Of a stretch of 41,638 nucleotides of DNA, positions 1 to 41,638 are shown piece after piece. The position numbers were made by a program, and so were the translations under genes. The notes below the pieces were generated by a model that saw only the letters and a program-made list of their open reading frames with translations, had not been told where the DNA came from and ran no database searches. The number at the start of each line of letters is the position of its first letter. Position 1 is the first letter of the stretch. The DNA is taken from assembly GCF_001545155.1 (NCBI RefSeq), contig NZ_CP014226.1, positions 1,423,207-1,464,844 on the forward strand, given 5' to 3'. Source of the DNA: Halomonas chromatireducens (GTDB lineage: Bacteria; Pseudomonadota; Gammaproteobacteria; Pseudomonadales; Halomonadaceae).

Positions 1-133
1 CAATGGAGACCGCAATGGTGGCTTTATGCACGTCCAGACCAATATAAGCAGCATGGACGTTGCTGGCAGCGCTGAGGCGTTGTGCCACAGCCCCCTTAAC
101 AACGGATTGCTGAGTTGCGTTAGACTGATTCAT
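1..133 (-). CDS. IS110-family transposase, N-terminal part (cut by window edge)
   Basis: Reading leftward from the ATG at 131-133, the first 44 codons give a protein containing YIGLDVHKATIAVSI. GLDVHK is the hallmark of the N-terminal DEDD (RuvC-like) domain of IS110-family transposases, and its Asp is the first catalytic acid. A strong Shine-Dalgarno, GAGGGAGG, lies 6 nt upstream (140-147). The rest of the gene is beyond the window, so subgroup and integrity cannot be judged. IS110 transposases excise and insert circular intermediates, guided by a structured RNA from a non-coding end of the element. Confidence 0.9.
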   Translation of the reverse strand, partial: MNQSNATQQSVVKGAVAQRLSAASNVHAAYIGLDVHKATIAVSI

Positions 134-422
134 GACCTGCCTCCCTCAATAGTGGCTCTGTGTTCTGGTCCCTACCTCAACGTAACCCACGACGTTGCGG
201 CGGGGCAGGTCAATCCATAATGTCTACAGGGTGGCAATCGCCTGCCATGGCAGGATGAAGCCGCTGTCGGAGCGCCGCTCCGCATCGCGACTGGCGCCGA
301 TAGGCGCCTCGGCGGAGGTTGAAAGGTTGGTTGTTGTCGTGCATACCGACATGCCCGCCATCAGGGAAAGCCAAAGGGGCAAGGTAGAAGGAAAAGCGTC
401 AGGATAAAGCTAAACGGAAATG
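134..422. other. Non-coding flank: possible IS110 non-coding end plus a REP-like fragment
   Basis: No convincing gene is seen here. The part next to the transposase start (about 134-264) is where an IS110-group element would carry its long non-coding end, the usual source of the bridge RNA. It holds a small hairpin, CAACGT paired with ACGTTG. From about 265 the sequence matches the left half of the dispersed repeat abundant at 34-36.5 kb, so the insertion sequence must end before that point. The exact IS terminus cannot be placed from one copy. Confidence 0.35.
265..321 (+). repeat. Left half of the dispersed MITE-like repeat
   Basis: The block holds CTGTCGGAGCG, then CCGCATCGCGACTGGCGCC, then GGCGCCTCGGCGGAGG. 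This is the left arm and centre of the element found in full at 34,107-36,533. The right arm (the CCTCCAGTCG and CTCCAACAG segments) is absent. It shows that the family is dispersed beyond the polysaccharide locus and can sit beside insertion sequences. Confidence 0.75.
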
Positions 423-998
423 CTAGAAGGGATAGTGGATCGAGGCCGTGATCAGATTCATATGGGCCATGCTGGGGGCATCGAACTCCTCGAATTCCAG
501 GCGGCTGATGAGGCGGTTGTGCTGCAGGCGGGCACCAAAGCCCTGGACTCGAGCGGTGCCGGCGGTGGCGAACAGCGTGTCGTCGCTGTGCGTTACCGGG
601 TCACCCTCCCATTCGGTGAAGCCGGACTTGGCATACAGCCCCAACTGCCCGAGGCGAACGCCGGCCACCAGACTGCCCCCCAAGCTGGTTGTATTGAGGA
701 TCATTGGCTGATCGCCGAGGTGTGTCGGTACTTCATCGCTCTCGCGGTAGCTGAATTCGGCACCCAGGTCGAGACGCGGCATGTTCAGCGGTGAGAAACC
801 GGCGGTAAGGCGGAAACCGGAGGTGTAGCCATCCGGCGTTTCCAGGCCCTGCCCTTCCAGTACCACTCCATTGTCGAGATACATGAGCTCGCTGGATTTA
901 CCGGCATAGGAAGGCGCTCCGTCAGCCGCCACGAGCGGTGACGCAAGGAAAAGCAGTTTGGCTAACAGCGCGACAGCTAGTGTTAAACCCGATTTCAT
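423..998 (-). CDS. Small outer-membrane beta-barrel protein
   Basis: The 191-residue product starts with a clear signal peptide (basic start, hydrophobic core to about residue 24, cleavage near VAA-DG). The rest alternates polar and hydrophobic residues with short turns and ends in HYPF, with the C-terminal Phe typical of proteins inserted by the BAM complex. A mature length near 165 residues fits an eight-stranded barrel like those of OmpA- or OmpX-type proteins. No catalytic motif is visible and the function is unknown. It lies downstream of panE on the same strand, with a 110-bp gap, so it may have its own promoter. Confidence 0.75.
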   Translation of the reverse strand: MKSGLTLAVALLAKLLFLASPLVAADGAPSYAGKSSELMYLDNGVVLEGQGLETPDGYTSGFRLTAGFSPLNMPRLDLGAEFSYRESDEVPTHLGDQPMILNTTSLGGSLVAGVRLGQLGLYAKSGFTEWEGDPVTHSDDTLFATAGTARVQGFGARLQHNRLISRLEFEEFDAPSMAHMNLITASIHYPF

Positions 999-1108
999 GA
1001 TCCCTGGCCTTGGCAGGCGGCCTCTACTCTTGCTTTGCTAGGACCCTGCTCAAATAGTGTTAGCCCCTACAGGCTAGCAGGCCCTGCTTCGTTGTGCCAC
1101 GCAGGCGA

Positions 1109-2011
1109 TCAACGATGGCTATCAGGGCTGGCTAGAGCGGCTTCGAGCGCTATGAGGCAGGGCGCCGCTATATCGTGGCGGTTGGCCGCAGCCAGTAGCG
1201 GCCCGAGAATGGCCTCTCGTTCTGTGGGGCGCGCGGCGAGGACGTCCTGCAGCATGGAAGCGCGGTTATTGGCGGTGCCCGCCACCACCTGCCAGACCAG
1301 CTCATTCCAACCCGCCTCCGGGGCCGGGATCTCCTCGGCTGCCATGATGGCGGCGACCTCTTCGATCACCTGATTCACCATCGACCGAAATGGGCGGTCC
1401 CGCAGTTGGCCGTTACGAATGCGATAGCGGGCGGTCAGCGGGTTGATGGCGGCATTGATTGCCAGCTTGTGCCAGAGCCGAACGCGGATGTCGTCGACCG
1501 CGCTGGCCTGAAGGCCCGTGTCGGTGAGGGTCTCGGCAAGCGACCGGCAAAGCTCGGGGTAACGGTTATCGAGATCGCCGATATAGGTAAGGCCATGCCC
1601 CGCATGTACCACCCGGGTATCGCTTGCGAGCCAGGCGCCCTCGGTGGTGGAGGCACAGAGTACCGGCCCGGTGTGACGCAGGCTCAGGCTGGGTTGAACC
1701 TGATAGCCGTTCTGCCAAAGCACCAGCGGGGTCGCCGGTGGCAACTGGGCGGCCACGCTGGCATAGGCTGCCTCGGTGGCGTAGGCCTTGGTCGTCAGGT
1801 GCAGGAAGGCGGGCGCCAGTGGCGGTAGCCGGCGGCTGTCGGCCATGGTCAGACGGTGTATTCGGTGCCCGCCCTCCGGGGTGAGCAGGGTCTGCTCCGG
1901 GGGGAGTGGCCTGCGTCCGGCCAGCACCACCGGTTGGCTGCCGGCGAGGTGGAGTGCGAGCAGCCGGCCCAGCGCACCGGGCCCCACGATCAGGTGTGAA
2001 GCGGTCGACAT
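1109..2011 (-). CDS. panE: 2-dehydropantoate 2-reductase (ketopantoate reductase)
   Basis: This 300-residue enzyme would reduce 2-dehydropantoate to pantoate with NADPH, in pantothenate and CoA synthesis. The N-terminal Rossmann motif is LIVGPGALG (residues 7-15). The family Lys is seen in LTTKAY (75), and the catalytic Lys in WHKLAINAAINPLTA (182). The C-terminal SMLQDVLAARPTEREAILG matches the conserved substrate-binding region. ATG at 2011 is preferred because it places the Rossmann strand at the normal position; GGAGG lies 12 nt upstream. A GTG at 2041 would add ten residues. The gene follows topB after 80 nt on the same strand. A paralogue acting on another 2-oxo acid is possible. Confidence 0.85.
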   Translation of the reverse strand: MSTASHLIVGPGALGRLLALHLAGSQPVVLAGRRPLPPEQTLLTPEGGHRIHRLTMADSRRLPPLAPAFLHLTTKAYATEAAYASVAAQLPPATPLVLWQNGYQVQPSLSLRHTGPVLCASTTEGAWLASDTRVVHAGHGLTYIGDLDNRYPELCRSLAETLTDTGLQASAVDDIRVRLWHKLAINAAINPLTARYRIRNGQLRDRPFRSMVNQVIEEVAAIMAAEEIPAPEAGWNELVWQVVAGTANNRASMLQDVLAARPTEREAILGPLLAAANRHDIAAPCLIALEAALASPDSHR

Positions 2012-2090
2012 GAGTTGCCATTTCCTCCACGCGTTCGACACAGGAGATTACCATGGTCCTGGCATAGGAAACGCCCTCGAGACCTGGCAT

Positions 2091-4019
2091 TCAACTGGTG
2101 CGTCGCTTGCGAGTGGGCGCGGCGCGGCTCCTGCTGCGGCGGGGCTTGCCGCTGCTTCTTCCCCGGGACGCCGACACGGTCGGCCCCGCTTCTCCCCGGG
2201 CTTCCGCCATGGCACTGCGCAGCCGTGCGGCATCGGCGCTGGCCAGCAGCGCTTGCAGGTCGGCGATCAGCGAGGTCATGAAGGGGGCGGGGTCGGCGTC
2301 CTGCTCGGCGATGGCGCCCAGCCGCTGTTCCCACAGCGCGGTGCGCTCGGGGCGGGAGGCTGCCTCGGGTAGCGAAGCGATCAGGCCGCTGCCCAGCCGC
2401 GTGGCGCGCAGTGCCTTGTTGCAACGGACCAGATAGCCCCGTTCCAGCAGCGTCTCGATGATGCCGGCACGTGTCGCCTCGGTGCCGAGGCCGTCGTGCT
2501 CGCGCAGCGTGCGGCGAACGGCCGGGTCGTCGACGTAGCGGGCGATATTCATCATCGCCTTGATCAGGCTGGCATCGGTGAAGGGCTCCGGGGGGCGGGT
2601 CTCGCGATCCTCGACGGCACAGTCCGTTACCCGACAGGCTTCTCCTTCGCTGAGCGGCGGCAGCGGCGGCGCCTCATCGCGGGTAGTAAACAGCGGCTTC
2701 CAGCCGGGCTGCAGCAGCACCTGCCCGCTGGCCCGAAAGCGCTCGTCGAGAATCACGAACTCGGCCTTTACCTCGCGGGTCTCCAGGGCAGGGTAGAACT
2801 GTGCGAGGACATTGCGGGCTATCAACCGGAAGACATCGGCCTCGGCCTTCTCCAGCCGCCCCAGGTCCGCCGGCTTGCCGGTGGGTGACAGGGCGTGGTG
2901 GGCACCCACCTTCTTGTCGTTCCAGGCCTTGGAGCGCAGCGTGAAGTCTGCTCCGGCAAACCACTGCTGCAGCGTGGCGTCACTGTGACAGGCGCTCTCC
3001 AGGGTGCGGCGTGCCTGCGCAAGATGATCCTCGGGCAGATAGCGACAGTCGGAGCGCGGGTAGGTGATCAGCTTGTGGCGCTCATAGAGTCGCTGGCAGA
3101 TATCCAGCACCCCCTTGGCCGAGAGCCCGAAGCGGCGGGCGGCGTCCACCTGCAGCGCCGAGAGCGAATAGGGCAGCGGGGCGGCCTGGCGCTTCTGGCG
3201 AGCGTCGAGGGAGGCCAGGTGGCCCTCGGCACCGGGCAGGCGAGCGGCCAGGGCCTCGGCGGGGGGGCGTTCGAGCAGCCGCCCCTGCTCGTCCAGTCGC
3301 TGCGTCTCGGCAGGCTGCCACCAGGCGCGTAGCTGCCCACCGGAGACGGCGATATCGACCCACAGCACATGGAAGGGGTAGGGGACGAAGTCGCGGATTT
3401 CCGCGTCGCGGCGGACCACCAGCCCCAGTACAGGCGTCTGAACGCGGCCGACGGAGAGCACCCCATCGTGGCCGGCCTGTCGTCCGGTCAAGGTCCAGGC
3501 CCGCGTGAGGTTGATACCGTAGAGCCAGTCGGCCCGGGCCCGGGACTCGGCGGCTCGATACAGCGCGTGATAGCGGCTGTTGTCCTCCAGGCGGGTCAGG
3601 GCGCGCGCTACCGCCGGACGGTTGAGGTCGCTGACCAGCAGGCGCGATACCGGGCCCTTCCAGCCCAGGTGCTCGATGACTTCCTGTACCAGCAACTGCC
3701 CCTCCCGATCGGGATCCCCCGCATGCACCACCTCGCGCGCGCTCTTCAGTAGTCGACGGATCGCCGCCAGCTGTCCCCGGGCCTTGGGGCGGGGGGCGAG
3801 CTTCCAGCGCTCGGGAAGGATCGGCAGGTGGTCGAGCCGCCACTGCTTGTAGGCGGGGTCGTAGGCGTCGGGCGGCGCCTGCTCCAGCAGGTGCCCAAGA
3901 CACCAGGTGACTACGGTGTCGCCGGCGTGCAGGGCGCCCTCTTCACGACGTGTGCTGCCCGGCAGGGCGTCGGCGATGGCCCGGGCGAGGCTGGGTTTTT
4001 CGGCAATGATCAGTCGCAT
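2091..4019 (-). CDS. topB: DNA topoisomerase III
   Basis: The product is a 642-residue type IA topoisomerase that passes single strands to resolve precatenanes and recombination intermediates. It begins MRLIIAEKPSLARAI with the TOPRIM Glu7. The metal-binding DPDRE is at 102-106, and the catalytic Tyr320 lies in LITYPRSDCRYLPEDH, a topB signature. The last 25 residues are Arg/Lys-rich, in place of the zinc fingers of TopA. Length is close to E. coli TopB (653). ATG at 4019 is chosen because the family starts exactly at this motif; a longer reading adds 33 unrelated residues. It lies divergent from the ABC1 kinase gene. Confidence 0.95.
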   Translation of the reverse strand: MRLIIAEKPSLARAIADALPGSTRREEGALHAGDTVVTWCLGHLLEQAPPDAYDPAYKQWRLDHLPILPERWKLAPRPKARGQLAAIRRLLKSAREVVHAGDPDREGQLLVQEVIEHLGWKGPVSRLLVSDLNRPAVARALTRLEDNSRYHALYRAAESRARADWLYGINLTRAWTLTGRQAGHDGVLSVGRVQTPVLGLVVRRDAEIRDFVPYPFHVLWVDIAVSGGQLRAWWQPAETQRLDEQGRLLERPPAEALAARLPGAEGHLASLDARQKRQAAPLPYSLSALQVDAARRFGLSAKGVLDICQRLYERHKLITYPRSDCRYLPEDHLAQARRTLESACHSDATLQQWFAGADFTLRSKAWNDKKVGAHHALSPTGKPADLGRLEKAEADVFRLIARNVLAQFYPALETREVKAEFVILDERFRASGQVLLQPGWKPLFTTRDEAPPLPPLSEGEACRVTDCAVEDRETRPPEPFTDASLIKAMMNIARYVDDPAVRRTLREHDGLGTEATRAGIIETLLERGYLVRCNKALRATRLGSGLIASLPEAASRPERTALWEQRLGAIAEQDADPAPFMTSLIADLQALLASADAARLRSAMAEARGEAGPTVSASRGRSSGKPRRSRSRAAPTRKRRTS

Positions 4020-4185
4020 GTCGGCGCCACAGGAATTCAAGGTATGGATATTCTTACAGTAATGGAGGTTGTCCGCCAGATCTCGACCCGATTTATCGTT
4101 GTACAATTCCTGTATCATTGATCCGGCGCTTCGAGCTTAACGTTTCGAGGCAACCTTTTCGAGACAGCAAAAGGAGAGTGGCGAT
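4020..4185. promoter_or_regulatory. Divergent promoter region, topB / ABC1 kinase
   Basis: This 166-bp spacer is more AT-rich than its neighbours and must hold the start signals of both topB (leftward) and the kinase gene (rightward). AAAGGAG about 9 nt before the ATG at 4186 is a good ribosome binding site. No pair of -35/-10 hexamers with proper spacing stands out enough to name. Confidence 0.4.
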
Positions 4186-5430
4186 ATGCGCGAACGCGGA
4201 AGAACACGACGTCTGCTGGGGCTTGGCGCCCGCACGGGTGGCGCCGTGATTCGCACGCGTCTCGGTGGCCAGGCCGACTGGCGCGCGCTGGGCGAAGCGC
4301 TGTTCGAGGGACTCTCCGAGCTGAAGGGGCCGGCGATGAAGCTGGCGCAGATCATGGCACAGTGGGACGACCTGCTGCCGCCGGATCTCGTCGACGAACT
4401 GGCGCGCCTCCAGCGTCAGGCCGAGCCCATGCCCTGGGAGGGCATCCGGCGCACCCTGGTCGAGCAGTACGGCGATCCGGATACGCTCTTTCGCGAGATC
4501 GAGCAGCGCCCCTTCGCCAGCGCGTCCATGGGTCAGGTACACCGGGCAGTCACCCATGACGGTGAAACGTTGGTGCTCAAGGTGCAGTACCCGGGGCTGC
4601 CCGAGATCCTTGAGGGCGATCTGGCGCAGGTGCGGCGCATGATGCGGCTAGGACGCTGGCTCAAGGTACCCCAGGCACGGCTCGATGCGCTGTTCGAAGA
4701 GCTGGCCGCCGGCCTGCGCAATGAGCTGGACTATCAGGCCGAGGCCCGGGCCCTGGCGCGCTACCGGGAACGCTATGCGCATCTCGACGGCCTGGTGATT
4801 CCCGAGCCGCTCCCCGAGCTGTCCGGTCCCCGGGTGTTGGCCATGCGCCACGTGGCAGGCACGCCCCTGCGTGAACTGGAGGCGGGAGACGATGCCACGC
4901 GCCAGCGAATCGCCACGACGCTGGCTGACTGGGTCACCGAAGAGCTGTTCACCCACCGCGAGCTGCATGCCGACCCCCATGCCGGCAACTTCGCCGCCGA
5001 TGAGCAGGGGCGGCTGGTGATCTATGACCTGGGGGCGGTGATACCGGTCTCCGATGCTCATCTCAAGGCGATGATGGCGCTGCTCGATGCTGCCCTGGCC
5101 AACGACCCCATGGCCATGGACGATGCCCTGCGACAGCTTGGCGGACGTCAGGGGCAGGGAGCGCCCCTGGCGCTGTATCGCGAGGCTGCCGAGGCGGTGG
5201 CGCCGCTGTTCGAGCCGGGCGAGCAGGATTTCGCCGACGTGCGGATGCATCGCCAGTTACGGGATCTCAGCCCCAAGGTGTGGGCGGCCATGGACAGGCT
5301 TCAGCCCCCGGCAGACATCCTGCTCCTGTCACGCACCCTGAACGGCCACTACTGGAATCTCGTGCGTCTCGGTGCAAGGCTGGACATGGATGCTCGTACC
5401 CGGCCATTACTGGAGTGGGCGCGGGGCTGA
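4186..5430 (+). CDS. ABC1/AarF (UbiB-like) atypical kinase
   Basis: The 414-residue protein belongs to the ABC1 (ADCK/UbiB) protein-kinase-like family, linked to ubiquinone and lipid metabolism. Visible motifs are KGPAMKLAQ (residues 48-55, the KxGQ region), an Ala/Ser nucleotide loop FASASMGQVH, the ATP-site Lys in VLKVQYPG, NELDYQAEA, the catalytic loop HADPHAGNF, and YDLGAV, a DFG variant. KxGQ reads KLAQ here, with Ala replacing the usual Gly. There is no C-terminal pair of membrane segments as in true UbiB, so it is probably a soluble paralogue and not ubiB. The ubi genes are not nearby. Confidence 0.85.
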   Translation: MRERGRTRRLLGLGARTGGAVIRTRLGGQADWRALGEALFEGLSELKGPAMKLAQIMAQWDDLLPPDLVDELARLQRQAEPMPWEGIRRTLVEQYGDPDTLFREIEQRPFASASMGQVHRAVTHDGETLVLKVQYPGLPEILEGDLAQVRRMMRLGRWLKVPQARLDALFEELAAGLRNELDYQAEARALARYRERYAHLDGLVIPEPLPELSGPRVLAMRHVAGTPLRELEAGDDATRQRIATTLADWVTEELFTHRELHADPHAGNFAADEQGRLVIYDLGAVIPVSDAHLKAMMALLDAALANDPMAMDDALRQLGGRQGQGAPLALYREAAEAVAPLFEPGEQDFADVRMHRQLRDLSPKVWAAMDRLQPPADILLLSRTLNGHYWNLVRLGARLDMDARTRPLLEWARG

Positions 5431-5534
5431 AGAGAATGGCCCAATGGCTTCCTGCCAGGGCCTGGGTTCGCAACCCACATGAAGCGGCGCTTCCCTGTTA
5501 GAATATGCGGCTTTCGGGATTGGCGGAGACGGCG

Positions 5535-7352
5535 ATGCTGGCAGTATGGGTGGAACAGCTTCTGGGCTTTGCCTCGGGGGCGCTGGCGGCGATCCGTGAT
5601 GACGAGCAGTATCCTGCGTTCATGGCCTGGGCGAGAGAAGAGGGCGCCGTCCTGATGGGTGGCGACCTGGCCATGGCCCAGGCATTGGCTCCCGAGCTGT
5701 GGTGCCAGACCCCGCTCGAACGTGCCGGCTTTGCCTGCGAGCCCCTGGCGCGCCCGGGGCGCAATGAGCCCTGCTGGTGTGATTCAGGGCGCAAGACCAA
5801 GCACTGCTGCGGTGCGGTGGCGATGCCTGCCGACGTCCCCGATCATCTGATGTGGATGCTGTCGCTGCGAGACTGGAAGGGGCCGACCCTGAAGGCAGCC
5901 CTGGCAAGCGGGCGCGCACCGGCCCAGGCACTGCTCGAAGCCGGCCTTATCGCCGCAGAGACCGGTCAGCGGGGGCGTGCCCAGCAGATCCTGGAGTCAC
6001 TGTTTCATCGCGGCGACTGGTCGCGGCTACCGGTACAGGCCGAGCCGGCCTTCGAGCTTCTGATTGACCTCTACCAGGAGCGCGGATTCAACCGCAAGCG
6101 CGCGGAGCTGCTCGATGAGGTGCTGGACCGCGGCCCGCTGTTTCTGCGCGGCGTGGCGTTGGAGCGTCTCTGCCTGATGCACCTGGACAGCGATGACCTG
6201 GACAGCGCCAGGGAGGCCTTCGTGCGCGCCCAGCAGGCGCTTCCCGACTCGCCTACCCTGGCCTATATCGAAGCCATGCTGCTGCTCCACGAAGGCCATG
6301 AGCAGGAGGCCGCGGAGCGTGCGCGCTTCTGGTTTCGCAGGCTCGAGCGCCAGGGCGAGCTTGAGCCCGACCAGATGCAGTTCCTGGCCGACCTGGCCGA
6401 AAACCCCGGCGCCACCCTGGCCGATCAGTTGCTCAACGCCGAAGAGGACCTGGCGGAGCCGCTGGCCGCGCTGCAGGCCCTGCTGGCCGAGCTGCCGCCG
6501 GCCCCGGGGCTGGATATCCGTCATGGCGATGAAGGCGGGCTGGAATACCACAGCAGCGCCCGAGAAGACACGCTCTTTGCCGCCTGGCAGGTGCATTTCG
6601 AGGTGGCAGTCGATGAGGAGAGTGCCTTGGGCTTCGAGGGGGAGCCCTGGGTTGAAGCCGGTACCTGGCTGCGCCAGCTCTGCGCCCATCCAGAATGGCT
6701 TGATTCACCCCGCGTCGTCCAGGCGCTGGCACTGGCGTTGACCAGCCGTTTCGGCAGCTTGCCGTGGATGTCACCGAGTCTGTTCGAACCGCTTGCCGAC
6801 CGCCTGGAACGTTGGCTCGAACGCATCCGCGGCGAGGGTGACGGCCCCTTCCTGTGGGACAATGCCGACAACGCGGTGCTGCTGCGTACCGGCCTGGCGC
6901 TGGTAGTGGGTATGGAGCGCGGTGCCAGGGAGCGTTCTCGCCGACTGGCCGAGCGGCTGTTGACGCTGGATGACCAGGACAGCCTGGGGCTGCAGGAACT
7001 GGTCCTCGACCAGTTGCTGCGAGAAGGACGCGACCAGGAGGCGCTGGCGTTGACCGAAACGCGGCGTGAGGAGGAGCCGGTACTGGGCATGCTGATGGGG
7101 CGGGCGCTGGCTCTCTATCGCCTATCGCATGAGGAGGAAGCCGAGGCGATGCTGCAAGAGGTGACCAGTCACAACGCGCATGCCCTGGCCATGCTCTGCG
7201 CCGACAACCCTCGCCCCGTGCGTACCGGTCAGGATAGCGTGGCCGAACCGGGAACCCGAGCCGAAGCCTGGCAGTACCGCACCCTGATGCGCGACCAGTG
7301 GCGCGCTACCCCCGGCGCCCTGGCCTGGCTGCAGGCCAACCTGTCACGCTGA
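5535..7352 (+). CDS. SEC-C motif protein with TPR-like repeats
   Basis: The 605-residue product carries a zinc-binding SEC-C motif near residue 87: NEPCWCDSGRKTKHCC. SEC-C motifs occur at the end of SecA and in many uncharacterised proteins, where they bind zinc and mediate contacts. The remainder is acidic and helix-rich, with Leu/Ala periodicity like degenerate tetratricopeptide repeats, for example the segments around residues 180-290 and 455-560. ATG at 5535 is preferred because GGAG lies 8 nt upstream; an ATG at 5505 would add ten residues but has no ribosome binding site. No enzymatic motif is seen. A scaffold or protein-quality-control role is conceivable but unsupported. Confidence 0.7.
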   Translation: MLAVWVEQLLGFASGALAAIRDDEQYPAFMAWAREEGAVLMGGDLAMAQALAPELWCQTPLERAGFACEPLARPGRNEPCWCDSGRKTKHCCGAVAMPADVPDHLMWMLSLRDWKGPTLKAALASGRAPAQALLEAGLIAAETGQRGRAQQILESLFHRGDWSRLPVQAEPAFELLIDLYQERGFNRKRAELLDEVLDRGPLFLRGVALERLCLMHLDSDDLDSAREAFVRAQQALPDSPTLAYIEAMLLLHEGHEQEAAERARFWFRRLERQGELEPDQMQFLADLAENPGATLADQLLNAEEDLAEPLAALQALLAELPPAPGLDIRHGDEGGLEYHSSAREDTLFAAWQVHFEVAVDEESALGFEGEPWVEAGTWLRQLCAHPEWLDSPRVVQALALALTSRFGSLPWMSPSLFEPLADRLERWLERIRGEGDGPFLWDNADNAVLLRTGLALVVGMERGARERSRRLAERLLTLDDQDSLGLQELVLDQLLREGRDQEALALTETRREEEPVLGMLMGRALALYRLSHEEEAEAMLQEVTSHNAHALAMLCADNPRPVRTGQDSVAEPGTRAEAWQYRTLMRDQWRATPGALAWLQANLSR

Positions 7353-7359
7353 TTTACGT

Positions 7360-7377
7360 GGCCTGCTTGAGCAGGCC
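7360..7377. terminator. Stem-loop between convergent genes
   Basis: GGCCTGCT-TG-AGCAGGCC is a perfect short hairpin just after the stop of the SEC-C gene and before the end of ampG, which faces it. It lacks a clear U-run, so it is only a candidate intrinsic terminator. The rest of the 129-bp spacer shows nothing. Confidence 0.4.
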
Positions 7378-7481
7378 GCTCTTCCACTCTTCGCTCCCGC
7401 CCCCCTCGCCTCAAGACTGGCATTGTCTCAAAGACTATCGTTGCCCAAGCGGGCCAGGCTGTGTTGCCTGGTCGCTCGATG

Positions 7482-8849
7482 TCAGGTTGCCGGGGCCGAG
7501 GGGCGCGGTACCAGCTCCGGGTCGCGGCTTATCCAGATCGCCAGTGCGATGGCCGGCAAGCCCAGGGCCGTGGCGATGACGAAGAAGGTGGCGTATCCCT
7601 CCGCCGCTACTACGAGACCGCCAAAACCGCTCAGGAACTTGCCTGGCAGTGTCATCAGCGAAGAGAACAGTGCGTACTGGGTCGCCGTGTAGGCCCGGGA
7701 TGTCAGGCTTGAAAGGAAGGCGATGAAGACCGCACTGGCCAGGCCGTTGGCGAGGTTGTCACCGACGATGGCCATGACCAGCATTGGCAGGCTCTGGCCG
7801 GCCAGAGCCAGGGCGGCGAAAAGCAGATTGGTCAGCGTGGCCGCTGCCGCGCCCAGCACCAGTATCGGCCCGATGCCGTAGCGGGCTACCAGCAGGCCGC
7901 CCAGGATACCGCCGCTGATGCTCATGGCGATGCCGAAGACGTTGGTCACATTGGCTATGGTGGCCAGCGAGAAGCCCAGGTCGATATAGAGCGGATTGGC
8001 CATGGAGGCCATGGCCAGGTCGCTGATTCGGAATACCGCGATGAACACCAGTAGCCAGAGCGCCTTGAGCCGGTGACGCGAGAGAAAGTCGGTGAAGGGG
8101 CAGACCACGGCGCCGATCAACCAGGCTCCCAGGCGACGCAGATGGCGCGGCTGGCCGCGGCTGGCGCGAATGAAGGCACGTACCCGAGGTTCATGGATCA
8201 GTTGCGTCGTCAGTGAAAGGCGCTCCGGCTCCGGGCGCACCAGTACCGTGATCACACCGATACCCACCAGAGCAGCCATGGTCAGGTAGGCGGCCTCCCG
8301 GGAGATCCAGGACGCCACGTAGAGGGCGCCGGCGCCGGCGGCCAGCAGGCCGCCGCGATAGCCGATGATATAGGTCGACGCCATGGCCGCCTGGATATCG
8401 TCCGGGGCGGACTCGATGCGAAAGGCATCGATGGCGATATCCTGGGTGGCCGAGCCGAAGGCCACCAGCAGGGCGAAGGCGGCCACCAGCATCAGGTTCT
8501 GGTTGGGGTCAAGGCTGGCGAGTCCGATGAGGCCGGCGGCGATCATGGCCTGGGCCAGCAGCATCCAGCCACGTCGTTGGCCGAATCGGCGGGTCAGCAC
8601 GGGCAGGGCCAGGCGGTCGACAATGGGCGCCCAGAAGAACTTGATGGAGTAGAGAATTCCGATCCAGGAGAAGAAGCCGATGGCGGCGACTTCCACCCCG
8701 TCGCTGCGCAGCCAAGCGGAAAGCGTCGAGAAAACCAGCAGGAAAGGGAGTCCGGCGGAGAAACCCAGGAAGAGCATGGTGATGACCGGCGCACGCAGAT
8801 AGATGGCCAGGGCGGAACGCCAGCTGCGACGGGCGATAGGGATGGACAT
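7482..8849 (-). CDS. ampG: Muropeptide permease, AmpG-type MFS transporter
   Basis: The 455-residue protein has about 12 hydrophobic segments, with family signatures of AmpG: LGFSAGLPFLLVFSTLSAWL near the start, FFWAPIVDR, ATQDIAIDAFR and GYRGGLL. AmpG imports GlcNAc-anhydroMurNAc peptides from the periplasm for cell-wall recycling and indirectly controls AmpC induction. ATG at 8849 is chosen for AAGGAG upstream and for the family start; a longer reading adds 32 residues without resemblance. Length is slightly below E. coli AmpG (491), the difference being at the C-terminus. It is divergent from rfaH. Confidence 0.9.
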   Translation of the reverse strand: MSIPIARRSWRSALAIYLRAPVITMLFLGFSAGLPFLLVFSTLSAWLRSDGVEVAAIGFFSWIGILYSIKFFWAPIVDRLALPVLTRRFGQRRGWMLLAQAMIAAGLIGLASLDPNQNLMLVAAFALLVAFGSATQDIAIDAFRIESAPDDIQAAMASTYIIGYRGGLLAAGAGALYVASWISREAAYLTMAALVGIGVITVLVRPEPERLSLTTQLIHEPRVRAFIRASRGQPRHLRRLGAWLIGAVVCPFTDFLSRHRLKALWLLVFIAVFRISDLAMASMANPLYIDLGFSLATIANVTNVFGIAMSISGGILGGLLVARYGIGPILVLGAAAATLTNLLFAALALAGQSLPMLVMAIVGDNLANGLASAVFIAFLSSLTSRAYTATQYALFSSLMTLPGKFLSGFGGLVVAAEGYATFFVIATALGLPAIALAIWISRDPELVPRPSAPAT

Positions 8850-9015
8850 GCGGTATGCCGCTCCTTGTGGCTCGGCAGCCCCGGGGGCCGCCCGAAAACG
8901 CTTAACAATGTTAGAATGACCACCGCTCGGCGGGGTGAGCGGCATGCAGTGGCTGTCCGATTGTTGCAGAGCCCCGACAGCGTTACCAGCAGGATATCTC
9001 GATCAGGAGCCCTTC

Positions 9016-9555
9016 ATGAGTGATTCCACATGCCCACCGGCCGCCGCCGAGGATGACCTGCCGCGCTGGTATGTCATCCAGTGCAAGGGAGGGGAGTCCT
9101 TTCGTGCCGCCGAGCATCTGGGGAACCAGGGCTATGACCTCTTTCACCCAGTGCTGGAGGTGCAGAAGAAGCGGGGGGGGAAGCTGGTCTGGTTGAATGA
9201 ACCACTGTTTCCCCACTATCTATTCATTCGCCTTGATCGCGTTGCCAGCAACTGGCGTCCGATTCGTTCCACCCGCGGCGTACTTAAGATCGTTACATTC
9301 GGCGATAAGCCATTGCCGGTAGAAGATGCCCTGGTCGACACGCTGCGCGAGAAGGGGATCGGGGATCTGAATGCCACCGCCAACGTCTATTTTCGCGCCG
9401 GCGAGATCGTCGAGATCACCGAGGGCCCCTTCAAGGATCTCCAGGCGGTCTTTTCCAGCCACAAAGGCGAGGAGCGTGCCATCGTCCTGCTCAATCTGCT
9501 GAACCGCCAGCAGCGACTGGTACTGCCCGTGGCTCAGCTGCGCCCCCAGGACTGA
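9016..9555 (+). CDS. rfaH: Transcription antiterminator RfaH (NusG paralogue)
   Basis: The 179-residue protein has an NGN domain starting WYVIQCKGGESFRAAEHL, then EPLFPHYLFIRLD and RSTRGVLKIVTFG, all close to E. coli RfaH. A C-terminal KOW domain follows, with ITEGPFKDLQAVF and IVLLNLLNRQQ. RfaH is recruited to RNA polymerase at ops elements in non-template DNA and suppresses pausing and Rho termination in long surface-polysaccharide operons. Two perfect ops sites occur in this window at 34,058 and 39,590. The protein has about 14 extra N-terminal residues compared with E. coli (162 aa). ATG at 9016 sits shortly after GATCAGGAG. Confidence 0.92.
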   Translation: MSDSTCPPAAAEDDLPRWYVIQCKGGESFRAAEHLGNQGYDLFHPVLEVQKKRGGKLVWLNEPLFPHYLFIRLDRVASNWRPIRSTRGVLKIVTFGDKPLPVEDALVDTLREKGIGDLNATANVYFRAGEIVEITEGPFKDLQAVFSSHKGEERAIVLLNLLNRQQRLVLPVAQLRPQD

Positions 9556-9590
9556 GTCAGGAAACGCCCAGATAAATGAAGGAGAAAGCC

Positions 9591-10097
9591 ATGACAATCG
9601 CCCCGCAACGTGTCGTTACGCTGCACTATGTGCTGAGTGACGAGCAGGGCGCTGTGCTCGATGACTCGCGGGCCAGAGCGGTACCGCTCGAGTACCTGCA
9701 TGGCCATGACAACATCATGGCCGGGCTGGAGCGTGCTCTTGAAGGGCGGCAGGAGGGCGCACAACTCACGGTGACCCTGATGCCTGCCGAGGCATACGGG
9801 CTACGTAACGAGGCGCTGGTTCAGGAAGTGAGCCGCGCCGCCTTTCCCATGGATGACCTGACTCCCGGAATGCGGTTCCAGACGCCGGGTGATGACGGCC
9901 CTCAGATCGTTACCATCCTGGAGGTCGCCAGCGACACGGTGAAGATCGATACCAACCATCCGCTGGCCGGTCGCACCCTGCACTACCGGCTCGAGGTTCT
10001 TTCGGTGCGCGAGGCCAATCGTGCCGAACTGGCCAAGGGTCATCCCCTCCCGCCGGATGTCGACCCCTCTCAAGTAGAGGATCGCAAGGTACCCTGA
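9591..10097 (+). CDS. FKBP-type peptidyl-prolyl isomerase, SlyD-like
   Basis: The 168-residue protein has the SlyD/FkpB architecture: VTLHYVLSDEQGAVLDDS, then PLEYLHGHDNIMAGLERALEG, where the insert-in-flap domain begins after AYGLRNEALVQEV, and finally TNHPLAGRTLHYRLEVLSVREA. These enzymes speed prolyl cis-trans isomerisation and act as chaperones in the cytoplasm. The metal-binding His/Cys-rich tail of E. coli SlyD is missing; the protein ends in DRKVP. ATG at 9591 has AAGGAG 6 nt upstream. It follows rfaH after 35 nt with no terminator visible, so the two may share a transcript. Confidence 0.88.
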   Translation: MTIAPQRVVTLHYVLSDEQGAVLDDSRARAVPLEYLHGHDNIMAGLERALEGRQEGAQLTVTLMPAEAYGLRNEALVQEVSRAAFPMDDLTPGMRFQTPGDDGPQIVTILEVASDTVKIDTNHPLAGRTLHYRLEVLSVREANRAELAKGHPLPPDVDPSQVEDRKVP

Positions 10098-10112
10098 GCC
10101 CAAAGGCAGCCA

Positions 10113-10184
10113 AAAACTGACCTGCATCAAATTTGGCGCCATGCTCGAGGGCGGCCAGATACAAAATTGATACAGGTCAGTTTT
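10113..10184. promoter_or_regulatory. Inverted Anr/FNR-like boxes before the CcoM-like gene
   Basis: Two 24-nt arms (10113-10136 and 10161-10184) are inverted copies with three mismatches. Each contains TTGAT-N4-GTCAG: 10167-10180 on the plus strand, TTGATACAGGTCAG, and 10117-10130 on the minus strand, TTGATGCAGGTCAG. This closely matches the Anr/FNR consensus TTGAT-N4-ATCAA, with 8 of 10 fixed bases. A -10-like TACAGT lies at 10203-10208, putting +1 near 10215. That makes the plus-strand box centred near -41.5, the class II activator position, and leaves a leader of about 29 nt. The same dyad could also terminate the upstream gene. Confidence 0.55.
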
Positions 10185-10243
10185 CCCCCGGCGTTGACGC
10201 GCTACAGTTCACTCATCGCATTGGAGACGGGGGAGAGAACACC

Positions 10244-10360
10244 ATGTACTGGGATGACGCAGTTATTTTCGGCTTGGTCACCGTCGCAATGATGATCGCA
10301 TTCATGGCAGGTTGGGTCGGTTTCGTGATTCGCGACCATCGTCGCAAGAAGAAGCACTGA
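10244..10360 (+). CDS. Single-span small membrane protein, CcoM-like (cbb3 oxidase subunit candidate)
   Basis: This 38-residue protein has one membrane span (about residues 8-28) and a basic tail, RDHRRKKKH. Its opening MYWDDAVIFGLVTVAMMIAF and the following AGW strongly recall, from memory, the CcoM subunit of Pseudomonas cbb3-type cytochrome c oxidase, which pairs a similar M-aromatic-x-D start with VVTV and AF-AG motifs. CcoM assists assembly or stability of the oxidase and is also encoded away from ccoNOQP. ATG at 10244 follows GGGGGAGAG by 6-8 nt. An upstream Anr-like promoter fits a micro-oxic oxidase. The match was not checked by alignment. Confidence 0.6.
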   Translation: MYWDDAVIFGLVTVAMMIAFMAGWVGFVIRDHRRKKKH

Positions 10361-10389
10361 GCCAAGCTGCACAGCAAGTCGTCAGGGGA

Positions 10390-10440
10390 GGGGGGATTTT
10401 ATCCCCCCAGTAGCCGGCCCGTCAGGGCCGGCATTTTTAT
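10390..10440 (+). terminator. Strong intrinsic terminator after the CcoM-like gene
   Basis: Two hairpins follow the stop codon: GGGGGGA-TTTT-ATCCCCCC, and then GCCGGCCC-GTCA-GGGCCGGC at 10413-10432, followed by ATTTTTAT. The second has an eight-pair GC stem and a U-run, a classic Rho-independent terminator isolating the small gene from the next operon. Confidence 0.85.
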
Positions 10441-10543
10441 GTCGGCATGATACACTCTGGCAAAATCCGGTAACAACGATTCGTAACAACTGTCGGTAAC
10501 AACAAGAAACAAGCGTTCCCCACCCGAAGGACGGAGACCACCC

Positions 10544-11026
10544 ATGACATCTTCGCGACCTTTCATCTGTCTGGCGGCATGGCTGGCAGCAACCCTGCTG
10601 TTGTCTACCCCCGTTGCCGCGGCCAGTCCCGACCAGATTACGTTGCAGCACAACGATGAGGAGATCCATCTCTCCGTCGATGACCTGCGTGAGCAGGCCG
10701 ATGTCGAGTTCACCTTTTTCGACCCCTACCTGGCGGACGAGGTCGCGATACGCGGCCTGATATTTCGCGATCTGCTGGTAGCGCATCTCGGTGGCGTGCC
10801 GGAGACCCTGCATTTTTACGCCTGGGATGACTATGACGTCGCTCTAGGTGGCTGGGACGATGACAACTGGATCCTCGTCACGCACCAGAACGGAGAGCCC
10901 CTGACGTTGCGTGACCGGGGGCCGATACGACTGGTCGAGCGAGACTACGGTGACCGGGATCCTGCGAATCTGCGCAATTTCAACGACTGGGTCTGGATGA
11001 TCAAGCGTATCGAGACGGTGCCGTGA
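10544..11026 (+). CDS. Periplasmic protein with a molybdopterin-oxidoreductase-like fold
   Basis: The 160-residue protein has a signal peptide (cleavage near VAAA-SP, residue 27). Its mature part contains FFDPYLADEVAIRGLIFRDL and ends in RNFNDWVWMIKRIE. This resembles the small soluble domain related to the molybdopterin-binding fold of YedY-type enzymes (family knowledge, no search run). The mature part has no Cys, so the molybdenum ligand of active enzymes is missing and it is more likely a binding or sensor protein. Its stop overlaps the start of the next gene (GTGA), a diguanylate cyclase with a periplasmic domain. Translational coupling suggests that they work together. Confidence 0.65.
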   Translation: MTSSRPFICLAAWLAATLLLSTPVAAASPDQITLQHNDEEIHLSVDDLREQADVEFTFFDPYLADEVAIRGLIFRDLLVAHLGGVPETLHFYAWDDYDVALGGWDDDNWILVTHQNGEPLTLRDRGPIRLVERDYGDRDPANLRNFNDWVWMIKRIETVP

Positions 11027-12171
11027 TACCAGCCCCTCGCTGGAGACGGCATCTGGGGTGGCTTTGGCTAAGCCTGATGAGCTTTACGCTCTTGATGCTG
11101 CTGATCGCCTACCAGACCCGCTGGGTCTATCCCGAAATACACGCCTACTTCAGTCAGGCCGGTAACCTGACTGGTCAGCAGCTTGCCACTCGCTCCCGCG
11201 ACTACCTTCAGGAGAGCCTGGATATCCTGCTTGCAAGTCCGGTAGACGATGACGGCAGGGATCGCGCGCATTTTCATCTGGAACTGGCCTATAGCCTGTT
11301 TGACATAGGCCTCTATCGCAACGAGTACAGCTGTACGCGACCGAGCCTGGCGGCGCTCGATGAGCTGAAGGTGAAGCTCCGCTCGGGAGAGAGCTTGCTG
11401 CCCGGAGACCTACGCCACAGCCTGCTGAGCCCGATTCGCTGTCTCACCGAAATCGAAATGCACCAACTGGATCGGCGTAGCAGCGTCACGGCAGCCTTCG
11501 TTGAAGACACTCGCCGACATCAGGGGCAGGTCCTGATCGGCAGCGTGGTCATCTTCGTGCTAGGCCTGGCTTTCTGGTGGATGCATGAGCGTCATCGGCG
11601 CAGCGCCGAACGTGCCACCCGGGAAAGCCTGGAATGGATGGCTCGTGCGCTCAGCGATCCGCTGACAGGCGTTGGCAATCGTAGCGCACTTCATCAGGAT
11701 GTGCTGGCCAGCAAGGGTCAACCCATGGGGCTGATTCTGATCGATATCGACTTCTTCAAGCAGTATAACGACCACCTCGGGCACCCTGACGGGGACAAGC
11801 TATTGCGACACCTGGCTCATCTCATCGATGAGACGTTGGGTAGACAGGCACGACTCTATCGCATGGGCGGTGATGAATTCGCCGCCCTTATCGACTGTGT
11901 CGACGATGATGTACTGGCAGGGCACTGCGAGAGATTGGTGAAGGAGCTGCGTGAGGCGGCGCTGGAGCACCCTGCACATCCCGGTTCACCCACCGTCACC
12001 TTCAGCGTGGGGGCGGCATGCTTTATTGCAGGCCAGGCGGGTTTCGATGCCGGCTATGCCGCCGCGGACCAGGCCCTCTACCGGGTCAAGGCCGGCGGAC
12101 GTGACGGGTGGCAGGTGGCAGAAGCGAAAGTGGTTGCTGACAGCGGCGACCTGAAGCTCGAACGCAGCTGA
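11023..12171 (+). CDS. Membrane diguanylate cyclase (GGDEF)
   Basis: The 382-residue protein has a membrane span at about 13-33, a periplasmic domain of some 130 residues, a second span at about 168-188, then a cytoplasmic GGDEF domain with LIDIDFFKQYNDHLGHPDGD and YRMGGDEFAALID. The active-site GGDEF is intact, so cyclic-di-GMP synthesis from two GTP is expected. The RxxD inhibitory site is absent: the residue five positions before GGDEF is Arg and no R-x-x-D precedes it. The start is GTG at 11023, overlapping the preceding stop by four bases. The preceding secreted protein is a likely sensory partner of the periplasmic domain. Confidence 0.9.
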   Translation: MIPAPRWRRHLGWLWLSLMSFTLLMLLIAYQTRWVYPEIHAYFSQAGNLTGQQLATRSRDYLQESLDILLASPVDDDGRDRAHFHLELAYSLFDIGLYRNEYSCTRPSLAALDELKVKLRSGESLLPGDLRHSLLSPIRCLTEIEMHQLDRRSSVTAAFVEDTRRHQGQVLIGSVVIFVLGLAFWWMHERHRRSAERATRESLEWMARALSDPLTGVGNRSALHQDVLASKGQPMGLILIDIDFFKQYNDHLGHPDGDKLLRHLAHLIDETLGRQARLYRMGGDEFAALIDCVDDDVLAGHCERLVKELREAALEHPAHPGSPTVTFSVGAACFIAGQAGFDAGYAAADQALYRVKAGGRDGWQVAEAKVVADSGDLKLERS

Positions 12172-12247
12172 TGCTGAAGGAATCAGCCAGGCACCAGCCA
12201 ACGCGCGTCGTGAGCAACATTCGCCCCGCCGGCTGTGTGCCGGTACG

Positions 12248-12694
12248 TCAGGTGGTCGGCGGCGGGGTTTGATAACGCATGATCTCACCATGTAATGGCG
12301 CCAGGCGCCTCAGCAGCCTGTTACGCGCCCCCAGAGCAATTCCCTCGTCGATCATGGCCTGCTCCATATGGCCCACCAGGCGGTTGAAGTCGGCGTTGTC
12401 GATGCCCATGTGCTGATGCGCGCGATCCATGGGCGGGCCCTGGTAGTGGCAGGGGCCATCGGCCAGGTCGCATAGCTGCTCTTCCAGCGAAGCGACGAAG
12501 TGGTCGATATTGGTGTGGGTGAAAAAGCCGATGAGCTGTGGGTCGTCGGCGATGCGATACATGAGGCTTTCGACCACCATGGCCACCCCCGGCTTGCCAC
12601 CGAGCTGCTGGTAAAGTGTGGGCTCGGCTGGGCGCTGAGCGCAGCCGCCCAGCAATAGCACCATTGCAAGGGCTGTCGTCCACAGGGCTTTCAT
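12248..12694 (-). CDS. Truncated haemoglobin (group 1) made as a lipoprotein
   Basis: The 148-residue protein starts with a lipoprotein signal, lipobox LGGC at residues 16-19, followed by a group 1 truncated globin: LYQQLGGKPGVAMVVESLMY, then FFTHTNIDHFVASLEEQLC and MDRAHQHMGI, with the proximal His in this last motif. Globins of this type bind haem and handle oxygen or nitric oxide, and are normally cytoplasmic. A lipobox would place this one in the periplasm, anchored to a membrane. ATG at 12694 has GGAG 8 nt upstream. It lies 52 nt after the DUF3034 gene on the same strand and probably closes that operon. Confidence 0.85.
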   Translation of the reverse strand: MKALWTTALAMVLLLGGCAQRPAEPTLYQQLGGKPGVAMVVESLMYRIADDPQLIGFFTHTNIDHFVASLEEQLCDLADGPCHYQGPPMDRAHQHMGIDNADFNRLVGHMEQAMIDEGIALGARNRLLRRLAPLHGEIMRYQTPPPTT

Positions 12695-12746
12695 GCGCTT
12701 TTCTCCAGGAACACTCTTCACCAATATGATTCAGCACCCATAGGGC

Positions 12747-13607
12747 TCAGAAGGCGAACTGTATCGATAGATAGCCGCCGCGCTGACGATCGAGCCCGGC
12801 GATCGACCCAAGGTCCAGTGCGGCAGCTGTCAGCGACAGGTGGGGGCTGAAGAAGTAGGCCGAGTAGAGGCTGCGCCAATCGTCTTCACGGGCAAAGGAG
12901 AGGTTGTCGGGCATCTGTCGATATTCCGCCCCGACGACCCAGCGCCGGGTCAGGAAGATCCCGGCCGCGCCTTCCGCTACCAGTGAGCGTCCCCCCTCCC
13001 TATCGCCCCCAAACCCCAGCAGGCCACCCTGGTTGGCAGACGTCGAGCGCAGGGTTAGGTTGAGCAGCAGGTTTCGCTCGGCGACGGCGGCAAGCAACAG
13101 CTTGCTGCCGCTCAGGTAGATGTCGCTTCCCCGCGTGCTGGTGGCGCCCACTGCCAATGGCAGGGTGCCGTCCTCCAGTTGCTTATGTTGCACGCCCAGG
13201 CTCCATATCCCCCAGGGGTGGTAGATCAGGTCGCCGACCAGCCGCAACTTGGCGCCCGCGACCTGCTGCTCGAGGCGACCGCCCAGCGTGTCCAGGTCAA
13301 GGCGCTGGCGAGCAAGACTGAGTTCCAGGCGGTCATGCAGATTGAGGGCAACACCGCCCACCGTCAGTCGATAGTCCCTCAGTGGTGCGACGCTGGCGAA
13401 GGCGGTCGCGGCCAGTTCGCCCTCGCTGGCGTTGCCCGCCAGGACACCCCATGGCGACAGGCCGCCACCGGCGGCTCCTTCGATCTGGCTGACGCCGCCG
13501 GTGGCGAGCAGGCGGCTACCGGCGAGGGCGGGGCCGGTGATCAGATACAGGGCGAGCAGTACGCTGGCCAGCATCCATGCCGGCAGGACGGAGCGGCAAG
13601 TCGTCAT
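12747..13607 (-). CDS. DUF3034 family outer-membrane protein
   Basis: The 286-residue protein has a signal peptide (cleavage near ALA-GS, residue 30), a glycine-rich start LLATGGVSQIEGAAGGGLSP, many amphipathic strands and a terminal Phe (SIQFAF), all fitting an outer-membrane beta-barrel. The pattern matches DUF3034, whose function is unknown. Its ATG overlaps the stop of the preceding EAL gene by four bases (13604-13607), so the two are translationally coupled. The order cupredoxin, GGDEF-EAL protein, DUF3034 recurs in gammaproteobacteria, suggesting one envelope-related pathway. Confidence 0.82.
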   Translation of the reverse strand: MTTCRSVLPAWMLASVLLALYLITGPALAGSRLLATGGVSQIEGAAGGGLSPWGVLAGNASEGELAATAFASVAPLRDYRLTVGGVALNLHDRLELSLARQRLDLDTLGGRLEQQVAGAKLRLVGDLIYHPWGIWSLGVQHKQLEDGTLPLAVGATSTRGSDIYLSGSKLLLAAVAERNLLLNLTLRSTSANQGGLLGFGGDREGGRSLVAEGAAGIFLTRRWVVGAEYRQMPDNLSFAREDDWRSLYSAYFFSPHLSLTAAALDLGSIAGLDRQRGGYLSIQFAF

Positions 13608-15946
13608 TTGGCATGCCTTATCGCGGAGAGGGGGAATGGGTTATTGCCACCCAGCCATTCGATCACGCTGTCGGCGGGCAGGGGGCGAGCGATCCAATAC
13701 CCCTGCAGGAAGTCACAACCGTACTCCTTCAGAAGCCCCGCGCTGGCGGCATTCTCGACCCCTTCGGCCACGATGCGTAGCCCCAGGCTATGGCCCATTT
13801 CGATGGTGGAGCGCACGATCGTGGCGTCATCATCTTCACTGTCGAGCTGGAGGATGAAGGACTTGTCGATCTTGAGTTCGCCAACCGGCAGCCGTTTGAG
13901 CTGTGCCAGCGAAGAGTAGCCAGTGCCGAAGTCGTCTACGGATATTGTCAGGCCCGCCTGCCGCAGGCGGTTGAGTGAGTGGCTGGCCAGGGTCGCGTCC
14001 TCCATGACGGCGCTCTCGGTGATCTCGAGTGCCAGCTGGTCGGCTTGCAGGCCATGGTGGCGCAGGTGGTTGAGCAGCAGGGCGACCAGGTCGGCATCGC
14101 CGAGGTCCGCGGCGGAGAGGTTGATCGCCACGGAGAGACGCTGTCCCTGGCGCTGCCAGGCGGCAAGCTGGCTGCATACGGCGTTGAACATCCAGCGGCT
14201 CAATGGCCGTATGTTGCCGGAGCGCTCGGCCAGGGTGATGAACTCATCGGGAGGAATAAAACCGAGGGAGGGGTGCTGCCAGCGCATCAAGGCCTCGAAT
14301 TCCACCACCTCACCGCTACGGGCATCGATCTTGGGCTGGTAGACCATGTGCAGCTGATCGCAGGTCACGGCGCTCTGCAGGTCGCGGATCAGAGTCAGCT
14401 GGCGCAGGTGCTCCTCGTCCTGGCCCTCGAGGTAGCGTTGATGGCTTTGGTGTCGAGCACTCGCCGCATGCAGGGCGATATCGGCCCGGCGCAGCAGCAG
14501 GTTGACGTCGTTGCCATGGTCAGGGTAATTCGCTTCGCCAACGAGCAGGTCCGGATGGATTGGCGATCCATTGAGGTCGATGGGTTGCGAGAGCCCTGCC
14601 AGAAGTGACTCGACCCAGCGGTCATCGCATGCCGAGACATCGACCACCAGCAGGAACTCGTCCGTACCGAGGCGGTAGGCGTTGCGCACGGGGGAAGGGA
14701 GGTCTCTGAGCCGCTGGGCCAGGGTGATCAGCACGCGATCGCCAAGGGCGTAGCCAAAGGTGTCATTGATGCGCCGAAAATCGAGTATCTCCATGCGTAG
14801 CAGGCTGAACCGGGTCTGCTGGCGGATCAGAACCTCGATATCATCCTGGGCCGAGCTGCGATTGGGCAGGCCGGTAAGCCGGTCATGGCGGGACTGATGC
14901 AACAGGCTCTGCTCGCGCTGGCGGATGTCTTCCTGCATGGAGAGCAGCGTACCCGCCAGAAGGCCTATCTCGCCATGCGGGGTTACATCCACGCTTTTCA
15001 GATTCTGTCCCCGACCGATATTCCTGGCGGCATCGGCCAGTACGCTCAAGGGGCGGCTCATGCTTCTTGCGCTCCAGGCCGCCAGGGCCGCCGTTAAGAG
15101 CAGGATCACGGCGATAACGCCACCCAACTGCCACTGCAGATCGCGATAGGCGCCGAGGAGGCTGGAGCGGGATGCCTGGACGACCGCATAGGTTTGGTTG
15201 CCGGCATCACTTTGCAGGAGCTGTGCGCGAGTCAGGTAGCGATCGTCCTCGGTGAAGGCGCTTGTCTGAAGGAAGCGCCCGGAATCGAGCTCGGCGGTGA
15301 GTCGTTGGAGGGCTGCGGCGTCGAGGTCCTCCCGCGACGAAACCCGGTGCCCCGGCCCATCGCTGCTATTCCGATGGGTGATGAAGCTGATGTCCAATCG
15401 GGTCAGGGCGTGGATCTCGCTGGCCAGTGCCTGGTCGATCTTGAAACCCATGCCGACCCAACCGATCAGGTTGGGAGCACGTACTGGCAACAACACGAAC
15501 TCGTAGGGCTTACCCTCCTGAATGACGACCTCGACGGCTGCACCCGTCTCCCGCGCCTGCTCCCAAAGCGTGGGGAAGGGCATTGCCGTTCCCTGGGGGT
15601 GGTGGCTGCTTGCCAGCAGTGTGCCGTCGAGGTCGCCGAGCAATACCATGTCGGCACCGGCGCGATCGCCGTGATTGGCGAGCACCGACTGCAGCGTGCC
15701 GGTGTCCCGGGTGGCGACAGCACTCTTGAAGCCGAAGTCATTGGCGAGGATCTCGACGTTGCCTTGCAGGAATCGGCCGCGCTCGTCGAGTACCTGCTCG
15801 AGGACGCGGAGCCCGACGCCCAGGTCGCGATTCCCTTTTTCCAGCGCATCCTGGGAGATCGCGCGCAGGAGTGCACCGCCGGTGACCAGCTGTGACACCA
15901 CCACAACCAGCAGCATGACCACCAATAGGCGCAAGCGGAATGTCAT
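13604..15946 (-). CDS. Membrane GGDEF-EAL protein, probable cyclic-di-GMP phosphodiesterase
   Basis: The 780-residue protein has a membrane span at 5-25, a periplasmic sensor of about 240 residues (Cache-like, with NLIGWVGMGFKIDQALASEI), a second span near 273-293, a HAMP linker (RPLSVLADAARNIGRG), a GGDEF domain and an EAL domain. The GGDEF motif reads YRLGTDEF, so Gly-to-Thr probably removes cyclase activity. The EAL domain is intact: EALMRW, LEITESAVMED, DDFGTGYSSL, LKIDKSF and AEGVE. Degradation of cyclic-di-GMP is therefore the likely output. It lies 9 nt after the cupredoxin gene, in the same operon. Confidence 0.93.
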   Translation of the reverse strand: MTFRLRLLVVMLLVVVVSQLVTGGALLRAISQDALEKGNRDLGVGLRVLEQVLDERGRFLQGNVEILANDFGFKSAVATRDTGTLQSVLANHGDRAGADMVLLGDLDGTLLASSHHPQGTAMPFPTLWEQARETGAAVEVVIQEGKPYEFVLLPVRAPNLIGWVGMGFKIDQALASEIHALTRLDISFITHRNSSDGPGHRVSSREDLDAAALQRLTAELDSGRFLQTSAFTEDDRYLTRAQLLQSDAGNQTYAVVQASRSSLLGAYRDLQWQLGGVIAVILLLTAALAAWSARSMSRPLSVLADAARNIGRGQNLKSVDVTPHGEIGLLAGTLLSMQEDIRQREQSLLHQSRHDRLTGLPNRSSAQDDIEVLIRQQTRFSLLRMEILDFRRINDTFGYALGDRVLITLAQRLRDLPSPVRNAYRLGTDEFLLVVDVSACDDRWVESLLAGLSQPIDLNGSPIHPDLLVGEANYPDHGNDVNLLLRRADIALHAASARHQSHQRYLEGQDEEHLRQLTLIRDLQSAVTCDQLHMVYQPKIDARSGEVVEFEALMRWQHPSLGFIPPDEFITLAERSGNIRPLSRWMFNAVCSQLAAWQRQGQRLSVAINLSAADLGDADLVALLLNHLRHHGLQADQLALEITESAVMEDATLASHSLNRLRQAGLTISVDDFGTGYSSLAQLKRLPVGELKIDKSFILQLDSEDDDATIVRSTIEMGHSLGLRIVAEGVENAASAGLLKEYGCDFLQGYWIARPLPADSVIEWLGGNNPFPLSAIRHAK

Positions 15947-15955
15947 ATCGCCATC

Positions 15956-16633
15956 TCAGTTCTGCTCGGCATGCTGTTGGGCGGCATCGCGGAAGCGCTG
16001 CTGCAGGGGGGAAAGCGTCTCTGGCGGTGGCGGCGTTCCCTCGAGCGACAGCGACACCGTCAGTGACTGACCGACCTCCACGCTGCCTTCCCACCAGTGC
16101 TGGTGGGTATCCGATAGCTGAGGATGCCAGACGCGCACATCGTGGCTGCCTGTGGGCAAACCATCGAACTCGGCCACGCCATCGTCGGCGGTGACGGCGA
16201 CATGCAGGGCATCGCTGACGACGATGAAGGCCTGCATCTGATCATGAATGTTGCAGCCCAACACCACGACACCGGTACGATCGAAATGCACCGGAGGCGG
16301 TGTCTCCTGCAGATAGAGCTCAAGGTCGAAGACCTTTGCCGGGGAAAATGAGTAGACGTGATGCCGGGTGGTGTCGCGGTTGGGAAAGCTCACTGCGCTG
16401 TCGGTAGGAATGACCGAAACGTGGGGGTGGAAGGCCGCGTCACGCTGCATGACCTCGGCAGACTGCGTCGGCTCCGCAGTACCGGTCTGGATCTCGACCA
16501 CGGCATTCTCAAGCGGGTCACCGCTGTTCGCATCGATGATGACGATGCGGGTGGCCTGTGCGGCCGGGGCCAGCAGTCCCAGGCAAAGAAACAGCCAGGC
16601 GGCCCTGGCGAGTATGCCGCACGGGTGGGTCAT
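15956..16633 (-). CDS. Periplasmic cupredoxin (methylamine-utilisation-type blue copper protein)
   Basis: The 225-residue protein has a signal peptide (cleavage near AQA-TR, residue 28) and a cupredoxin domain with VSFPNRDTTRHHVYSFS and GVVVLGCNIHDQMQAFI. His in the first motif and Cys, His and Met in the second form a type 1 copper site. Relatives are often annotated as methylamine utilisation proteins, but no mau genes are nearby. ATG at 16633 is chosen since GGAG lies 6 nt upstream; a TTG at 16645 would add four residues. It is the first gene of an operon with a GGDEF-EAL regulator and DUF3034, hinting at copper or redox input to cyclic-di-GMP. Confidence 0.85.
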   Translation of the reverse strand: MTHPCGILARAAWLFLCLGLLAPAAQATRIVIIDANSGDPLENAVVEIQTGTAEPTQSAEVMQRDAAFHPHVSVIPTDSAVSFPNRDTTRHHVYSFSPAKVFDLELYLQETPPPVHFDRTGVVVLGCNIHDQMQAFIVVSDALHVAVTADDGVAEFDGLPTGSHDVRVWHPQLSDTHQHWWEGSVEVGQSLTVSLSLEGTPPPPETLSPLQQRFRDAAQQHAEQN

Positions 16634-16721
16634 GGAGGGCTCCAATGGCTGAGAATCGTCGGGGCATGTTGCCTATCCCATATCGGCAGATACGCCTGGA
16701 AGCTTGAACAGGGGCTCAGGT

Positions 16722-17396
16722 TCAGGGAGCGATCCACCAGTGGCTGCGCCATGCGGCCATCACTCGCTCAGGATACCAGGTCTGGCCCAGGCTGCCGTTG
16801 TAGCGGGCAAGCGCCCTGGTGAGATCGCCGCGCTCCACGGCCAGGTAGTGGGCGAGGATGGTGCTGCCGTAGCGCAGGTTGAGCCAGGGGTCCTTGAGCT
16901 CATCCGCCGGTCGGCCGAGTTCGCGAATCCAGAAGGGCATGATCTGCATCAGCCCCACGGCACCGGCCGAGGAGACGGCGTCGGCGCGAAAGGCGCTTTC
17001 CACCTGGATCACCGCCAGCACGATTTCCGGCGACAGGCCTGCCAGGCGAGACTCGTGATAGATGCGCCCGAGCATCTCCTTACGCAGTTCGGCGTCCGAG
17101 ACGTAGCGGGCCAGGCGCGGCTCCATCGTGTTCATCCACTGGCGTGCCGCCCATACCGACTCCGCCGGCAGCTCCGCCGTGGTGACTGCGTCGAGGGTCG
17201 CCCGCAGCGAGGGGGGAATGTCCGGCAGCACCTGGACCCGGGGCTCCGTCGGCTGGTTAGTTGATGGTGGGCTGTTCGTGGAGAGGGCGCCGATGAACCC
17301 TGGCTCATTGGCGTCGGCACCCTCATTTGCCTGGGCGCCGCCTGACAGCGGCAGGGAGATCAACCCGAGCATCAGCCAGGCGGCGAATGGCGGCAT
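16722..17396 (-). CDS. Lytic murein transglycosylase (SLT domain)
   Basis: The 224-residue protein has a signal peptide (cleavage near AQA-NE, residue 23), a low-complexity stretch and a C-terminal SLT lysozyme-like domain. The catalytic Glu133 lies in VIQVESAFRADAVSSAGAVG, followed by LMQIMPFW and ARYNGS. It would cleave the MurNAc-GlcNAc bond and leave 1,6-anhydroMurNAc ends. Such products are substrates for AmpG and AmiD-type enzymes, both encoded in this window. Its ATG is only 3 nt after the stop of proS, so it is probably co-transcribed and coupled. Confidence 0.88.
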   Translation of the reverse strand: MPPFAAWLMLGLISLPLSGGAQANEGADANEPGFIGALSTNSPPSTNQPTEPRVQVLPDIPPSLRATLDAVTTAELPAESVWAARQWMNTMEPRLARYVSDAELRKEMLGRIYHESRLAGLSPEIVLAVIQVESAFRADAVSSAGAVGLMQIMPFWIRELGRPADELKDPWLNLRYGSTILAHYLAVERGDLTRALARYNGSLGQTWYPERVMAAWRSHWWIAP

Positions 17397-17399
17397 GTC

Positions 17400-19121
17400 C
17401 TAGCCTTCAATCCGCTCGCGGAGAAACGAGAGGATGCTGTCTGCCGGCACCATGGTCGCTTCACTGTCGCGACGGCCCTTGTACTCCAGCTCGCCCTTGT
17501 CCAGGCCCCGGTCGCCCACCACCAGGCGGTGGGGGATGCCGGTCAGCTCCTGGTCGGCGAACTTCACGCCCGGGCGCAGGTCGCGATCGTCCAGCAGCAC
17601 GTCGAAGCCGGCGGCGGTGAGTTCGGCATAGAGACGCTCGGACTCATCGCGAACCCGCTGCGACTTATGTGCGTTCATCGGCACCAGGGCAATGTGGAAG
17701 GGAGCGATGGCATCGGGCCAGATGATGCCGCCGTCGTCATGATTCTGTTCGATGGCAGCGGCCACCACGCGGGTCACGCCGATGCCGTAGCAGCCCATCC
17801 AGGGGTGGGCGGCGCGGCCAGAGTCGTCGAGCACCGTGGCGTTCATGGCTTCGGAGTACTTCTTCCCCAACTGGAAGACGTGACCCACCTCGATGCCGCG
17901 CTTGATGGAGAGCGTGCCCTTGCCATCCGGCGAGGGGTCGCCCTCGACCACGTTGCGCAGGTCGGCAACCTTGGGCAAGGGCGCATCACGCTCCCAGTTG
18001 ATGCCGAAGTAGTGCTTGCCATCGACGTTGGCGCCGGCGCCGAAGTCGCTCATCAGCGCCACGCTGCGGTCGATGATGATCGGCATGTCGAGATTCACCG
18101 GGCCGAGCGAGCCAGGACCGGCACCTACCACGGCACGGATCTCCTCCTCCGTGGCCATGGTCAGCGGCTCGGCCACCTCGGGCAGGTTCTCCGCCTTGAT
18201 CTCGTTGAGCTCATGGTCGCCACGCACCAGCAGGGCGATCAGGCCGCCCTCGGCGGCACGCACCATCAGCGTCTTGATGGTCTTCTCGATGGGCAGGCCG
18301 TGCTGCTCCACCAGGGCGGCGATGGTTCTGGCATTCGGTGTATCAACCAGCCGCAGCTCTTCCTGCGGTGCCGGACGCTCCGGTGTCATCCCCAGCGGCG
18401 CCGGCAGGGCTTCGGCCTTCTCGATATTGGCGGCGTAGTCGGACTCGTTGGAGAAGACGATGGCGTCCTCCCCGGAGTCGGCCAGCACATGGAACTCGTG
18501 GGAGTCGGTGCCGCCGATGGCGCCGGTATCGGCCAGTACGGGACGGAAGTCCAGGCCCAGGCGGGTGAAGATGCGCACATAGGCATCGTACATCGCCTGG
18601 TAGGTCTCCTTCAGGGAGGCCTGGTCGATATGGAAGGAGTAGGCGTCCTTCATGATGAACTCGCGGGAGCGCATCACCCCGAAACGCGGGCGGATCTCGT
18701 CGCGAAACTTGGTCTGGATCTGGTAGAAGTTGGCCGGCAGCTGCTTGTAGCTTGCCAGCTCGCGGCGCATCAGATCGGTGATCACCTCTTCATGGGTGGG
18801 GCCGACGCAGTAGTCGCGCTCATGGCGGTCCTTCAGGCGCAGCAGCTCGGGGCCGTACTGTTCCCAGCGGCCGGACTCCTGCCACAGCTCAGCGGGCTGC
18901 ACCGCCGGCATCAGCACCTCCTGGGCACCGGCGCGGTCCATCTCCTCGCGCACGATTCGCTCCACCTTGCGCAGCGTGCGCAGACCGACCGGCAGCCACG
19001 TATAGAGGCCGGAAGTGAGGCGGCGGATCATGCCGGCGCGCAGCATCAGCTGGTGGCTGATCACTTCGGCGTCGGCGGGTGTTTCCTTCAGGGTGGCGAT
19101 CAACAGTTGGGTGGCGCGCAT
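17400..19121 (-). CDS. proS: Prolyl-tRNA synthetase
   Basis: The 573-residue enzyme charges tRNA-Pro. It starts [20 protein letters not shown], with class II motif 2 ([20 protein letters not shown]) and motif 3 ([17 protein letters not shown]). A YbaK-like editing insertion between motifs 2 and 3 is also present ([12 protein letters not shown] through [12 protein letters not shown]), giving the bacterial long form as in E. coli (572 aa). ATG at 19121 matches the family start; the frame is open upstream for 57 more codons, but these show no resemblance. GGAAGGAAA lies about 12 nt upstream. A lytic transglycosylase follows after 3 nt. Confidence 0.96.
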
Positions 19122-19273
19122 GGGTCCGGCGTTTCCTTCCAGCATGGGCTTGACATGAGTCGGCGTGCCGCGACGAGCGGCGTTCGGGGCATTGTACGGG
19201 CAACGGGTAGCGGCGGCAAAAGAGTGAGCTGGTGAACAGGCGAGGAGCGCCGAGGACAGGCCGAAGAGGAGGT

Positions 19274-19295
19274 CATTTGCCATGGATGGCAAATG
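19274..19295. promoter_or_regulatory. Perfect 10+2+10 palindrome upstream of proS
   Basis: CATTTGCCAT-GG-ATGGCAAATG is a perfect dyad located about 150 bp upstream of the proS start and 68 bp past the end of the GNAT gene. It has no U-run, so it reads more like an operator than a terminator. The bound factor is unknown. The remainder of the 241-bp spacer shows no other structure. Confidence 0.45.
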
Positions 19296-19362
19296 TAGCG
19301 CCCAGGGAGGGGTTCACAGCGCCTCCTCGCAGGCCTGTCGTCGGATCAGCTCCGGGCGAATA

Positions 19363-19956
19363 TCATGCCAACGACTTCAGCCAGAACACCATCGGCTTGT
19401 CGGTCTCCTCGGGCTCGCCGACCTCCTTCCAGTGGAAGGTGGTGGCGAGCTCGGGGTGGCGCTCGTAGCCCCGCGAGCGCCAGAAGCCGTGCAGCGGCAC
19501 GTAGCCTTCGGGTTTCAGCGGGTGGTCGTCGGGGCGCTCCACGGCACAGAAGGCCACGGTCGAGAAGCCACGCTCGGCGGCATGCCGTTCCCGGGCCTCC
19601 ATGAAGGCCTTGCCGATGCCGCGGCCACGGTAGTTCGACAATAGCACCGACTCGCCATAGTAGAACACGCTGCCGATATCGAAGCCGGCCCGCTCGAAGG
19701 GCGCGCGGAATTCCGCCATGTCGGCGGCCAGCGGCATGCCGGTGGACGCGCCCACCAGGGCGTTGGCCTCGAAGGCCAGCACGAACAGGCTCTCGGGGCA
19801 CTCCGCATAGCGGCGCAGGTAGTCGGCCTCATAGGTGAGGTCGCCGTCGTAGAGGTAGGGAAAGTCGCGGAAGACGCGAATCCTCAACCGGGCCAGGTCG
19901 TCGAGGTGGGGCGTGATGGCGCTCCCCTGGCAGGTACTGATGGTGATCTCGGCCAT
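19363..19956 (-). CDS. GNAT family N-acetyltransferase
   Basis: The 197-residue protein shows the GNAT acetyl-CoA-binding signature SNYRGRGIGKAFMEARERHA, with the R-G-x-G-I-G loop, preceded by the beta-strand GSVFYYGESVLL. The C-terminus has GFWRSRGYERHPELATTFHWKE. It would move an acetyl group from acetyl-CoA to an amine, but the substrate cannot be told. ATG at 19956 has GGAGG 5 nt upstream. It is divergent from the lipoprotein gene at 20087. Confidence 0.87.
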   Translation of the reverse strand: MAEITISTCQGSAITPHLDDLARLRIRVFRDFPYLYDGDLTYEADYLRRYAECPESLFVLAFEANALVGASTGMPLAADMAEFRAPFERAGFDIGSVFYYGESVLLSNYRGRGIGKAFMEARERHAAERGFSTVAFCAVERPDDHPLKPEGYVPLHGFWRSRGYERHPELATTFHWKEVGEPEETDKPMVFWLKSLA

Positions 19957-20086
19957 GGGTGCCTCCGTGAAAATGCTAAACGCTTGTATGAAGAACGGCT
20001 ATGGTAGACTCGCTTCGATTCTGACTCTCGGTGCCTTGTCCAGCAATGCCACAGCATCGATGACATCCCTTTCCGGAGACCCTGTC

Positions 20087-20533
20087 ATGAGCCCAGCCAT
20101 TAAGCCCAGGCTTCGTCGTACCCTGAACGGCCTGGTGGTCGGTATTACCATCACGGCGCTGTCAGGCTGCGGCACCCTTTTCCATCCCGAACGAAAGGGG
20201 CAGTTGGACGGGCGCATCGACCCCGTGGTGGCCATCGCCAATGGCGTGGGCCTTTTGTTCTTTATCCTGCCCGGGGTAATTGCCTACGCGGTGGACTTCT
20301 CCAACGGCACCATCTATCTGCCAGGTACCCAGACCGCCGGTGTGGATGCGATGCCGCTCGACGAGAACATGGATGTCGCCGCCCTGGAGCAGCTGCTTTC
20401 CGAGAAGACCGGCAAGAGGGTCAGCCTGGATAGCGAGCTGCTCCTAGTCGAGGAGGTCGATTCACTCGACGAGGCCCTGGCCCTGGTGCGCATGTCCGGC
20501 ATCAACGACAGTGAGCGCCTGGCTACCATGTAA
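20087..20533 (+). CDS. Lipoprotein of unknown function
   Basis: The 148-residue product has a lipoprotein signal with lipobox LSGC at about residues 25-28, followed by GTLFHPERKGQLDGRIDP. A hydrophobic stretch, VAIANGVGLLFFILPGVIAY, leads to AVDFSNGTIYLPG. The C-terminal half is acidic and probably helical. Similar short lipoproteins with an ER-x-GQ motif and a GTIYLP ending are common in Pseudomonas and Halomonas, without known function. ATG at 20087 has GGAG 8 nt upstream; the frame is open further upstream. A strong terminator follows. Confidence 0.75.
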   Translation: MSPAIKPRLRRTLNGLVVGITITALSGCGTLFHPERKGQLDGRIDPVVAIANGVGLLFFILPGVIAYAVDFSNGTIYLPGTQTAGVDAMPLDENMDVAALEQLLSEKTGKRVSLDSELLLVEEVDSLDEALALVRMSGINDSERLATM

Positions 20534-20565
20534 CGGGCGGCCTCGTGCCAACAGCGTCATGCCTG

Positions 20566-20592
20566 AAACGCCACCCCAAGGGGTGGCGTTTT
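20566..20592. terminator. Bidirectional intrinsic terminator
   Basis: AAACGCCACCCC-AA-GGGGTGGCGTTTT forms a perfect GC-rich stem flanked by A and T runs, between the convergent lipoprotein gene and amiD. It can end transcription from both sides. Confidence 0.88.
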
Positions 20593-20593
20593 G

Positions 20594-21511
20594 CTATCGG
20601 GGCTCCAGCGCTGTGAGTTCATCGGGTCGATAGCGTGCCAGAAGTGCCCAGAGGATCGCGGCGGTCTCGGCGTCGGGCCGGCCACGATAGTCGTCAGGAC
20701 GAAAGCGCATCTGAAAGGCGCGAAGTACCGCGCGAGTCTGTGAATCCAGTTCGTCGCTTACCACCAGCGGATAGCCCCAGGCCTGGAGCGCCGCCTGCAG
20801 CGTGGAGAGCTCGGGCAGCGCCTGGTCGAAGCGGTCGCGATAGCGTGCCACGGTGGCCTCTTCGGGCCATACGCCGACACCCGCTTCGTAAAGGGCATGC
20901 CAGGGAAACGCCGGGCCCGGGTCGATCTTGCGCGTCGGCGAGATATCTGAGTGGGCCACCACGTCGGTGGGATGGATATTGTGTCGCTCGATGATATCCC
21001 GCGACAGGGCGATCAGCGCCTGGATCTGTGCCTCGGGGTAGGGTGCCCAACCGATCTCCACCACCGCCTCGGGATGCTGCTCCAGCAGCCGCTCCACCTC
21101 GGCGTAGGGGCGATCGGGGCCGGTGTTGACGATCTCGATGCCGACGGACGTATCGTTGATATTGGTGCGGCGCTTCCAGGCGCTGGCCCCGGCGTGCCAG
21201 GCGCGGCGCTCCTCGTCGACGAGCTGGTAGACCAGCGGCTGGCCGCGATGCTCCCGTGCCGGTAGCGGCAGCAAGTAGTGGCTGCTGACCCGAGGGCCGG
21301 TGAGCACGGCGAGCGACTCCGCTTCGTCCACATCGGTGTAGTGCATCACCAGGTGCCGTACCCGGCTGTTGTGGGAAGGTGCTACATGGGTGTGGTCCAC
21401 CACATAGCCGGGGCGTGGCTCCAGGGATCCTGTTTCCGGCCCTAACCCCGATCCCGCACAGGCGGCGAGCAGCAGGGACAGGGAGGCAATGGCAACGCGC
21501 TTGCGCCACAT
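20594..21511 (-). CDS. amiD: N-acetylmuramoyl-L-alanine amidase, AmiD-type lipoprotein
   Basis: The 305-residue protein has a lipobox LAAC (Cys18) and an Amidase_2 domain with Zn ligands His57 (VMHYTD) and His187 (VVAHSDISPTRKIDPG), together with Lys195 and Asp198 and GIEIVN near 124-129. A C-terminal peptidoglycan-binding helical domain follows (ALQAWGYPLVVSDELDSQTR, then VLRAFQMRFRP). AmiD is an outer-membrane amidase that cleaves the MurNAc-L-Ala bond, including in anhydro-muropeptides. Its ATG lies 3 nt after the DUF3307 gene stop, so it is the last gene of the satD-DUF3307 operon. Confidence 0.88.
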   Translation of the reverse strand: MWRKRVAIASLSLLLAACAGSGLGPETGSLEPRPGYVVDHTHVAPSHNSRVRHLVMHYTDVDEAESLAVLTGPRVSSHYLLPLPAREHRGQPLVYQLVDEERRAWHAGASAWKRRTNINDTSVGIEIVNTGPDRPYAEVERLLEQHPEAVVEIGWAPYPEAQIQALIALSRDIIERHNIHPTDVVAHSDISPTRKIDPGPAFPWHALYEAGVGVWPEEATVARYRDRFDQALPELSTLQAALQAWGYPLVVSDELDSQTRAVLRAFQMRFRPDDYRGRPDAETAAILWALLARYRPDELTALEPR

Positions 21512-21514
21512 GGT

Positions 21515-22273
21515 TCAGCTCTCCAGCAGCAGTCTTAGCGTCAGTCCCAGCACCAGGGTCGAGGCCACGCTTACCAGGGTACCCAGCAGCACATACTCGG
21601 TCAGCTTGCGATCCTTCGATTCGCGCAGGTCGCCGTAGCGTAGCACCGACTTGGCGGCGAGCAGGAATCCCACCGCGGTAAGCTGGTCGAGCAGCACCAG
21701 GGAAAGCACCAGCAGGCGTTCCAGCATGCCGATGCGGGCACCGGCCCGGGCCAGGGTGCCGGTATCCTCGAGCTGGCTGCTCCAGCGCTTCATCAGCATG
21801 GCGATGGCGAACGAGAAGGGCCGCGTCACGAGCAGGTAGGCGGTGGCGACGCCCAGCACCGTCGGCGTGAGCAGCCAGGCACCGAGCGCTTCGAGTGGGG
21901 CCAGGCTGTCGAGCCAGACCAGCCACACCGCGCACAGCACCAGCAGGTGCAGCAGTTGGTCGAGCAGGAACCAGCGCAGCCGGCCGGCTGGCAGCTTCGC
22001 CTTGCCCAGATCGATCAGCCAGTGGCTGGGGGCCACCGCCGCGGCACCGGCGAACACGCCCAGCGAGCCCGGGGAGCCCGGCAGCAGCCAGGATGCGATC
22101 ATCAGCACCAGGGCGGTCAGCCCGGCGTGAACCAGCACGTGGTAGAGCAGGTGGTGCGAGCGGTGCAGGCGACGCATCCGCTCGTCGACCCAGTGGCGCG
22201 GTTGCAGCAGGAAGTCGCCGACGAGGTGGGCCAGCACCAGCCCCATCAGCAGGGACAGATCGTTGGGGTTCAT
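21515..22273 (-). CDS. DUF3307 family integral membrane protein
   Basis: The 252-residue protein has about six hydrophobic segments and begins with the family signature LVLAHLVGDFLLQPRHWVDE, followed by HxLxYHxLVHAG- and HWLIDLGK-like motifs. The His/Asp-rich membrane core suggests metal binding or enzymatic chemistry in the membrane, but the function is unknown. Its ATG overlaps the satD stop by four bases (22270-22273). DUF3307 proteins are regularly encoded next to SatD proteins, so the pair is probably a functional unit. Confidence 0.85.
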   Translation of the reverse strand: MNPNDLSLLMGLVLAHLVGDFLLQPRHWVDERMRRLHRSHHLLYHVLVHAGLTALVLMIASWLLPGSPGSLGVFAGAAAVAPSHWLIDLGKAKLPAGRLRWFLLDQLLHLLVLCAVWLVWLDSLAPLEALGAWLLTPTVLGVATAYLLVTRPFSFAIAMLMKRWSSQLEDTGTLARAGARIGMLERLLVLSLVLLDQLTAVGFLLAAKSVLRYGDLRESKDRKLTEYVLLGTLVSVASTLVLGLTLRLLLES

Positions 22274-22917
22274 CGGCGTTTATCCTTTTCCGCCAGTCGC
22301 TCGCTCAGGTAGGCCAGGGTATCGGCCAGCAGCGGCCAGCGGGCGGCGCGCAGCCGCTTGTGTACGCTGGGCTGGCGTATGCCCAGGTGATCGGCCATGG
22401 CCTGCTGGGAGGACTCACTCTCCAGGCTGAGCCTGACCACCTCCGCCGAGTAGCGCGACCAGCTTGCCACCATGTCATCCAGATAGCGCGTCAACAGGGC
22501 CAGGCTACCGTCGTCCGTTTCGTCGAGCAGTGACAGCGACAGGTGCGAGCTGCCCTCGCTCAAGGCATCCAGATCGTGGCCGGAGCGCACGAAGGGCTCG
22601 CTATCCGCCGTGGCAAGCCGGCCGTTTCCCGGCCAGCTTGCCGGCCCTACCGCCACCGCAATGCGGGCGTCCCAGCGCTGGTCGGTCTCGGACTGCTCGA
22701 TCAGCGCCGCGCGCATGGCAATAGCCACCTCCATGGCGGCTGCGGCCCCGGGCAGGGCCAGCTGGAAGCCATCGCCGCGGAAGCGTTCGCTGCGTCCGCC
22801 ATGCCGGGCGGCCAGTCCGGCCAGGTTTTTGTCCAGCAGTGCATAGAGCCGCTGACGATCTTGGATCTTGCGTGAGTCGATCACATCGCCGGTCAGCACG
22901 GCGATTCGCTGGGTCAT
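22270..22917 (-). CDS. SatD family protein with C-terminal helix-turn-helix
   Basis: The 215-residue protein starts MTQRIAVLTGDVIDSRKI and has RFRGDGFQLALP, both typical of SatD, whose fold resembles nucleotidyl cyclases. The C-terminal part contains SSQQAMADHLGIRQPSVHKR, a clear helix-turn-helix, so DNA binding is likely. ATG at 22917 has GGAG 8 nt upstream; a start 33 bp earlier lacks a ribosome binding site. The upstream region holds three evenly spaced dyads overlapping a good promoter, suggesting autorepression. It is coupled to a DUF3307 membrane protein. The biochemical role is unknown. Confidence 0.85.
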   Translation of the reverse strand: MTQRIAVLTGDVIDSRKIQDRQRLYALLDKNLAGLAARHGGRSERFRGDGFQLALPGAAAAMEVAIAMRAALIEQSETDQRWDARIAVAVGPASWPGNGRLATADSEPFVRSGHDLDALSEGSSHLSLSLLDETDDGSLALLTRYLDDMVASWSRYSAEVVRLSLESESSQQAMADHLGIRQPSVHKRLRAARWPLLADTLAYLSERLAEKDKRR

Positions 22918-22945
22918 GGCAAGCGCTCCAGGGAGGGTCGACTTC

Positions 22946-23024
22946 ATCATAGCCGAAAAAGGCTATTTGGCAATTAAATAACCCTTAAGGGCTATATTTG
23001 CGCGTTATCGCCCTGTGGGGCTAT
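22946..23024 (-). promoter_or_regulatory. satD promoter with three 18-bp dyads at 29-bp spacing
   Basis: Dyads of the form ATAGCC(C)-N4-(G)GGCTAT lie at 22949-22966, 22978-22995 and 23007-23024, each start exactly 29 bp from the next. On the minus strand a promoter TTGCCA (22968-22973) - 16 bp - TATGAT (22946-22951) is interlocked with the first dyad. +1 would be near 22939, leaving a leader of about 22 nt. The arrangement suits a repressor that polymerises along one face of the DNA. SatD itself carries a helix-turn-helix and is the natural candidate. Confidence 0.65.
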
Positions 23025-23030
23025 TGCTGC

Positions 23031-24209
23031 TCAGCGAGCCAGCTCGCGCATGGCGTTTTCCAGTCCTTCCAGCGTCATCGGGTACATGCGGTCGTCGAGC
23101 AACTGGCGGATCAACTGGGTGGATTGAGTGTACTCCCAGGCCCGGGGCGGCATGGGGTTGAGCCAGGCCAGCCGAGGGAACTTGGCGGCCAGCCGCTTGA
23201 GCCACACGCCGCCGGCCTCGTCGTTGAAGTGCTCCACGCTGCCACCAGGGTGAGTCACTTCATAGGGCGACATGGCGGCATCGCCGACGATCACCACCTG
23301 ATAGTCGCTGCCGTAGGTGTGCAATACGTCCATGGTGGGAATGCGTTCACTGGTGCGGCGATGGTTGTTGCGCCAGACCCCTTCGTACACGCAGTTATGG
23401 AAATAATAATGCTCCAGGTGCTTGAACTCGGAGCGGGCGGCGGAGAACAGCTCCTCGCAGACGCGGATGTGGTCGTCCATGGACCCGCCCACGTCGAGGA
23501 ACAGCAGTACCTTCACCGCGTTGTGGCGTTCTGGACGCATGCGCACGTTGAGCAGGCCGGCGTCTCGTGCAGTGTCGCGGATGGTGGCGTCGACGTCGAA
23601 CTCCTCCGCCGCACCCTGGCGGGCGAACTTGCGCAGCCGGCGCAGTGCCATCTTGATGTTGCGGGTGCCCAGCTCGAGCGAATCGTCGTAGTCGCGGAAG
23701 CGGCGTTCGTCCCATACCTTGATCGCCCGGCGATGGCGCGACCCCTCCTGGCCGATGCGGATGCCCTCGGGGTTGTAGCCGTAGGCGCCGAAGGGGCTGG
23801 TGCCGCCGGTGCCGATCCATTTGTTGCCGCCGGCGTGGCGCTCCTTCTGCTCCTCGAGACGCTTCTTGAAGGTCTCGATCAGCTCCTCGAGCCCGCCCAG
23901 GGACTCGATCTGCGCCTTCTCCTCCTCGGAGAGCTGCTTCTCGAACTCGCGACGCAGCCAGTCGTCGGGAATCAGCGCCTCGATGGCGGCGTCGAGGCTC
24001 TCGAGCCCCTCGAACCAGGCGGAAAAGGCGCGATCGAAGCGGTCGAAGTGCCGCTCGTCCTTGACCATCACGGTGCGCGCCACCTGGTAGAACGCCTCCA
24101 TGTCGGCGAACACCACGCCATGTTCGACCACGGCGTGAAGGTCGAGCAGCTCGCGCAGCGAGACCGGCACACCGGCACGCTTCAGGGTCTCGAACAGGCC
24201 GATGAACAT
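23031..24209 (-). CDS. VWA-domain protein of the CoxE type
   Basis: The 392-residue protein has an acidic helical N-terminal half (FEKQLSEEEKAQIESLGG, then EELIETFKKRLEEQKERHAG) and a C-terminal von Willebrand A domain whose metal-site motif reads FLDVGGSMDDH, a DxGxS variant used by this family. A later Asp is in VIVGDAAMS. It follows moxR after 2 nt, and MoxR-VWA pairs act as ATPase plus metal-site adaptor, remodelling or inserting cofactors into target proteins. The target is not visible here. ATG at 24209 gives the usual start MFIGLFETLKRAGVPVSLRE. Confidence 0.88.
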   Translation of the reverse strand: MFIGLFETLKRAGVPVSLRELLDLHAVVEHGVVFADMEAFYQVARTVMVKDERHFDRFDRAFSAWFEGLESLDAAIEALIPDDWLRREFEKQLSEEEKAQIESLGGLEELIETFKKRLEEQKERHAGGNKWIGTGGTSPFGAYGYNPEGIRIGQEGSRHRRAIKVWDERRFRDYDDSLELGTRNIKMALRRLRKFARQGAAEEFDVDATIRDTARDAGLLNVRMRPERHNAVKVLLFLDVGGSMDDHIRVCEELFSAARSEFKHLEHYYFHNCVYEGVWRNNHRRTSERIPTMDVLHTYGSDYQVVIVGDAAMSPYEVTHPGGSVEHFNDEAGGVWLKRLAAKFPRLAWLNPMPPRAWEYTQSTQLIRQLLDDRMYPMTLEGLENAMRELAR

Positions 24210-24211
24210 GC

Positions 24212-25066
24212 TCAGCGCCTCTGGTTGCCTTGACGACGCAGCATGAACGCCAGCCGCTCCAGCAACTGGGTATCCTGCTCGTTCTTGACCAGGGCACCGG
24301 CCATGGGAGGAATGGCCTTCACCGGGTCGCGGTTGTAGAGCGCCTCCCGGGCCAGGTCGTCGCTCATCAACAGCTTCAACCAGTCCACCAGCTCCGAGGT
24401 GGAGGGCTTCTTCTTCAGCCCCGGGGCCTGGCGCAGGTCGAAGAACACCTCCAGCGCCTCGCCGACCAGCTTCGGCGCGATGTCGGGGAAGTGCACGTCG
24501 ACGATCTGCTGCATGGTCTCGCGGTCGGGGAACTCGATGTAGTGGAAGAAGCAGCGGCGCAGGAAGGCGTCGGGCAACTCCTTCTCGTTGTTGGAGGTGA
24601 TGACGATGATCGGCCGGTGGCGAGCGGCGATGGTCTCGCCGGTCTCGTAGACATGGAATTCCATGCGATCCAGCTCCTGGAGCAGGTCGTTGGGGAATTC
24701 GATGTCGGCCTTGTCGATCTCGTCGATCAGCAGCACCACCCGCTCGTCGGCGGTGAAGGCCTCCCACAGCTTGCCGGGCTTGATGTAGTTGGCGACGTTC
24801 TCCACGCCTTCGACGCCGAGCTGGGAATCGCGCAGGCGGCTCACCGCATCATACTCATACAGGCCCTGGGCAGCCTTGGTGCTGGACTTGATGTGCCAGG
24901 TGATCAGGCGGGTGCCCAACGAGGCCGCCAGCTCTTCGGCCAGCAGGGTCTTGCCGGTGCCCGGCTCGCCCTTGATCAGCAGCGGGCGCTGAAGGGTCAC
25001 GGCGGCATTCACTGCCTGCTTGAGGGCATCGGTGGCCACATAGGTGGAAGTCGAATCGAAAGCCAT
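24212..25066 (-). CDS. MoxR-family AAA+ ATPase
   Basis: The 284-residue ATPase has Walker A GEPGTGKT (33-40), Walker B VLLIDEIDKA (111-120), sensor 1 in PIIVITSNNEKELPDAF, and the arginine finger FLRRCFFHY. MoxR proteins form hexamers that work with VWA proteins; the VWA gene begins 2 nt after this stop. ATG at 25066 gives MAFDSTSTYVATDAL and is preferred over a start 13 codons upstream. The ribosome binding site is weak (GAGG at 8 nt). Confidence 0.92.
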   Translation of the reverse strand: MAFDSTSTYVATDALKQAVNAAVTLQRPLLIKGEPGTGKTLLAEELAASLGTRLITWHIKSSTKAAQGLYEYDAVSRLRDSQLGVEGVENVANYIKPGKLWEAFTADERVVLLIDEIDKADIEFPNDLLQELDRMEFHVYETGETIAARHRPIIVITSNNEKELPDAFLRRCFFHYIEFPDRETMQQIVDVHFPDIAPKLVGEALEVFFDLRQAPGLKKKPSTSELVDWLKLLMSDDLAREALYNRDPVKAIPPMAGALVKNEQDTQLLERLAFMLRRQGNQRR

Positions 25067-25162
25067 GGGGTGCCTCGGCGATAGCATCGTGTAGGGGAGA
25101 GTCAAACAAGTGTACGGAAGGGTGGGGCAGGGAACAAATCGTCGTGAGTGGCTGGCTGATTG

Positions 25163-26044
25163 TCATTCCCTGCGGCGGTAAGCCTCCACCAGCGTCGCCG
25201 GGTCGTGCCCGGCGTTGCCATGGCTGGCATGGGTGCGCATCAACTGGGCGGCCAGGCCGCTCATGGGCGTGGCGCTGCCGGCGCGCTGGCTCTGGGCCAC
25301 CGCCATGTCGAGATCCTTGAGCAGGGTGCGCAAGTGCCAGGTCGGCTTGTCGAACTCGCTGGCCGCCATGCGCGGAGTCAGGATCTGGAACGGCCTGGAA
25401 TCGGCGAAGCCGCCGGCCAGTGCCTCGGTCAGTCGCGAGGCATCCACGCCGCTGGCCTCCGCCAGCGCCACCATCTCGGCGATCACTGCCGCCTGACAGC
25501 CGACGATCATCTGGTTGCACACCTTGGTGACCTGACCTGCGCCCACCGGACCCATGTGGGTGACCCGCGCCGCCAGCGGGGCGAGCAGGGGGCGCACGGC
25601 ATCGACATCGTCCTCCGCTCCGCCGCACATGATCGCCAGGCTACCGGCCTCGGCTCCGGCAACGCCGCCGGAGACCGGGGAATCGATCCAGCGCATGCCG
25701 CATTCGTCCTCTAGCCGCTCGGCATAGTCCCGTGTGGCGGCCGGGTCGCTGCTGGAAAGATCCACCAGCCGCTGGCCGGCGCGACCATGGGCCGCCACGC
25801 CGCCTTCGCCGAATACCACGCCCTCCACCACGGCCGTATTGGCCAGGCACAGCATCACCACATCGACTCCCTCCACCAACTCACCGATGGAGTCCGCCAC
25901 CGTGGCACCGGCAACACGCAGCGCATCGCATTTCTCCGCGGTACGGTTCCACACAGTGACGGCAAAGCCGGCGTCCAGCAGGCGGCGGGTCATGGGGTCG
26001 CCCATCAGGCCGATGCCGATGAAACCGAGGCGAGGGTGTGACAT
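25163..26044 (-). CDS. 3-hydroxyisobutyrate dehydrogenase-family oxidoreductase
   Basis: The 293-residue enzyme has the NAD(P) motif GFIGIGLMGDPM (7-18), the substrate motif DSPVSGGVAGAEAG, the catalytic Lys in GAGQVTKVCNQ, and KDLDMA in the helical C-terminal domain. Family members oxidise or reduce 3-hydroxy acids (3-hydroxyisobutyrate, tartronate semialdehyde, glyoxylate and similar). The natural substrate cannot be assigned. It lies 96 nt upstream of moxR on the same strand, with its own upstream spacer. Confidence 0.88.
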   Translation of the reverse strand: MSHPRLGFIGIGLMGDPMTRRLLDAGFAVTVWNRTAEKCDALRVAGATVADSIGELVEGVDVVMLCLANTAVVEGVVFGEGGVAAHGRAGQRLVDLSSSDPAATRDYAERLEDECGMRWIDSPVSGGVAGAEAGSLAIMCGGAEDDVDAVRPLLAPLAARVTHMGPVGAGQVTKVCNQMIVGCQAAVIAEMVALAEASGVDASRLTEALAGGFADSRPFQILTPRMAASEFDKPTWHLRTLLKDLDMAVAQSQRAGSATPMSGLAAQLMRTHASHGNAGHDPATLVEAYRRRE

Positions 26045-26424
26045 GTGTCTGTCTCCAGTGAGGGGGCAGGAAAGTGAGAGCCTCCAGCATGCGCGATGGA
26101 AGGGTTTTCCATCAACTCCATGTCGGCAGGTGAGGGCAAGGAAAAACGGGACAAACAGGCGAAGAGTGGCAGGTCAAAAGCCATGCCCTGTAAGCAAAAG
26201 CAGATAGCGACATGGCACCCAGCAATGGTTTGTAATATTACGTAGAATTACACTGCTGGGGAAGATAGGGTTGAGTTAGACCGGTAACCAACCCGACATT
26301 GTAACGACGGGCTGCATATGCCGGACAAACGTGCCGACACGTTCACCCCATCATACAACACGCGTCTAATACCAATCGGGCGCTCTAGAGTACAGACGCT
26401 CAATGGCGCTTAGGAAAACTTCCA
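26045..26424. other. Spacer between divergent genes with a TGTAAT dyad
   Basis: This 380-bp stretch becomes AT-rich toward 26,220-26,400 and shows no coding potential. The only structure is TGTAAT (26231-26236) - N10 - ATTACA (26247-26252), a dyad of transcription-factor size. It marks the transition from core DNA to the lower-GC EamA gene. Confidence 0.4.
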
Positions 26425-27315
26425 ATGTCGTATGCACGCATCATTGCCCTGACGTCGCTTGCTATGGTTGCGTTTGCCGGTAATTCACTGCTCTGCCGGA
26501 TCGCACTCAAAGACACTAGCATTGATGCGGCGAGCTTTACTGCCATTCGGTTGATCTCCGGTGCAGTGGTTCTGTGGCTGATTGTGCAAATGCGCCGTGG
26601 CACATTTACGGGCGGTGGAAGCTGGTCATCGGCATTTGCATTGTTTGCTTATGCCGCCGGATTTTCGTTTGCCTATGTGAGCTTGTCAGCGGCAACCGGT
26701 GCATTGCTGCTCTTTGGCGCTGTCCAGACGACAATGATCGGTTATGGCATCTACGCGGGAGAACGGTTGCGGACGTTGCAGATCATCGGTTTGTTTCTCG
26801 CTCTCGCGGGACTGGTGATTCTGTTGCTGCCGGGGCTCACGGCACCGCCACTCGCCGGCTCCACATTGATGCTAGGGGCTGGGGTTGCATGGGGAATCTA
26901 TTCCTTGCGCGGAAAAGCTGCAGGTGACCCCCTCAGGGTAACAGCGGGGAATTTTCTGCGCGCCGTCCCAATCGCAGTAGTGCTGAGCTTGATAACATTG
27001 AGCGGTTCATCACTGGATCCTGCTGGATTCTGGTACGCAGTTGCATCGGGGGCGCTTGCATCCGGAATGGGCTACGCCATCTGGTACACAGTATTGCCTG
27101 CACTGAAAGCCACCAGTGCTGCGACGGTGCAACTCAGTGTTCCGGTCATCGCGGCTGCGGGCGGTGCCGTTATGCTGGGCGAGTCCATATCGTTGCGGTT
27201 GGTATTGGCGTCCATGGCTATCCTCGGTGGAATTGCGCTGGTCATTCTGGAGAAACAACATGCTAACAGCGCCAAGCCCGCTCCAAGGGACCGTCCGAAA
27301 GCGGCCGACCGCTGA
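26425..27315 (+). CDS. EamA/DMT-superfamily transporter
   Basis: The 296-residue protein has ten hydrophobic segments in two homologous halves, as usual for EamA (drug/metabolite) exporters. Examples are AFAGNSLLCRIALK in the first half and ATVQLSVPVIAAAGGAVMLGE with IALVILEKQ at the end. Substrates of this family include amino acids, amines and nucleotides; this one's is unknown. Base composition is noticeably lower in GC than the preceding genes and codon choice is less biased, suggesting acquisition by transfer. It opens the accessory region. Confidence 0.88.
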   Translation: MSYARIIALTSLAMVAFAGNSLLCRIALKDTSIDAASFTAIRLISGAVVLWLIVQMRRGTFTGGGSWSSAFALFAYAAGFSFAYVSLSAATGALLLFGAVQTTMIGYGIYAGERLRTLQIIGLFLALAGLVILLLPGLTAPPLAGSTLMLGAGVAWGIYSLRGKAAGDPLRVTAGNFLRAVPIAVVLSLITLSGSSLDPAGFWYAVASGALASGMGYAIWYTVLPALKATSAATVQLSVPVIAAAGGAVMLGESISLRLVLASMAILGGIALVILEKQHANSAKPAPRDRPKAADR

Positions 27316-27393
27316 GCTCAAACGTTATATATCATGACAAACTCAAAGGCCGTTTTGGCCGATTCCTGCCGTTTGTGCTGTTTGCCGATGCGG

Positions 27394-27443
27394 GCAACAC
27401 CACCGGAAGGCCTGCGCCCTCCAGTCGCCGCTGCGTCGGAGCG
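27394..27443 (+). repeat. Right-half fragment of the dispersed repeat
   Basis: GCAACACCACCGGAAGGCCT followed by CCCTCCAGTCG and CCGCTGCGTCGGAGCGG matches the right half of the elements at 34-36.5 kb, specifically the longer version seen at 34,276-34,430. It is degenerate. It sits in the 278-bp spacer between the EamA and PAS-GGDEF genes, which otherwise shows nothing. Confidence 0.65.
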
Positions 27444-27593
27444 GCACCGCAACAATTTTTTCGTATATAGTGGTACGGCAGGAAGGTGTCTTTAGGGCGA
27501 TTGAAATGGAACTGGCGACACAGGTGTTTCCCTGGGCTAGTTTGTCCGCCGTCGTGCTACAGTTGGACGATTTGAACCGGATTGCCATGACTG

Positions 27594-28457
27594 ATGCTCG
27601 TTGACCTGGATGCTCTCTACCCCAAGCTGATCCATCTGATGCTGGACACGGTATTCGTGGTTGATGTGCAGGACAAGATCGTCTTCGTCAGCGATGCCTG
27701 TGAGGCGCTGCTCGGTTACCCTGCCGACGAGCTGATCGGCACTTCGATCTCCGACTACTGGCATCCTGACGACCTGGCGACTACACGGGCTTCGATTGAC
27801 CGAGTCATGAATGGTCAGCCCCACCTCGATTTCTGCAACCGTTATCTCCGTAAGGATGGCGGTATCGTTTTTATCCTCTGGTCTGCCCAATGGTCCGAGG
27901 AGGAGGGGGTGCGAATCGGCGTCGCGCGGGACGTGACGGCCCTAAGGCATGCCGAGGAAGAATTACGTTTCCTCGCCCACCATGATCCGCTGACAGGGCT
28001 GACCAACCGGTCCCTGTTCAATGATCGGCTGGACTCGGGCTTGCGTGCGGCTCATCGCCACCAGAATAGCCTGGCCTTGCTGTTTCTGGATATCGACCAC
28101 TTCAAGGATATCAATGATGCCCATGGCCATGCGGTGGGTGACCGCGTGCTCTGTACGATTGCTCGGCGATTGGAAGGCTGCGTACGTGAAACGGACACGG
28201 TGGCCCGCATGGGTGGCGATGAATTCACTGTTCTTTTGACGGACATCCAGTCGGCGGATGCCGTTTCCAACAAGGTGGAGCATATACTCTCGGTCTTGTC
28301 CGAGCCGCTGGGCGCTGAATTCGGCGACATCAACATGATCTCATGCAGTATCGGTGTAGCCTGCTATCCCGCGGACGGGGAGGATGTCGATACCTTGATG
28401 AGTCAGGCGGATGGCGATATGTACCGGATGAAAAGGCGTCGTTCGGAAGCGGGGTGA
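27594..28457 (+). CDS. PAS-GGDEF diguanylate cyclase, soluble
   Basis: The 287-residue protein has an N-terminal PAS domain (about 10-115: VFVVDVQDKIVFVSDACEAL, LGYPADELIG, then RKDGGIVFILWSAQW) and a C-terminal GGDEF domain with HHDPLTGLTNR, LDIDHFKDINDAHGH and VARMGGDEFTVLL. The active site is intact, and an RETD inhibitory site lies at the proper position before GGDEF. No membrane segment is present. The ribosome binding site before 27594 is poor and the true start is uncertain. Repeat fragments lie on both sides and an IS3 element begins 24 bp after its stop. Confidence 0.88.
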   Translation: MLVDLDALYPKLIHLMLDTVFVVDVQDKIVFVSDACEALLGYPADELIGTSISDYWHPDDLATTRASIDRVMNGQPHLDFCNRYLRKDGGIVFILWSAQWSEEEGVRIGVARDVTALRHAEEELRFLAHHDPLTGLTNRSLFNDRLDSGLRAAHRHQNSLALLFLDIDHFKDINDAHGHAVGDRVLCTIARRLEGCVRETDTVARMGGDEFTVLLTDIQSADAVSNKVEHILSVLSEPLGAEFGDINMISCSIGVACYPADGEDVDTLMSQADGDMYRMKRRRSEAG

Positions 28458-28460
28458 TGG

Positions 28461-28481
28461 GCAACACCACCGGGAGGCCTG
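28461..28481 (+). repeat. Dispersed-repeat fragment cut by the IS3 element
   Basis: GCAACACCACCGGGAGGCCT matches the central-right part of the family and stops exactly where the insertion sequence begins (28482). The missing continuation does not reappear after the right end of the element, so sequence was lost at this junction. Confidence 0.6.
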
Positions 28482-28497
28482 TGTAGTGGCATAGTGA

Positions 28498-29729
<1,232 letters not shown>

Positions 29730-29741
29730 CCACTACATACC

Positions 29742-30335
29742 TTGTCCATGGCCGAGTTGATCGCTTCCATGAGTGATACAGAGAAGGTGCTCGACGGTGA
29801 ACCGCAGGAAGTCATCGTTCAGGCGTCGCCGAGCCCAGGCGACCTGGACACCATGATCGTTTTCTTGAAGAATGTTCACGAAACCTGCTCCGCTCCAGTC
29901 GACGAAAACGATGACAAGAAGAACAAGAATAATAAAGGGGGTGAAGGGATCTGCGACCACATCATGGGCGTCGCGCCGGGCGAAAGCGACAAGCTAACGG
30001 GTAACACCACATTTGAAGGTCTCTATATCACCCTGGGTGGCGAGCTGGATCTGCGTGGCAATGCCGATATACGCGGCAGTGCTATCGTCACCAATATCAC
30101 CATCGAGGACGATGGCAACTGGACCAGCAACCCAAACGTAACGATCAAGCTGGCTGGTGGCGGCAACAAAGGCTCGGTATGGTTTGATGCCTGGCATGTA
30201 AACAAAGCCATTGAGGAGCTCCAGCAGAAAGCCCCCACGCTTTTCGCGGACTTGGACATGGAAACCTTCTGGGGTATTGGCAGCACCAGTGCCAGCGGAT
30301 TTCTGCGTGATGGCTGGATGCAGGAGTTCTGGTAA
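29742..30335 (+). pseudogene. C-terminal remnant of a secreted or pilus-associated protein, truncated by IS3
   Basis: The readable frame starts only 5 bp after the IS right end, with TTG or ATG (29748) and no ribosome binding site. A stop at 29727 inside the IS blocks any longer product. The 197 residues lack a signal peptide. GLYITLGGELDLRGNADIRG recalls the C-terminal domain of PilX-like pilus-assembly proteins, which have the same G-LDLRGN turn pattern and end in a Trp/Glu-rich tail (here GWMQEFW). That link is an inference from pattern. Codon use is normal, so decay is recent. Confidence 0.5.
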
Positions 30336-30412
30336 GCCAATAGCCAACTTCCATCTTCCCTGCGCATTCACCGCCTAGACTGTCGATACGTACCCCTCTG
30401 GAGGTCGACAGT

Positions 30413-31087
30413 ATGAAAACACGCAACGGATTGACGATACTTGCCGCAGCCACGCTAAGCCTGACGCTGGCGTCAGCCCAGGTTCAAGCTCAGCCAGTCG
30501 AGCCCCGTGGGCAGGGACAGGGCCAGGGCCAGGGAAACAGCCAAGGCCAAGGGCAGGGCAACAGCCAGCGCGGCCAGGGCCAGGAGCATCGCCAAGAGCA
30601 CCGCCAGAGCCAGGGCCAGGGGCGCGGCCAGTCCGCTGAGCGCCGCCAGCAGGATGCCGAGCAGGGCGACCGTGGTGAATGGCGCCGGGATGGCGAGTCG
30701 CGACGTGAAGGCCGTGGCGACTGGGAGCGCGAGCGCCGCTACGGCAGTGATGCTAATCGTGATCGGCGTTCTCGTAGTGATGACTATCGTGATGGCTATC
30801 GTGATGGGCCGAGAATCGATGAGCGGGAGATACGGCGTTACTTCGGGGAACGGCGAGAATGGGCCGACGTCGATCGCTCACGCGATAGCCTGCCGCCGGG
30901 CATTCGCATGAATCTGGAGCGCGGCAAACCATTGCCCCCGGGCATTGCCAAGCAGTTCGACGACCGGTTGGTACGCAACCTTCCTCAGTATGATGAGTAT
31001 GAATGGCGCCACGTCGGGCCCGATGTGCTGCTGGTGGATATCGTTAACGACATCGTCTACGAAGTTTTCCGCGACGTGCTTTACTGA
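30413..31087 (+). CDS. CigR/RcnB-like secreted protein with Gln/Gly/Arg-rich region
   Basis: The 224-residue protein has a signal peptide (cleavage near VQA-QP, residue 27) and a low-complexity segment of GQ and RGQ repeats (about 32-75). An Arg/Asp/Glu-rich stretch follows (to about 135). The conserved C-terminus holds LPPGIRMNLERGKPLPPGI and ends in VYEVFRDVLY. The LPPGI repeat and final YEV motif are typical of the CigR (anti-virulence regulator) and RcnB groups of periplasmic or inner-membrane proteins. The DNA of the repeat region is itself a slippery GGGCCA-rich tract. Function here is unknown. Confidence 0.75.
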   Translation: MKTRNGLTILAAATLSLTLASAQVQAQPVEPRGQGQGQGQGNSQGQGQGNSQRGQGQEHRQEHRQSQGQGRGQSAERRQQDAEQGDRGEWRRDGESRREGRGDWERERRYGSDANRDRRSRSDDYRDGYRDGPRIDEREIRRYFGERREWADVDRSRDSLPPGIRMNLERGKPLPPGIAKQFDDRLVRNLPQYDEYEWRHVGPDVLLVDIVNDIVYEVFRDVLY

Positions 31088-31137
31088 TTCCCCAGCGTTT
31101 GATCATTGTGGAAACGCCGTAACATCATAGATCGACG

Positions 31138-31164
31138 CGCCGCCCCAGGGCGGCGTTCTCGTTT
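31138..31164 (+). terminator. Intrinsic terminator after the CigR-like gene
   Basis: CGCCGCC-CCAG-GGCGGCG followed by TTCTCGTTT forms a seven-pair GC stem with a T-rich tail, 51 bp past the stop codon. Confidence 0.7.
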
Positions 31165-31336
31165 GCGCCATATACGCAGCAGAAGCGTTGACGCTCATAT
31201 ATTTGCCTATTTGCTCCTATTTGGCCAAACTGATCCAGCGTATAAAAATAGGCCTACATATTGTCATGGAGCGCTGCTTGTTGTATTTATAGGCGCCGCA
31301 TCCTGTGAAATTCTCCCAACCCAAGGAACACACACT
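31165..31336 (+). promoter_or_regulatory. AT-rich upstream region of the mvaT-like gene
   Basis: This 172-bp segment is strikingly AT-rich for the region, with TTGACG at 31188 and TATAAAAATAGG at 31241 as possible promoter parts, although no pair is properly spaced. AT-rich promoters are preferred targets of MvaT-type silencers, so autoregulation is plausible but unproven. AAGGAA lies before the ATG at 31337. Confidence 0.4.
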
Positions 31337-31714
31337 ATGTCTCTTCTCAGTGAATTCATGCAGAAAGAGCAGCAGCTCAAGCAGCTCCAGGCCGAAATGG
31401 ATCGTCTTCAGAACGATGACCGCCTGAAGGCCGAGCTGGCGTTCAAGGACAAGCTTGAAGCGCTGATGCGCGAATTCAACAAGAGTTCAGCCGACGTTAT
31501 CAGCCTGCTGGATCCGCAGGGCAACAAGCCTGCCGCCAAGGCATCTACAGCCACCGGTGGCGGTCGTCGCAAGCGCAAGCTGAAGATCTACAAGAACCCG
31601 AACACCGGTGAAGTCGTGGAAACCCGCGGCGGTAACCAGAAGACACTGAAGGCGTGGAAGGACGAGCATGGTTCAGACAAGGTCGAGAGCTGGCTGGTTC
31701 GCGTCGAGGAGTGA
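31337..31714 (+). CDS. mvaT: MvaT-family H-NS-like xenogeneic silencer
   Basis: The 125-residue protein opens MSLLSEFMQKEQQLKQLQAE, with a coiled-coil oligomerisation region (1-60). A basic linker GGGRRKRKLKIYKNPNTGEV leads to the DNA-binding motif ETRGGNQKTLKAWK and ends near VESWLV. The KQYKNP-type linker and GGN-TLK-WK motif are signatures of Pseudomonas MvaT/MvaU, not enteric H-NS. These proteins bind AT-rich DNA and silence acquired genes, fitting the accessory neighbourhood. ATG at 31337 matches the family start exactly. Its own terminator follows. Confidence 0.92.
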   Translation: MSLLSEFMQKEQQLKQLQAEMDRLQNDDRLKAELAFKDKLEALMREFNKSSADVISLLDPQGNKPAAKASTATGGGRRKRKLKIYKNPNTGEVVETRGGNQKTLKAWKDEHGSDKVESWLVRVEE

Positions 31715-31746
31715 TCCCTCCTGGCGTTTGCATGACTGTTAGACAC

Positions 31747-31775
31747 GCCGGGCCCCCTTGGGGCCCGGCTGGTTT
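31747..31775 (+). terminator. Intrinsic terminator after mvaT
   Basis: GCCGGGCCCC-CTT-GGGGCCCGGC is a perfect ten-pair stem followed by TGGTTTC. The weak T-run lowers the certainty of pure intrinsic action, but the stem is very stable and lies between convergent genes. Confidence 0.75.
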
Positions 31776-31804
31776 CAGGTATGTCAATCCGCATTCAGCG
31801 TCAT

Positions 31805-32632
31805 TCAGCTACTTGCAACAAGTATTGGTAACCGAACTTCCAATCCTTCTGCGATCAGGCGTACTTCCACGGGGTCGCCGCTGGCATAGCAGCGCTTTTT
31901 TGCCAAGCCCTCACTGAGCAGATACTGCAAGGCAGAGGGTATCTCCTCCGGCCTCTCTACCGTTAGGCAAGCGTGACGCTGCTCGGGCAGTTCCAGAATA
32001 CGGAAAGAGGCGGGGATGGCTAAACCGTCACCGGCCTGCTCATCGATCAGCGGGCCGATATCGATGCGGTCCAGTTCGCAGGGCAGGGGGGTATTATGGA
32101 GTACGGCAATGGCAGGGGTTTGTCGGAGTCGTTCGGGCAAGGTCTCGGCTCCTTTTGTGAGTTGTGCCCACTTGTGTAGCTTGCCGAGGCTGCTGGCATC
32201 GCTCTTGTGATAGAGCCGGGTAACCAGCGCCTGTCTAGGTGGCAGGCTGCGAATATCGAAGTCCGGCGGTGCGCCACTGTGGCCCTGGCAGTACATGGGC
32301 GAGCGTAACTTCACGCGTGCAGCCAGCCGGTACTGGCGGGGCGTTTGATTGTAGCGCCGCTGAAAGGCACGGCTGAAGGCTGAATGATTTTGATAACCGC
32401 TTCGTGTGGCGATGGTGTTAACACGATAGGGCGTTAGTGCGAGTAGTCTGGCGGCTTTTTCAAGTCGCAAGATGTCGCGATAGGTGCTCGGCGACACACC
32501 GAAACACTGCTTGAACTTACGTCGTACCTGGGAGGTCGAATAACCGAGTCGATTGGCGAGGTCATCGATCCCCTCATGGCTACTCAGGTGCTCCTGTAGC
32601 CAGATTTCCGCTCGCATCATCTCGTTGAACAT
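31805..32632 (-). CDS. AraC-family regulator with GyrI-like effector domain
   Basis: The 275-residue protein has an N-terminal AraC-type DNA-binding domain with two helix-turn-helices (IDDLANRLGYSTSQVRRKF and VNTIATRSGYQNHSAFSRAF, then RRYNQTPRQYR). A C-terminal GyrI-like small-molecule-binding domain follows (FDIRSLPPRQALVTRLYHKS through LDRIDIGPLIDEQ). This is the domain order of Rob and similar regulators that sense drugs or cationic ligands. The DNA-binding domain is at the N-terminus, unlike AraC itself. It is convergent with mvaT and faces a 355-bp AT-rich spacer containing direct repeats. Confidence 0.88.
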   Translation of the reverse strand: MFNEMMRAEIWLQEHLSSHEGIDDLANRLGYSTSQVRRKFKQCFGVSPSTYRDILRLEKAARLLALTPYRVNTIATRSGYQNHSAFSRAFQRRYNQTPRQYRLAARVKLRSPMYCQGHSGAPPDFDIRSLPPRQALVTRLYHKSDASSLGKLHKWAQLTKGAETLPERLRQTPAIAVLHNTPLPCELDRIDIGPLIDEQAGDGLAIPASFRILELPEQRHACLTVERPEEIPSALQYLLSEGLAKKRCYASGDPVEVRLIAEGLEVRLPILVASS

Positions 32633-32987
32633 TGTCCGGTCCCTTGCGCTGGAGTGTGCAGTAATTCTTGACTACTGCTTCCATTTCCTGTTGGCGCTTT
32701 CCATTGGCGCCGCTGGGTGGTCACACGAATGTTCCAACCCGAAGTATTTATTGGTTTTGTGCATACCTTTATGCGCTGTAGCGGGAGTCGAAGGCAAGTT
32801 TGGTGACGAAGATTGACCGTTTGTGCATACTTTGTAGCGTATAAGGGAAAGCGGATTTATCAAGCATGGTAACAGTAATCATTATCATGAATGGTGTTTC
32901 TCGGTTTCGCTCCGGGAATCAATAGCGGTATACTCATGACAGACATTAATCGAGTACTGTCCAGTACTTGAGATTTAACGGAATCTA
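32633..32987. promoter_or_regulatory. AT-rich spacer with TTTGTGCATAC direct repeats
   Basis: No gene is seen in these 355 bp. Two copies of a direct repeat, TTTGTGCATACCTT at about 32,756 and TTTGTGCATACTTTGTAGCG at 32,820-32,839, both lead toward TGTAGCG, about 64 bp apart. They could be binding sites for the adjacent AraC-type regulator, which binds as repeated asymmetric boxes. The region serves the divergent AraC and 98-residue genes. Confidence 0.45.
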
Positions 32988-33284
32988 ATGAAACAGCATA
33001 AACCCAACCGACACATGGACGAGCGCGAGAAGCTGCGCAAGTTTCGTGAGCTGGACGATGCCTTCGCAGAAGCGCTTCGCGAGCTGGAAAAGCCCAATTC
33101 AAGGCTCGATATCCCCACCGGACCGCCCGTACGCAGCCTGGCGGACCAGGAGGCGGATGACGAGCAGGCCCGTCAGCACCTTTTCGAAGAGCGCCTGAAA
33201 ACGCTGATGAGCGAATACGCTCAACCCAGAGATAGCGTGGCCCTTCTGCTACGCACAATGCAGTCGCTTGGTCATATCGCCTGA
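32988..33284 (+). CDS. 98-residue protein resembling part of the MvaT oligomerisation region
   Basis: The product is hydrophilic, highly charged and helical. Residues about 57-88 align without gaps to residues about 27-58 of the MvaT-like protein encoded 1.3 kb upstream: FEERLKTLMSEYAQPRDSVA here against FKDKLEALMREFNKSSADVI there. The match includes F, L, LM, E, V and LL, and is even closer to Pseudomonas MvaT as I recall it. The basic linker and the GGN DNA-binding motif are missing. It may therefore be an MvaT partner or antagonist, like the truncated H-NST of E. coli, but the similarity is short. The stop overlaps the first unit of a 12-bp tandem repeat. Confidence 0.6.
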   Translation: MKQHKPNRHMDEREKLRKFRELDDAFAEALRELEKPNSRLDIPTGPPVRSLADQEADDEQARQHLFEERLKTLMSEYAQPRDSVALLLRTMQSLGHIA

Positions 33285-33363
33285 ATTGCTGCTTGAAACG
33301 CTGCCTGAGTAGCCGTCTGAAACGCTGCCTGAGCAACCGCCTGAATCGCCGCCTGAGTCGCAC
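33281..33363 (+). repeat. 12-bp tandem repeat, about seven units, ending at a start codon
   Basis: Units are CTGAATTGCTGC, TTGAAACGCTGC, CTGAGTAGCCGT, CTGAAACGCTGC, CTGAGCAACCGC, CTGAATCGCCGC and CTGAGTCGCAC, all following the pattern CTGARNNGCYGY. The first unit supplies the TGA stop of the 98-residue gene, and the last runs straight into the ATG at 33364, filling the whole intergenic space. Twelve being a multiple of three, copy-number change keeps reading phase but alters the spacing between the two genes. Confidence 0.85.
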
Positions 33364-33813
33364 ATGACCTATTTCGTCGTGATGGGCAGCCTGGCGCTGT
33401 CCGTGCTGTTTACCTTTGGCTGGGTGCTGTGGCGCACAGGGCGCTGGCTGACTGCCAGCATGCCCGGTGGTCGGCGCCAGGGCGGCCGAGGCAAGGCCGC
33501 CACCCGCAAGCCGGCCAAGCGCCCCGCGCAAGCCAAGGCGCGCAAGCCCGCCAAGAAGCCTTCCGTGAAAACCAGGCGCGAGCCTGGCCGCCTGACCCAG
33601 TGGCTTGCCGAATGGCGGGCAACGCTGCCCCTGGCCGTGATCACCACCCTGATCTACCTGATCGCCCGGCTGGTCGAGCACGGCATGAGCTTCCGCCCAC
33701 CCCACACCGTGCCCGCCGGCTTTCACAGCCTGATTGTCGTCCTTGGCTGGGCCGCCGCCGTAATGCTCACTCTCGCCCTGATCAACCGGCTCGCCGCCTG
33801 GCGCTGTCGTTGA
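33364..33813 (+). CDS. Membrane protein with Lys/Ala/Pro-rich histone-H1-like loop
   Basis: The 149-residue protein has a hydrophobic span at about 4-24, a very basic loop of RKPAKRPAQAKARKPAKKP type (about 36-75), and two further spans near 88-102 and 122-142. The basic segment resembles H1/AlgP-like KPAK repeats, which can bind nucleic acids or polyanions. No Shine-Dalgarno is visible before ATG 33364, which directly follows the 12-bp tandem repeat; an alternative ATG is at 33382. The opposite strand is also open here but encodes low-complexity Arg/Leu. The function is unknown. Confidence 0.6.
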   Translation: MTYFVVMGSLALSVLFTFGWVLWRTGRWLTASMPGGRRQGGRGKAATRKPAKRPAQAKARKPAKKPSVKTRREPGRLTQWLAEWRATLPLAVITTLIYLIARLVEHGMSFRPPHTVPAGFHSLIVVLGWAAAVMLTLALINRLAAWRCR

Positions 33814-34025
33814 TGTAGCGTTTTATTCTTCGCCAGCACCTCGGCGCTAGAGCATTCCCGCCGAGTCCCGTAGAATTGTTCAACTAGAATAACGATACCT
33901 TCAAAGGGGAAGTCGAGCGCCAGCTCGGCACAGGACCGTGACATGGCGCAGGGGCTAATAACGCCTTAGACCCTGAACGCCCGTTATTCGCTGTTCCGAT
34001 CCTCTCCCTGATATCGATACTTCAA

Positions 34026-34074
34026 CAGGGCAAGGGAAACGCCCGGAACAATCCCCGGGCGGTAGCGTGCCTGG
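34026..34074 (+). promoter_or_regulatory. ops / JUMPstart-like element 1
   Basis: The perfect ops sequence GGCGGTAGCGTGC is at 34058-34070. It is preceded by a GCCCGG - AACAATCC - CCGGGC hairpin and by CAGGGCAAGGGAA. The same 49-nt arrangement recurs at 39,557-39,606 with only a few changes. ops is the recruitment site for RfaH, encoded at 9016-9555. It lies 518 bp upstream of the epimerase gene. Confidence 0.92.
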
Positions 34075-34106
34075 AAAGTGATAAAGCGCCTCAACGAAGA
34101 GAATCA

Positions 34107-34247
34107 TTGTTGGAGCGCTCGTTCCCATCGCGACTGGCGCCGCAAGGCGCCCCGGCGGAGGCCGCAGCGCTGGCGATATCCGCAACGTTTCCAACACCGC
34201 CGGGAGTCCTTCGGCCTCCAGTCGTGATCTGAAGATACTCCAACAGC
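34107..34247 (+). repeat. MITE-like repeat, full copy 1
   Basis: Nested inverted arms are visible: an outer TTGGAG with CTCCAAC and an inner CGACTGG with CCAGTCG, around a GGCGCC-rich centre and GGCGATATCCGCAACG. Length is about 140 bp. The next copy follows after 28 bp containing GGCACCGTTGGTGGA. Confidence 0.85.
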
Positions 34248-34275
34248 GGGGTGGCACCGTTGGTGGAAAGGGGCG

Positions 34276-34430
34276 CTGTTGGAGCGCTGCTTTGCATCGC
34301 GACTGGCGCCGCCAGGCGCCTTGACGGAGGCCACAGCGCTGGCGATATCCGCAACGTTTCCAACACCGCCGGGAGTCCTTCGGCCTCCAGTCGCCGATGC
34401 GTCGGACCGGATCTAAAGATACTCCAACAG
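34276..34430 (+). repeat. MITE-like repeat, full copy 2 (longest form)
   Basis: This 155-bp copy has perfect 9-bp ends CTGTTGGAG and CTCCAACAG. It retains the fuller right arm CCAGTCGCCGATGC, which pairs with the left arm GCATCGCGACTGG. It therefore looks closest to the ancestral palindromic form; other copies lack a segment of the right arm. Confidence 0.88.
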
Positions 34431-34459
34431 CGGGGAGGCACCGTTGGTGGACAGGATTG

Positions 34460-34533
34460 CTGTTGGAGCGCTGGTTTCCATTGCGACTGGCGCCGCAGGC
34501 GCCTCGGCGGAGGTCGCAGCCTCGGCGATTTCC
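34460..34533 (+). repeat. MITE-like repeat, left half only
   Basis: This copy starts with CTGTTGGAG and continues through GCGACTGGCGCCGCAGGCGC and GGCGATTTCC, then loses similarity, 54 bp before the epimerase start codon. Confidence 0.75.
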
Positions 34534-34587
34534 ACATCAGCGCTGAAAAACCGAAATGACGTCAACACACAAGGGTAGGGACATCGC

Positions 34588-35598
34588 GTGAAACTGCTGA
34601 TCACCGGCATGGCGGGCTTTATCGGACATGCCGTGGCCAAGCGTCTCAGTGGGCAGGGCCACGAAATCGTCGGTATCGACAATCTCAACGAGTACTACGA
34701 TGTCTCTCTCAAGCAGGCGCGGCTGGACGACTTGGCTGCCAACTGCGAAGACGTGCGCTTCATCAAGATGGACCTCGGCGATCGCGTCGGCATGGCCGCG
34801 CTGTTTCGCGACCAGCGCTTCGACCGGGTGATCCACCTGGCGGCCCAGGCCGGTGTGCGCTACTCGCTGGAGAACCCCCACGTCTACGCTGACTCCAACC
34901 TGATCGGCCACCTCAACGTGCTCGAGGGCTGTCGCCAGCAGAAGGTGAAGCATCTGGTCTACGCCTCGTCCAGCTCGGTCTATGGCATGAACGCCAAGAC
35001 CCCGTTCGACACCGCCGACAACGTCGACCACCCCGTCAGCCTCTACGCGGCCACCAAGAAGGCCAACGAGCTGATGAGCCACACCTACGCACACCTTTAC
35101 GACGTACCGACCACCGGGCTGCGCTTCTTCACGGTATACGGCCCCTGGGGCAGGCCCGACATGGCCATCTTCAAGTTCGTCAAGGCGATGTTCGAAGGCA
35201 AGCCGATCCAGGTCTACAACCACGGCGACATGTCGCGGGACTTCACCTACATCGACGACATCGTCGAAGGCATCGTGCGTGTACTCGACGTAATACCCCA
35301 GGCCGGCGCCGCCCGCCCCGGTGACGTGGCCACCCCGGACAAGAGCGCCGCTCCCTATTCGCTCTACAACATCGGCTACGGCGCACCGCTATCACTGATG
35401 GACTTCATCCGCGCCCTGGAAACCGCCACCGGCCGCGAAGCCATCTGCGAATACCTGCCCATGCAGCCCGGCGACGTCCCCCGCACCTGGGCCGACACCG
35501 AAGCCCTGCTGCAAGCCACCGGCTACCGCCCCAAAGTTGGCGTCGACGAAGGCGTAGCGCGCTTTGTCGAATGGTACCGCGGGTTTTATAACGTTTAG
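34588..35598 (+). CDS. UDP-glucuronate 4-epimerase-like NAD-dependent epimerase
   Basis: The 336-residue protein is an extended short-chain dehydrogenase/epimerase. It has TGMAGFIG (6-13, with Met in place of the usual Ala), DNLNEYYDVSLKQARL, HLAAQAGVRYSLENP, the catalytic SSSSVYG and YAATKKANE, and GRPDMAIFKF. The DNLNxYYD and AGVRYS motifs are typical of UDP-glucuronate 4-epimerases (LpsL/Cap1J type), giving UDP-galacturonate for surface polysaccharide. The substrate of the enzyme would come from Ugd, encoded 4 kb downstream. It lies behind ops element 1 and repeats. Confidence 0.88.
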   Translation: MKLLITGMAGFIGHAVAKRLSGQGHEIVGIDNLNEYYDVSLKQARLDDLAANCEDVRFIKMDLGDRVGMAALFRDQRFDRVIHLAAQAGVRYSLENPHVYADSNLIGHLNVLEGCRQQKVKHLVYASSSSVYGMNAKTPFDTADNVDHPVSLYAATKKANELMSHTYAHLYDVPTTGLRFFTVYGPWGRPDMAIFKFVKAMFEGKPIQVYNHGDMSRDFTYIDDIVEGIVRVLDVIPQAGAARPGDVATPDKSAAPYSLYNIGYGAPLSLMDFIRALETATGREAICEYLPMQPGDVPRTWADTEALLQATGYRPKVGVDEGVARFVEWYRGFYNV

Positions 35599-35628
35599 CC
35601 GTGTATCCACCATGGCAGGAAAAAGCAG

Positions 35629-35778
35629 CTGTAGGAGCGCTGCTCCGCATCGCGTCTGGCGCCGCAGGCGCCCGGCAGCCACCACCAAGGCATGACAAAA
35701 CAGCTGTTGGAGCGCTGGTCCCCATCGCGACTGGCGCCGCAGGCGCCCGGCAGTCACCACCAAGGCATGACAAAACAG
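35629..35778 (+). repeat. Two tandem 75-bp short repeat units
   Basis: Units begin at 35629 (CTGTAGGAGCG) and 35704 (CTGTTGGAGCG), exactly 75 bp apart. Each contains CATCGCG(A/T)CTGGCGCCGC and AGGCGCCCGGCAG(C/T)CACCAC and ends in AAGGCATGACAAAACAG. The right arm of the full element is replaced by this ending, which makes a distinct short subfamily. Confidence 0.85.
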
Positions 35779-35919
35779 CTGTTGGAGCGCTGCTCCGCAT
35801 CGCGACTGGCGCCGCAGGCGCCTCGGCGGATGCCGCAGCGGCGTCGGTTCTCTCTAAGCTACGCAACACCGCCGGGAGTCCTTCGGCCTCCAGTCGTGAT
35901 CTGAAGATACTCCTACAAG
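35779..35919 (+). repeat. MITE-like repeat, full copy 3
   Basis: This copy starts CTGTTGGAGCGCTGCTCC, exactly 75 bp after the previous unit. It keeps GGGAGTCCTTCGGCCTCCAG and TGATCTGAAGATACTCC and ends with CTCCTACA, a one-base variant of the terminal repeat. Confidence 0.85.
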
Positions 35920-35952
35920 GTGGTAACTGCCTGACACGGCAAGAAATATCAG

Positions 35953-36025
35953 CTGTTGGAGCGCTACTCCGCATCGCGACCGGCGCCGCCAGGCGCCCGG
36001 CAGCCACCACCAAAGCATGGAAACA
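35953..36025 (+). repeat. 75-bp short repeat unit, third copy
   Basis: This unit starts CTGTTGGAGCG and contains GGCGCCCGGCAGCCACCACC followed by AAAGCATGGAAACAG. It belongs to the short subfamily and ends about 30 bp before the start of the 104-residue gene. Confidence 0.8.
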
Positions 36026-36054
36026 GTTGTTGGATCTTGTATAGGAAGACTGTC

Positions 36055-36369
36055 ATGAGCATCCGCGAGTCCGACTGGAAAGCCTTCAAGCGGCTTCGAG
36101 CAGTGGCACTGGAACGGTTTTCGCAGCGCGTGCTGGATGAGTGCCAGGAGATCTACTCAAAACGGGATGCTACGGCTCATGAGCGCTACGGCGAGCTGTA
36201 TGACTTAATCCATGAGCGTAATCGCGAGATGGCGCATGCCTTTGATCACTTCAGCCGTTCTAAAGCGCTTTTGTCCCTTCGGCTAATCCGGATGCATAAC
36301 CTGTTGACGGAGGCTGAGGTGGCCGAGTTCAGCGAGGAAACGCAGTTCGCGACTGATGTCGACAGGTAA
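36055..36369 (+). CDS. Conserved small charged protein, function unknown
   Basis: The 104-residue protein (MSIRESDWKAFKRLRAVALE onward) is rich in Arg, Glu and Ala and predicted to be helical. HERYGELYDLIHERNREMAH and a final EVAEFSEETQF are visible. The composition suggests a small soluble helical-bundle protein; no signal peptide, membrane span or catalytic motif is seen. Similar proteins are, to my recollection, widespread in Pseudomonas and Halomonas but uncharacterised. AGGAAG lies about 8 nt before the ATG at 36055. Both sides are bounded by dispersed repeats. Confidence 0.75.
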   Translation: MSIRESDWKAFKRLRAVALERFSQRVLDECQEIYSKRDATAHERYGELYDLIHERNREMAHAFDHFSRSKALLSLRLIRMHNLLTEAEVAEFSEETQFATDVDR

Positions 36370-36380
36370 CGTAAACCCGA

Positions 36381-36533
36381 CGTTGGAGCGCTCGGTTCGG
36401 CGCTCCGACTCCCCATCGCGACTGGCGCCGCAGGCGCCTCGGCTGAGGGCGCAGCGCTGGCGATATTCTCAACGTTGCCAACACCGCCGGGAGTCCTTCG
36501 GCCTCCAGTCGTGATCTGAAGATACTCCAACAA
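36381..36533 (+). repeat. MITE-like repeat, full copy 4
   Basis: This copy runs from GTTGGAGCGCTCGG to GATACTCCAACA and has the inner pair CGACTGG/CCAGTCG. It contains a small extra inverted piece (GGTTCGGCGCTCCGACTCC) in the left arm. It ends 19 bp before the beta-CASP start codon. Confidence 0.85.
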
Positions 36534-36552
36534 CACCGCACCACAGGTTCTC

Positions 36553-38010
36553 ATGGACGATTACCCCCAGATCCTTCACCACGGCGCTGCGAATGGCGTC
36601 ACCGGCAGCTGCCACCGGCTGCAACTCGCCGTGGACCGCGCCCTGCTGATCGACTGCGGCTTGTTCCAGGGCCAGGATGCTGATCACCTCGACAGCCTCG
36701 AGCAGCACACCGTGCGCTTCTCGGTGGAGGACGTGCTGGCCCTGGTGGTCACCCACGTGCATATCGACCACATCGGTCGGCTGCCTTACCTGCTGGCTGC
36801 GGGCTACAAGGGGCCGATTCTCTGCTCGATACCGTCGGCACGGCTACTGCCATTGGTCATAGAGGATGCGCTCAAGGTCGGCTTCACCCGCGACCGCGCC
36901 CTGATCCAGCGCTTCCTGGAAGAGGTGCAAGGCCGCCTGGTTGCCATCGACTACAAGACCTGGCACACCGTCATCGACGACGAGCGCGACTGCATCAAGG
37001 TCAGGCTCAAGCGTGCCGGGCATATCCTCGGCTCCGCCTACGTGGAAGTGGATGCCCAGGACAAGGCCAGCGGCAAAAGCCAGCGCACCGTCTTCTCCGG
37101 CGACCTGGGCGCACCTCATGCACCGCTGCTGCCCGCGCCCAAGCCGCCGTACCGTGCCGACGTGCTGGTACTGGAATCGACCTACGGCGATCGCCTGCAC
37201 GAAGACAGGCGCCACCGCCGCGACCGGCTCAAGGCCGCCATCGACAGGGCACTGGAGAACGGTGGCACCGTGGTGTTCCCCGCCTTCAGCGTGGGCCGTA
37301 CCCAGGAGCTGCTCTACGAACTGGAAGGGCTGATACACAACGCAAGAAGCGAGCGCTGGCGCAAGCTCGAAATCATCGTCGACTCGCCCCTGGCCGCCCG
37401 CTTCATAGAGGTGTACCGCGAACTCAAGCCCTGGTGGGACGCCGAGGCACACAACCGCCTGCGCAGCGGCCGCCACCCGCTCAGCTTCGAGAACCTCTAC
37501 ACCGTGGACGATCACGAAGCCCACGAGCGCACCGTCGACTACCTGGCCGAGAGCCACCGCCCCGCAGTGGTCATCGCCGCCAGCGGCATGGTCAGCGGGG
37601 GCAGGGTGGTGAACTACCTCAAGCGCATGCTGGGCAACGAACGCCACTGCGTCCTGTTCACCGGCTACCAGGCCCACGGCACCCCCGGCCGCGACATCCA
37701 GCGCCATGGCCCCAACGGCGGCTGGGTTGAGCTGGACGGCCAGCGCATCGACATCCGCGCCCGGGTGGAAACCGTCAGCGGCTACTCGGCCCACGCCGAC
37801 CAGTTTGATCTGTTGAACTTCGTGCGCCGCATGCGTCACCCACCCCGGGAAGTGCGCCTGGTACACGGTGACCCTCGCGCCCAGGCCGCACTCCAGGCCA
37901 AGCTACTGGAATGGGCCGAAGGGGCAGGGCATGAGTTGATCGTGACGCTGGGCGGCGATTACGTTGCCGAGAAAACAGAGAACGAAGGCGCGGTTCCGAG
38001 CCTGACATGA
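36553..38010 (+). CDS. Beta-CASP metallo-beta-lactamase-fold RNA hydrolase
   Basis: The 485-residue protein has the MBL metal motif THVHIDHIGRLP (67-78), a metal-binding Asp in FSGDLGAPH, ESTYGDR at the start of the beta-CASP domain, VFPAFSVGRTQELLYEL, and the later GYSAHADQ and VHGD motifs (motifs B and C). This is the bacterial CPSF73/YSH1-like group, expected to act as endo- or exoribonucleases. Length and motif order are normal. No Shine-Dalgarno is obvious before the ATG at 36553, and a structured repeat ends 19 bp upstream. It does not belong functionally to polysaccharide synthesis. Confidence 0.9.
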   Translation: MDDYPQILHHGAANGVTGSCHRLQLAVDRALLIDCGLFQGQDADHLDSLEQHTVRFSVEDVLALVVTHVHIDHIGRLPYLLAAGYKGPILCSIPSARLLPLVIEDALKVGFTRDRALIQRFLEEVQGRLVAIDYKTWHTVIDDERDCIKVRLKRAGHILGSAYVEVDAQDKASGKSQRTVFSGDLGAPHAPLLPAPKPPYRADVLVLESTYGDRLHEDRRHRRDRLKAAIDRALENGGTVVFPAFSVGRTQELLYELEGLIHNARSERWRKLEIIVDSPLAARFIEVYRELKPWWDAEAHNRLRSGRHPLSFENLYTVDDHEAHERTVDYLAESHRPAVVIAASGMVSGGRVVNYLKRMLGNERHCVLFTGYQAHGTPGRDIQRHGPNGGWVELDGQRIDIRARVETVSGYSAHADQFDLLNFVRRMRHPPREVRLVHGDPRAQAALQAKLLEWAEGAGHELIVTLGGDYVAEKTENEGAVPSLT

Positions 38011-38076
38011 CGCTCCAAGCTGGGCTTTAGTGCAACGCTAGCGGTTCTACAACCAAGGACGGAAGGGCACGAATAC

Positions 38077-39030
38077 ATGGCTGGCCACGACAATAGCTAC
38101 AAACTGCTGTTTTCCCACCAGCGAATGGTAAGAGACCTGCTTACCGGCTTCGTACACGAAAAGTGGGTTGAAGAGCTGGATCTCGATTCGCTGGAGAAGG
38201 CGAGTGGCTCCTACGTAACCGATGAGCTGCGCGACCGTGAAAGCGACATTGTATGGCGAGTGCGATGGGGAGATACCTGGCTCTACGTCTATCTGCTCAT
38301 AGAATTCCAGAGCCGGGTAGACCGCTACATGCCCGTGCGAATCATGAGCTATGTCGGGTTACTTTATCAGGACCTGATACGCCAGAAGGCGTTCACTCCA
38401 AGCGGAAAATTACCGCCTGTGCTGCCTATTGTGCTCTACAACGGTGAAAGACGCTGGAATGCGGCACAAAATGTCGCTGAGATGGTCGAAAGCGTTAGCG
38501 GTGGCCTGGAAAAGTATTGCCCCGCTGTGCGTTACCTACTGCTCGACGAAAAGGCGATCGTCAACGATCCTGATTGGCCCGACGAAACGCGCAATGTGGT
38601 CGCAGCGCTCTTCAATCTAGAGCATTATCGGGGTATCGATGAAGCCCTGAACGTTCTAGGGCACCTGGTCGAATGGCTGTACGCAGATCAGCAAGAAGAG
38701 CTGCGCAACGCATTCACCAGCTGGCTGAAGCAAGTCTGGGCCAGGCGTCAGGCACCAAAGGAGCAGTGGCAGGAACTCAAACGATTGGAAGATCTGCGGG
38801 AGGTATACACCATGCTGCAAGAACGGACCGGCCAATGGCCGCAGCGCTGGAAACAGGAAGGCCGTGAGGAAGGCCGTGAGGAAGGGCTTGAAGAAGGGCG
38901 CGAGAAAGCACTTCGCAGCACGGCCCGTAAGCTGATCCAGACCACCGACCTGAGCGACCGGGCTATTGCCGACGCTACCGGGTTGCCCTTGGGCGAAGTT
39001 GAAGCCATGCGCGACGAGGCCCAGCACTGA
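38077..39030 (+). CDS. Rpn-family PD-(D/E)XK nuclease / putative transposase
   Basis: The 317-residue protein belongs to the Rpn (recombination-promoting nuclease, YhgA-like) family. HDNSYKLLFSHQRMVRDLL is the typical start. The nuclease core is RESDIVWRV (Asp57) plus LLIEFQS (Glu76, Gln78), followed by PVRIMSYVGLLYQ and PVLPIVLYNG. The C-terminal third has EGREEGREEGLEEGREK repeats and a helical tail. Relatives are DNA endonucleases, some acting as toxic phage-defence proteins. GGAAGG lies about 12 nt before ATG 38077. A strong internal start at 38812 would give a C-terminal short form. A nucleotidyltransferase gene follows after 12 nt. Confidence 0.9.
   Translation: MAGHDNSYKLLFSHQRMVRDLLTGFVHEKWVEELDLDSLEKASGSYVTDELRDRESDIVWRVRWGDTWLYVYLLIEFQSRVDRYMPVRIMSYVGLLYQDLIRQKAFTPSGKLPPVLPIVLYNGERRWNAAQNVAEMVESVSGGLEKYCPAVRYLLLDEKAIVNDPDWPDETRNVVAALFNLEHYRGIDEALNVLGHLVEWLYADQQEELRNAFTSWLKQVWARRQAPKEQWQELKRLEDLREVYTMLQERTGQWPQRWKQEGREEGREEGLEEGREKALRSTARKLIQTTDLSDRAIADATGLPLGEVEAMRDEAQH
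38812..39030 (+). CDS. Internal in-frame start: C-terminal short form of the Rpn protein
   Basis: Within the Rpn gene, ATG at 38812 is preceded by GCGGGAGG (38796-38803) at 8 nt spacing, a far better ribosome binding site than that of the full gene. Translation would give a 72-residue protein starting MLQERTGQWPQRWKQEGREE, containing the charged repeats and the C-terminal helices but not the nuclease core. In E. coli, Rpn genes encode such short C-terminal products, which act as antitoxins of the full-length nuclease. Position and size fit; expression is not shown. Confidence 0.55.
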   Translation: MLQERTGQWPQRWKQEGREEGREEGLEEGREKALRSTARKLIQTTDLSDRAIADATGLPLGEVEAMRDEAQH

Positions 39031-39042
39031 GCTGATAAGCCC

Positions 39043-39360
39043 ATGCGCCTGACGGATACCCAACGCCAAACCATCCAGCATATCGTTCATGAAGAACTTG
39101 GTGAGAGCGCCACAGTGAAATTGTTCGGCTCCCGCCTGGATGACACCGCCCGTGGCGGAGATATCGATTTATATGTCGAGCTGGAAGAGCCCATCGAACA
39201 TCCCGCGCAGCTCTCTGCCCGGCTCAGCGTGCGCATCATGCGTGCCATGCAAGGGCGCAAGGTCGACGTACTCTTGAGTGCTCCGAATCTCAGTGAGCAA
39301 GCGATACACAGGATGGCGCGTGAGCAAGGGGTTCGCCTGACTCCGAGCAAAGACACCTGA
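39043..39360 (+). CDS. Minimal nucleotidyltransferase (MNT-type), orphan
   Basis: The 105-residue protein has the nucleotidyltransferase core VKLFGSRLDDTARGGDIDLY (GS then GGDIDL) and the third acidic residue in KVDVLLS. Small proteins of this type are usually antitoxins paired with a HEPN-domain RNase toxin, which they AMPylate. No HEPN gene is adjacent. Instead it follows the Rpn nuclease gene after 12 nt, so the two are very likely co-transcribed. The downstream side is an ops element and ugd. Confidence 0.85.
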   Translation: MRLTDTQRQTIQHIVHEELGESATVKLFGSRLDDTARGGDIDLYVELEEPIEHPAQLSARLSVRIMRAMQGRKVDVLLSAPNLSEQAIHRMAREQGVRLTPSKDT

Positions 39361-39556
39361 TCCAGAGTTGATCCTGTTGGCAATGGCCTAAGCTGCCGCA
39401 TGATATTCACCATACTCCAGCAGCCTGCCCCTCAAGGGCCTCTATACTTACCTTTCTTTACCAATTGCCGCATAGAGCCCGAGTGCGGCCATCGCGTAGA
39501 ATATCGGCCTGACCGAAAGGGCAGGCACTCCGCCACCGGCAGAGGCGATGGTCACT

Positions 39557-39606
39557 CAGGGCATGGGAATGCGCCCGGTTCAATCCCCGGGCGGTAGCGT
39601 GCCTGG
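39557..39606 (+). promoter_or_regulatory. ops / JUMPstart-like element 2
   Basis: The perfect ops sequence GGCGGTAGCGTGC is at 39590-39602, preceded by the GCCCGG - TTCAATCC - CCGGGC hairpin and CAGGGCATGGGAA. It is nearly identical to element 1 over 49-50 nt. It lies only 40 bp before the ugd start codon, so the leader is short here. The rest of the 282-bp spacer (39,361-39,642) shows no gene. Confidence 0.92.
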
Positions 39607-39642
39607 GGCACATCAACTCGCAGACTCGCAAACAGGGATGAC

Positions 39643-40965
39643 ATGAACGTTACGGTATTCGGTACGGGATACGTAGGGCTGGTGCAAGGTGCCATTCTGG
39701 CGGACGTGGGGCATCACGTGATCTGCGTGGATGTCGACGCCGACAAGGTCGAACGCCTGAAGCAGGGCGACATACCCATCTTCGAACCCGGCCTGGAGCC
39801 GCTGGTGAAGGACAACCACGCCGCCGGTCGGCTGGAGTTCACCACCGATGCCGCCGCCGGCGTCAAGCACGGCCAGGTGCAGTTCATCGCCGTGGGCACC
39901 CCGCCGGATGAAGACGGCAGCGCCGATCTCAAGTACGTGCTGGCCGTGGCCGCCACCATAGCCGAACACATGGAGCGCGACCAGATCATCATCGACAAGT
40001 CCACCGTGCCGGTGGGCACCGCCGACAAGGTGCGCGAGAAGGTCGACTCGGTGCTGGAAGCCCGCGGCCGCAAGGAGCTGCGCTTCGACGTGGTCTCCAA
40101 CCCCGAGTTCCTCAAGGAAGGTAGCGCCGTCGCCGACTGCCAGAAGCCCGACCGCATCATCATCGGTACCTCCAGCAAGCAGACCGAAGACGTGATGCGC
40201 GAGCTCTACGCCCCCTTCAACCGCAGCCGTGACCGGGTGATCGTCATGGACGTGCGCAGCGCCGAGCTGACCAAGTACGCCGCCAACTGCATGCTGGCCA
40301 CCAAGATCAGCTTCATGAACGAAATGGCCAACCTGGCCGAGCGCCTGGGCGCCGATATCGAAATGGTACGCCAGGGCATTGGCTCCGACCCGCGCATCGG
40401 CTACCACTTCATCTACCCCGGCGTGGGCTATGGTGGCTCCTGCTTTCCCAAGGACGTCCAGGCGCTGATCCGCACCGCCGGCGACATCGACTTCGACGCC
40501 AAGGTGCTCAAGGCGGTGGAAGCGCGCAACATGGATCAGAAGACAACCCTGTTCCAGAAGATCAGCAAGCACTTCAATAACGACTTGAAGGGCAAGACCT
40601 TCGCCATCTGGGGCCTAGCCTTCAAGCCCAATACCGACGACATGCGCGAAGCCCCCAGCCGTGTGCTGATGGAAGCGCTATGGAATGCCGGCGCCAAGGT
40701 GCAGGCCTTCGATCCCGAAGCCATGGAAGAGGCCCAGCGCATCTACGGCAGCCGTGACGACCTCTCTCTGTGCGGTACCAAGGAAGCGGCCCTGCGCGGT
40801 GCCGATGCCCTGGTGATCGTCACCGAATGGCAGCTATTCCGCGCCCCGGACTTCGACCTGATCCAGGAACAGCTTGCCGAGCCGGTGATCTTCGATGGGC
40901 GGAATATGTTTGAGCCGAAGAGGATGGCGATTAAGGGCTTTAGCTACTATTCGGTTGGGCGCTGA
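39643..40965 (+). CDS. ugd: UDP-glucose 6-dehydrogenase
   Basis: The 440-residue enzyme oxidises UDP-glucose to UDP-glucuronate with two NAD+. It has GTGYVG (7-12), VAVGTPP-like [17 protein letters not shown] (120-126), NPEFLKEG (153-160), the catalytic Cys267 in [12 protein letters not shown], and [17 protein letters not shown] at the start of the C-terminal domain. Length is normal for the bacterial dimeric form. Its product is the expected substrate of the epimerase encoded at 34,588. It begins directly after ops element 2 and is followed by wecB after 100 bp. Confidence 0.95.
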
Positions 40966-41065
40966 AGCAAGCGCCCCTAACCACGTAATCTAATGAAATC
41001 CGTTACCGTCGAGTGACGCGGCCGCGTCATTGCAGAATCCACCTCTCACCGAAACTGAAGTCCCC

Positions 41066-41638
41066 ATGCCTATCAAGACTCTTTGCGTGTTTGGCACGCG
41101 TCCCGAAGCCATCAAGATGGCTCCCTTGGCCTTGGCTCTCGCTACCGACGAGCGCTTCGACGCCAAGGTGTGCGTGACCGGCCAGCACCGCGAAATGCTA
41201 GATCAAGTGTTGGACCTGTTCGAACTCGTGCCCGACCATGACCTGAACATCATGAAACCGGGGCAGGACCTGACCGATGTGACCACGGCGATTCTGCAGG
41301 GTATGAAAGAGGTACTGGAGGAGGTCAAGCCCGATATCGTGCTGGTGCATGGCGACACCTCGACCACACTTTCCACTACGCTGGCTGCTTACTATCAGCA
41401 GATCCCTGTGGGGCACGTGGAAGCGGGGCTGCGCACCGGCAATATCTATTCACCCTGGCCGGAAGAAGCCAACCGCAAGCTCACCGGTGCCTTGGCCGAG
41501 CTGCACTTCGCGCCCACGGATCGCTCCCGGCAGAACCTGCTGGAGGAGGGCGTGGCTCCTACCAAGGTGTACGTGACCGGTAATACCGTGATCGATGCAC
41601 TGGTCGACGTGGTACGTAAGATCGATACCAGCCCAGTA
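41066..41638 (+). CDS. wecB: UDP-N-acetylglucosamine 2-epimerase, N-terminal part (cut by window edge)
   Basis: The first 191 codons are present. [20 protein letters not shown] is the family start; [23 protein letters not shown] and HVEAGLRTG, with the active-site Glu region, follow. The enzyme converts UDP-GlcNAc to UDP-ManNAc, a precursor for enterobacterial common antigen, O-antigen and capsule. It follows ugd on the same strand with no terminator between, so it is probably part of the RfaH-dependent transcript. The remainder lies beyond the window. Confidence 0.93.

Follow-up and report, generated by a model that had tools for sequence, protein, structure and literature searches.

Two ops sites upstream of polysaccharide genes

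The window analyzed here is a stretch of 41,638 nt from Halomonas chromatireducens. It carries two exact copies of the 13-mer GGCGGTAGCGTGC on the + strand, at 34058-34070 (ops 1) and 39590-39602 (ops 2). Each consists of the 12-nt ops element followed by C, and then by CTGG. The 12-nt ops GGCGGTAGCGTG is located upstream of the genes that it would serve, on their non-template strand. The two copies share an identical run of 26 nt that begins 8 nt before ops; beyond this run, the upstream alignment requires a 1-nt gap.

The first recognized gene after ops 1 codes for an NAD-dependent nucleotide-sugar epimerase (34588..35598, + strand; PF01370, 8.5e-58), with a GTG start at 34588, 518 nt past the 13-mer. 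Also encoded on the + strand between the two sites are a beta-CASP metallo-ribonuclease-like protein (36553..38010; PF10996, 7.8e-34), an Rpn-family nuclease (38077..39030) and a nucleotidyltransferase-like ORF (39043..39360; PF18765 at 23.2 bits, below the cut-off of 26.9). Ops 2 is followed on the same strand by a ugd-like gene for a nucleotide-sugar (UDP-sugar) 6-dehydrogenase (39643..40965; TIGR03026, 463 bits, cut-off 189.8), which begins 41 nt past the 13-mer. The next gene is a wecB-like UDP-GlcNAc 2-epimerase (41063..41638; TIGR00236, 283 bits, cut-off 210). It is truncated by the window end, next to a single N in the assembly (G000:1464845). Thus, the positions, the coding orientation and the sugar-nucleotide genes given for both sites in the initial annotation are correct.

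In Halomonas alkalisoli, both orthologous ops sites are kept, 6.7 kb apart and flanking the same main genes. Two same-strand ops sites at most 15 kb apart occur in 8 of 37 genomes (G000-G036, read from the site list). It is therefore plausible from the arrangement that the locus comprises two units, each with its own ops; of the two separately loaded transcripts proposed initially, the two ops-bearing units are what we retain. The alternative offered there, in which a single operon was divided by an old insertion, found no support. Relatives of the beta-CASP gene are found upstream of an ops in three other genomes (G006, G027 and G028), so that this part of the arrangement is common to relatives.

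RfaH and the distribution of ops in Halomonas

The window also codes for RfaH, a NusG-paralogous elongation factor (9016..9555, + strand; the ORF is open from a GTG at 8935 and has an ATG at 9016). The assignment had been made from the sequence and is confirmed by the TIGR01955 equivalog (170.7 bits, cut-off 144.5). Among the PDB matches, an E. coli RfaH chain ranks first (3.4e-26), and the first NusG follows at 2.7e-12. In an alignment read by eye, five residues for ops contact or autoinhibition of E. coli RfaH (K10, R73, E48, F130 and R138) are identical, whereas I93 is replaced by V and R23 by N. Roles for part of these residues are described in PMC7593976.

Within the genome of H. chromatireducens (3.97 Mb), the 13-mer has 4 exact copies, compared to 1 for the reversed pattern. 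The 90 Halomonas genomes contain 304 sites, compared to 36 for the reversed control, and 84 of the 90 genomes have the 13-mer. For the analyses below, sites with less than 70 nt upstream or with identical 100-nt stretches were removed, which left 96 distinct sites, to which the 2 of the window were added. In relatives, wza, wzc, ugd and wecB genes are found behind leaders of the type seen in the window (first type); three such loci run into citrate-transporter-like genes, which counts against a polysaccharide context. The leader classes were defined after inspection of the sequences, with 34 of the 96 sites unclassified and few of the downstream proteins of these scanned.

The ops copies could be chance or dead sequence that does not recruit RfaH. 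This would fit with the promoter search upstream of the ops sites, which gave none beyond chance, with the 12-mer at up to one mismatch, which is not enriched in the own genome (54 sites, 61 in the reversed control), and with the 518 nt between ops 1 and its gene, a distance that includes repeats. It is hard to reconcile with the genus-wide excess of the 13-mer, with the retention of both leaders in H. alkalisoli and with RfaH scoring above the TIGR01955 cut-off in 89 of the 90 genomes. We consider it very improbable, and the RfaH/ops regulon postulated from the window alone is supported.

A conserved helix closing at ops

The leaders can form a short helix, S2, directly upstream of ops. In leader 1, its 5' arm GGGA (34034..34037) pairs with UCCC (34052..34055), which ends 2 nt before ops; in leader 2 (39559..39587), 39565-39568 pairs with 39584-39587 (all + strand). 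When stems of length 5 and 6 were scored, the maximum was found 0-2 nt before ops, with a second, lower peak at 14-16 nt. In an alignment of 95 leaders (91 distinct), made with a model carrying S2 only, 98.6% of the S2 cells are paired, and two-sided changes occur at 4 of the 4 pairs. For S2 and the helix S1 described below jointly, the covariation score was reached by none of 500 shuffles; because the alignment was fitted to S2, this result leans towards S2.

S2 was also evaluated without an alignment, on genus sites picked by ops alone, by comparing each leader with swapped combinations. Over 98 sites, the S2 energy was -6.07 for own leaders and -4.78 for swapped ones (sd 0.36, with -5.86 as the best among 300), and for 75 non-redundant sites, the values were -6.43 and -5.16 (sd 0.41, best -6.32). 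Upon removal of likely coding sites (66 sites left), S2 was still 2.5 sd beyond the recombinants, with the best of 300 surpassing it (-7.3 vs. -6.57). These results suggest that the helix conserved in the leaders is S2 (GGGA/UCCC here) rather than the hairpin GCCCGG/CCGGGC initially proposed.

That hairpin had been described as a 6-bp structure directly before ops. The inverted repeat is real and even longer, having 7 bp (CGCCCGG/CCGGGCG; -15.0 and -15.7 kcal/mol in the two copies). In leader 1, however, 34040-34046 pairs with 34055-34061, and the 3' arm takes nucleotides 1-4 of ops, so that the hairpin is not located before ops.

A proposed pseudoknot

A second helix, S1, is proposed to cross S2. 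In leader 1, GGGC (34028..34031) would pair with GCCC (34041..34044), whose bases are also central to the inverted repeat's 5' arm; in leader 2, the proposed partners are 39559-39562 and 39573-39576 (all + strand). As S1 encloses the 5' arm of S2, the combination would be an H-type pseudoknot, for which the data are suggestive only. Among the 98 genus sites, 31 reach -16 kcal/mol, compared to a mean of 5.2 (largest 10) in 10 dinucleotide shuffles; 50 of the 98 fall short of -12 kcal/mol, and no such pseudoknot forms in leader classes 2 and 4.

S1 was further analyzed in a scan for related leaders (at least 119 stretches, 117 sites used). Three of these (L070, L072 and L173) have no recognizable leader and were taken off the hand-picked list but retained in the 117; L072 is the match in Stutzerimonas, which is therefore not counted. 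In 52 non-redundant scan leaders, among the matches listed, own S1 pairs gave -8.68 and swapped ones -8.02 (sd 0.17, best of 200 at -8.44). In 49 non-redundant genus leaders, the values were -6.37 and, on average, -5.68, with the best recombinant at -6.57. In the S2-fitted alignment, S1 alone is paired in 88.5% of the cells and is not significant (134 of 500 shuffles reach its covariation score). An earlier alignment (A1) proved unusable for S1 counts because loop lengths displace S1 by one column; it was replaced by the S2-only model and the alignment-free swaps. In the 78 leaders that lack GGGC, the native interior hardly beats GGGC-type interiors (p = 0.07) and outperforms 90% of them in 12 of 78 cases (7.8 expected). 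Two-sided variants of S1 include GGGAA/UUCCC, AGGC/GCCU, CGGC/GCCG, CGGGU/ACCCG and CCGUU/GACGG.

Relation to JUMPstart and to other leader RNAs

Leader 2 is weakly matched by the Rfam JUMPstart family RF01707 (39557-39601, 18.7 bits, under the gathering cut-off of 35), whose stem pairs the same two segments as S2; leader 1 has no match at E values up to 10. The RF01707 cut-off was reached in none of 31 genus genomes and was exceeded in 1 of 14 control genomes, and a class-wide search for E. coli-type JUMPstart gave 0 of 370 genomes. Like JUMPstart, the Halomonas leaders have ops at their 3' end and a helix closing right before GGGCGGUAGCGUG, and they are followed by polysaccharide operons. 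They differ in their letters, and the Rfam cut-off is missed in all 31 genus genomes. The crossing helix S1 is proposed in addition, and would fit E. coli too: CAGU/GCUG and (C/U)UGGU/GCCA(G/A) are formable in the same order at 5 of 6 E. coli JUMPstart loci, the sixth having an S1 of 3 bp. The leader is not a lineage-specific JUMPstart, as had been supposed, since relatives of it recur in Pseudomonas, Alcanivorax and Marinobacterium.

As in E. coli RfaH/ops antitermination, an RfaH equivalog is combined with exact 12-nt ops elements in leaders of cell-surface operons. In contrast, two ops sites lie 5.5 kb apart in one locus here, while E. coli CFT073 has one ops per unit, according to PMC9765446. 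Halomonas also has further leader families, including one that is found at integrons and defence genes. An RNA helix near the rear of a paused polymerase is likewise found at hairpin-stabilized class I pauses such as his. At his, the spacing of the pause hairpin is about 11 nt, whereas the Halomonas S2 would end 12-14 nt from the RNA 3' end. The ops pause itself is assigned to class II (backtrack-type, pre-translocated) in PMC6391919 and PMC11001881. Processive antitermination RNAs of the EAR, put and nut types also link a structured leader RNA to long-range readthrough; the Halomonas leaders differ by adding a DNA-read ops and RfaH.

Proposed function of the leaders and competing explanations

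We think it probable that RfaH is indeed recruited at both sites by leaders of the JUMPstart kind, each serving its own polysaccharide unit, and that the upstream RNA fold is part of the signal. In E. coli, the polymerase pauses at U11 of ops, and RfaH reads the non-template ops and remains bound. By analogy, the polymerase would pause at U11 in Halomonas, where RfaH would then read the non-template ops and stay on. S2 closes 0-2 nt before ops, so that its last pair would be the 12th to 14th nucleotide from the RNA 3' end at the pause, just outside the 10-11-bp hybrid. Most likely, the fold would form as the polymerase arrives at ops, block backtracking past U11 and thereby keep the complex in the register required by RfaH. 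In addition, it may aid the escape of the RfaH-bound, hyper-paused complex. RfaH at ops is described in PMC11001881 as hyper-paused, with backtracking hindering its escape. The fold might both set the polymerase register at the pause and counteract backtracking, which recent E. coli work reports as the obstacle to escape.

A simpler account is an ordinary JUMPstart, in which nothing but ops and a simple stem-loop (S2, the Rfam stem) counts and S1 is a by-product of GC-rich conserved sequence. A conserved stem-loop is reported for JUMPstart (Weinberg 2010, PMC2864571), and ops alone is said to be enough both in reporter assays in E. coli and on templates transcribed in vitro (PMC2871177, PMC5995543). 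It follows from the latter that the fold cannot be essential for recruitment. On one published template, just 43 nt are transcribed up to ops, so that there is seemingly no space for a native leader. This account also agrees with the lack of significance of S1 in the S2-fitted alignment. Against it, own S1 pairs in the non-redundant scan leaders, among the matches listed, score better than each of the 200 recombinants, and the S1/S2 order is formable with differing letters in Halomonas, Pseudomonas and E. coli. We take it seriously but rather doubt it. It is unlikely that the GCCCGG/CCGGGC hairpin acts as a pause hairpin and reinforces the ops pause, or that it serves as a switch that replaces the pseudoknot after escape. 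It is stable in both copies of the window and formable at -7 kcal/mol or below in 86 of the 117 scan leaders (among the matches listed), and a 5-bp part, up to G1 of ops, could form at the pause. Against this, 152 of 500 shuffles reach its covariation score; 28 of the 117 leaders, again among the matches listed, form the pseudoknot without the hairpin and only 1 the reverse. The Pseudomonas, Marinobacterium and Alcanivorax leaders examined by name are within these 28, some of which are from Halomonadaceae. With two-sided changes, for example AGGC/GCCU, S1 is preserved and the hairpin is broken. At U11, the 3' arm of the hairpin lies inside the RNA:DNA hybrid, so that the hairpin would form fully only once the polymerase is past ops. 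As the conserved fold, the hairpin is rejected for its lack of covariation beyond shuffles and for its spread among leaders, and the contribution to pausing suggested initially is not supported.

The RfaH-recruitment leader with an upstream fold bears on an old puzzle: JUMPstart has some 39 nt, yet the 12-nt ops can load RfaH. A covarying helix, probably a pseudoknot, placed just outside the hybrid would be a testable answer.

A second leader family at integrons

Relatives in Halomonas have a second family of ops leaders upstream of anti-phage and integron cargo. The integron integrase is above the TIGR02249 cut-off in 27 of 90 genomes (loci of relatives, outside the window), and of 28 complete integrase genes, 23 have such an ops leader facing them at a distance of 17-88 nt. 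In the own genome, the integrase is present only as a fragment (211 bits, cut-off 265). In a limited literature search, we found no published account of ops leaders at integron integrase genes.

It is tempting to speculate, tentatively and with doubts that apply to the scheme as a whole, that one Halomonas RfaH serves two regulons via two folded families of ops leaders, JUMPstart in general being a register-setting RNA pseudoknot. In the family of the window, a pseudoknot combined with ops would act as a module for polysaccharide operons. The second family would combine a covarying boxB-like hairpin with ops, behind and facing integron integrase genes. From there, polymerase carrying RfaH would run antisense across intI and on into cassette arrays and anti-phage genes. 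Integron cargo would thus be switched on by RfaH, and a loading site behind integrase genes would connect processive antitermination with the expression of cassettes and with phage defence.

Of 28 prepared second-type leaders, 22 entered the alignment in which the boxB-like hairpin was counted. The hairpin is missing from the remaining 6, so that the count leans towards it, and in an earlier set it is absent from 11 of 30 leaders. An S2-like stem in second-type leaders gave -4.46, compared to -3.51 (sd 0.53), with an anchor that chose wrong segments in many rows. A motif after the second-type ops was rejected: the pattern occurs in 3 of 26 and 0 of 8 cases, and the rows are the antisense 3' end of intI. 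In viral contigs, GGTAGG plus ops had no matches; another leader motif had 8, none with ops, which are thus regarded as chance. No attC-like repeat was listed in the stretch searched at locus L375. At locus L376, a repeat pair of 66 nt (ATAACAAG...GCGTT) is attC-like in appearance, judged by the attC consensus.

RfaH and its ops sites

The initial annotation had proposed that two perfect ops sites and an RfaH gene in the window define an RfaH regulon, and both points hold. The two 13-mers at which RfaH would be loaded (ops 1, 34058-34070; ops 2, 39590-39602; both on the forward strand) are exact and oriented with the genes, and RfaH (9016-9555) scores above the equivalog cut-off. The exact 13-mer occurs four times in the Hmn. 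chromatireducens genome (one contig, 3.97 Mb) versus once for the reversed pattern, and the copy at 1002877 has wza and wzc downstream. Single-mismatch ops variants are no more frequent in this genome than those of the reversed control, which is one point against the ops reading. Across 90 Halomonas genomes, 304 copies were found versus 36 for the reversed control, and 84 genomes contain the 13-mer. In a profile search, RfaH was above the cut-off in 89 of these 90 genomes. At 1e-10, no genome has more than two matches; where a second one is listed, it reaches 50-81 bits, below the cut-off.

A probably conserved fold upstream of ops

The ops leaders of the genus divide into families. In the family of the window (the polysaccharide type), the RNA just 5' of ops has the order GGGC (S1a), GGGA (S2a), GCCC (S1b), UCCC (S2b), two nucleotides and ops. 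Helices S1 and S2 would together form an H-type pseudoknot.

Within the genus, both arms of S2 have changed together in GAGAUU/AAUCUC, GGAGU/ACUCC, GAGG/CCUC, UCAGGG/CCCUGG, UCGAGG/CCUCGG and UCGGAU/AUCCGG. S2 is also found outside the genus (UCAGGA/UCCUGG in Pseudomonas, UUAGGA/UCCUAG in an Alcanivoracaceae MAG), so the leader is not lineage-specific, contrary to the initial annotation. Because the pattern used to scan for leaders itself fixed part of the S2 3' arm, only the genus sites, which were chosen by ops alone, test S2 free of pattern bias. In an alignment-free comparison of 98 genus sites, and also of 75 non-redundant ones, the true S2 pairing beats 300 of 300 recombinants. When likely coding sites are excluded (66 left), it is 2.5 sd better, the best recombinant nonetheless being ahead. 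Scores for stems of length 5 and 6 peak 0-2 nt 5' of ops; another, smaller maximum is at 14-16 nt. In an alignment of 95 rows fitted to S2 alone, S2 is 98.6% paired with two-sided changes in all four pairs, and S1 is 88.5% paired without significant covariation. Upon arm swapping, S1 is better than 200 of 200 recombinants for 52 non-redundant scan leaders (among the matches listed), and some recombinants are not exceeded for 49 genus leaders. For S1 in 78 leaders, p is 4e-5 against other non-GGGC interiors and 0.07 against GGGC-type interiors. A pseudoknot at or below -16 kcal/mol is predicted for 31 of 98 genus sites versus 5.2 expected. On the swap, stem-score, covariation and pseudoknot-energy tests, S2 is supported as a conserved helix, and the pseudoknot is probable, both as judged from sequence.

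The hairpin originally proposed (GCCCGG/CCGGGC) is not supported as the conserved fold, being 88.6% paired without significance in the S2-fitted alignment. Its 3' arm requires ops nucleotides 1-4, which are occupied in the hybrid at the pause. For the complex paused at ops in E. coli, the 3' end of the transcript is described as U11, with an 11-bp hybrid after RfaH binding; the complex slides back after further extension, and escape is aided by GreA and less by Mfd (PMC11001881). In this U11 register, S2 terminates 12-14 nt from the RNA 3' end, and an RNA helix at this position would counter backsliding past U11. On the pIA349 template, a pause at U43 after the G37 start complex is reported (PMC2871177); we infer that this template is devoid of the native leader.

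The same helix order can be taken by JUMPstart of E. coli (CAGU, (C/U)UGGU, GCUG, GCCA(G/A), 0-1 nt, ops). This was compared at six loci from RefSeq genomes (galF/rfb, wza and an ABC-transporter operon). One of these (L328) has a C-G to U-A pair change in S2, and in another (L330) S1 is reduced to 3 bp. The JUMPstart stem-loop is described as conserved (Weinberg 2010, PMC2864571), and judging by titles, this is the sole JUMPstart-related paper in a literature search for JUMPstart and pseudoknot. The Rfam JUMPstart model, as printed, has S2 alone, and its cut-off was reached by none of 31 genus genomes.

Two window-family leaders, L081:4440-4485(-) and L133:1157-1201(-), retain S2 next to an altered ops (GGTGGAAGCGTG and GGCGATAGTGTG, respectively); GGGC/GCCC is retained only in L081. 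These could be decayed sites or sites of another factor.

Genes around the two ops sites

A nucleotide-sugar epimerase is encoded 518 nt 3' of ops 1. Downstream of it lie a small ORF and genes for a beta-CASP protein and an Rpn nuclease, and last before ops 2 comes a nucleotidyltransferase-like ORF. A UDP-sugar dehydrogenase is encoded 41 nt 3' of ops 2, followed by wecB. The assembly has a single N at the window's end, beyond which lie trigger factor and clpP (read by eye) and then clpX. Halomonas alkalisoli has both ops sites, 6.7 kb apart, and the same gene order (epimerase, 96%; beta-CASP, 95%; ugd, 98%; wecB, 95% over 192 aa). It differs in that an extra 365-aa ORF is present 3' of ops 1, the epimerase has the small ORF on its opposite flank, and the Rpn matches are split into two separate pieces.

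The beta-CASP protein (36553-38010) matches the type VII CRISPR Cas14 model with 308 bits (cut-off 800), so membership was rejected, and aCPSF1 with 258 bits (cut-off 580). In another leader locus (L039), the first long ORF 3' of ops encodes a relative. A GC-rich palindromic dispersed repeat, frequently in arrays, is present at 34108-34512, 35607-36005 and 36395-36511 and occupies much of the interval between ops 1 and the epimerase. Its 26-nt core has 72 genome copies at up to three mismatches (23 forward, 49 reverse); the reversed control has none in this genome. An MvaT/MvaU-family silencer (31106-31714; 158 bits, cut-off 75) is encoded 2.3 kb 5' of ops 1. E. coli RfaH is reported to counteract H-NS filaments (PMC9765446); by analogy, MvaT and RfaH would be a local parallel.

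A second family of ops leaders

Along with the structural proposal, the leaders found at integrons are the part of specialist interest. By eye, 96 genus ops leaders were assigned to the polysaccharide type (28), a second type (34) or left unclassified (34). Among 53 proteins encoded downstream of the first type, 10-12 have wza/wzz domains and three have citrate-transporter domains; one PADLOC family was matched, through one protein. The 60 proteins downstream of the second type matched 160 PADLOC families, including Hachiman HamA and HamB and Lamassu LmuA, and Pfam matches include AbiV (twice), putAbiC, GmrSD and SIR2-like. Acetyltransferases, glyoxalases and transposases are also neighbours. 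When ten second-type proteins were checked singly at 1e-8, six had a PADLOC match (PDC-S34 and DruF2 weak) and four had none.

The main second-type leader has a 5-bp boxB-like hairpin with a loop like CNGARGA, and a model of this leader matches in 75 of the 90 genomes. In 22 of 28 prepared leaders, partly selected for having the hairpin, 89% of cells are paired, the covariation score is reached in 0 of 500 shuffles, and two-sided changes occur in four of five pairs, a count equalled by 59 of 500 shuffles. In five genomes (G007, G021, G022, G025, G032), a second-type leader is located less than 1 kb 3' of the rfaH gene.

Integron integrase genes above the TIGR02249 cut-off number 28, in 27 genus genomes. 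A second-type leader faces the integrase 3' end at 17-88 nt in 23 of these 28 complete genes; it is about 2 kb away in two, and three have none. Of 145 second-type leaders listed, 37 have an integrase gene, whole or broken, less than 500 nt away. Leaders at loci L004, L045, L194, L225, L263 and others lie immediately behind integron integrase genes, towards which they point, and ahead of anti-phage and cassette-like genes. The leader direction is that of integron cassettes. This apparent integron link, drawn from sequence with leader classes set by eye, is a lead. In the Hmn. chromatireducens genome (G000), the second family is represented at G000:C1:2035690-2035702 and G000:C1:2200410-2200523, both on the reverse strand. 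One second-type leader of this genome has a variant ops (GGCGGTAGCGTC), and an integrase fragment adjoins its fourth exact ops.
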